From positions 1 through 34,894 of the forward strand of contig JAAXXR010000015.1 in the NCBI GenBank assembly GCA_013334335.1: a stretch of 34,894 bases of DNA, written 5' to 3'. The stretch is from Chlorobiaceae bacterium. GTDB lineage: Bacteria; Bacteroidota; Chlorobiia; Chlorobiales; Chlorobiaceae. This document shows, in pieces, positions 1-34,894 of the stretch (positions are counted from its first letter, which is position 1; every line of letters begins with the position of its first letter). A program made the translations under genes and the position numbers. The notes below the pieces were generated by a model, which searched no databases, was not told where the DNA came from, and was given only the letters and a program-made list of their open reading frames with translations.

Positions 1-739
1 CTGCCCAAATCCCGTGCGCTTCGCCGTTTCCGTATCGGAATCCTGACGGATCGACGCAATTGGTTTGCGTCACCCAACCCTTTCGATCTCGGGTTCATCT
101 CCGGATGTCGACCGATGACACTGATCTACACCGGGTAATTCGAGACCGGTGCGAAGCGTGACAAGAGCAATAAACGGTACCGGGCCTGCAGATCCAGAAG
201 ATGATCGGGCGATTGATTGACGATAAGCTCAGTTGATGAACTGCATCAGCGGTTTAGATTCGCCAGGGTGCCGGTTCGTATCCTGATCGGTGACCTGGCA
301 CAATCAGGAAGGTGCTTTGATACGCGCGATGCTTCTCGACTTTGTGCATGCCCGCCCATATACTCCGTTTTTTCCCGGTTTCAGCCGCGGCTGACTGCGG
401 GAGCGGGCACGGCCTCCTCATATCCACTCATCCCCTGGACACGCTCGCGCCGCCGATAGCCTTACGACTCATCAGGGGTACCCCTCCGGCAAGATGATGC
501 GAGGTGGGGTTGCCCTCGAGGGCTTCGATATTTTTTATCTTGAACCGACCGCCCTTGCTTCCCCGGAATTCCCTGAGAAACATCCGGAGGAAAGGTTGCT
601 GTCTTGCGCATCGGTGGCCAGGCCGGAAGGGAGCTTATTCAGGTCTTGTCATCTTCGTGGAATATTCCAGGGCTTTGTACACTTTGGCTCTCCAGGGTTG
701 GCTGTTGCGTTACAAACAAGTTCGATTCTCATCTCATGA
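1..739. other. Region without a confident gene
   Basis: No frame on either strand gave a recognisable protein. One + strand frame is open from the left edge to a TAA at 136-138 (45 codons) and could be the tail of a gene that starts outside the window, but I recognise nothing in it. Short open frames at about 217-459 and 494-800 have no family resemblance and mutually overlapping frames, so I treat them as chance. The stretch may be an old, degraded intergenic or mobile remnant; nothing in it proves that. Confidence 0.4.
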
Positions 740-865
740 TATGATTGTATATATCGAATTATGGGTAATTATAGATCGTTTATATGGGTTTTGTATATAG
801 TAGCGGTATGTGAAAATGATAAAATAAATTATATATTATTGCTGCTTGATTTTCATTATCCCTGA
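740..865 (+). promoter_or_regulatory. AT-rich upstream region, probable promoter of the kinase/polysaccharide block
   Basis: Base composition drops sharply to AT-rich just before the first gene of the long + strand series, with several TATA-like words (for example near 792-800 and 829-840). I cannot fix a single -35/-10 pair. No good Shine-Dalgarno sequence precedes the ATG at 866. Position and composition are the only support for calling it a promoter region. Confidence 0.35.
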
Positions 866-2920
866 ATGAAAATGCCCCCAACCAAAAAAAAGCCGGTCGT
901 GCTGATCGCCGATGACAATGCGGTCGTCCGTGTGATCGTATCCAGAATGGTCGAAGCTCTCGGCTATGATTCTGTTACCGCTACTGACGGGGATAATTGC
1001 ATCGCCATTCTTGGTTCCCGGCCTGTTGATCTTCTGCTGCTGGATATCCACATGCCGAAAAAAAACGGGCTTGAAGTTCTCTCCTATATCCGGGACCACA
1101 ACTACACCCTGCCGGTCATCATGTCCTCCGGTTCGAGCGATCTCGAACAGGCTGTTGAATCTTTGAAATTGGGCGCATATCAGTATCTCCTGAAACCGAT
1201 CGATCCTGAGCGGCTGGGGACTACGATCAAGAACGCCCTGCGTGAACAGGACCTTCGCCAGCAGGTGATGCTGCTGACCGCGGCAATGGCCCAAAGTCCT
1301 TTGACCGTGGTCATCACCGGTCCGGATGGAACCATCGACTATGTCAATCCTGCATTTACGGTCTCTTCCGGATACAGCGACGAAGAGGTGCGGGGCAAAA
1401 AGATGAAATTGATTTCATCCGGGAAGCATTCACAGAACTTCTATAAACAACTCTGGGAAACCATTTCATCAGGAAAGAGCTGGGATGGGGAGTTTATCAA
1501 CAGAAGAAAAAACGGCGATCTCTACTGGGAATCTGCCACCATCAGCCCAATAACCGATCGCGTCGGCCAGATCGCCCACTATATCGCGATCAAACAGGAC
1601 ATTACCCAGCAAAAAAAAGAGCAGGAAGCTCTCGCTGAAAGCGAAATGCGTTTTCAGGAGCTGGCTGAGCTGCTTCCGCAGCCTGTATTCGAGTGTGATA
1701 CGCGCGGAATAATTACGTATACCAATCGCCTTGGCTACGAGTTGTTCGGGTACACGAAAGAGGATCTCGAAGCCGGCGTTTCCAGCCTGGAGTTGTTTAT
1801 GGAGGAGGAACGGAGTCGGGTGGCCTACACGATCGAGTGCCGCCTGAAGGATATTCCGTTTGAACGTCATGAGTATACCGGAAAGAAAAAAGACGGAACA
1901 GGATTCCCGATTCTCATCTATTCGGCGAAAATAGTCCGGAATGGCTGTCCGGTGGGTGTCCGGGGCATTGTCCTCGATATCACTGAACGGCGGAAAATAG
2001 AAGAAGAGCTGCTGCGGCTCAACCATACGCTTGAGCATCGGGTGGAGGAGCGGACAAGGGAGCTCGAGAATACGCATCGGCAAATGATCCTTCGGGACAA
2101 GCTCGCTTCGATCGGTCAACTGGCCGCCGGTCTTGCCCATGAATTGAACAACCCCATCAATTTCGTGAGGATCAATTTCTCCGCCCTCCAGGAAGATATC
2201 GACGATTTACAGTCAATTCTTGCCGGTTATCGCGAGATCATCCGGAAATATGAAGCGGGGGAGGCGCTCAATGGTGCATTGCATGACTTGCATCAAAAAG
2301 AGTCTGATCTCGGCATTGATACGTTGCTTGAAGATATTCCCAAGATCTTTTCCGAGTCGAAGAGTGGTTTTGATCGTATAAAAACCATTATCGAAAGCAT
2401 GAGGAACTTTTCATTTCGCCATCACGAAAATGAGAAGGTATTGTTTGATATCAATAAGGGTATCCGGGATACGCTCATCATTGCCAGAAATGAATATCGC
2501 TACATAGCAGAGGTCAAGAAGGATCTGAGCAAACTGCCTTTGATTCCGTGTAATCCGGAGCAGATCAATCAGGTGTTTTTGAATCTCATCATTAACAGTG
2601 CCCATGCCATAGCATCGCAGCAGAGAACCGAGTCCGGCATGATCAGCATCCATACATGGCATGATGATGATCATGTATTCTGTTCGATAGCCGATGACGG
2701 GCCGGGTATCTCCAATGAGGCTATGCTGCACATATTTGAACCGTTTTTCACCACCAAGTCTCCAGGAAAGGGGACTGGTCTCGGGCTCAGCATTTCCTAT
2801 GATATCATCGTTCAGAAACACGAAGGAAAGCTCAGTGTTCACGCTCCTTCCGAAGGAGGAACAGTGTTTACCATCGAACTTCCGCTGAGACAACTCGCAA
2901 ACACCGACAAACATGATTGA
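866..2920 (+). CDS. Soluble hybrid histidine kinase (REC-PAS-PAS-HisKA-HATPase)
   Basis: A 684-residue sensor kinase. An N-terminal receiver domain (about 11-120) has acidic residues D16/D17, phospho-acceptor D60 and K110. Two PAS domains follow (about 130-250 and 260-380), then a coiled-coil linker. The H-box reads LAHELNNP with H425, and the HATPase domain keeps its N box (NLIINSAHAI), G1 (DDGPGI), F (FEPFFTT) and G2 (GTGLGLS) motifs, so it should be active. No membrane segment or signal peptide is visible, so it probably senses a cytoplasmic cue through the PAS domains. The next gene, a receiver-phosphatase, overlaps it by 8 bases and is the obvious phosphotransfer partner. The start at 866 lacks a clear ribosome site; an ATG at 872 is an alternative. 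Confidence 0.93.
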   Translation: MKMPPTKKKPVVLIADDNAVVRVIVSRMVEALGYDSVTATDGDNCIAILGSRPVDLLLLDIHMPKKNGLEVLSYIRDHNYTLPVIMSSGSSDLEQAVESLKLGAYQYLLKPIDPERLGTTIKNALREQDLRQQVMLLTAAMAQSPLTVVITGPDGTIDYVNPAFTVSSGYSDEEVRGKKMKLISSGKHSQNFYKQLWETISSGKSWDGEFINRRKNGDLYWESATISPITDRVGQIAHYIAIKQDITQQKKEQEALAESEMRFQELAELLPQPVFECDTRGIITYTNRLGYELFGYTKEDLEAGVSSLELFMEEERSRVAYTIECRLKDIPFERHEYTGKKKDGTGFPILIYSAKIVRNGCPVGVRGIVLDITERRKIEEELLRLNHTLEHRVEERTRELENTHRQMILRDKLASIGQLAAGLAHELNNPINFVRINFSALQEDIDDLQSILAGYREIIRKYEAGEALNGALHDLHQKESDLGIDTLLEDIPKIFSESKSGFDRIKTIIESMRNFSFRHHENEKVLFDINKGIRDTLIIARNEYRYIAEVKKDLSKLPLIPCNPEQINQVFLNLIINSAHAIASQQRTESGMISIHTWHDDDHVFCSIADDGPGISNEAMLHIFEPFFTTKSPGKGTGLGLSISYDIIVQKHEGKLSVHAPSEGGTVFTIELPLRQLANTDKHD

Positions 2921-4580
2921 TCGTCGTTCGCTTGCCGTCCTGTTTGTCGATGACGAGCCTGATATTCTCAGTTCCCTGAAACGTTTTTTGCGCAGGGAAC
3001 CCTACGGCAAGTTGTTCGCAGAAAACGGCGCGCAGGCGCTTGACCTTCTCGAACTCCATGATGTCGCGGTTGTCGTTTCCGATCTTCGCATGCCGGAAAT
3101 GAGTGGGCTGGAATTGATCGGCGAAGTGAAAAACAGGAGTCCGAAGGCGCTTCGACTCATACTCAGCGGTTCTCAGGATTTCGATCAGATCATCAACTCC
3201 ATCAACAAGGGTGAGGTATTCAGGTTTGTTCCGAAACCGGTTGAGCCTGAAGAATTCAGGGGGATTCTCAATGACGCCATCGACTATTACTGCCTGAAGT
3301 CCGAACGGGAAGAGATGTTCACCGAGATATCCCAAAAAAACAGTGAACTGCTGAAGGCGAACGAAGCCCTTCATGAGATGACTGAGCATCTTCGGCAGAG
3401 CGAGGACAAATTCCGTTCCATGACCGATGCCGCGCAGGACGCGGTGTTCATGACCAATCAGGATGGCAGGATAATCTACAGAAACAGTGCTGCCGAGCAC
3501 CTGTTCGGATTTGACCGTCACGAACATCATGAACAGCAGTTCCTTGACATCATCTCTCCGGAATGCAGGGCTTTGGATTTTTTCTCGACGCAGCCCATCT
3601 CGTCAGATGATATGCCCAACAGCCTCAACGGAGGCGTACGCCAGATCAACGGATTGAAAAAGAGCGGAGGCATTGTTCCTCTCGAAATTTCGAAAGGCGT
3701 TGTTCATATCGATTCCGTTCAGCATACGGTGCTTGTCGCCAGGGATGTCAGTGTCCGTGTCGAGGCTGAACGCAGCAGGGAACGATATGAGATCATGCAG
3801 CGGGAGATCGAGTCGGAGATCGAGAAAAAACTCCTGCAAAGTCCATTTGTCCCGACCCTGCAAGGTGCGACGATCAGCCGTATGATGATTCCCTCTGGAC
3901 ATCTCGACGGTGATTTTACGGATTACATCGTCTATGATCCTGAACATGCCGATCTCCTGATCGGAGACGTCATGGGGCATGGCATTCAGTCCGCGCTCAT
4001 CGGTGTCGGATTGAAATCCCTGTTTCTGAAGGCGCTTGCACAGACAAAATATAGTGAGCACGGGCTTCCCCCTTTAATTGAAATCGTCAGGGGGATGCAT
4101 GCGCTTTGCATCAAGGAGCTGGTGGCGCTCGGCTCTTTCGCGACCCTGATGTTTTTGAGGATCGACCTCGTTTCGGGGCTCTGCTCGATCGTTGATTGCG
4201 GTCATCCACCCGTTATTCACTATCACGCTGCCACAGGAAGTTGCACGATGATGAAGGGAGACAGTCTTCCCATGGGCATGGTCGAGAAGCCGGAGTATAC
4301 ACCCGTGTCGTTTTTTTTCGCCCCCGGGGATCTCCTTGTTCTCTATTCCGACGGAGTGACCGAGAGCAGTTCACCCGGTAACGAGTTGTATGGCGAGAAA
4401 CAGCTGGTCGAACTTATCGAGTCCAATCACCATCTGGACCCGGACGTACTGATGGGCGTCATGATGGATTCGCTTTCGTCGTTTTCCGCTTCCCGGGGTT
4501 TCGACGATGACGTCACCTGTGTCATCGTCAGGATTGACAAGTTGCGAGGAGATCAGGAGGGTGGCGATGCGCGGGGATGA
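2913..4580 (+). CDS. Response regulator with PAS and PP2C/SpoIIE-type phosphatase (RsbU-like)
   Basis: A 555-residue protein. The receiver domain (about 7-125) has D13/D14, phospho-acceptor D57 and K108. A helical linker leads to a PAS domain (about 165-285), then another helical stretch and a PP2C-family phosphatase domain (about 320-545). Metal-binding motifs are present: DGDF near 332, GDVMGHG at 351-357, LYSDGVTE and a C-terminal DDDVT. This family (RsbU, SpoIIE) dephosphorylates STAS anti-anti-sigma proteins. Here the receiver would tie that activity to the kinase encoded just upstream. Two STAS genes and an RsbW-like kinase gene lie within the next 5 kb and make a complete partner-switching set. 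Its stop overlaps the next possible start by 4 bases. Confidence 0.92.
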   Translation: MIDRRSLAVLFVDDEPDILSSLKRFLRREPYGKLFAENGAQALDLLELHDVAVVVSDLRMPEMSGLELIGEVKNRSPKALRLILSGSQDFDQIINSINKGEVFRFVPKPVEPEEFRGILNDAIDYYCLKSEREEMFTEISQKNSELLKANEALHEMTEHLRQSEDKFRSMTDAAQDAVFMTNQDGRIIYRNSAAEHLFGFDRHEHHEQQFLDIISPECRALDFFSTQPISSDDMPNSLNGGVRQINGLKKSGGIVPLEISKGVVHIDSVQHTVLVARDVSVRVEAERSRERYEIMQREIESEIEKKLLQSPFVPTLQGATISRMMIPSGHLDGDFTDYIVYDPEHADLLIGDVMGHGIQSALIGVGLKSLFLKALAQTKYSEHGLPPLIEIVRGMHALCIKELVALGSFATLMFLRIDLVSGLCSIVDCGHPPVIHYHAATGSCTMMKGDSLPMGMVEKPEYTPVSFFFAPGDLLVLYSDGVTESSSPGNELYGEKQLVELIESNHHLDPDVLMGVMMDSLSSFSASRGFDDDVTCVIVRIDKLRGDQEGGDARG

Positions 4581-6028
4581 GTGGCGGCCCGTGCCGGCAA
4601 GGGGAAGCGTCTGGCGACATCAGCAAAAGCCGGACGGTAACGGGAGGCTTCGGTAATGGGATCAATGCTATGAATGCAAGAAAGGAGTATTCGGATATCC
4701 TTGAAAAGCGCCTGTCCGGCAATGCTTCCGGAGTGAGACGGTATGCTGTGCAGATCCGTGCGGCTGTGGCGGAACTTGCGGCAAGGGTGATGACCAGAAG
4801 TATCGAACTGGGCGTATCGTTGCTCATGCTGTCGACACTGGCGTTTCCCCTCCTGCTTGCCCTGGGGATCAGGAAGCTTGCTACCTCGAAGCCGGTGCTC
4901 ATGAGGCAGGTGATCGCCGGAGCAAGGTCTTTTCCGGTAAACATCTATCGCTTCAACGACATCAGGGCGCCCTTTCGTGACCTGCCCCTTTTTATTGGTG
5001 TTCTTGCCGGAAAGCTTGCCCTCGTCGGGGGCTCCATCAGGGCGTTTGAGGAGCGTTCTCCTTCGCCGGAAAGCGGTTATACCGGCATGATGAAACCGGG
5101 TATCGTCAGCCTCTGGGATTTGCGCAGGTCAAGCAAAACCGCGCATGAAGGCCGGGAGGCCATCGAGTGGGAGTATACTTTCAGCAAGGGCGCCGCATAC
5201 GATCTGCTGCTGCTGCTGCGCGCACTGCCCATGTTGTTTTATACCGAATCGGTCTCCGATGTCGACGGCATATTCAGGATCTTGGACCTGGATATTGACA
5301 ATTTGACCATGGATGAAGCCATCGCCGTCATTGCGGCGAGGATCGAAGGGAAAAAACAGGCAAGGATATTCTTTGTCAATCCTGACTGCCTGAACAAATC
5401 GGTGTCCGATCGGGAGTATTTCGAACTCCTCAAGTCTGGTGATTGCCTGTTTCCTGACGGCATAGGCCTGATCATCGCAGGGAAGATGCTGAACACGCCG
5501 CTCAAGGAAAACATCAACGGTACCGATATGTTGCCGTTTCTGTGCCGGATGGCCGCAGCCAGGGGGGAGCGGTTGTTTCTGCTTGGCGGCAAACCCGGGG
5601 TGGCAGAGATGGCCGCAATGAAACTACGCGAGCACTATGGGGTCTCGATCGCCGGTACTGCCCACGGTTATTTCAATCACGAGACCGAAAGCCGTTCGGT
5701 CGTCGACAGGATCAACGAATCCGGAGCCTCGATCCTGCTTGTGGCGTTCGGCACTCCGATTCAGGAAAAGTGGATTTCACGCCATCATGACGTATTGGCA
5801 CCTCTGGTGCTGATGGGGGTCGGAGGGTTGTTCGACTTTTATTCCGGCAATATCAGCAGGGCTCCGCGCTGGCTGCGGGAAATCGGTCTTGAATGGGTCT
5901 ACAGGATCTTGCAGGAGCCGGGAAGGATGTGGAAAAGATATGTCATCGGCAATCCGTTGTTTCTGTTCCGGGTTATGAAATGGAAAATCCTTCGTCAAAG
6001 AACAATCAGCATAGGCCATGGAACTTGA
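4577..6028 (+). CDS. Fusion: degenerate sugar-phosphate transferase module plus WecG/TagA/CpsF glycosyltransferase (GT26)
   Basis: The C-terminal half (about 235-470) is a clear GT26 enzyme: FVNPD near 266-270, PDGIG at 293-297 with the conserved Asp, NGTDM, FLLGGKPGVAE and FGTPIQEKW. This family adds the second sugar to a lipid-linked sugar. The N-terminal half (about 70-222) resembles a bacterial phosphoglycosyl transferase: a hydrophobic segment, YRFNDIR where KFRSM is expected, RDLPLF where DELPQL is expected, LALVGGS for MSLVGPRP, and KPGIVSLW for PGITGLWQ. The Asp-Glu catalytic pair is replaced by Arg-Asp (134-135), and about 40 residues between the first two motifs seem missing, so this half is probably inactive. 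The start is uncertain: 4577 overlaps the preceding stop, and 4670 is an alternative that removes 31 unremarkable residues. The next gene is an intact PGT overlapping by 11 bases. Confidence 0.88.
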   Translation: MSGGPCRQGEASGDISKSRTVTGGFGNGINAMNARKEYSDILEKRLSGNASGVRRYAVQIRAAVAELAARVMTRSIELGVSLLMLSTLAFPLLLALGIRKLATSKPVLMRQVIAGARSFPVNIYRFNDIRAPFRDLPLFIGVLAGKLALVGGSIRAFEERSPSPESGYTGMMKPGIVSLWDLRRSSKTAHEGREAIEWEYTFSKGAAYDLLLLLRALPMLFYTESVSDVDGIFRILDLDIDNLTMDEAIAVIAARIEGKKQARIFFVNPDCLNKSVSDREYFELLKSGDCLFPDGIGLIIAGKMLNTPLKENINGTDMLPFLCRMAAARGERLFLLGGKPGVAEMAAMKLREHYGVSIAGTAHGYFNHETESRSVVDRINESGASILLVAFGTPIQEKWISRHHDVLAPLVLMGVGGLFDFYSGNISRAPRWLREIGLEWVYRILQEPGRMWKRYVIGNPLFLFRVMKWKILRQRTISIGHGT

Positions 6029-6737
6029 TCCGACGGTACGCAAGGAGCTGGTGCGTAAAGTCAGCAACTCCATCAATCCGAATGCCCGCTTTGGCCGCGC
6101 GCTTAAAGTGAGCTTGTGGGAGTTTACGGTTGCGGTATCCTATATCCTGAAAAGACTGCTCGACATTACCGTGTCGATCTCGGCGATTATCGCCCTGTCG
6201 CCACTGTTTATCCTTACGGCTATTGCCATCTGGATTGAGAATCCGGGTCCCTTGTTGTTCGTTCAGGCGCGTGTCGGCCGGAATGGACGGCATTTCAAGT
6301 TCTACAAGTTTCGTTCGATGGTCGTCAATGCCGAGCAGATCAAAAAGGAGCTCGAGGCGCAAAACGAGTCGGCGGCAGGGGTGATTTTCAAGATGAAAAA
6401 GGATCCCCGCATCACCAGGGTCGGCAGCGTCATCAGGAAGTTCAGTATCGATGAACTGCCGCAACTGTTCAATGTCCTCATTGGTGACATGAGCCTGGTC
6501 GGACCCAGGCCGCCGATTCCTTCTGAAGTGGCCCAGTATACCCTTGAACAGCGCAAGCGCCTGCATGTCATTCCAGGCATCACCTGCCTCTGGCAGGTCA
6601 GCGGCAGAAGTGATATTCCCTTCACCGACCAGGTCCGGCTTGACTTGCAGTATATCCAGAGCTCAAGTTTTCTCAACGACATCCGACTTTTATTCAAAAC
6701 AATCCCCGCCGTGCTTTCGGGAAAGGGAGCCTACTAA
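6018..6737 (+). CDS. Undecaprenyl-phosphate sugar-1-phosphate transferase (PGT, WbaP/PglC fold)
   Basis: A 239-residue priming enzyme that moves a sugar-1-phosphate from a nucleotide sugar to polyprenyl phosphate at the inner membrane. One hydrophobic anchoring segment lies at about 51-75. All family motifs are intact: KFRSM at 97-101, IDELPQ with the catalytic D145-E146 pair, MSLVGPRPP at 158-166 and PGITCLWQVSGRS further on. At this length it is the short, single-anchor form of the family, without the multi-spanning N-terminal domain of full WbaP. The sugar cannot be told from sequence. It is the only complete priming enzyme visible in the window, and it sits between two fusion proteins carrying decayed copies of the same fold. 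Confidence 0.95.
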   Translation: MELDPTVRKELVRKVSNSINPNARFGRALKVSLWEFTVAVSYILKRLLDITVSISAIIALSPLFILTAIAIWIENPGPLLFVQARVGRNGRHFKFYKFRSMVVNAEQIKKELEAQNESAAGVIFKMKKDPRITRVGSVIRKFSIDELPQLFNVLIGDMSLVGPRPPIPSEVAQYTLEQRKRLHVIPGITCLWQVSGRSDIPFTDQVRLDLQYIQSSSFLNDIRLLFKTIPAVLSGKGAY

Positions 6738-7103
6738 ATGGAGCCGATTATGGATTTTTACCTTGACGCGAGCATCGGTCACCCTGTCGGCATAGCGACA
6801 TTGAGCGGAAGACTCGATGCTGAAAACTGCAACCTTCTTCAATCTGCCTTCATGTCATGCCTGAAGGAGACCTCGCAGTTCGTTTTTGACTGTTCCTCAC
6901 TCGATTTCATCGACAGCAGTGGGCTCGGCACCATCGTCTCCTGCCTGCGCAAGAGCCTTGAGCACAACGGGGACCTGAAACTGGCGAGTCTCGGACCACA
7001 GGTGACGATGGTGCTTGAACTGACAAAGGCCAAACGGCTTTTTGCCATTTTTTCTGACGCAGCCGAGGCGGTCAACTCCTATGTAACTGGCAGGAAGGCA
7101 TAA
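6738..7103 (+). CDS. STAS-domain anti-anti-sigma-like protein (first copy)
   Basis: A 121-residue single STAS domain of the SpoIIAA/RsbV type. The phosphorylation-site motif IDSSGLG lies at 58-64; by comparison with SpoIIAA the second Ser (S61) is the expected target of an RsbW-type kinase. The start codon directly follows the stop of the PGT gene, and a purine-rich GGGAAAGGGAG stretch at about 6719-6729 can serve as ribosome site. An ATG at 6750 is a weaker alternative. Unphosphorylated STAS proteins bind and remove RsbW-type anti-sigma kinases, or bind other partners. The PP2C phosphatase at 2913-4580 and the RsbW-like protein at 8857-9279 are the likely phosphorylation partners. Confidence 0.9.
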   Translation: MEPIMDFYLDASIGHPVGIATLSGRLDAENCNLLQSAFMSCLKETSQFVFDCSSLDFIDSSGLGTIVSCLRKSLEHNGDLKLASLGPQVTMVLELTKAKRLFAIFSDAAEAVNSYVTGRKA

Positions 7104-7116
7104 TCAACGCTCCCCC

Positions 7117-8517
7117 ATGAAAACCCTCATCGTTATCAGAGAAGCGGATTATGGCTGGCTGACGCCGTTGTTTCCGGGCGTGCATCCTCTCGTCATGCCG
7201 ATCTGCAACAAGCCGTTCATTGAATACCTCATCGACTTTTCGATTCTTGCAGGCAGCACGGCAGTAAGGATTGTCAGCGACGGGCCGCTCAACGATGTCG
7301 AGCGGTACTGTGAAAATGGTTCGCGATGGGGCATCGATATCAGTTACGCAAGCATCCTTGTCGATGACGACCTTGACGCGGTCATGGACAAGAACGCCAG
7401 GTATTGCTCGGAAGGCAGGATGATGGTCACCAGCGGCTTCATCTTCATCAGCTATGAAAAAAAACATGAGCTGAAACCGTTTGTCGCGATGGCCCCGGCA
7501 GGAACGCTCCTGCGGGGCTCGACGGGGAGCCTGCTGTTGACCGGGACGCCCGAAAACGTTGGAGAGGTTCGGGAACCGGCACCCTGTTCGCTGGTCGAAC
7601 TGGACTCCATCGGCAGTTATTACCGACTCAGCACGGAGATCCTGAACGAACGTCCGTCACCGTACGTTCTGCCGGGTTACAGTAACGAACCCGACTGCCA
7701 CATCGGCAGGAACGTGGTTACCAGCAAAGGGGCGGAAATCATCAAACCGGTGATCATCGGCAACAATGTCCAAATCATGAAGGGCGCTGTGGTGGGGCCG
7801 TTTGCGGTCATCGGAAGCAACGTCATTGTCGACAGGGAGAGTACGGTTTCCAACAGCATGCTCCTGGACAACACCTATATCGGCGAGAACCTCGATATCG
7901 TCGGACGGATTGCTTACGGGAACATCCTGATCGATCCTGCCAGCGGCGTGTCGATTGCCATGGAAGATCGCCATCTTCTTTCGGGTATGAAACGGGACGG
8001 CATCTTCGGGCTGGGGTTGTTCCGCTACCTTTTCCATGCGGCGGTCTCGTTGTTGTTCATCCTGCTGCTGTTTATTCCGTATCTCCTGCTTGCCCCGCTT
8101 CTGAAAATCCAGGGAAAATGGAAAAACCGCACGATGACATTTCAGGGTGTGCAGCAGGGTAAAAACGTCATCGTGGTCAGACCGTCGATTGCCGGCGAAG
8201 GCGTGCTGAGTGGCCTGGCGAGGTCGCTGTCCCTTGACCGGTTTGCGATGCTGTTCAGTGCGTTGTCTGGCAGGGTGGCGGTCATCGGCAGCTTTCCGGT
8301 CGAGGCTGGCAGGCATCAGGAAGCGGCGACGTCTGTCCTGATGCCAGGTTACCGCCCTGCGGTGTTCAGCTATGCGGAAGCGGAAGACTGGCCGGTGAAC
8401 GCTGAAGACAGTTCGATAGTAGAGCGGTATTATGCGGTCCATGGTTCTCCGGTTCAGGATATGGTCCTGACGGTAAAAGCTTTTCTCAACAGAATCCATG
8501 CACAGGATCAGCCATGA
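7117..8517 (+). CDS. Fusion: nucleotidyltransferase-like domain, left-handed beta-helix and degenerate PGT module
   Basis: A 466-residue protein in three parts. Residues 1-180 follow the sugar-nucleotidyltransferase fold (KPFIEYLIDF at about 32-41, a later Y-RLSTEIL), but the glycine-rich GxGTRL loop near the N terminus is absent. Residues 190-290 are hexapeptide repeats (HIGRN, IIGNNVQI, VIGSNVIV, YIGENL) forming a left-handed beta-helix. A hydrophobic segment at 302-330 leads into a region aligning with the end of PGT enzymes: SLDRFAMLFSAL at 372-383 for SLDELPQLWNVL, VAVIGSFPV for MSLVGPRPV, MPGYRPAVF for KPGITGLWQ, and ERYYAVHGSPVQDM. The catalytic Glu is Arg375. It is probably non-catalytic as a PGT; nucleotidyltransferase activity is doubtful too. 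It may be a membrane scaffold or partner of the intact PGT. A 4-base overlap joins it to the next gene. Confidence 0.82.
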   Translation: MKTLIVIREADYGWLTPLFPGVHPLVMPICNKPFIEYLIDFSILAGSTAVRIVSDGPLNDVERYCENGSRWGIDISYASILVDDDLDAVMDKNARYCSEGRMMVTSGFIFISYEKKHELKPFVAMAPAGTLLRGSTGSLLLTGTPENVGEVREPAPCSLVELDSIGSYYRLSTEILNERPSPYVLPGYSNEPDCHIGRNVVTSKGAEIIKPVIIGNNVQIMKGAVVGPFAVIGSNVIVDRESTVSNSMLLDNTYIGENLDIVGRIAYGNILIDPASGVSIAMEDRHLLSGMKRDGIFGLGLFRYLFHAAVSLLFILLLFIPYLLLAPLLKIQGKWKNRTMTFQGVQQGKNVIVVRPSIAGEGVLSGLARSLSLDRFAMLFSALSGRVAVIGSFPVEAGRHQEAATSVLMPGYRPAVFSYAEAEDWPVNAEDSSIVERYYAVHGSPVQDMVLTVKAFLNRIHAQDQP

Positions 8518-8849
8518 CGGTCAACGAAAAAAAATGCAAGGGGATCACCATTGTTTCACTCAATGGTTCTCTTGATGCCGCTTCGGCACCCGGGGTCCTG
8601 AACAGCTCTTCGGCATTGACGGATACGCAGTCGATCGTTATCGACCTTTCCGGAGTCGATTTTCTTGACAGCAGCGGCCTCGGGTGTCTTGTCGGCATTG
8701 CAAGAAAAAAGCGGGAGCAGGGGGGCGATGTCAGGCTCGCCTGCCTGAACGAGAAGTTGCGCAAGGTGTTTGATATCACCAGGGCGTCACGTCTGTTCGA
8801 CATCTATGACGATGCGGAATATGCAGCAGGAACGGCAGCGAAAAAATAA
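8514..8849 (+). CDS. STAS-domain anti-anti-sigma-like protein (second copy)
   Basis: A 111-residue STAS protein of the SpoIIAA/RsbV type with VDFLDSSGLG at 48-57; S54 is the expected phosphorylation site. Its start overlaps the stop of the preceding fusion gene (ATGA), so translation is probably coupled. The RsbW-like gene begins 7 bases after its stop, which is the usual RsbV-RsbW order, making this copy the more likely direct partner of that kinase. The first STAS copy at 6738 differs clearly in sequence, so the two are not a recent duplication and may have separate targets. Confidence 0.9.
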   Translation: MTVNEKKCKGITIVSLNGSLDAASAPGVLNSSSALTDTQSIVIDLSGVDFLDSSGLGCLVGIARKKREQGGDVRLACLNEKLRKVFDITRASRLFDIYDDAEYAAGTAAKK

Positions 8850-8856
8850 CTATCCG

Positions 8857-9279
8857 ATGAACACCTTCATGACCATGAGTCTTCCTTCGGACATTCACTA
8901 TGCCAGGATCGCATCGAAAACGGCGATGATGGTTGCCGAGTTTTTTTCGGGACAGTCCGGTATCGCGGAAAAACGGGAGGAGTTCTGTCATGCGTTCGAG
9001 CTTGCCGTTGCCGAGGCGTTTGCCAATTCGGTCTTCAATGCCGCCCCCCAGGAAAAGGAGCGGCAGGTCATGATCAGTTTCAGCTCGGAGAAGAGCGAAC
9101 TCATGGTCAGCGTGAGCGATGCGAATCCTGAGTTTGATCCGGAGATGCAGGTGCCCGATATCCTGAGCTATCCGGAACACGGGTACGGGCTTGTCCTGAT
9201 CCGGCAACTGATGGACAGCGTCAGGTACTCGAGGCAAGATGGCATGAATCAGCTCTCGATGATCAAAAATGCAGGATGA
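8857..9279 (+). CDS. RsbW/SpoIIAB-like serine kinase (HATPase_c_2)
   Basis: About 140 residues, the usual size of RsbW-type anti-sigma/STAS kinases. The N-box helix AVAEAFANS carries N57, and HGYGLVLIRQLMD at 108-120 matches the G2 box (GLGLxLIRxLMD in the family). The G1 box normally reads DxGxGFD; here it is DANPEFD at 88-94, so both glycines are missing and ATP binding may be altered. I chose the start at 8857 because it follows the STAS stop by 7 bases and leads straight into the domain. The frame is open further upstream (8770, 8821), inside the STAS gene, with no family support for those residues. No sigma factor gene is nearby. Confidence 0.85.
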   Translation: MNTFMTMSLPSDIHYARIASKTAMMVAEFFSGQSGIAEKREEFCHAFELAVAEAFANSVFNAAPQEKERQVMISFSSEKSELMVSVSDANPEFDPEMQVPDILSYPEHGYGLVLIRQLMDSVRYSRQDGMNQLSMIKNAG

Positions 9280-10279
9280 TCCACAACCCTCAATGGAACG
9301 TCACATGATATCCGTTATCATCGTCAGCTACAATACGAGAGAGATCTTGAGGAATTGCCTTGACGCGCTCTACGCCAACAGCAGTGGATTCGAAATGGAG
9401 GTGTTCGTTATCGACAACGATTCGCATGACGGATCGGCGTCGATGGTGGCGCGAGATTTTCCCCGGGTGCATCTGGTCGCCAACAAGGATAACGTGGGTT
9501 TTGCAGCGGCAAACAACCAGGCATTCAGGCTTGCACGAGGGAACTATGTCGTGCTGCTCAATCCGGATGCTTACGTGAAACCGGACTCGATCCTGAACGG
9601 TGTGGCCTTCATGGACGGCAGGCCTGATTGCGGGTTGTGCGGCGGGAAAGTGCTCTCTCCGGAGGGGCGGCTCGAACCTTCGGCAAGGCGCTTTCCTTCC
9701 CCGATCGCAAAACTGTTCACCCTTTCGGGCCTGAGTGCACGTTTTCCCGGATCTTCCTTTTTCAACCGTCATGAATTCGGCGGCTTTGGTCATGACCAGC
9801 CGATCGAGGTCGATTGGGTGCCGGGAACATTCAGCATTGTCCGCAAAGAGATGCTTGACCAGATCGGGGTGTTCGATGAACGGTTTTACATCTACTACGA
9901 GGAGACGGACCTTTGTCTCCGGGCGAAGCGTGCCGGCTGGAAAATATGCTATATCCCCGATGCTGCGGTGACGCATATCGGCGGGGCCAGCAGCAAAACC
10001 CGGAAGGACCAGACGTTTGACAGCAAGGCGGCACAGGTGCAGTCGTTCAGGATGCGGAGCGAGTGGCTGTACTACCGGAAGAACAAGGGCTTTGCCGGTG
10101 TGCTGGCAAGCGCTGGAACCGAGTGGCTCTGGTATGCGGTCAGGTTGGCGAAAAACATGCTGCTGCGTTCCGGATCGTCCGCTTCGAAACGGGAGGCAGC
10201 CGTAGCCGTCATGCAGCAGATTGTCCAATCTCTCAGGGATACCGGATTCGGTCGGGTATCCCCGGTAACCCCCTGGTAA
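9269..10279 (+). CDS. Family GT2 glycosyltransferase (rhamnosyltransferase-like)
   Basis: A GT-A fold enzyme. ISVIIVSYN opens the domain, IDNDSHDGS binds the nucleotide sugar, NVGFAAANNQ and VLLNPDAYV (in place of the DxD) follow, and WVPGTFSIVRKEMLDQIGVFDERF plus YYEETDLCLRAKRAGW give the acceptor-site Glu/Asp cluster (WVPGTFSIVRK region, about 190-240). This pattern is typical of WbbL-like rhamnosyl and related transferases acting in the cytoplasm on lipid-linked sugar chains. A moderately hydrophobic C-terminal region may touch the membrane. The start could be 9269 (11-base overlap with the RsbW-like gene), 9293 or 9305; the domain begins only at the last of these. Confidence 0.9.
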   Translation: MQDDPQPSMERHMISVIIVSYNTREILRNCLDALYANSSGFEMEVFVIDNDSHDGSASMVARDFPRVHLVANKDNVGFAAANNQAFRLARGNYVVLLNPDAYVKPDSILNGVAFMDGRPDCGLCGGKVLSPEGRLEPSARRFPSPIAKLFTLSGLSARFPGSSFFNRHEFGGFGHDQPIEVDWVPGTFSIVRKEMLDQIGVFDERFYIYYEETDLCLRAKRAGWKICYIPDAAVTHIGGASSKTRKDQTFDSKAAQVQSFRMRSEWLYYRKNKGFAGVLASAGTEWLWYAVRLAKNMLLRSGSSASKREAAVAVMQQIVQSLRDTGFGRVSPVTPW

Positions 10280-10286
10280 CGCCCCC

Positions 10287-10814
10287 ATGAATCTATTTAG
10301 GAACATCCGGCGCGATCTGGCGACGTATGAGGGAAAACTGGGCAGTCAGGGTTTCTGGGTCATGGCTGTCTACCGGTTCGGACGGTGGCGCTACACTATC
10401 AGGTCCGGGATGCTCAGGAAGCCGTTTTCCTTCCTGTACAAAACATGCTTCAAGATTGTCCAGGTTCTCACCGGCGTCGAGCTTCCCTGCGAGGTGCCCG
10501 TTGGGGCGAACTTCCGCATCGAGCATTTCGGGGATATTGTGATCAGTGGATACGCCAGTTTCGGTGATAACTGCATCGTTCGGAACGGTGTGACGGTCGG
10601 CCTGAAAAATATCGAAGAGAAGACCGCTCCCCGTATCGGCAACAATGTCAATATCGGAGCCGGAGCCAAAATCCTTGGAAATATCACGATCGGCGACAAC
10701 GTCGATATCGGGGCCAATGCTGTCGTCATCACCTCGGTTCCCGACAACAGTCTCGCCGTTGGCGTGCCGGCCAGGATCATTCCCCGAAAAAACTGCTCAG
10801 ACGACCATGTCTGA
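10287..10814 (+). CDS. Serine acetyltransferase-like hexapeptide O-acetyltransferase (first)
   Basis: 175 residues. The N-terminal part (RRDLATY, YRFGRW) resembles the short linker of CysE-related sugar acetyltransferases. From about 75 on, hexapeptide repeats form a left-handed beta-helix: FRIEHFGDIVIS with the catalytic His, FGDNCIVRNGVTVG, IGNNVNIGAGAKILGNITIGDNVDIGANAVV, and the closing GVPARII. It lacks the long N-terminal domain of true CysE, and the polysaccharide context favours acetyl transfer to a sugar rather than cysteine synthesis. It starts 7 bases after the GT2 gene. Confidence 0.88.
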   Translation: MNLFRNIRRDLATYEGKLGSQGFWVMAVYRFGRWRYTIRSGMLRKPFSFLYKTCFKIVQVLTGVELPCEVPVGANFRIEHFGDIVISGYASFGDNCIVRNGVTVGLKNIEEKTAPRIGNNVNIGAGAKILGNITIGDNVDIGANAVVITSVPDNSLAVGVPARIIPRKNCSDDHV

Positions 10815-10986
10815 ACGGGTCGAACCTATCGACAGCGGTGCGTTCGGGACGATGGCACCGCTTGCCGGCATCTGTCAGGAGAGGATTGGCGTTCGTCATC
10901 CGGTGTTCGCCCTGGCCGAACACGGCGGAAAACTTCTGTGTAACTGGCAGCCGGCACCACCGATGCTGCGTGAAAAGAGATCATGA
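10807..10986 (+). CDS. Possible small protein of 59 residues, unknown
   Basis: An open frame starting with ATG overlaps the acetyltransferase stop by 8 bases and ends with a TGA that overlaps the start of the export lipoprotein gene (ATGA). Such tight joints at both ends fit the style of this operon and are the main support. The product begins MSERVEPIDSG, has no membrane segment, two Cys, and matches no family I know. It may instead be untranslated spacer. Confidence 0.35.
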   Translation: MSERVEPIDSGAFGTMAPLAGICQERIGVRHPVFALAEHGGKLLCNWQPAPPMLREKRS

Positions 10987-12164
10987 TGTACGACAAGCAT
11001 CCATCAGGCATTCCGGGTTGTCGCCGCTTTCGTCGGGGTGGCGTGGGCAGCGTGAGCCCTTTCGCGGTGTTCGCGGGCATGCTGTGCCTGCTCTGTTCAT
11101 GCACCACCATCGCGCCCATGGAGACGCGGCTGCCGGAGACTGCCCCCCAGAAGGAGTTCAAGGTTGACCTGCCCGGGAAAGTCCAGGAGTACGCGTCACC
11201 TGAAAGAATCGACGCACTGACGCCACGGGAGAGTTTTCAGTACCGGCTCGGCCCCGGCGATATTGTCAGCGTCAATGTCTGGCACCGACCGGAAATCTCC
11301 CAGGATAACATCATGGTTTCTCCCGACGGCCATATCGTCATTCCACGGATTGGCAGCATCAACGTCATGAACCGGACCCAGACCGAGGTTCAGGGCCTGA
11401 TAAGAACACGGCTCGAAGTCCTCTATGTGAAGCCGGAGGTGACCGTAAGGGTCCAGGAGTTTCACAACAACAAGGCGTTCGTGCTTGGACGGGTCAGCAA
11501 GCCGGGTGTCGTGGACTTCCCCGGGAAAGGTACGCTGCTCGAGGCACTGGCACTTGCCGGGGGCCTTCCCGACCAGGCCAAGGAGTCTTCATTGACCAAA
11601 TGCGCAATCATTCGCGGCAACGACACCGTTATCTGGGTGAATCTTCAGGACCTGCTCAATAACGGCAACATGGCGCTCAATGCGAGGATCCAGAACAACG
11701 ACATCATTTACATCCCGGAAGCTGCCGACGAACTGGTGTATGTCATGGGTGAAGTGGCTTCTCCTGGCGCAATTCAGCTCAAGAATGGCATGAACGTGCT
11801 CAAGGCGATCATGCTTGCCGGGGGGATGAGCAAACACGCCGATGCTGAGAAGGTGTTCATCATCAGGCAGCAGAACCTCAAGGGCGATGTGATCAGGATC
11901 GATCTCAAGAATATGCTCGAGCACGGAGTCTTCAGCCAGAATTTCGCGCTGATGTCCAACGACATCATCTATATCAGTCCCTCCGGTATGGCAAGTTTCA
12001 ATTATACGCTTGAAAAGTTCCTCCCGACGCTCTCGGTGCTCAGCCTCGGGACCTCGAGTCTGGAAACTTTCGGCGTGATGCAGGAGCTGAGGAAAAAAAT
12101 CTGGGGTCAGGAGGGGTTCGTGAATTCCACCAGTTCGTCCACATCCAACAGCAGTTCGAAATAG
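10983..12164 (+). CDS. Wza-like outer-membrane polysaccharide export lipoprotein
   Basis: 393 residues. A signal peptide ends in a lipobox (LCSC) with lipidated C40; the basic stretch RRFRRGG at 14-20 precedes the hydrophobic core. The polysaccharide-export domain starts near FQYRLGPGDIVSVNVWHRPE (about 84) and includes VSPDGHIVIPRIGSINV. Two SLBB-type repeats follow (FVLGRVSKPGVVDFPG and VYVMGEVASPGAIQLKNG), each with the typical LEAL/LKAI-LAGG element. A C-terminal region after about 345 contains a hydrophobic helix-like stretch and a Ser/Thr-rich tail. Such proteins form the outer-membrane pore of Wzy-dependent export and work with the chain-length protein at 16145-18430. MM at the start leaves 10983 or 10986 as start. 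Confidence 0.93.
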   Translation: MMYDKHPSGIPGCRRFRRGGVGSVSPFAVFAGMLCLLCSCTTIAPMETRLPETAPQKEFKVDLPGKVQEYASPERIDALTPRESFQYRLGPGDIVSVNVWHRPEISQDNIMVSPDGHIVIPRIGSINVMNRTQTEVQGLIRTRLEVLYVKPEVTVRVQEFHNNKAFVLGRVSKPGVVDFPGKGTLLEALALAGGLPDQAKESSLTKCAIIRGNDTVIWVNLQDLLNNGNMALNARIQNNDIIYIPEAADELVYVMGEVASPGAIQLKNGMNVLKAIMLAGGMSKHADAEKVFIIRQQNLKGDVIRIDLKNMLEHGVFSQNFALMSNDIIYISPSGMASFNYTLEKFLPTLSVLSLGTSSLETFGVMQELRKKIWGQEGFVNSTSSSTSNSSSK

Positions 12165-12172
12165 GGTACAGC

Positions 12173-12196
12173 ATGAATATTGACCTTACCACCTGA
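12173..12196 (+). other. Possible 7-codon coupling mini-frame before the GT4 gene
   Basis: An ATG at 12173 with an AGGG element 7 bases upstream opens a 7-codon frame whose TGA overlaps the ATG of the next gene (TGATG). The glycosyltransferase start itself has no ribosome-binding sequence, so the mini-frame could deliver ribosomes to it. This short a frame can easily occur by chance. Confidence 0.2.
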
Positions 12197-13383
12197 TGAC
12201 TGACCGGATAGATACCCACCACCTGATCATCATTCCATCGGTGGCCGTATGGAAGGAGCGGGATGTATTCATCTTCGACCGGAAGTTCTACGACGGCGTC
12301 CTGCAATACGTCGAGCAGTGGCCGGGAAAAATCAGTTGCATCATGAAGACGATTGCCGAGCCACTGCCGGCGTTCGGTCTGGTTCATGTCCGGGAAGCGG
12401 AGCTTCCGTTTGCCTGCCGGGTGCTTCGGGAGGACCAGCTGGTCGAAAGAGGGCACATTCGTGGCGCAGCGATCGTCCTTGCTTCGGGAGATGCGTTCGA
12501 TCAGCTTCACGTCAGCGCGCTCTGCCGGGCGGAGGGCGTGAAATGCGTCTATGTGATCGAGTACATCCCGGAAACAAGGTATCAGATCGCCTCCCTCGGC
12601 ACCAGCAACCCCCTGTTGCTCCTCAGGCGGTCATTGTACCTCTGGCGGCAGGAGAAGAAACGGGTAACGGCGTTCGAACTGGCCGACGGGCTTCAGTCGA
12701 ACGGGACGCCGGCCTTCGATCACTACTGTGGAGGGAAGGACAAACACTTGCTCTATTTCGACACCCGTGTCTCAAGCGCGAACATGATTTCGGATGGCGG
12801 ACTCGACAGGCGAATCGGTTCGCTCGATTTCGGCAAGCCGCTCCGTCTCGCGTTTTCCGGGCGGTTGATTCGCATGAAGGGAGCCGACCATCTCCTGAAC
12901 GTCGCGTTGCGGTTGAAAGATGCCGGGATGGCGTTCACGCTGACCATCTATGGCGCGGGGGACCTTGAATCCGAAATGAAAGAGTTCATCGGTCGCCATA
13001 ATCTTTGTGGGGAGGTATTCCTTCCGGGTGCCGTCGATTTTTACTCGAGGCTGCTGCCCGAGATCCAGGCCAATACCGATCTCTTTGTCTGTCTTCACCG
13101 CCAGAGCGATCCGTCCTGCACCTATCTGGAGACACTGGCCTGCGGTGTGCCGATCGTTGGCTACAACAACAGGGCGTTTGCCGGTCTGCTGGCGCGCGCC
13201 GACATCGGCTGGGGAGCGGAGCTGAATGATATCGAAGGCATCGCAGGCAGGATAGCGTATCTGAACGAACATCGCTCCGAAATTGCCGGCAGATCGGCAA
13301 ACAGTATCGTCTTTGCCCGCCAGCACGGGTTCGAGACGACATTCAGGAACAGGATCGACCATCTCCGTTCATGCATCGGCTGA
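12196..13383 (+). CDS. Family GT4 glycosyltransferase
   Basis: 395 residues with the two-domain GT-B layout. The C-terminal domain is the recognisable part: LRLAFSGRLIRMKGADHLLNV at about 215-235, LTIYGAGDLESEMKEF, VFLPGAVDFYSRLLPEI, and SDPSCTYLETLACGVPIVGY. The last block corresponds to the EX7E motif of retaining GT4 enzymes; the second Glu is present (LETLACG), but the first position is Ser next to an Asp, which is unusual. The N-terminal acceptor domain is not informative. Expected to work in the cytoplasm on the growing repeat unit. No Shine-Dalgarno sequence is visible at this start. Confidence 0.87.
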   Translation: MTDRIDTHHLIIIPSVAVWKERDVFIFDRKFYDGVLQYVEQWPGKISCIMKTIAEPLPAFGLVHVREAELPFACRVLREDQLVERGHIRGAAIVLASGDAFDQLHVSALCRAEGVKCVYVIEYIPETRYQIASLGTSNPLLLLRRSLYLWRQEKKRVTAFELADGLQSNGTPAFDHYCGGKDKHLLYFDTRVSSANMISDGGLDRRIGSLDFGKPLRLAFSGRLIRMKGADHLLNVALRLKDAGMAFTLTIYGAGDLESEMKEFIGRHNLCGEVFLPGAVDFYSRLLPEIQANTDLFVCLHRQSDPSCTYLETLACGVPIVGYNNRAFAGLLARADIGWGAELNDIEGIAGRIAYLNEHRSEIAGRSANSIVFARQHGFETTFRNRIDHLRSCIG

Positions 13384-13442
13384 GTTTCCTCTGTGGTTTG
13401 CGGCATCTTGCGGCCAACCATCAATAACCAATTTCAGGTAAC

Positions 13443-14354
13443 ATGGCAGGCAGGGTCAATATCGTATTCGCTATCGACAATAATTACGTCCAGCATGTGT
13501 GTGTCGCAATGGTGTCGCTGCTGGAAAACAACCGGGACGTGCCGTTCAGGATCTATGTCATCAGCAGCGGACTGTCGGGCAAAAATCTTGACAACATCCG
13601 TTCTGTTTCCGAACCGCATGATTGTGAGGTCAGGAACATCACCGTGTCGGATGCCCTGTTCGTGGCGTTGGCCACGGCTCATCCATTTTACCCGAAGGGG
13701 ACCTACTACCGGTTGCTCATTCCGGAACTCATTGATGAAGAAAAGGTACTCTATCTCGATTCTGACATTGTGGTCAACGGACCGATACGGGAGCTCTACG
13801 AGGAGGAGTTCGGCGACAATTACGTGTGTGCCATCGAAGACCCTGGTTTTGACCGCCACAAGCAGTTGGGGATGGATCCTGACGCCGTCTATTTCAACTC
13901 GGGGATGATGCTGATCAACCTTTCCCGGTGGAAGACGGACGGAATACAGAAGCGGGTCATCGATTTCATTGAGAACAATCAGGATGTCATCCTGTTTCCC
14001 GATCAGTGCGGGTTGAACGCCGTGATCAATGGGCGATGGAAAAAAGTCCCATTGAAATGGAATCAGCAATCATCGATCTTCAGCAAGGATTTTGAGAAAA
14101 AATTCACCTGTTTCACGCCATCGGAGCTGAAGCAGGCAAAAGAGCACCCCGTCATCATCCACTACACGAGCGGCTCAAAACCCTGGCACAGAACCAACCG
14201 CCATCCGTACAAGGCTCTCTATTGGAAGTACATCAAGATGACACCATACCGGCACGCCATCTACTCGGATCTCATGCCGTTGTTCCTGCTGAAATCGATG
14301 ATTCCCGCCGATATCAGGAAAAAGGTCAAGAAGATGCTCAAGAGAAGCGCATGA
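13443..14354 (+). CDS. Family GT8 glycosyltransferase (LPS gluco/galactosyltransferase-like)
   Basis: 303 residues with all GT8 hallmarks: NIVFAIDNNYV at the start, FYPKGTYYRLLIPELI, the metal-binding DxD in YLDSDIVV (about 102-109), YFNSGMMLINL, DQCGLNAV and HYTSGSKPWH for the C-terminal metal-binding His. Members move glucose or galactose with retention of configuration, often in LPS core or capsule synthesis. A basic C-terminal tail (KKVKKMLKR) may help membrane association. It lies 59 bases after the GT4 gene, one of the longer gaps in the cluster; an AGG six bases before the ATG is the only ribosome-site hint. Confidence 0.93.
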   Translation: MAGRVNIVFAIDNNYVQHVCVAMVSLLENNRDVPFRIYVISSGLSGKNLDNIRSVSEPHDCEVRNITVSDALFVALATAHPFYPKGTYYRLLIPELIDEEKVLYLDSDIVVNGPIRELYEEEFGDNYVCAIEDPGFDRHKQLGMDPDAVYFNSGMMLINLSRWKTDGIQKRVIDFIENNQDVILFPDQCGLNAVINGRWKKVPLKWNQQSSIFSKDFEKKFTCFTPSELKQAKEHPVIIHYTSGSKPWHRTNRHPYKALYWKYIKMTPYRHAIYSDLMPLFLLKSMIPADIRKKVKKMLKRSA

Positions 14355-14393
14355 ACAGGAACAGGTCACTCAGGTAATTATTTCAAGCGATCA

Positions 14394-16151
14394 ATGGAAC
14401 AGACAGCAAAAGCAAACAAACTTGCCAGGAATGCCCTGTCGGGGATGGCGGCGACGATCATCTACATGGTCAGCCGCCTGTTGCTCACGCCGTTGGTCCT
14501 GCAGTACCTCTCGCTTGAAGAGTTCGGGCTGTGGTCACTCTCCTTCATCATTCTCTCCTATGCGGGGATGGGGGGATTCGGCGTGAACAGCACCTACATC
14601 CGCTACTCGGCCCGTTACCTCGCCGAGGGCAGGGAAACGGAGATCAGCAAGCTGCTTTCAACGGGCGTCGCCTATATGTTTGCGTTCAGCCTGCTGTTCT
14701 GCACGCTCCTTTTTCTCGTCATGCCGTTCATCCTCGACCGGTTCCATATCCAGGATGCGCAGAAAAACCTGGCGTCTACGGTGTTTCTCGGCACGGCGGC
14801 AGTATTCAGCCTTGAGCTCACCCTGGGTGGGTTCAGATTCATTCTCAACGGTCTGCATGAGTTCGCCAGGGAAAAAATGGTGACCACGGTGGCGGGGTTG
14901 CTCGAAATAGCTGCGATTCTCTCTTTCCTGGCCATGGGGGCCGGCGTCAAGGGCCTGCTGTATGCCTTTGCCTTTCGGCTCTTTCTGGAAACGGCCGGCT
15001 GCTGGTTTATTGCGCGCTCGATCCTTCCCTCCCTGAGGATCTCGTACAAACTCATGAGCCGGGAGCACTTCAGGCTGTTCACCGGTTTCGGCGGCAAGGT
15101 ACAGGTGCTCGGCATGCTTGGCATTTTTCTTGCCGCCATCGACCGGTTGTTCATCACGGCCATTTCAGGTCTCGCGGCGGGGGGCATGTTCGAGGTGGGG
15201 CGAAAATTGCCATCGACGGCCGGGGGAATAGCATCTTCGGCGTTCGGGCCGTTCCTTTCCACCGCGGCCCATCATGAGGGCAACTGGACGGGCGAACGGG
15301 AAAACACGGTGAAGGAGCGGATCTCGACGTATCTGCTCATTGTCGCGACCACGATAGCGGTAGCGCTCCCGCCGGTGTTCCTTCTTGAGCCCCTTGGCGA
15401 GTGGCTGCCGTTGCATGGTGCCATCCCTGCACTTTCGGCGGCGGCACTTTCGATCGTCCTGCTGCTGCTGCTCCGCAAGGTGATGCTCACGGACAATCGC
15501 CTTGAGAGCGGAGAGCTCAAGGCGCTCTACCTGAACGGTATCCGTTTCACGAACATGATCAGTTCGACGCTCTTCATATTCCTCATTGCCATGGCGCATC
15601 CCCTCATCGATGCATGGGTTGGTTCTGGCTTCGCGACGGCTGCCCAGGTGATGGTGTTTCTCTCCATAGCCTATCCCGTCCAGCTCGGTACCGGCCCGGT
15701 CACGATGATTTTCAGGGGGATAGACCGGAACGGCAGGGAGCTCGAGTACATGCTGGTGCAGGTGGTGTTCATGCTCATCTGGATTCCGGCCGCGTCATTC
15801 GTCTGGGGCCTGACCGGCTCGGCGGCGTCGATTGCCGCAAGTTCATTGTTAAGCACTTCATACCTGTTCTGGAGAAGCAATGCCACCTTCCGCATCGGCT
15901 ACCGTAAGTTTATCACGCACACGATATTCCCTGCGCTGGTTCCGCTGCTTCCGGCAGTGATTGTCTATGCGGTATCGAATCGCTACCCCGTAACCGGGCG
16001 GGTTCAATCGGTGCTTCAGGTTCTTCTGTGCGGCGGCGGTTACCTCTTCCTTACGGTCGCGCTATTCTGGACCGTCGTGCTCGACGGGGAGGAAAAAACG
16101 AAAGCCCTCGAACTGTTGCCATTTTCCAAGCCAAAGCGTTCGTCATGCTGA
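14394..16151 (+). CDS. Wzx-like polysaccharide flippase (MOP superfamily)
   Basis: 585 residues with about 12-14 hydrophobic segments. The N terminus (KLARNALSGMAATIIYMVSRLLLTPLVLQYLSLEE pattern, about 9-43) and the following EFGLWSL are typical of oligosaccharide flippases, which turn the lipid-linked repeat over the inner membrane. It is longer than many Wzx proteins (about 420-500); the extra length seems to lie in a soluble loop near 295-310 and in the C-terminal membrane part. The stop overlaps the start of the chain-length gene by 7 bases. Confidence 0.88.
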   Translation: MEQTAKANKLARNALSGMAATIIYMVSRLLLTPLVLQYLSLEEFGLWSLSFIILSYAGMGGFGVNSTYIRYSARYLAEGRETEISKLLSTGVAYMFAFSLLFCTLLFLVMPFILDRFHIQDAQKNLASTVFLGTAAVFSLELTLGGFRFILNGLHEFAREKMVTTVAGLLEIAAILSFLAMGAGVKGLLYAFAFRLFLETAGCWFIARSILPSLRISYKLMSREHFRLFTGFGGKVQVLGMLGIFLAAIDRLFITAISGLAAGGMFEVGRKLPSTAGGIASSAFGPFLSTAAHHEGNWTGERENTVKERISTYLLIVATTIAVALPPVFLLEPLGEWLPLHGAIPALSAAALSIVLLLLLRKVMLTDNRLESGELKALYLNGIRFTNMISSTLFIFLIAMAHPLIDAWVGSGFATAAQVMVFLSIAYPVQLGTGPVTMIFRGIDRNGRELEYMLVQVVFMLIWIPAASFVWGLTGSAASIAASSLLSTSYLFWRSNATFRIGYRKFITHTIFPALVPLLPAVIVYAVSNRYPVTGRVQSVLQVLLCGGGYLFLTVALFWTVVLDGEEKTKALELLPFSKPKRSSC

Positions 16152-18430
16152 AAGAGAGTACCGTAAGAGAAGCCCTTCCATTCGGGAAACCTTCGAAACC
16201 TTTCGACGCGGCAGGTTTTGTGAAGCGTTATGGACTTTTTGTCGTCATTGTCGCCTCGTTTCTTTTTACCCTCACGGTTCCGGTCGTGCTCATGATCAGC
16301 AAGCCGAATTACGAGGTGCATGCGCTCATGCGGATCGATCCGGTCATTCCTTCGCTGATCACGACCTCGGAGGACCCCTCGATCATCAACTATTACCAGG
16401 ACTATGCCAATACGCAGGCACGGCGTATGATGGATTTCGAGATCCTGAAAAAAACGGTCGAAAAGCTGTCCCAGAAGCAAAAAGCGTCGATCCTGCCTGC
16501 GAAGTTGCCCGCAGAGAAATGCGCCGATATCCTTCCGTCGATCATCAAGGTGAATCCGGTGCCCGGAACCCACCTGATCGATGTGATGGCTTCAAGCCCC
16601 CGCAAAGAGGGGCTCGCCCCCCTGGTGAACAGCTTCATGCGCGCGTTTCTTGAAAAGGTGCGTCAGGGCAACGAAATGCAGGACCGTGAACGATTGGCCT
16701 ACCTGTACCACGAAAAGCTGTCGTTGAGCAACAGTATCGCCGCCATCGAGGCGAACCTGGCCATTCTCACCAAAGACATATCGACCGCCGATTTTTCTGA
16801 AACCTACAACCTGGCCAGCAAGAAGTCGGAAGCGCTCCAGACGATCTACGTCGGCGCGCTTGCCGAGGAGATTACATCGAAAAACAACTTTCAGCAAACC
16901 GAGAAAGCAAGCAGGGAACTGAAATCCCTCTCCCTCTCCCCGATGGTTGAAGAGCGGGTCATGAACGATCAGTCCCTCGATTTCACCACATCCTGGACCT
17001 ACCAGCAGCAGCAGCAGATGAGGAGCACCACGGACGGGCTGACTGCGCAGAATCCCGATCGTATCTATGTCGAACAGCGCATGGGTGCCATGAAGAGCTA
17101 CGAAAAGAAGCTGGAGAACGAAATCAGGAAAAACGCCAAGCAGATCATCTACGGAAAACGGGATTACGAGCTGAAAAAGGAGCTGATCGAGGCTGCGAAC
17201 AAGACCGAAAAGGCGAAAAAAACGGAAGATGAGCTGTTGAAGGAGCTCCAGAAAAGCAAGGAGGAGGCCGTGCGGGTTTCCCTGGGTCTGCAACTGGGCG
17301 AGTCGCTTACCGCCCGCCTGAAGCATAACCGTGATCTGCTCGATCGTATCGACACCAGGATCCATGAGCTTGAAGTTGAGGGAAAGGCTCCGTTGCGCAT
17401 ATCCGTCGAATCCCAGGCGCGCGAACCCGAACAGCCGAAAGGATCGAACACGCAGAAACTGCTGATGAGCTTTTTTGCACTGGCGTTCGGCGGTGTCGGC
17501 GGCATCGTGTTCGCTTTCGACTTTTTCGATAACCGGATTCGCCGTTCCGAAGAGATCAAATCCGCTCTCGGCTGTCCGCCAATGCCGCCGGTTTCCCAGG
17601 TGTCACCAGACGTGCCGTTCCGGCATCTGCTGCAGGAGGCTCCCGACAGCCCGGCCGCGCAGGCGATCGGCAGCCTTGCCGTGAAACTTGATCTCGAAAG
17701 AAAGAAAAACGACGCCAGGGTCATTCTTTTCACGGGGGTCAACCGCGAGGTCGGCAATTCGACGATCGCGTTCAATTGTGCCCAGGCGCTTGCCCGTATC
17801 GTCCCACGGGTCCTTTTTGTCGAGTCGGCGCTCGATTCCCCCTCACTGTTTCCGGACGACAGGGCGGGGGTGGCGGAATACCTTGCCGGTGAGGCTCACT
17901 TCAGCGAATTCGTGGTTCGCAGTGAGGCGTACCGCATCGATATCATGCCTGTCGGGCAAAACAGGAGCGCGACGCTCCCGAGGTTGCGCATTCCGGAACT
18001 TATCGAACAGGTGAGCCGCGATTATGACGTCATCTGCGTCGACAGCTCCCCGTTGCTGAACAGCGACCTTACGGAGCTGGTGACGCTCTCCGCAGATGTC
18101 GCCGTCCTGGTCTCCCAGGGTGAAAGCACGCTGTACCGGGATCTTCGACGTGCTGCTGAGCTGCTGGTCCGGCTTGAGGTGCCCGCCATCGCTCCGGTGT
18201 TGAACTGGGGCGCGAAGAGGAGCGTCGTACCTGTCGACAAGCTGCTTGCTACCCGGCTTGGCTTTCTCGGCGACGTCAATACCACGAATATCGAGGAGTT
18301 CATCCGGAAGCTGCCGCCGGCGGACGAAATCATGAGGAACCTCTCGCAGCATGCAGGCAAGCTCGGGGATCTGGTGAAAAGGATGAGCGGCAAGCTCAGG
18401 AAGAAGAAGCGGGAAAAAACAAAAATCTGA
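16145..18430 (+). CDS. Chain-length determinant (Wzz/PCP) fused to a degenerate BY-kinase domain
   Basis: 761 residues from the ATG at 16145; the frame is open upstream, inside the flippase gene, without family support. Membrane segments at about 30-50 and 437-460 bracket a large periplasmic region with predicted coiled coils (for example about 330-420), as in polysaccharide co-polymerases. The cytoplasmic part (about 520-720) has the BY-kinase/ParA fold, but its ATP site is eroded: Walker A reads GVNREVGNST, with N538 instead of the Lys; the A' motif reads LFVESALDSP, losing the Asp-x-Asp; Walker B is kept as VICVDSSP with D633. The C terminus is Lys/Arg-rich (KLRKKKREK) instead of Tyr-rich. 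It probably sets chain length with Wza but without self-phosphorylation. Confidence 0.88.
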   Translation: MLKESTVREALPFGKPSKPFDAAGFVKRYGLFVVIVASFLFTLTVPVVLMISKPNYEVHALMRIDPVIPSLITTSEDPSIINYYQDYANTQARRMMDFEILKKTVEKLSQKQKASILPAKLPAEKCADILPSIIKVNPVPGTHLIDVMASSPRKEGLAPLVNSFMRAFLEKVRQGNEMQDRERLAYLYHEKLSLSNSIAAIEANLAILTKDISTADFSETYNLASKKSEALQTIYVGALAEEITSKNNFQQTEKASRELKSLSLSPMVEERVMNDQSLDFTTSWTYQQQQQMRSTTDGLTAQNPDRIYVEQRMGAMKSYEKKLENEIRKNAKQIIYGKRDYELKKELIEAANKTEKAKKTEDELLKELQKSKEEAVRVSLGLQLGESLTARLKHNRDLLDRIDTRIHELEVEGKAPLRISVESQAREPEQPKGSNTQKLLMSFFALAFGGVGGIVFAFDFFDNRIRRSEEIKSALGCPPMPPVSQVSPDVPFRHLLQEAPDSPAAQAIGSLAVKLDLERKKNDARVILFTGVNREVGNSTIAFNCAQALARIVPRVLFVESALDSPSLFPDDRAGVAEYLAGEAHFSEFVVRSEAYRIDIMPVGQNRSATLPRLRIPELIEQVSRDYDVICVDSSPLLNSDLTELVTLSADVAVLVSQGESTLYRDLRRAAELLVRLEVPAIAPVLNWGAKRSVVPVDKLLATRLGFLGDVNTTNIEEFIRKLPPADEIMRNLSQHAGKLGDLVKRMSGKLRKKKREKTKI

Positions 18431-18437
18431 TCGGGCG

Positions 18438-19577
18438 ATGACCTATTTACCGGTTTTATTCGGCTACCACGCCTCGAATATAGGCAACAGCCACGTCCCT
18501 CTCTCGCTGTGCAGGTTCTGGAACGAGTCGGGCAGGAGCGCCCTGCTGACCGTTCCGAGCGCCGACGACGCCATCGCCTACCCCTGGCTCAGCACCTCGA
18601 TGGCCGGGCTCAGGAAAACGGTCGTTTACCGTCTCGGCAGCCGGGAAAAGCCAAGAATCCTGGCGGAAGCGCAATTTTTCAGAGAAGAAAAGGATGCTCC
18701 GACGGTCTACCTCTGGGCGGGACTCTCGCTCGACATCTTTCTCCGTTTCAGGAACCGTGGGGCATCAATTGTCATCGAGAGGATCAACTGCCATCGTTCG
18801 ACCTCGAGGCGTATCCAGCAGGAGGCCGCTGAATTCTGGGGGCTTCCTTACCACAACGCGAATGCGGAACAGGAGATAGCCGAGGAAAACAGGAAGCTCG
18901 AAATGGCCGATGCCGTTTTTTGTCCCAGCCCCATGGTGTCGGCCTCAATGATCGACAACGGCGTTCCTGGCTCGAAATTGCTGCACACCAGCTATGGGTG
19001 GGCTCCGGAACGCTTCCCGTCGATAGCGGATTCCCGGCCTTCCAACCCAAGGCCCGTTTTCCTGTTTGCCGGCATGATCTGCCTTCGCAAGGGGATTCCC
19101 CTGTTGCTCGCAGCTTGGAAAAAAGCCGGGATAGACGGGGAGCTGCTCCTTTGCGGAGCGATCGACGACGCCATCAGGGAGCGTTACGGAGCGGAAATCG
19201 AAGGGAAAAATATCCGTCATATCCCGTATACCAGGAACATCGGCGAGGTTTACCGCATGGCCGACGCTTTTGTGTTCCCGAGCCTCGAGGAGGGCGGGCC
19301 GATGGTGACCTACGAAGCCATGGCGCATGGCCTTCCACCCCTGGTTACCGCGATGGGGGGCGGGGCGATAGTCCAGGATGGCGTCAACGGAATGGTGCTT
19401 CCCGATATGGATGTCGACGCCTGGGCATCAGCGATCACCCATATGGCGGAGCAGCGGCAAACAAGGATCGATATGAGTGCGAAGGCGAGGGAACGGGCAC
19501 GTCAATTCACCTGGCAGCAGGTCGCGGAGCAACGGGCAGTCCTGCTTGAAACCCGTTATCCTGAACTCTGGAAATGA
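18438..19577 (+). CDS. Family GT4 glycosyltransferase
   Basis: 379 residues, GT-B fold. The C-terminal domain shows FLFAGMICLRKGIPLLLAAW at about 210-230, ELLLCGAID, VYRMADAFVFPSLEEGGPMVTYEAMAHGLP with a complete EX7E motif, and VQDGVNGMVLPDMD. The N-terminal domain carries ERINCHRS and is otherwise not diagnostic. The family uses nucleotide sugars and retains configuration; the sugar is unknown. It begins 7 bases after the chain-length gene and its TGA overlaps the next start, so it is translated as part of the operon. Confidence 0.9.
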   Translation: MTYLPVLFGYHASNIGNSHVPLSLCRFWNESGRSALLTVPSADDAIAYPWLSTSMAGLRKTVVYRLGSREKPRILAEAQFFREEKDAPTVYLWAGLSLDIFLRFRNRGASIVIERINCHRSTSRRIQQEAAEFWGLPYHNANAEQEIAEENRKLEMADAVFCPSPMVSASMIDNGVPGSKLLHTSYGWAPERFPSIADSRPSNPRPVFLFAGMICLRKGIPLLLAAWKKAGIDGELLLCGAIDDAIRERYGAEIEGKNIRHIPYTRNIGEVYRMADAFVFPSLEEGGPMVTYEAMAHGLPPLVTAMGGGAIVQDGVNGMVLPDMDVDAWASAITHMAEQRQTRIDMSAKARERARQFTWQQVAEQRAVLLETRYPELWK

Positions 19578-20095
19578 TGAATATGGAGAAGATATCAGCC
19601 ACCGAGCCGGACTGGAGTCGTGAGCGATTTGTTCGCGGCCGCTATGAGCCGGCCAAGCACCTGCTGGCGACGATCCGGCGGTATCAGCGATTGCGGTCGG
19701 GCGGGGGGCTGCTGAGCCGTGTGCTGCTTCCGGTCACCGTGTTGTCACACCGTTTCTGGAGTGCGGTGAGCGGGGCGGACATTCCGCTGAACTCGCGGAT
19801 AGGTGGAGGGCTCATGCTGCCTCATCCGAACGGAATCGTGGTGCATCCGGACGCCGAGATCGGTCCGAACTGCCTTTTTTTCCAGCAGGTCACCATAGGT
19901 AACGGTCCCCGGCCGGGAGCACCGGTTATCCATGGCCATGTGGACATCGGCGCGGGCGCGAGGGTTCTGGGAGGCGTGACGATAGGGGCCCATGCAAGGA
20001 TAGGGGCCAATGCCGTGGTGATTCAGGATGTGCCCGAACACGCGACGGCGATCGGCATACCGGCAAGGATCATCGAACGCAGTCAGGAGGGTTGA
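19574..20095 (+). CDS. Serine acetyltransferase-like hexapeptide O-acetyltransferase (second)
   Basis: 173 residues. A basic N-terminal helix region (about 15-60) precedes left-handed beta-helix repeats: LNSRIGGGLMLPHPNGIVVHP with the catalytic His, AEIGPNCLFFQQVTIGNG, VDIGAGARVLGGVTIGAHARIGANAVV and the closing GIPARII. This is the CysE-related branch used to acetylate sugars in capsule and O-antigen loci. It shares the fold with the gene at 10287-10814 but differs in the N-terminal part. ATG codons at 19574 and 19577 are both possible; the first overlaps the previous stop. Confidence 0.88.
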   Translation: MMNMEKISATEPDWSRERFVRGRYEPAKHLLATIRRYQRLRSGGGLLSRVLLPVTVLSHRFWSAVSGADIPLNSRIGGGLMLPHPNGIVVHPDAEIGPNCLFFQQVTIGNGPRPGAPVIHGHVDIGAGARVLGGVTIGAHARIGANAVVIQDVPEHATAIGIPARIIERSQEG

Positions 20096-20142
20096 GATGA
20101 CGGATTCATTATCGAACGGAATAAACCAAGGAAGATCGGACG

Positions 20143-21585
20143 ATGGTCATTCCCGGTAATTTCATGGTTCCCCTTGCCATGTTCGGCTGGATTCCCTTCG
20201 TGATCCTGCTGTTCAGGAAGTTCGAGGCCCGTCAGGCCGCAGCAATAGCGTTTGTCGCAGGATGGATGTTTCTTCCTGTGGCCGCACTGAACCTCCCGGG
20301 GCTGCCGGACTACACCAAAACGACCGCGGTTTGCGCGGGCATTCTTGCCGGGGCCTATCTCTTCGACAAGGAGCGGTTCTCGAATTTCCGGTTCAGCGCC
20401 CATGACATTCCCATGCTTCTCTGGTGCATCGCACCCTTCTTCTCATCCGTCGCGAATGGTCTCGGCCCTTATGACGGCCTGTCGCAGACCATGTATCAGG
20501 CGATCACCTGGGGGTTGCCCTACTACATCGCACGAGTCTACTTCAGCGATTTCGGATCGATGAAACTGCTCGCACTGGCCATATTCATCGGGGCGGTCGC
20601 CTATATACCGTTCTGCTGGTTCGAACTGATCATGAGCCCCCAGTTGCATCGGCTGACCTACGGCTATCATCAAAGCAATTTTCTGCAGACGCTCAGGGAT
20701 GGCGGCGGGTTCAGGCCGATGGTCTACATGGAGCACGGACTCATGACCGCCATGTGGATGGTCCTCGGCGTGTTTCTTGGTACGTGGCTGCTTTACTGCA
20801 AGGAACTTCCTGGCAGGCTGCTGTTCGTTCCGACCCGTTGGCTGCTTCTGGGGCTCATCTTCACCGTGGTCATGATGAAATCGGTCGGAGCTATTGTGCT
20901 GCTGCTGATCGGGCTGGCGATCGTCTACCTCTCCCAGAAGATGAAAAACACGGTGCTCGTCGTCGTGATGCTGTGCGTCCCGTTGCTGTACACCTATACC
21001 AGGACGACCGGGATATGGGACGGGAAGAACCTGTCGGGATTCGTTGCCGAGAAATTCAGCGCCACACGCGCCCAGTCGCTTCAGTTCCGGTTCGACAATG
21101 AAACCATCCTTATCGACAAGGCGCTGAGCGGCACGTTTTTCGGATGGGGGGGATACGGGAGATCACGAGTGTACAGCAAGTCCGGAAAGGACATCAGCAT
21201 AACCGACGGGTTATGGATCATCACGCTCGGCCAGAACGGCATCTACGGTCTCGTCACCATGTTCGTCGCCATTCAGATGCCGGCCCTGCTCTTTATCAGG
21301 CGGGTCAAGCCGGAGCTCTGGAGCATGGGGGCTTGGGGGGCGCCGGCCGTCATGGCCATTTTCATGGGGATCTACATGATCGACAACCTCCTGAACGGGA
21401 TGATCAATCCGATCTATATGCTGTTCAACGGCGGGATTGTGGGTCTTCTCGTCAAGGACGATGCCGTGGTCGATCTGAGCGGAGAGTTGCAGGAGCTCAT
21501 CCAGGGAGGAGAACGGAGTGCCGCATTCCCGATAACCCGGTTCATATCGGCGACCCCGCAGGTTCAATCTCGTTTTATCAGTTGA
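20143..21585 (+). CDS. Wzy-like O-antigen polymerase/ligase family membrane protein
   Basis: 480 residues with about 10-12 membrane segments and one larger external loop (about 285-350) holding RTTGIWDG, FRFDNETILIDKALSG and FGWGGYGRSRVYSKSGKDISITDG. The G-GGYGRSR and following DG-WI--LG-NG--G pattern is the usual region of the Wzy_C/O-antigen ligase superfamily. In a locus with a flippase, Wza and a chain-length protein, polymerase is the likely role; ligase is the alternative. An AAGGA at 20127-20131 is a plausible ribosome site. Confidence 0.8.
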   Translation: MVIPGNFMVPLAMFGWIPFVILLFRKFEARQAAAIAFVAGWMFLPVAALNLPGLPDYTKTTAVCAGILAGAYLFDKERFSNFRFSAHDIPMLLWCIAPFFSSVANGLGPYDGLSQTMYQAITWGLPYYIARVYFSDFGSMKLLALAIFIGAVAYIPFCWFELIMSPQLHRLTYGYHQSNFLQTLRDGGGFRPMVYMEHGLMTAMWMVLGVFLGTWLLYCKELPGRLLFVPTRWLLLGLIFTVVMMKSVGAIVLLLIGLAIVYLSQKMKNTVLVVVMLCVPLLYTYTRTTGIWDGKNLSGFVAEKFSATRAQSLQFRFDNETILIDKALSGTFFGWGGYGRSRVYSKSGKDISITDGLWIITLGQNGIYGLVTMFVAIQMPALLFIRRVKPELWSMGAWGAPAVMAIFMGIYMIDNLLNGMINPIYMLFNGGIVGLLVKDDAVVDLSGELQELIQGGERSAAFPITRFISATPQVQSRFIS

Positions 21586-21591
21586 AATGTC

Positions 21592-22029
21592 ATGTTGACC
21601 AATATTGACGAAAAGAAGCTTCTCGCGTCTGACTGGATGAACAGCCGGGTTCTTCTCGGATACGGGATACTGTGCATGGCCTTGCTGACCATCGGCAGCT
21701 TCATGCCGTTCACCTCCCTGATTCATCATCTGTTCATGATCGATACGATCGTCCACTTTTTCCTTTGCTGCGCGGTCGCCCTGATCTCCATGATTCTCTT
21801 CAGACAGAGAAAAACGGCCTTTCTCCTGGCGTTCGCCGTCACCCCGTACGGGTTCATGCTCGAACATCTCCATACATGGCTGACGGGGGAGCCCTTTGCA
21901 GCCGTGAATGCCCTTGCAAACAACGCCGGCGTCCTTGTCGGAATCGCCGCAGGTTTCGTGCTCAGGCTGAAAAACCATAACAACCGGGTCCAGCAACGGG
22001 ACGAGGCGCCAGACCCGGGCACGGAATGA
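21592..22029 (+). CDS. VanZ-like small membrane protein
   Basis: 145 residues with about four membrane segments. DTIVHFFLCCAVALI at 50-64 and the later EHLHTWLTGEPFAAVNALANNAGVLVG match the VanZ-like pattern (conserved D--H in the first helix pair, E--Q/H and D/N-----N--G in the second half). The biochemical function of the family is not settled; members occur near glycopeptide resistance and polysaccharide genes. The gene begins 6 bases after the polymerase, so the two are probably translated together. The C-terminal tail is polar and charged. Confidence 0.75.
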   Translation: MLTNIDEKKLLASDWMNSRVLLGYGILCMALLTIGSFMPFTSLIHHLFMIDTIVHFFLCCAVALISMILFRQRKTAFLLAFAVTPYGFMLEHLHTWLTGEPFAAVNALANNAGVLVGIAAGFVLRLKNHNNRVQQRDEAPDPGTE

Positions 22030-22045
22030 CCCAAAGTGCTTGCAC

Positions 22046-22059
22046 CGGCCACGTGGCCG
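22046..22059. repeat. 14-base perfect palindrome in the gap before the radical SAM gene
   Basis: CGGCCACGTGGCCG lies in the 55-base gap between the VanZ-like and radical SAM genes. It has no loop and no T-run, so it is not an intrinsic terminator. It might bind a dimeric regulator, or be chance in GC-rich DNA. Confidence 0.25.
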
Positions 22060-22084
22060 TTAACCCCCAGACCAACCTGAAATC

Positions 22085-23176
22085 ATGAAACTATCGGAAT
22101 TGGCATCAGTAGGGATGAAGCATACCCGCAATGCCGTTGCGGAAGGGCTCTACCTGAAAACGGGGATCGATCTCACCAGGCCGATCACCTTCCACGCACT
22201 GGTGAACGAACGATGCAATTGCAAGTGCCGCCATTGCGAGTACTGGCGTCAGAAAGAGTACATCCCTGAAATGTCCATCGAAGCGTGGCAGCAAGCGCTG
22301 CTCAGCATCAAGGAGTTCACTGGCCCGTTTGCCGTCAACTTCAGCGGGGGTGAACCATTCATCAAGAAGGGGTTTGTCGACCTCCTTCGATTCTGCAGTG
22401 AACAGAACATCCATGCGGGCGTCACCACGAACGGCGCCATGCTCAACGAGCGGAACGCCGCCGCCATTGTCGCGGCAAAACCCTTCAACCTCAACATCTC
22501 CTGCGACGCGAACTCTGCGGAGGTGCATGACTATGTCCGGGGAATGGACGGTCTGTTCCTGAAAATCACCCGTGGCATCGCCCTGTTGCAGCAGGAGCAA
22601 AGGAAGCAGGGGGTCAGCTTTCCGATCATCATCAAGCCGACCGTCATGTCGCTCAATTTCAGGTTGCTGCCCGAAATCGTCGAATGGGCTGTCGGCATCG
22701 GGGCGTCGGCGGTGAATTTCCAGCCGCTCGGAAGATGGACGCCGGAGACGTACGAAGAGCTGTGGATCGAACCGGAAGACCATCCGGAACTTGACCGGGT
22801 CATGGAGAAAATCATCGGGATGAAGCGCGCGGGTGCGCCGGTCATGAACAGCGAGGAGGTGCTTCGGCTCATGTCGGCCAGTTTCCGCGAAGAGAAGGCC
22901 TCTCCGGAAAACCTGCCCTGCCGGATTGGTATGCAGGAGTTCTATGTCCGTCCCGACGGCGAGGTCAAACTCTGCTTCCATTTCCCCTCGGTTGGCAACA
23001 TCGTCTCGCAACCAGCACGGGAGATATGGCGGGGCGAGCAGGCGCAGAAAATCCGGAAAGCGACCATCACCTGCGACAAGCTCTGCCTTCTGACGTGCCT
23101 GTCCAACAAATCGCTGCTCCTCAAGTTCAATCAGGCGATGACCATCCTGAGCCGCCAGAGAAAAATGAAATCATAA
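22085..23176 (+). CDS. Radical SAM protein with SPASM-like C-terminal domain
   Basis: 363 residues. The iron-sulfur motif CX3CX2C is C44, C48 and C51 (ERCNCKCRHCEYW), followed by NFSGGEPF (SAM-binding GGEP) and TTNGAML. A C-terminal Cys set (C279, C297, C330, C334, C338, in PCRIG, KLCFHF and CDKLCLLTC) fits a SPASM or twitch domain with auxiliary clusters. Such enzymes modify peptides or small molecules, and some act on sugars or lipids. It shows no membrane segment. It is encoded among glycosyltransferases in the same direction, so a role in tailoring the polysaccharide or an associated peptide is possible, but the substrate cannot be named. Confidence 0.9.
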   Translation: MKLSELASVGMKHTRNAVAEGLYLKTGIDLTRPITFHALVNERCNCKCRHCEYWRQKEYIPEMSIEAWQQALLSIKEFTGPFAVNFSGGEPFIKKGFVDLLRFCSEQNIHAGVTTNGAMLNERNAAAIVAAKPFNLNISCDANSAEVHDYVRGMDGLFLKITRGIALLQQEQRKQGVSFPIIIKPTVMSLNFRLLPEIVEWAVGIGASAVNFQPLGRWTPETYEELWIEPEDHPELDRVMEKIIGMKRAGAPVMNSEEVLRLMSASFREEKASPENLPCRIGMQEFYVRPDGEVKLCFHFPSVGNIVSQPAREIWRGEQAQKIRKATITCDKLCLLTCLSNKSLLLKFNQAMTILSRQRKMKS

Positions 23177-23191
23177 CCCTGAAAACCGTTC

Positions 23192-24274
23192 ATGGAACCC
23201 ATTTCTCAGCAACCCGGCACTCGGCTGCCGGATATCGACTGCGTCATGATCGGGGTCAACTGTGCAAAGACCCTGGGCAGATGCATCGAGTCCATTGTTT
23301 CGAGCGACTATCCACGGGAGCGACTCCGGCTCTATTATGTCGACGGCGGATCGGACGACAACAGCATCGAGACCGCAAGGGGATACCCGGGGGTCGCGGT
23401 CATCGCCCTGAACCCGGAATATCCAACCCCCGGCCTCGGCAGGAACAGCGGCTGGAAGTCAGGAGCGTCTCCCTTCGTCCAGTTCCTCGATTCGGACACC
23501 ATCCTCGACCCGACATGGCTCAGGAAAGCCGTCGATGCCATGCAGGAGCGCTCCATCGGGGCCGTAGCCGGCCTTCGCCGGGAGCTGCACCCGGAACGTA
23601 CCGTCTATAACTGGATCGGGGATATCGAATGGAACGGCCCTCCCGGTGAAGCGGACTGTTTCGGGGGTGATGTCCTTGTCCGGCGCTCCGCACTCGAAGC
23701 AACCAAGGGATATGACGAGGTCCTGGTGGGAGGGGAGGACCCGGAACTCAGCAGGCGGATCATCAGGGCCGGGTGGCGAATCATTCGCCTCGACGCCCTC
23801 ATGACCAGCCATGACCTGGCGATGACCACGGTCAGGCAATACCTGCGAAGGGCGTTCCGGTCAGGGTACGGCTTTGCTGCGGTCAGGTCGAGGGAAGCAC
23901 TGGCGGGCAGCTCGTTCTGGAGCTACGATTACCGGAAAATAGCTATCAAGGCCGGAGGGTTTCTCTCCCTGCAGGTTTCCGGATTGCTTCTTTTTCCCTA
24001 CCGGCAACTGCCTGGCGTAGCCATTGCCGGACTGTTATTGCCTCTTGCCGGCTTGGCCATGCTTTTTTCCCCGAGACTGTTCAGGGTCGAAAAATTCATG
24101 GGTGCATACAACCTGGACCGCCGGGAAGCCAAACGATACGCCTGGCATTGTTCGCTGGTGGTCATCCCCCAGTTTGCCGGCATGATCCGGTTCACCGCCG
24201 GAAGGATGTTCAACAGTCCGCTCAGGAACCGGCGTCGACATCTCAAAACCGACCTATCAATCCCCGTTTCATGA
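23192..24274 (+). CDS. Family GT2 glycosyltransferase with C-terminal membrane segments
   Basis: 360 residues. The GT-A domain shows VNCAKTLGRCIESI, YYVDGGSDDNS, PGLGRNSGWKSGASPFVQFLDSDT with a DxD motif, CFGGDVLVRRSAL and VGGEDPELSRRIIRAGW for the acceptor/catalytic site. The rest (about 245-300) holds roughly two hydrophobic stretches (FLSLQVSGLLLF and VAIAGLLLPLAGLAML), so the enzyme is anchored at the inner membrane. The start at 23192 is 15 bases after the radical SAM stop. Its stop overlaps the next start (ATGA). Confidence 0.9.
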   Translation: MEPISQQPGTRLPDIDCVMIGVNCAKTLGRCIESIVSSDYPRERLRLYYVDGGSDDNSIETARGYPGVAVIALNPEYPTPGLGRNSGWKSGASPFVQFLDSDTILDPTWLRKAVDAMQERSIGAVAGLRRELHPERTVYNWIGDIEWNGPPGEADCFGGDVLVRRSALEATKGYDEVLVGGEDPELSRRIIRAGWRIIRLDALMTSHDLAMTTVRQYLRRAFRSGYGFAAVRSREALAGSSFWSYDYRKIAIKAGGFLSLQVSGLLLFPYRQLPGVAIAGLLLPLAGLAMLFSPRLFRVEKFMGAYNLDRREAKRYAWHCSLVVIPQFAGMIRFTAGRMFNSPLRNRRRHLKTDLSIPVS

Positions 24275-25491
24275 CCAACACAACCATCGCGTACCTTTGC
24301 AGCGAATATCCTGCAATCTCGCACACGTTCATCTTCCGGGAGATCGAATCGCTCAGGAAGGCCGGCATATCGGTGCACACGGCATCCATCAGGAAACCTT
24401 CCAATGTCGAGGTCATGACCCCGGCGGAACAGAAGGAGGCAGAGCAGACCCTGATGGTGCTTTCGCGACCCTTGCCCGACATCGTTGGCGCGCATCTTGA
24501 CTGCCTCATGAAAAATCCTGCCGGGTACCTGAAAATGGCCGCTTTGGCGCTCGGGCTGATGGCCAGAGGGCCGAAAAGCCCGGTGAAAGCGGCAGCCTAT
24601 TTCGTGGAGGCGGGAGTTCTCCTGCAATGGCTCCGGCGTCACGGCGTCACCCATGTGCACGAGCATTTCGCGAATCCCACCGCGATCGTCGCGATGCTCA
24701 TGAAACGCTACGGAGGAATCACCTACAGCATTTCGGTGCATGGTCCGGATATCTTTTACACGGTCGATACCGCGTTGCTGGCGGAAAAGATCGATGAAGC
24801 CTCGTTTGTCCGTTGCATCAGCCACTATTGCAGAAGCCAGGTCATGCGCATCAGTGATCCCTCCGTCTGGGACAAGCACCACATCGTCCGCTGCGGGGTC
24901 GATCCTGAACTGTATACCGTCAGGGAGGAGCCGGCGAATACCGTAGTGAACCTGCTGTGCGTCGGCAGGCTCGTGCCGGCAAAGGGCCAGCATCTGCTCA
25001 TCGAAGCCTGCCGAAGGCTCAGGGATGAGGGCTTCCGATTCATGCTGACCATCGTCGGCGAAGGGCCGGACAAGGAGTCCCTCCGCAGGCAGGTTTCAGC
25101 AGGCAATCTGGGGGATTTCGTGACCTTCACCGGCGTCCTCGGCCAGGACAAGGTCCGGGAATGCTACGACCGGGCCGACATGTTCATCCTGGCCAGTTTC
25201 GCCGAAGGTGTGCCGGTCGTGCTGATGGAGGCCATGGCAAAAGAGATCCCGGTCATCTCGACCAGGATAACGGGGATTCCGGAGCTTATTGATCATGGGC
25301 AGGATGGTTTGCTGGCGACCCCGGGAGACGTCGCCGATCTGGCCGATCAGATCCGAAGGATGCTTGTCGATCCCGGATTGCGACGCGAACTCGGCAAGGC
25401 CGGACGGCGGAAGGTCCTCGATCGCTACGACCTGCATCGGAACAACCTGGAAATGGCGGATCTCTTCACCAGACAGGAGCCCATGAGATGA
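24271..25491 (+). CDS. Family GT4 glycosyltransferase (colanic-acid type)
   Basis: 406 residues from the ATG at 24271, which overlaps the preceding stop; the frame continues upstream inside the GT2 gene, where no family residues are expected. The N-terminal domain begins IAYLCSEYPAISHTFIFREIE, a pattern found in WcaL/AmsK-type transferases, and has HVHEHFANPTA and SVHGPDIF. The C-terminal domain has LLCVGRLVPAKGQHLLIEA, TIVGEGPDKESL and SFAEGVPVVLMEAMAKEIPVI with a complete EX7E motif. It should add a sugar to the lipid-linked repeat unit in the cytoplasm. The next gene overlaps by 4 bases. Confidence 0.92.
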   Translation: MTNTTIAYLCSEYPAISHTFIFREIESLRKAGISVHTASIRKPSNVEVMTPAEQKEAEQTLMVLSRPLPDIVGAHLDCLMKNPAGYLKMAALALGLMARGPKSPVKAAAYFVEAGVLLQWLRRHGVTHVHEHFANPTAIVAMLMKRYGGITYSISVHGPDIFYTVDTALLAEKIDEASFVRCISHYCRSQVMRISDPSVWDKHHIVRCGVDPELYTVREEPANTVVNLLCVGRLVPAKGQHLLIEACRRLRDEGFRFMLTIVGEGPDKESLRRQVSAGNLGDFVTFTGVLGQDKVRECYDRADMFILASFAEGVPVVLMEAMAKEIPVISTRITGIPELIDHGQDGLLATPGDVADLADQIRRMLVDPGLRRELGKAGRRKVLDRYDLHRNNLEMADLFTRQEPMR

Positions 25492-26675
25492 TCGTGCTCG
25501 AATTCCTGCTGAAACTGTTCGTCATCCTCCTGTCGTTACCGGCAGGGTACCTGCTGCTGAGTACCGTCGCGGCATACTTCTTCAGAAAGGATGCGGCGGC
25601 CGAAAACCGGTTCCTGCATATCGTGGTCCTGATTCCCGCACATGACGAAGAGGCAGGGATCGGCAAGACGATCGAACATGTCCTCGCCGCCGATTATCCG
25701 GCGCAGAAGCGAGAAGTGTACGTCATTGCCGACAACTGTTCCGACCGCACGGCCACGAACGCAACCCTGGCCGGCGCCAGGGTTTTCGAGCGGACCGACC
25801 TTGTCCGGAGGGGTAAGGGTCAGGCCCTGGACTGGTTCCTGACCCGGCACGAGCACTACGCCCATGCGGAGGTCATTGCCGTCATCGATGCAGACTCCGC
25901 GCCCGATAAAAACTTTCTGCGTGAAATCAGCCTTTCCCTCAGCCAGCCGCCGGTGCAGGCGGTGCAGGCCTATAACGGGGTGAGCAACGCCGGAGACGGC
26001 TGGCGTCCGGCGCTCATCGACGCAGCATTCAACGTCTTCAACCACCTGCGCATGGCTGGCGCGGCAACGCTGTCCGGGACAGCTGTCCTGAAAGGCAACG
26101 GCATGGCGTTCCGTGCTTCCCTCCTGCGATCCTACGGGTGGCCCTGCCACTCGATCGTCGAGGACATGGAGTTCACCCTGAAGCTGCTGGAGGACGGCAT
26201 CGACGTGCATTACAACCCTGATGCCGTAATCCGCAGTGAAATGGTCACCTCCGGGAAAAACGCATCGAGCCAGAGAAGCCGGTGGGAGAGCGGCCGCTTC
26301 ATGTTGGTGAGAAGCATGGGCGGCACCCTCATCCGGAAATTCCTGTCAAGCGGGAATCCCAGATACCTCTCTGCGTTCGCCGAGCTGGCGGTCCCACCCC
26401 TCTCGCTTCTTGTCCTTCTCTTTTCACTTGCCACGGCAGGGGGGCTGATGCTGCTGAACGGCGCATGGCTGATTCCTCTCGTCTCGTTCTGGGCGATTCT
26501 CGTGCTGTATGTTTTTTCCGGGCAGATCCAGCGTAGGGCCCCGTTGTCGACCTGGTTGTACCTTGCCTCGGCTCCATTCTACGTGGCATGGAAGATTCCT
26601 CTTTACCTGGCGATGCTGATACGGAAAAGCAGCTCCTCCTGGACCCGGACCACCAGGGAATCGAAAAAACCGTAG
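25488..26675 (+). CDS. Membrane-bound family GT2 glycosyltransferase (synthase-like, QxxRW)
   Basis: 395 residues. A membrane segment at about 5-30 is followed by a GT-A domain with VVLIPAHDEEAGIGKTI, VIADNCSDRTA, AVIDADSAPD (DxD), HSIVEDMEFTLKL (catalytic-base region) and the QRSRW form of the QxxRW motif. Several C-terminal membrane segments (about 300-385) follow. The D, DxD, ED, QxxRW set is that of processive synthases such as cellulose and hyaluronan synthases, but many non-processive relatives have it as well. It may act as a final transferase of the cluster or make a separate polymer. Confidence 0.9.
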   Translation: MIVLEFLLKLFVILLSLPAGYLLLSTVAAYFFRKDAAAENRFLHIVVLIPAHDEEAGIGKTIEHVLAADYPAQKREVYVIADNCSDRTATNATLAGARVFERTDLVRRGKGQALDWFLTRHEHYAHAEVIAVIDADSAPDKNFLREISLSLSQPPVQAVQAYNGVSNAGDGWRPALIDAAFNVFNHLRMAGAATLSGTAVLKGNGMAFRASLLRSYGWPCHSIVEDMEFTLKLLEDGIDVHYNPDAVIRSEMVTSGKNASSQRSRWESGRFMLVRSMGGTLIRKFLSSGNPRYLSAFAELAVPPLSLLVLLFSLATAGGLMLLNGAWLIPLVSFWAILVLYVFSGQIQRRAPLSTWLYLASAPFYVAWKIPLYLAMLIRKSSSSWTRTTRESKKP

Positions 26676-26705
26676 CCTTGTGTCATCAGGCTCATTACAG
26701 GACCC

Positions 26706-27725
26706 ATGGATATGAACCAGACTTCAGTGAGGAGAAATATTCCGATCGACACGCTTCGCGGCATGGCGTGCATTTTCCTGGTCGCGTACCATGTGATCGG
26801 CATCACCCCGGAAAGTGGCCTCAGGCTTCATGACGGCGTGCTCAAGGAGGCCAACGACCTGCTGGCCTATGTCCGGATGCCGCTGTTCACGTTTCTTTCC
26901 GGTTTTGTTTATGCCTGGCGTCCGTACCGTGACGATTGGCAAAAGTTCATGCACGGCAAGGTCCGACGGCTGATCATTCCGATGCTGTTCGTCGGGACCG
27001 TGTTCGCATGTTTCCAGGCCATTACTCCCGGGACGAATTCGATGGTTGCGGACTGGCGGTTTCTGCATCTGAAACCGGTTGCCCATTTCTGGTTCATCGA
27101 GTCGCTGTTTCTGATTTTCCTGGTCCTCGTCCCGCTCGAGCATTTCAGGATTCTTGACCGCAGGTTGGGGTTGTTCGCGGTGTTTGTGGTCTCTGCGCTC
27201 CTGTTCGTGTCCAACGCCGGCACCCCCTGGTTTTCGATCGCCGGGGCGGCCTACCTGCTTCCGTTTTTCCTCAGCGGCCTGTACTGTTCACGCTTTCCGC
27301 TTGAGTTTCGACACCAGAGAGCCCTGGGCGCCATCTTCCTCTCGTTCGTTATTATGTATCTCTTGCTCTACGGCCAGGAATCTATCGGCGGGCGTCGCTC
27401 GTTCAACGCCCTGGTGATCGGGATGGTATCCTGCGTTGCGCTGCTGTACATTCGATTCGAATCGGGGGCGCTCGCTTCGATCGGGTTGTATTCCTACACG
27501 ATTTACCTGTTTCATGTATTTTTTACGGCGGCATCGCGCATCTTCTTCAAGAGCTTCGGCCTGAAACATATCGGCATCCTGTTTGTGCTCGGGACGATTA
27601 TCGGATTGGCCGGGCCTGTCCTTGTTGACCTTGTCGCGTCGAAGTTCACGCTCGCCAGGCTGCTGCTGCTTGGAAAAGGTCCACTGAAAAAAGGCCCAAT
27701 CCCCGCGGTCAACCCTGCAGGTTGA
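26706..27725 (+). CDS. Acyltransferase-3 family membrane protein
   Basis: 339 residues with about ten membrane segments. The start IDTLRGMACIFLVAYHVIG (R18, H29) is the signature of the OafA/NodX acyltransferase family, in which the His is thought to be catalytic; FLSGFVYAWR and LIIPMLFVG follow as expected. Members transfer acetyl or other acyl groups to sugars at the inner membrane. This is the last gene of the polysaccharide series, with a terminator shortly downstream. ATG codons at 26706 and 26712 are both possible. The C-terminal tail is polar and basic. Confidence 0.9.
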   Translation: MDMNQTSVRRNIPIDTLRGMACIFLVAYHVIGITPESGLRLHDGVLKEANDLLAYVRMPLFTFLSGFVYAWRPYRDDWQKFMHGKVRRLIIPMLFVGTVFACFQAITPGTNSMVADWRFLHLKPVAHFWFIESLFLIFLVLVPLEHFRILDRRLGLFAVFVVSALLFVSNAGTPWFSIAGAAYLLPFFLSGLYCSRFPLEFRHQRALGAIFLSFVIMYLLLYGQESIGGRRSFNALVIGMVSCVALLYIRFESGALASIGLYSYTIYLFHVFFTAASRIFFKSFGLKHIGILFVLGTIIGLAGPVLVDLVASKFTLARLLLLGKGPLKKGPIPAVNPAG

Positions 27726-27784
27726 AGAAAGAACGGCGACGCCGCGTGGTTCCTTCAGGGCGCTTGCCGTCCGTTGCCGGTGAT

Positions 27785-27810
27785 CTGCCGGTCGGCCCGG
27801 CAGCTTTTTA
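27785..27810 (+). terminator. Intrinsic terminator after the polysaccharide operon
   Basis: CTGCCGG at 27785-27791 pairs perfectly with CCGGCAG at 27797-27803 across a 5-base loop, followed by CTTTTTA. It lies 60 bases after the acyltransferase stop and before the META-domain gene, a natural 3' end for the long + strand series. It is the only convincing intrinsic terminator I found between 866 and this point, though I did not fold every gap. Confidence 0.75.
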
Positions 27811-27875
27811 TGGAAAAAATTTGATGGGTATCGGTTGTCGGCTTATACTTCCTGGAGAAACGGAGCTGCACCTGG

Positions 27876-28331
27876 ATGAGTTCGATAACTTTCATGATGA
27901 AACGATTTTTTTTCATCGTCACGTTCATGACGCTGGCGGCCTGTTCATCCCGGAACACGGTGACAACGTCCCGGAGCCCTTCGTTGTACAGTACCTGGTG
28001 GCGGGTTGTCGAAGTGGATGGGCGGCAGCAGGATTTTCTCGCCGGCCAGAAGATGGATGTATTCATCACGCTCTCTGTCCAGGGGCGCCTGAACGCTTCC
28101 GGTGGGTGCAACAACATTGGCGGAAGCTTCGTCCGGTCAGGGAGCTCCATCGGATTCAGCCCCAAAGTGGCGACCAGAATCGCCTGTCCACCGGTGGTCC
28201 TGTCGAGGGAGCGGCTATTCGTCGACGCGCTCCGGAAGGCCTCGTCATTCCTCATCGAAAACCGGGAGCTCAGGTTGCTCGACCGTTCCGGCAATGAGGT
28301 GCTGAAATGCATCGCCGTCAGGCGGCCATGA
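27876..28331 (+). CDS. META-domain (HslJ-like) lipoprotein
   Basis: 151 residues from 27876. A short signal peptide (MMKRFFFIVTFMTLAACSS) ends in an LAAC lipobox with C23, so the protein should be lipidated and exported. The mature part is one META domain: STWWRVVEVDG at about 39-49, GCNNIGGSFVRSG, and ATRIACPPVVLSRERLFVDAL, the usual GGCN-x-GxY and CP/M-ExxFxxAL blocks. Related HslJ proteins are linked to heat-shock or novobiocin tolerance, but the family role is mostly unknown. An ACGGAG element 11 bases upstream supports 27876; ATG at 27894 or 27897 would also give a working signal peptide. Confidence 0.85.
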   Translation: MSSITFMMKRFFFIVTFMTLAACSSRNTVTTSRSPSLYSTWWRVVEVDGRQQDFLAGQKMDVFITLSVQGRLNASGGCNNIGGSFVRSGSSIGFSPKVATRIACPPVVLSRERLFVDALRKASSFLIENRELRLLDRSGNEVLKCIAVRRP

Positions 28332-28380
28332 AATTCCGGGCCAGCCGTCGGCAGACGGAACGCACACCCCGTTTTCCCGG

Positions 28381-28410
28381 TTGACAAGAGAGTTGCAGCA
28401 GGAACATTAT
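28381..28410 (+). promoter_or_regulatory. Candidate promoter of the leuA leader
   Basis: TTGACA at 28381-28386 is a perfect -35 word; CATTAT at 28405-28410, 18 bases on, is a 4-of-6 match to the -10 consensus. The surrounding 28400-28425 is AT-rich, in contrast to the coding DNA around it. A transcript starting near 28418 would carry the whole leader peptide and terminator described below. Confidence 0.55.
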
Positions 28411-28464
28411 TTTATATATTGTTGTATTGACCTCCCAATCGATGAATCCGGTACGGAACCTTGT

Positions 28465-28557
28465 ATGAACGCATTCGACAACATGCTTTTTCTGCTAAAC
28501 CTAAGGCTTTCAGGCTTATGGGCACTGAGGGAAGGTACGTTGCGTTTCATACCGTAA
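28465..28557 (+). CDS. leuL: Leu-rich leader peptide of leuA attenuator
   Basis: A 30-codon frame begins MNAFDNMLFLLNLRLSGLW. It has 8 Leu codons of 30, six of them within 12 codons (28486-28518), using mixed codons including rare-looking CTA and TTA. A weak GGAA lies 6 bases before the ATG. The peptide sits between the candidate promoter and an intrinsic terminator, upstream of leuA, which is the arrangement of translation-coupled leucine attenuators: ribosome stalling at Leu codons when charged tRNA-Leu is scarce would prevent termination. A second frame from a TTG at 28461 to 28670 overlaps it but has no such features. Confidence 0.75.
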   Translation: MNAFDNMLFLLNLRLSGLWALREGTLRFIP

Positions 28558-28596
28558 ATGGTCAGGAATACAGTTTGACAGCCGCCAACCTCTCAG
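28507..28596 (+). promoter_or_regulatory. Mutually exclusive leader RNA pairings (segments 1:2 and 2:3)
   Basis: Segment 1, CTTTCAG at 28507-28513 (inside the Leu codon run), can pair with segment 2, CTGAGGG at 28525-28531, using two G-U pairs. Segment 2 can instead pair with segment 3, CTCTCAG at 28590-28596, using one G-U pair. Segment 3 overlaps the upstream arm and loop of the terminator, so 2:3 would act as antiterminator. A ribosome stalled on the Leu codons would cover segment 1 and free segment 2. Pairings were found by eye. Confidence 0.55.
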
Positions 28597-28612
28597 GTTC
28601 GGTGGCTTTTTT
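28581..28612 (+). terminator. Attenuator terminator in the leuA leader
   Basis: GCCGCCAACCT at 28581-28591 pairs with AGGTT at 28595-28599 and GGTGGC at 28601-28606, with a 3-base loop, one bulged C and one G-U pair, and is followed directly by six T (28607-28612). It stands 60 bases before the leuA start and 24 bases after the leader peptide stop, so it would end transcription before leuA unless prevented. Confidence 0.8.
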
Positions 28613-28671
28613 CGTTTCAGGGCTTTTCTATCCACAAGAGATCTACAAGAGAAAAAGGAGATGCAGTTAAC

Positions 28672-30354
28672 ATGAAAAGGATGAATTACAGGAAATACGC
28701 CCCATATCCGGCAGTCGACATTCCCGACCGCACCTGGCCCTCCAACCGGATCACCAAAGCCCCGATCTGGAGCAGCGTCGATCTCCGGGACGGCAACCAG
28801 GCGCTTCCGATCCCCATGAGCGTCGACGAGAAGGTAGCCATGTTCAAGCTGCTGGTCTCCATCGGCTTCAAGGAGATCGAAGTCGGGTTTCCTTCGGCGT
28901 CGGCCACCGAATTTGCCTTTGTGCGCAGGCTCGTTGAAAACCAGCTCATTCCCGACGACGTGACGATCCAGGTGCTGACCCAGTCGCGCGAACACCTCAT
29001 CCGGAGGTCCTTCGAGGCGATCCGAGGGGCGAAAAACGCCATCGTCCACCTCTACAACTCCACCTCCCGCCAGCAGCGCGACGTGGTGTTCAGGATGAGC
29101 CGCGAAGAGATCCGCGAGATCGCCATTTCGGGCACCAGGCTCGTCAGGACCCTGAAGGAGGAGAGCGGCAACCCCGGCATCCGCTTCGAGTACAGCCCCG
29201 AGAGCTTTACCGGCACGGAGCTGGACTATGCGCTCGAGGTGTGCCACGCGGTCATGGATACGTGGGGCGCCACGGCGGCCAACAAGGTGATCCTGAACCT
29301 TCCGTCGACTGTTGAACTTTCGATGCCGAACATCTATGCTGACCGCATCGAGTGGTTCTGCCGCAATATCAAGGACCGTGAAGCGGTGCTCATCAGCGTT
29401 CACGCCCATAACGACCGCGGAACGGCGGTCGCCACCTCGGAACTCGCCATGCTTGCCGGTGCGGACCGCATCGAAGGCGCGCTGTTCGGCAACGGCGAGC
29501 GGTGCGGCAACATGGATATCGTGACCATGGCCCTGAACCTCCTGACACAGGGGATCGACCCCGAACTCGATTTCTCCGACATGCCGGCCGTTCGCGAGAC
29601 CTATCGCAGGTGTACCCGCATGGATATCCATCCGCGCCACCCATACGCCGGTGAACTGGTCTACACCGCCTTCTCCGGCTCGCACCAGGATGCCATCAGC
29701 AAGGGGATGAAAGCGCACTCGCTTTCGGCCGAAGGGCTGTGGGACGTGCCGTACCTGCCGATCGACCCGCAGGATGTCGGCTGTACCTACGAGGCGATTG
29801 TCCGGATCAACAGCCAGTCCGGCAAGGGCGGTATCGCGTATGTGCTCGACAAGGAGTACGGGATCCAGATCCCGAAATGGATGCAGCCCGACTTCGGCAA
29901 CGTGGTGCAGGAGGTGACCGACAGGACCGGTGAAGAACTGACCCCGGGCCAGATCCACGAGCTCTTCCAGAAGGAGTATATCGGGGCAAAGAGCCCGTAC
30001 TTGCTCAAGAAGTGCCAGATCAGCTGGGACGATGCCGATCCGGACGCCAACGACGAGGTGGCGACCACCATCAACTGCTCGGTCCAGTCCTCAGAAGGGG
30101 AGATCGCGTTCAAGGCGACGGGCAACGGCCCGCTTGACGCCTTCGTTCGCGGCATGGCGAGCCATACCGGGCTCGACTTCCATGTCGACGAGTACGCCGA
30201 GCACGCCATCGGGCACAGTTCCGACGCCCTGGCCATCGGGTATATCAGGATCGCCTGCGCCGACGGCCGCATCTCCTGCGGTTCGGGCATCGATTCGAAC
30301 ATCAGCCTCGCCTCCATCAAGGCGATCGTCAGCGCCATGAACCGTCTGCATTGA
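28672..30354 (+). CDS. leuA: 2-isopropylmalate synthase
   Basis: 560 residues, the length of the longer LeuA form. It joins acetyl-CoA and 2-oxoisovalerate in the first committed step of leucine synthesis. The HMGL-like TIM barrel begins with SSVDLRDGNQAL (R39, D40), then EIEVGFPSAS, the metal ligands in HAHND (H244, H246) and GNGERCGN. A linker and the C-terminal LeuA dimerisation/allosteric domain (about 430-555) follow, which in the family binds leucine for feedback inhibition. AGGAG at 28656-28660 lies 11 bases before the ATG at 28672; ATG at 28681 is an alternative. It is controlled by the leader described above. No other leucine gene adjoins it. Confidence 0.95.
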   Translation: MKRMNYRKYAPYPAVDIPDRTWPSNRITKAPIWSSVDLRDGNQALPIPMSVDEKVAMFKLLVSIGFKEIEVGFPSASATEFAFVRRLVENQLIPDDVTIQVLTQSREHLIRRSFEAIRGAKNAIVHLYNSTSRQQRDVVFRMSREEIREIAISGTRLVRTLKEESGNPGIRFEYSPESFTGTELDYALEVCHAVMDTWGATAANKVILNLPSTVELSMPNIYADRIEWFCRNIKDREAVLISVHAHNDRGTAVATSELAMLAGADRIEGALFGNGERCGNMDIVTMALNLLTQGIDPELDFSDMPAVRETYRRCTRMDIHPRHPYAGELVYTAFSGSHQDAISKGMKAHSLSAEGLWDVPYLPIDPQDVGCTYEAIVRINSQSGKGGIAYVLDKEYGIQIPKWMQPDFGNVVQEVTDRTGEELTPGQIHELFQKEYIGAKSPYLLKKCQISWDDADPDANDEVATTINCSVQSSEGEIAFKATGNGPLDAFVRGMASHTGLDFHVDEYAEHAIGHSSDALAIGYIRIACADGRISCGSGIDSNISLASIKAIVSAMNRLH

Positions 30355-30357
30355 CCG

Positions 30358-30398
30358 GAGTCCGGACGCCGGCGGCCCATGTTGCCGCCGGCGGACTC
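30358..30398 (+). terminator. Strong hairpin after leuA, probable terminator
   Basis: GCCGGCGGC at 30368-30376 pairs perfectly with GCCGCCGGC at 30384-30392 over a 7-base loop; GAGTCC at 30358-30363 and GGACTC at 30393-30398 extend the stem across a 4-base bulge. There is no immediate T-run; a T-rich stretch follows at about 30422-30433. It begins 4 bases after the leuA stop, so it may end the leuA transcript or protect its 3' end. Confidence 0.6.
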
Positions 30399-30451
30399 CT
30401 CTACGCGCCCCTCATCTTCCCGTTTTTCTTTTTCATGCTCCTGCTGTATCT

Positions 30452-30478
30452 TGTAAATAGAAACAATTTCCATTTACA
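30452..30478 (+). promoter_or_regulatory. 27-base palindromic operator, likely Zur/Fur-family box
   Basis: TGTAAAT at 30452-30458 and ATTTACA at 30472-30478 are perfect inverted repeats, with GAAA and TTTC as a second inner pair around a 3-base centre (one mismatch pair overall). AT-rich palindromes of this kind are typical Fur-family operators. It ends 2 bases before the start codon of the Fur-family gene, which fits autorepression of the regulator and the zinc-transport genes behind it. Confidence 0.75.
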
Positions 30479-30480
30479 GC

Positions 30481-30915
30481 ATGCAGGAACTCTACCAACG
30501 ACTCAGGGAGTCCGGCCTGAAGCTTACGCCGAGGCGAAAGGCGATCATCGACCTTTTTGCAGGCCACGAGGGCAGGCTGTCGCCCAGGGAGGTACAGTCC
30601 CTGCTGAGCACCACCGTTGACAGATGCGGCCTTCCCGGGGTGTATCGCAACCTCGAGGCCCTGGCAGACTGCGGTGTGCTGTTTCGCGTCGCCGGTTTCG
30701 GGCGCGAGCGCAGCTATGCGTTTTGCGCTCATGGCGACCACGCGGATGAGCATCACCACCACATTGTCTGCGTGTCGTGCGGTCGCTCCGCCGTCGTCGA
30801 GGAGTGCGGCTATCGGGCCGGCATGATGATCGGGGGCTTCCGGCTCGTTGACCATGTGGTCCAGCTCCAGGGCTTGTGTGACGGGTGCATGAATTCATCG
30901 AGGAGGAATTCATGA
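30481..30915 (+). CDS. zur: Fur-family metalloregulator, probably Zur
   Basis: 144 residues. The winged-helix DNA-binding half (about 1-75) has LKLTPRRKAIIDLF and GVYRNLEALADCGVL. The dimer/metal half holds HGDHADEHHHHIVCVSCG, with C97/C100, and a second pair C133/C136 (LCDGC), the structural zinc site of the family. Placement directly before znuA, znuC and znuB points to Zur; Fur or PerR function cannot be excluded from sequence alone. The start ATG at 30481 fits the family N terminus but has no Shine-Dalgarno sequence; the palindromic operator occupies that space. Its stop overlaps the znuA start by 4 bases. Confidence 0.88.
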   Translation: MQELYQRLRESGLKLTPRRKAIIDLFAGHEGRLSPREVQSLLSTTVDRCGLPGVYRNLEALADCGVLFRVAGFGRERSYAFCAHGDHADEHHHHIVCVSCGRSAVVEECGYRAGMMIGGFRLVDHVVQLQGLCDGCMNSSRRNS

Positions 30916-31805
30916 CAATACGGTTGACCGCGGGACGTATGATGGCGATCCTGCTCTTTTTCTCGCTACTCACCGGCTGCGTCCGGCAGGAGAGCTCCGA
31001 AAAGGTGCGGGTGGTGGCATCCATCGAACCGCTCGCCTGGTTCGTCGAACGCATCGGGGGCGAGCGGGTGTCGGTGTCGGTCATGGTTCCTGCCGGAGGC
31101 GACCCACACAGCTACGAACCTACGCCGAAACAGATGGCCGGGCTCGCGTCGGCCGACCTGTTCGTCAAGGCGGGTTCGGGCGTCGAGTTCGAGCTGAACT
31201 GGATACCCCGCATGCTGGAACTCAACAGGGGGCTTCGGATCTGCGACGCTTCGACCGGGGTCCGGTTGCTCCCGATGGGGGAGCATGAAGCCGATGGCGA
31301 CGGGCACCACCACGAGGGCGGGCCCGACCCGCACTTCTGGCTTTCGCCGGCCAATGCCCGGCTGATCGCCGTGAACATCGAACAATCGCTTGTGGCGGCC
31401 GATCCTGCCAACCGCGACCTCTACGCGGCCAACCGTCTTCGGCTCGACGGGGAGCTTCGGGCGCTCACGGCCGAGCTCGCCGGACGTCTCGGTGCTGTCC
31501 GGAACCGGAAATTCATCGTGTTCCATCCGGCCTGGGGGTATTTCGCCCGCGACTTCGGGCTCGAACAGATCGCCGTGGAACGGGAAGGTAAGAGCCTCAC
31601 GCCGGTGCAGATGGCCAGTGTGATCCAGACGGCAAGGGACCAGGGCATCCGGACGGTGTTCGTCTCTCCGCAATTCAGCAGCGCCCAAGCCGAGTCGATC
31701 GCCAGGGATATCGGCGGCAGGACGGTGCAGATCGACCCCTTGTCGAGGGATTACGGAAACAACCTCCGGCACGCGGCCGAATCCTTCGTGAGGGAACTGC
31801 GATGA
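30912..31805 (+). CDS. znuA: Zinc ABC transporter substrate-binding lipoprotein
   Basis: 297 residues from 30912, supported by GAGGAGG ending 6 bases upstream and an ATGA overlap with the regulator stop; nine extra codons upstream at 30885 are not needed. The lipobox LTGC gives lipidated C23. Metal ligands of the cluster A-I family are visible: GGDPHSYEPTP, DPHFWLSP, FHPAWGYFA and a C-terminal IDPLSRDYGNN Asp. A short His-rich loop (HEADGDGHHHEGG) lies before the second His, as in zinc-specific ZnuA; manganese proteins usually lack it. It delivers zinc to the ZnuBC permease. Confidence 0.92.
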   Translation: MTIRLTAGRMMAILLFFSLLTGCVRQESSEKVRVVASIEPLAWFVERIGGERVSVSVMVPAGGDPHSYEPTPKQMAGLASADLFVKAGSGVEFELNWIPRMLELNRGLRICDASTGVRLLPMGEHEADGDGHHHEGGPDPHFWLSPANARLIAVNIEQSLVAADPANRDLYAANRLRLDGELRALTAELAGRLGAVRNRKFIVFHPAWGYFARDFGLEQIAVEREGKSLTPVQMASVIQTARDQGIRTVFVSPQFSSAQAESIARDIGGRTVQIDPLSRDYGNNLRHAAESFVRELR

Positions 31806-32572
31806 GCCGGGAGGTCATCACCTGCGACCGGCTCGGCGTGGTGCTGGGTGGCGCTCCGGTCCTCGACCGTCTCTCCCTCACGGTTTACGAGGGCGACTAT
31901 ATGGCTGTCCTCGGCCCCAACGGGGGAGGCAAGACCACCCTGCTCCGCGTAATCCTCGGGTTGCAGCAGCCCTCCTCAGGCACGGTCACGGTGTTCGGCG
32001 CAGCACCCGGCCACTTTCCGGGCCGTATCGGCTATGTGCCGCAACGGCTCTTTTTCGACCGGGATTTTCCGATCAGCGTCCACGACGTCGTCCTGATGGG
32101 GCGATTGCCGAAATGTCGTCCAATGCGGCACTACGGGCGTGACGACCGGCGGAAAGCGGAAGAGGCAATCGAAACGGTCGGCCTGACGCGGCTGACGCAC
32201 AGCCGGGTCGGCACCCTCTCCGGCGGCGAGCTTCAGCGGGCCCTGATCGCCCGCGCCCTTGCGGGGGATCCGGAGCTGCTGCTGCTCGATGAACCGACGG
32301 CAAGCGTCGATCCGGAGATGAAGACCACGATCTACGACCTGCTCGACACCTTGAAAGAGCGCCACACCATCGTCCTGGTCACGCATGATACCGGCACGGT
32401 CGGCCATTCGGTATCGCGAGTCGCCTGCCTGAACTGCACGCTTGGCATGCAGGGCCCGGCCTCGTCGCTGGATACGGCGGTACTCGAAAGCCTCTACGGC
32501 CACCCGGTCGAGGTCGTGCTGCATCATGAGCACCACTCTGGATCATCCAAACCGGACGATCGCCATGCCTGA
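31802..32572 (+). CDS. znuC: Zinc ABC transporter ATP-binding protein
   Basis: 256 residues with a complete nucleotide-binding domain: Walker A GPNGGGKTT at 38-46 (K44), Q-loop PQR at 80-82, signature LSGGE at 139-143, Walker B LLLLDEPTASVD with D163/E164, and the switch His in VTHDTG. The SVHDVVLMGR block is typical of the ZnuC/MntB/TroB branch. The start overlaps the znuA stop by 4 bases and the end overlaps znuB. The last about 40 residues are less conserved. Confidence 0.94.
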   Translation: MSREVITCDRLGVVLGGAPVLDRLSLTVYEGDYMAVLGPNGGGKTTLLRVILGLQQPSSGTVTVFGAAPGHFPGRIGYVPQRLFFDRDFPISVHDVVLMGRLPKCRPMRHYGRDDRRKAEEAIETVGLTRLTHSRVGTLSGGELQRALIARALAGDPELLLLDEPTASVDPEMKTTIYDLLDTLKERHTIVLVTHDTGTVGHSVSRVACLNCTLGMQGPASSLDTAVLESLYGHPVEVVLHHEHHSGSSKPDDRHA

Positions 32573-33380
32573 CATCCTCCACTTCGAATTCATGCGCAAT
32601 GCCCTTCTGGCGGCAATCCTGTCGAGCTTCGCCTGCGGGGTCATCGGCACCTACGTGGTGGTCCGGAAGATCGGCTCCATCAGCGGAGGTATCGCCCACA
32701 CCGCCTTCGGTGGTATCGGGCTCGGCTACTACCTCGGTGTGAACCCGCTCTTGGGGGTCATTCCCGTCAGCCTCCTGGCCGCCATCGGCATCGGCCTGCT
32801 CACCCGAAAGGCCAAGGTCGCGGAGGATACGGCCATCGGCGCCTTCTGGGCGACCGGCATGGCCGCAGGCGTGATCCTGATCGGGTTGACGCCCGGGTAC
32901 GCCCCGAACCTCTTCAGCTACCTGTTCGGGAACATCCTCACGGTACCGCGCTCCGACCTCCTGCTCATCGTCCTGCTCGATTTCTTGATCGGCGCCCTGG
33001 TGTGGCTGTTCAGCAAGGAGTTTCTCGCCGTCTCCTTCGACGAGGAGTACGCCAGGGTGTCGGGGCTGAAAACGGTCATGTTCGACCTGCTCATGCTCTC
33101 GCTGATCGCATTGACGGTGGTCATCATGGTCCGGGTCGTGGGTATCGTCCTGGTGATCGCGCTCCTGACCATACCCGCCGCCGTGGCGCGGATGTTCAGC
33201 CGTACCCTGCGCGGCATGATGGCGCTCGCCGTGCTGTTTTCAATCCTGTTCAACCTCGTCGGACTCTGGCTCTCATGGGAGTTCGACGTGGCCTCCGGCG
33301 CGGCGGTTATCCTCGTGGCAGCGTTCGTGTTCCTGGTCACGGGGGTGGCGACCGCGCTCTTCCGGACGAAAAGCGCCTGA
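32565..33380 (+). CDS. znuB: Zinc ABC transporter permease (ABC-3 family)
   Basis: 271 residues with about 7-8 membrane segments. MRNALLAAILSSFACGVIGTYVVVRKIGSISGGIAHTAFGGIG (motif blocks around 10-52) is the standard N terminus of ZnuB/TroC permeases, and DEEYARVSGL marks the coupling region toward the ATPase. I chose the ATG at 32565, overlapping znuC by 8 bases, since the family begins there; ATG at 32526 is possible. It forms the zinc channel across the inner membrane. Confidence 0.93.
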   Translation: MPDILHFEFMRNALLAAILSSFACGVIGTYVVVRKIGSISGGIAHTAFGGIGLGYYLGVNPLLGVIPVSLLAAIGIGLLTRKAKVAEDTAIGAFWATGMAAGVILIGLTPGYAPNLFSYLFGNILTVPRSDLLLIVLLDFLIGALVWLFSKEFLAVSFDEEYARVSGLKTVMFDLLMLSLIALTVVIMVRVVGIVLVIALLTIPAAVARMFSRTLRGMMALAVLFSILFNLVGLWLSWEFDVASGAAVILVAAFVFLVTGVATALFRTKSA

Positions 33381-33474
33381 GCGATCGGCGCCCCCTCTGC
33401 CGGCGGAGTTTAGGGAATAGGCGCAAAATGTTACATTTCCATTTCGGTACCTGTCCATCTAACCAGCCTGCGTC

Positions 33475-33705
33475 ATGAAGCCGTTGTACTATATTGTCGC
33501 TGCAGCCCTGTCGATCCTGCTGTCGATCTACGTGTTCATCTTCGGAACCGGAGCCAACAGCCAGCTGATCGCGATCTTCATCGGTCTCTGGGCCCCGACC
33601 ATCATCTCTCTCGGCGTTTTCAACATCCTCATGAATATCCATGACGAGATGTGCTGCGCCCACAAGCGTATCGAGGACCGGCAGACCTGCCATAACGACC
33701 ACTGA
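33475..33705 (+). CDS. Small membrane protein with Cys/His-rich tail, unknown
   Basis: 76 residues. Two hydrophobic stretches (about 4-24 and 29-53) form a hairpin; the C-terminal tail (about 54-76) has three Cys and four His among charged residues (HDEMCCAHKR and TCHNDH), which could bind a metal. I recognise no family. It follows znuB after 94 bases without a clear terminator, so it might be transcribed with the zinc genes, but that is inference. It ends 51 bases before the fluoride-channel gene. Confidence 0.7.
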   Translation: MKPLYYIVAAALSILLSIYVFIFGTGANSQLIAIFIGLWAPTIISLGVFNILMNIHDEMCCAHKRIEDRQTCHNDH

Positions 33706-33756
33706 CCAGGGGGGTATGCTCGCACCTGCCGACAAACCGGAAACGACGGGGGTCCT

Positions 33757-34131
33757 GTGAAAAACGTACTGATCGTCGGCCTCGGTGGCTTCGCCGGTTC
33801 GGTGTTCCGATACCTGGTGGGCATCGCCGTACCGTTCATTGCGGGCGGGTTTCCCTACGCCACCCTCGCGGTCAACCTCCTCGGATCGTTCATCATCGGG
33901 TTCGTGAGCGAACTGGCGCTCTCCACCACCTTGATCTCACCTGAGACCCGGCTGCTCCTGACCACGGGATTCTGCGGTGGACTGACCACGTTTTCGACGG
34001 CCATGTACGAGACCATGGGGCTCGGCAGGGACGGACAGGCCCTGTACGCGAGCCTCTATGTCGCAGGCAGCCTCCTCGGCGGCCTTTTCTGTGTTGTTAC
34101 GGGAACGCTCTGCGCAAAACTCTGGCAATGA
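33757..34131 (+). CDS. crcB: CrcB/Fluc fluoride ion channel
   Basis: 124 residues, four membrane segments. GLGGFAGSVFRYL at 8-20, YATLAVNLLGSFIIG at 34-48 with the conserved Asn, and TGFCGGLTTFSTAMYE at 70-85 with the Phe/Thr-Ser pore motif are the Fluc signatures. Dual-topology dimers export fluoride. The start is GTG with GGGGG 4-8 bases upstream. I saw no fluoride riboswitch in the 51 bases before it. Its stop overlaps the next gene, a common pairing with DUF190. Confidence 0.93.
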   Translation: MKNVLIVGLGGFAGSVFRYLVGIAVPFIAGGFPYATLAVNLLGSFIIGFVSELALSTTLISPETRLLLTTGFCGGLTTFSTAMYETMGLGRDGQALYASLYVAGSLLGGLFCVVTGTLCAKLWQ

Positions 34132-34463
34132 TGAACTTCACCGAAAGCGAACTGCTCCGGATCTTCGTCGGTGAGCAGGAAAAATTCCAGCACCGTCCAC
34201 TTTACGAACTGCTGGTCAGCCGGGCGCTCGGGCACGGCATGGCCGGAGCGACCGTGTTCCGTGGCCTGCTCTCGTTTGGTCTGCAGCACAAGGTGCATTC
34301 AGCCAAGATCCTTGAACTCGCCGGCGACCTGCCGATGGTGGTCGAAATCGTCGACACCACCGAAAAGATCGAGAGTTTCCTCCCCGAGGTCGAATCCCTG
34401 CTGCGCGAGTCCGGCTCCGACGCGCTGGTGACGCGCGAGGCCGTGCGCCAATGGACCACCTGA
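34128..34463 (+). CDS. DUF190 family protein
   Basis: 111 residues. LLRIFVGEQEKFQHRPLYELLVSRALGHGMAGATVFRGLLSFG-type sequence (about 9-51) and PMVVEIVDTTEKIESFLPEVE are typical of DUF190, a PII-like (ferredoxin-like) fold. Members are often encoded next to CrcB, as here with a 4-base overlap, suggesting a regulatory or sensing role for the channel; this is unproven. ATG codons at 34128 and 34131 are both possible. Confidence 0.9.
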   Translation: MMNFTESELLRIFVGEQEKFQHRPLYELLVSRALGHGMAGATVFRGLLSFGLQHKVHSAKILELAGDLPMVVEIVDTTEKIESFLPEVESLLRESGSDALVTREAVRQWTT

Positions 34464-34620
34464 CCAGAGTTGGGGCGATGTTCAGCATTCTGCGATTGTC
34501 CCCCTTCTCCCCCTCCATACGGGTGTCCAATCCTTCAATGGAGAGGATGCCGCTCAATAAATCCGCGTAGCGCCGGTTACCGCGACGCCGGTGGTGTGTT
34601 CATGCTTGGATCGAGATCAT

Positions 34621-34894
34621 ATGAAACCTGAATTGAAACTGTGTGTCGTCAAGCTGATCCATACGCTCGTGTGGGCACTCTTTGCCGGTTCCATCATCGC
34701 AATTCCTGTCTATGCGTCAGTCGGGAGCGTGCTGGTGGCGTGGGGCCTGATCGGGTTCGTGTTCCTTGAAGTCGTCGTGCTTGTGGCCAACCGGATGCGG
34801 TGTCCGCTCACTGATGTGGCCGGGCGATACACTTCGGACCGCCAGGACAACTTCGACATCTACCTGCCCCTTTGGCTCGCCCGCTATAACAAAC
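34621..34894 (+). CDS. Membrane protein of unknown function, cut by the right edge
   Basis: 91 codons are open from the ATG at 34621 to the edge, so the 3' end is missing. Two hydrophobic segments (about 9-31 and 38-60) are followed by RCPLTDVAGRYTSD and FDIYLPLWLARYNK. I have seen this RCPLT...FDIYLP pattern in uncharacterised small bacterial membrane proteins but cannot name a family. The ribosome site is weak. The 157 bases between it and the DUF190 gene show no gene and no clear terminator. Confidence 0.7.
   Translation, partial: MKPELKLCVVKLIHTLVWALFAGSIIAIPVYASVGSVLVAWGLIGFVFLEVVVLVANRMRCPLTDVAGRYTSDRQDNFDIYLPLWLARYNK

Follow-up and report, generated by a model that had tools for sequence, protein, structure and literature searches.

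The leucine leader of enteric bacteria (leuL) combines a short Leu-rich leader peptide, the mutually exclusive pairings 1:2, 2:3 and 3:4, and an intrinsic terminator located before leuA, whose product catalyses the first committed step of leucine synthesis. Terminator-based ribosome-mediated attenuation has been described mostly from Proteobacteria. The abstract of Vitreschak et al. 2004 reportedly refers to candidate attenuators in 'Bacteroidetes/Chlorobi'; if that work covers C. tepidum leuA, the novelty of the present analysis lies in the family-wide and cross-phylum evidence only. Our literature search on Chlorobi, Chlorobium and Chlorobaculum found no attenuation study or experimental work for the lineage.

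Before it added a Firmicutes case of its own, a 2010 genome survey counted leader peptides as known only in Proteobacteria and Actinobacteria (PMC2965389), and a 2013 survey of Rfam motifs raised the possibility that such attenuation motifs originated in gamma-proteobacteria and were very rarely transferred (PMC3766115). Outside Proteobacteria, the Staphylococcus aureus ilv-leu operon carries a Leu/Ile-rich leader before a terminator and is leucine-responsive by experiment (PMC5794164). Streptomyces leuA also has a Leu-rich leader with alternative structures, in which mutations departed from the predictions of classical attenuation (PMC1262725). As this actinobacterial LEU element warns, a leader rich in Leu need not pass the classical tests.

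Here, we analysed a window of 34,894 nt from a Chlorobiaceae bacterium, in which an attenuator-like region (28428-28612) lies upstream of leuA. It resembles enteric leuL (RF00512) in its Leu-rich leader, predicted exclusive helices, terminator and downstream leuA. Unlike leuL, the Chlorobiaceae leader serves a yeast-type leuA without leuBCD after it, and adds a helix (P0) closing the leader start on the stop region. A Leu-rich leader upstream of a terminator is shared with S. aureus ilv-leu; there, however, the antiterminator model spares the terminator stem and pairs with the poly-U (PMC5794164), whereas in the present leader the partner of segment 2 is the 5' arm of the terminator. The actinobacterial LEU element likewise has a Leu-rich leader before leuA and alternative structures, but it involves a pseudoknot and a Leu run that pairs to the Shine-Dalgarno sequence of leuA (PMC1262725), in contrast to what appears here to be a terminator-based switch. 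From comparative and folding evidence, we consider it highly probable that the region is a ribosome-mediated transcription attenuator through which leuA expression would follow leucyl-tRNA charging.

The leuA locus

The features of the region are listed in Table 1. The next gene after leuA is of the FUR family, and leuBCD are not found there. This FUR-family regulator is followed by a zinc/manganese-type ABC set (binding protein, ATPase and ABC-3 permease; 30481-33380), together a probable Zur-type metal uptake cluster. The genome itself (2.18 Mb, 130 contigs) has a single gene each for a yeast-type LeuA and a citramalate synthase, plus a more remote paralogue at C22 that we infer to be probably a homocitrate synthase.

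Table 1. Features of the leuA region, with positions in the window
Feature	Position	Strand	Support
META-domain gene, 5' neighbour of the leader interval	27876-28331		
Promoter, TTGCAG (28393-28398), 16 nt, TATATT (28415-28420)	28393-28420	+	19/20 genus members
P0 5' arm, over the leader start codon	28463-28473	+	partner swap z -6.3; slide test
Leader ORF, 30 codons, stop TAA 28555-28557	28465-28557	+	Leu-rich homologues in 75 Chlorobiaceae
Segment 1, Leu codon run, contains CTTTCAG 28507-28513	28480-28518	+	duplex with segment 2, -15.5 kcal/mol (window)
Segment 2, CACTGAGGGAAGGTACGTTG	28523-28542	+	folding and covariation
P0 3' arm, right before the leader stop	28541-28552	+	partner swap; slide test
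Segment 3, ACAGCCGCCAACCTCTCAGGT, common to antiterminator and terminator	28578-28598	+	folding and covariation
Intrinsic terminator, 3:4 hairpin and six T	28580-28612	+	-17.0 kcal/mol, z -3.2
leuA, 2-isopropylmalate synthase, TIGR00970 yeast-type, 560 aa	28672-30354	+	E 4e-222, above curated cut-off

A LeuA match was found in all 86 family genomes, of the yeast type in 84 of them, and the LeuA of the window groups among Chlorobiaceae in the tree. The Chlorobiota origin that the preliminary description had only supposed is therefore borne out by both the host, a member of Chlorobiaceae, and this placement. Two genomes from another family of the order (G086 and G087; loci L191 and L192) carry a bacterial-type LeuA (TIGR00973) in place of the yeast type, which raises the possibility that Chlorobiaceae obtained their yeast-type leuA by transfer, as a replacement.

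A conserved promoter and Leu-rich leader

Upstream regions of 20 genus members were aligned over the interval between the -10 box and the ribosome site of leuA, and 60 more were taken from a second genus. A promoter of the form TTG[CG][AG]G-N16-TATATT is kept in 19 of the 20 genus members (those with readable upstream DNA), from which transcription is expected to start near 28427. A TTGACA-containing promoter had been proposed in the preliminary description. This hexamer does exist (28381-28386), with CATTAT 18 nt away as judged by consensus, but it occurs at the same place in only 3 of the 20 genus members; since it is not conserved, it was ruled out as the main -35 element in favour of the conserved TTGCAG-N16-TATATT.

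The leader frame described earlier, 30 residues with 8 Leu, is present as MNAFDNMLFLLNLRLSGLWALREGTLRFIP, with Leu at codons 8, 10, 11, 13, 15, 18, 21 and 26. By itself, such a frame would be no more than moderately surprising, since dinucleotide shuffling of 28400-28671 produced one equally rich in 38 of 2000 cases. The case for a Leu attenuator thus rests on conservation. Over 75 aligned leaders, Leu content averages 7.5 per leader (27%), Leu positions are preserved via differing codons, and indel lengths within the Leu run are divisible by three. Codon choice also differs between the leaders (CTT 181, CTG 169, CTA 89, TTG 60, CTC 60, TTA 12) and five leuA genes (CTG 101, CTC 62, CTT 19, TTG 5, CTA and TTA zero). 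The leaders are biased towards Leu codons scarce in leuA, as for CTA (89/571 against 0/187), a preference that would fit a sensor of tRNA charging.

A covariance model (R1) was built from the alignment of 75 leaders. It matched directly before leuA in 79 of the 86 family genomes, and the same anatomy is found before leuA in 79 of the 83 Chlorobiaceae genomes with readable upstream DNA. In the own genome of the window, R1 gave a single match (28462-28609, E 1.9e-16) and no further leader copies. None of 12 genomes from other families of the class was matched. Second, weak matches occurred in a few genomes, some of them to the terminator region on the opposite strand. Among 395 genomes of the phylum searched, weak matches outside the class (G363, G261) proved on inspection to be ordinary terminators or to lack a Leu leader.

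The seven family genomes without an R1 match comprise two in which no yeast-type leuA was detected, one contig end and four leaderless leuA genes, all in the second genus (G022, G031, G062 and G085; loci L078, L079, L084 and L097). Three of these four retain the terminator; the leaderless genes represent a natural loss of the switch. In G031 and G062 (L084, L097), the terminator stands alone between a tRNA-like sequence and leuA. This arrangement, together with the frequency of equally Leu-rich shuffles, would suit a constitutive terminator of an upstream transcript accompanied by a chance Leu-rich ORF, with no regulation. Against this, the Leu-rich leader, segment 2 and the terminator co-occur in the 75 aligned leaders, Leu positions are kept through different codons and pairing through double changes (see below). 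Conservation thus largely refutes such a chance association, which we regard as very improbable.

Alternative pairings and tests of their covariation

Both pairings of the preliminary description were recovered, each of 7 bp with G-U: CTTTCAG (28507-28513) with CTGAGGG (28525-28531), and the latter with CTCTCAG (28590-28596). The 2:3 helix is in fact about twice as long as the earlier 7 bp (~28524-28541 with 28578-28597, -16.8 kcal/mol). The terminator with six T also held, with a stem at 28580-28607 (closing A-U pair included) that scores well below shuffled sequences (Table 1) and a T run at 28607-28612. A consensus terminator scan missed this hairpin, perhaps due to a one-base bulge; folding detected the same hairpin. 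In the window, P0 pairs GTATGAACGC with GCGTTTCATAC. Its counterpart in many members of the genus Chlorobaculum is GGTCAAC with GTTGACT; many second-genus leaders have ACGAAC with GTTCGT.

For covariation tests, structures were drawn from one of the aligned sequences. The 2:3 helix, written with 16 pairs, had 83.6% paired cells, compared to 39.6-65.9% when slid by 1-3 columns, and a covariation score of 0.226 against at most 0.133 slid. It contained 33 double-change cells versus 20.6 in shuffles, none of 500 shuffles being as high, a count that ignores shared ancestry. Paired cells also exceeded slid controls for the terminator (88.3% against at most 56.6%) and P0 (71.2% against at most 45.5%). 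Swapping partners between species weakened 2:3 (z -4.3), 3:4 (z -8.6) and P0 (z -6.3), where z-scores likewise ignore shared ancestry and are not to be read as probabilities. Raw counts of double-change pairs and pair types were not above shuffled or slid controls for 2:3, P0 and the terminator. As judged by the alignment, 2:3, 3:4 and P0 keep pairing through double changes, and their covariation is a feature of the aligned sequences, as are the parts themselves and their conservation. Related leaders, whose comparison the preliminary description had suggested, thus keep both the Leu codons and the alternative stems. For 1:2, a duplex is predicted in the leaders, yet the partner swap gave no covariation signal (z -0.3), perhaps since segment 1 is the Leu codon run.

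These pairings bear on another explanation, in which the leader responds to leucine in a non-classical way, the peptide or its translation acting on leuA otherwise, as argued for the Streptomyces leader. Actinobacterial leuA has a similar Leu-rich leader, and S. coelicolor mutants are inconsistent with classical attenuation (PMC1262725); P0, placed over the leader start codon, could add a translational layer. However, where the LEU element pairs its Leu run with the leuA Shine-Dalgarno sequence, a strong intrinsic terminator stands here between leader and leuA, ~60 nt before the gene, and its 5' arm covaries with segment 2. We therefore find a non-classical leader improbable.

A riboswitch or T-box in place of ribosome-mediated attenuation is extremely improbable. 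Several Bacillota relatives of this leuA do carry, as seen by eye only, a T-box-like GGTACCGCGGG and a terminator upstream. However, the window has no Rfam match at gathering score, and a relaxed threshold brought up nothing of relevance. RF00512 itself gave no gathering-score match to the window or the own genome, and a search of 28380-28700 that admitted E values up to 10 did not find it either. Moreover, what is conserved is a translated reading frame rich in Leu, in which Leu-run indels respect the triplet.

Folding with a masked ribosome

To return to ribosome-mediated attenuation, leaders were folded with 28 nt masked as the ribosome and the transcript cut before segment 4. In the window, 2:3 is predicted to form (10.6-11.9 bp) with the A site on Leu 8, 13 or 15; stalls at Leu 10 and 11 give little 2:3 and favour 1:2 in the model, and 2:3 is essentially absent without a ribosome. 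In 74 of the 75 leaders, some stall positions were predicted to allow 8 bp or more of 2:3, and in 68 fewer than 4 bp formed when the ribosome sat at the stop. The outcome without a ribosome was mixed, 38 of 75 leaders showing fewer than 4 bp. Leu codons were enriched at antiterminating stalls (384/560 against 739/1456 for other codons; p 4.5e-13, an indicative value as codons are non-independent). The classical layout claimed earlier, with a Leu leader, 2:3 exclusive with 3:4 and a terminator, is thus supported, the folds giving the expected logic in nearly all leaders.

For a ribosome placed at the stop, 2:3 in the window itself came to 0.5 bp in one set-up and 5.9 bp in another, which used different segment boundaries and another transcript start. 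In its subclade (L001, L004, L005, L007 and L008), the stop lies 36 nt past the start of segment 2, compared to 24 in most leaders and 7 in some, and the model left 2.3-12.8 bp of 2:3. A stop-bound ribosome would therefore cover segment 2 only partly and block it more weakly, so that termination in this subclade would lean on ribosome release and on refolding of 1:2 and P0. In seven other leaders (L055, L056, L057, L072, L002, L003 and L006), the stop falls inside the start of segment 2 (+7), an independent stop placement.

At full-length equilibrium, most leaders tested favoured the terminator even when stalled. Thus, the switch must be decided during RNA synthesis, as in the classical model.

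Proposed mechanism

Taken together, these results indicate that the leucine attenuator before leuA is genuine and probably functional. Transcription would start near 28427, and a ribosome would translate the 30-codon leader. When charged tRNA-Leu is scarce, it would stall at the Leu codons before segment 2 (Leu 8, 13 and 15 in the window model), covering segment 1 and disrupting P0. Segment 2 could then pair with segment 3 before segment 4 exists, and RNA polymerase would read into leuA. When leucine is plentiful, the ribosome would cross segment 2 to the stop, 3:4 would form and transcription would end at 28612. With no ribosome, P0 and 1:2 would hold segment 2; by hiding the leader start codon, P0 would also limit further rounds of leader translation. 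Ribosome stalling, the response to leucine and the function of P0 are inferred here.

Related leaders beyond Chlorobiaceae and the ilv operon

Leu-rich leaders with terminators were also found at the nearest LeuA relatives outside Chlorobiota, in Elusimicrobiota (L139), Omnitrophota (L142, L145), FCPU426 (L144) and Spirochaetaceae of Spirochaetota (L141), and at more distant relatives in SAR324 (L146) and Nitriliruptoraceae (L153). R1 matched L145 (6.9e-6), L139 (7e-5, the leader lying ~590 nt upstream of the leuA match), L144 (1.9e-4) and L142 (5e-3). In a LeuA tree built by a quick method, the leader-bearers from outside Chlorobiota adjoin Chlorobiaceae; a 46-row set with 96 support includes L139, L142, L144 and L145. 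It also includes Omnitrophota L143, for which no leader was found within the 350 nt scanned. Since related leuA genes in other phyla carry leaders and adjoin in the tree, the leader seems to move, or to be inherited, together with the gene. More tentatively, and with the balance of probability slightly against it, the leaders could form a distinct undescribed attenuator family, inherited or transferred with one yeast-type leuA branch across Chlorobiota, Elusimicrobiota, Omnitrophota, FCPU426 and Spirochaetota, and adding a start-codon-hiding helix to the classical design.

A separate observation concerns the ilvDBNC-leuBC-cimA operon, upstream of which a Val/Ile-rich leader was seen in nearly all of 30 Chlorobiaceae examined. 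In the own genome (L200, contig C117, ilvD start 17498, minus strand), the leader ORF lies ~118-226 nt upstream and reads ...GIDSVVPVLSVVQVVIPVS; in relatives (L204-L233), it reads ...GITLTVSVPLVHVRIIVA. A GGCTTCGGGACAGGCAGGCC-like block and a T-rich stretch follow the ilv leader in the sequences inspected. This leader is a candidate second attenuator.

Kept in nearly all sequenced green sulfur bacteria, the Chlorobiaceae leuA leader is for that reason well supported, by comparative evidence, as a new instance of an established mechanism. The family-wide, covarying Leu attenuator of Chlorobiota, the leaders in other phyla and the ilv leader argue for a wider spread of attenuation.
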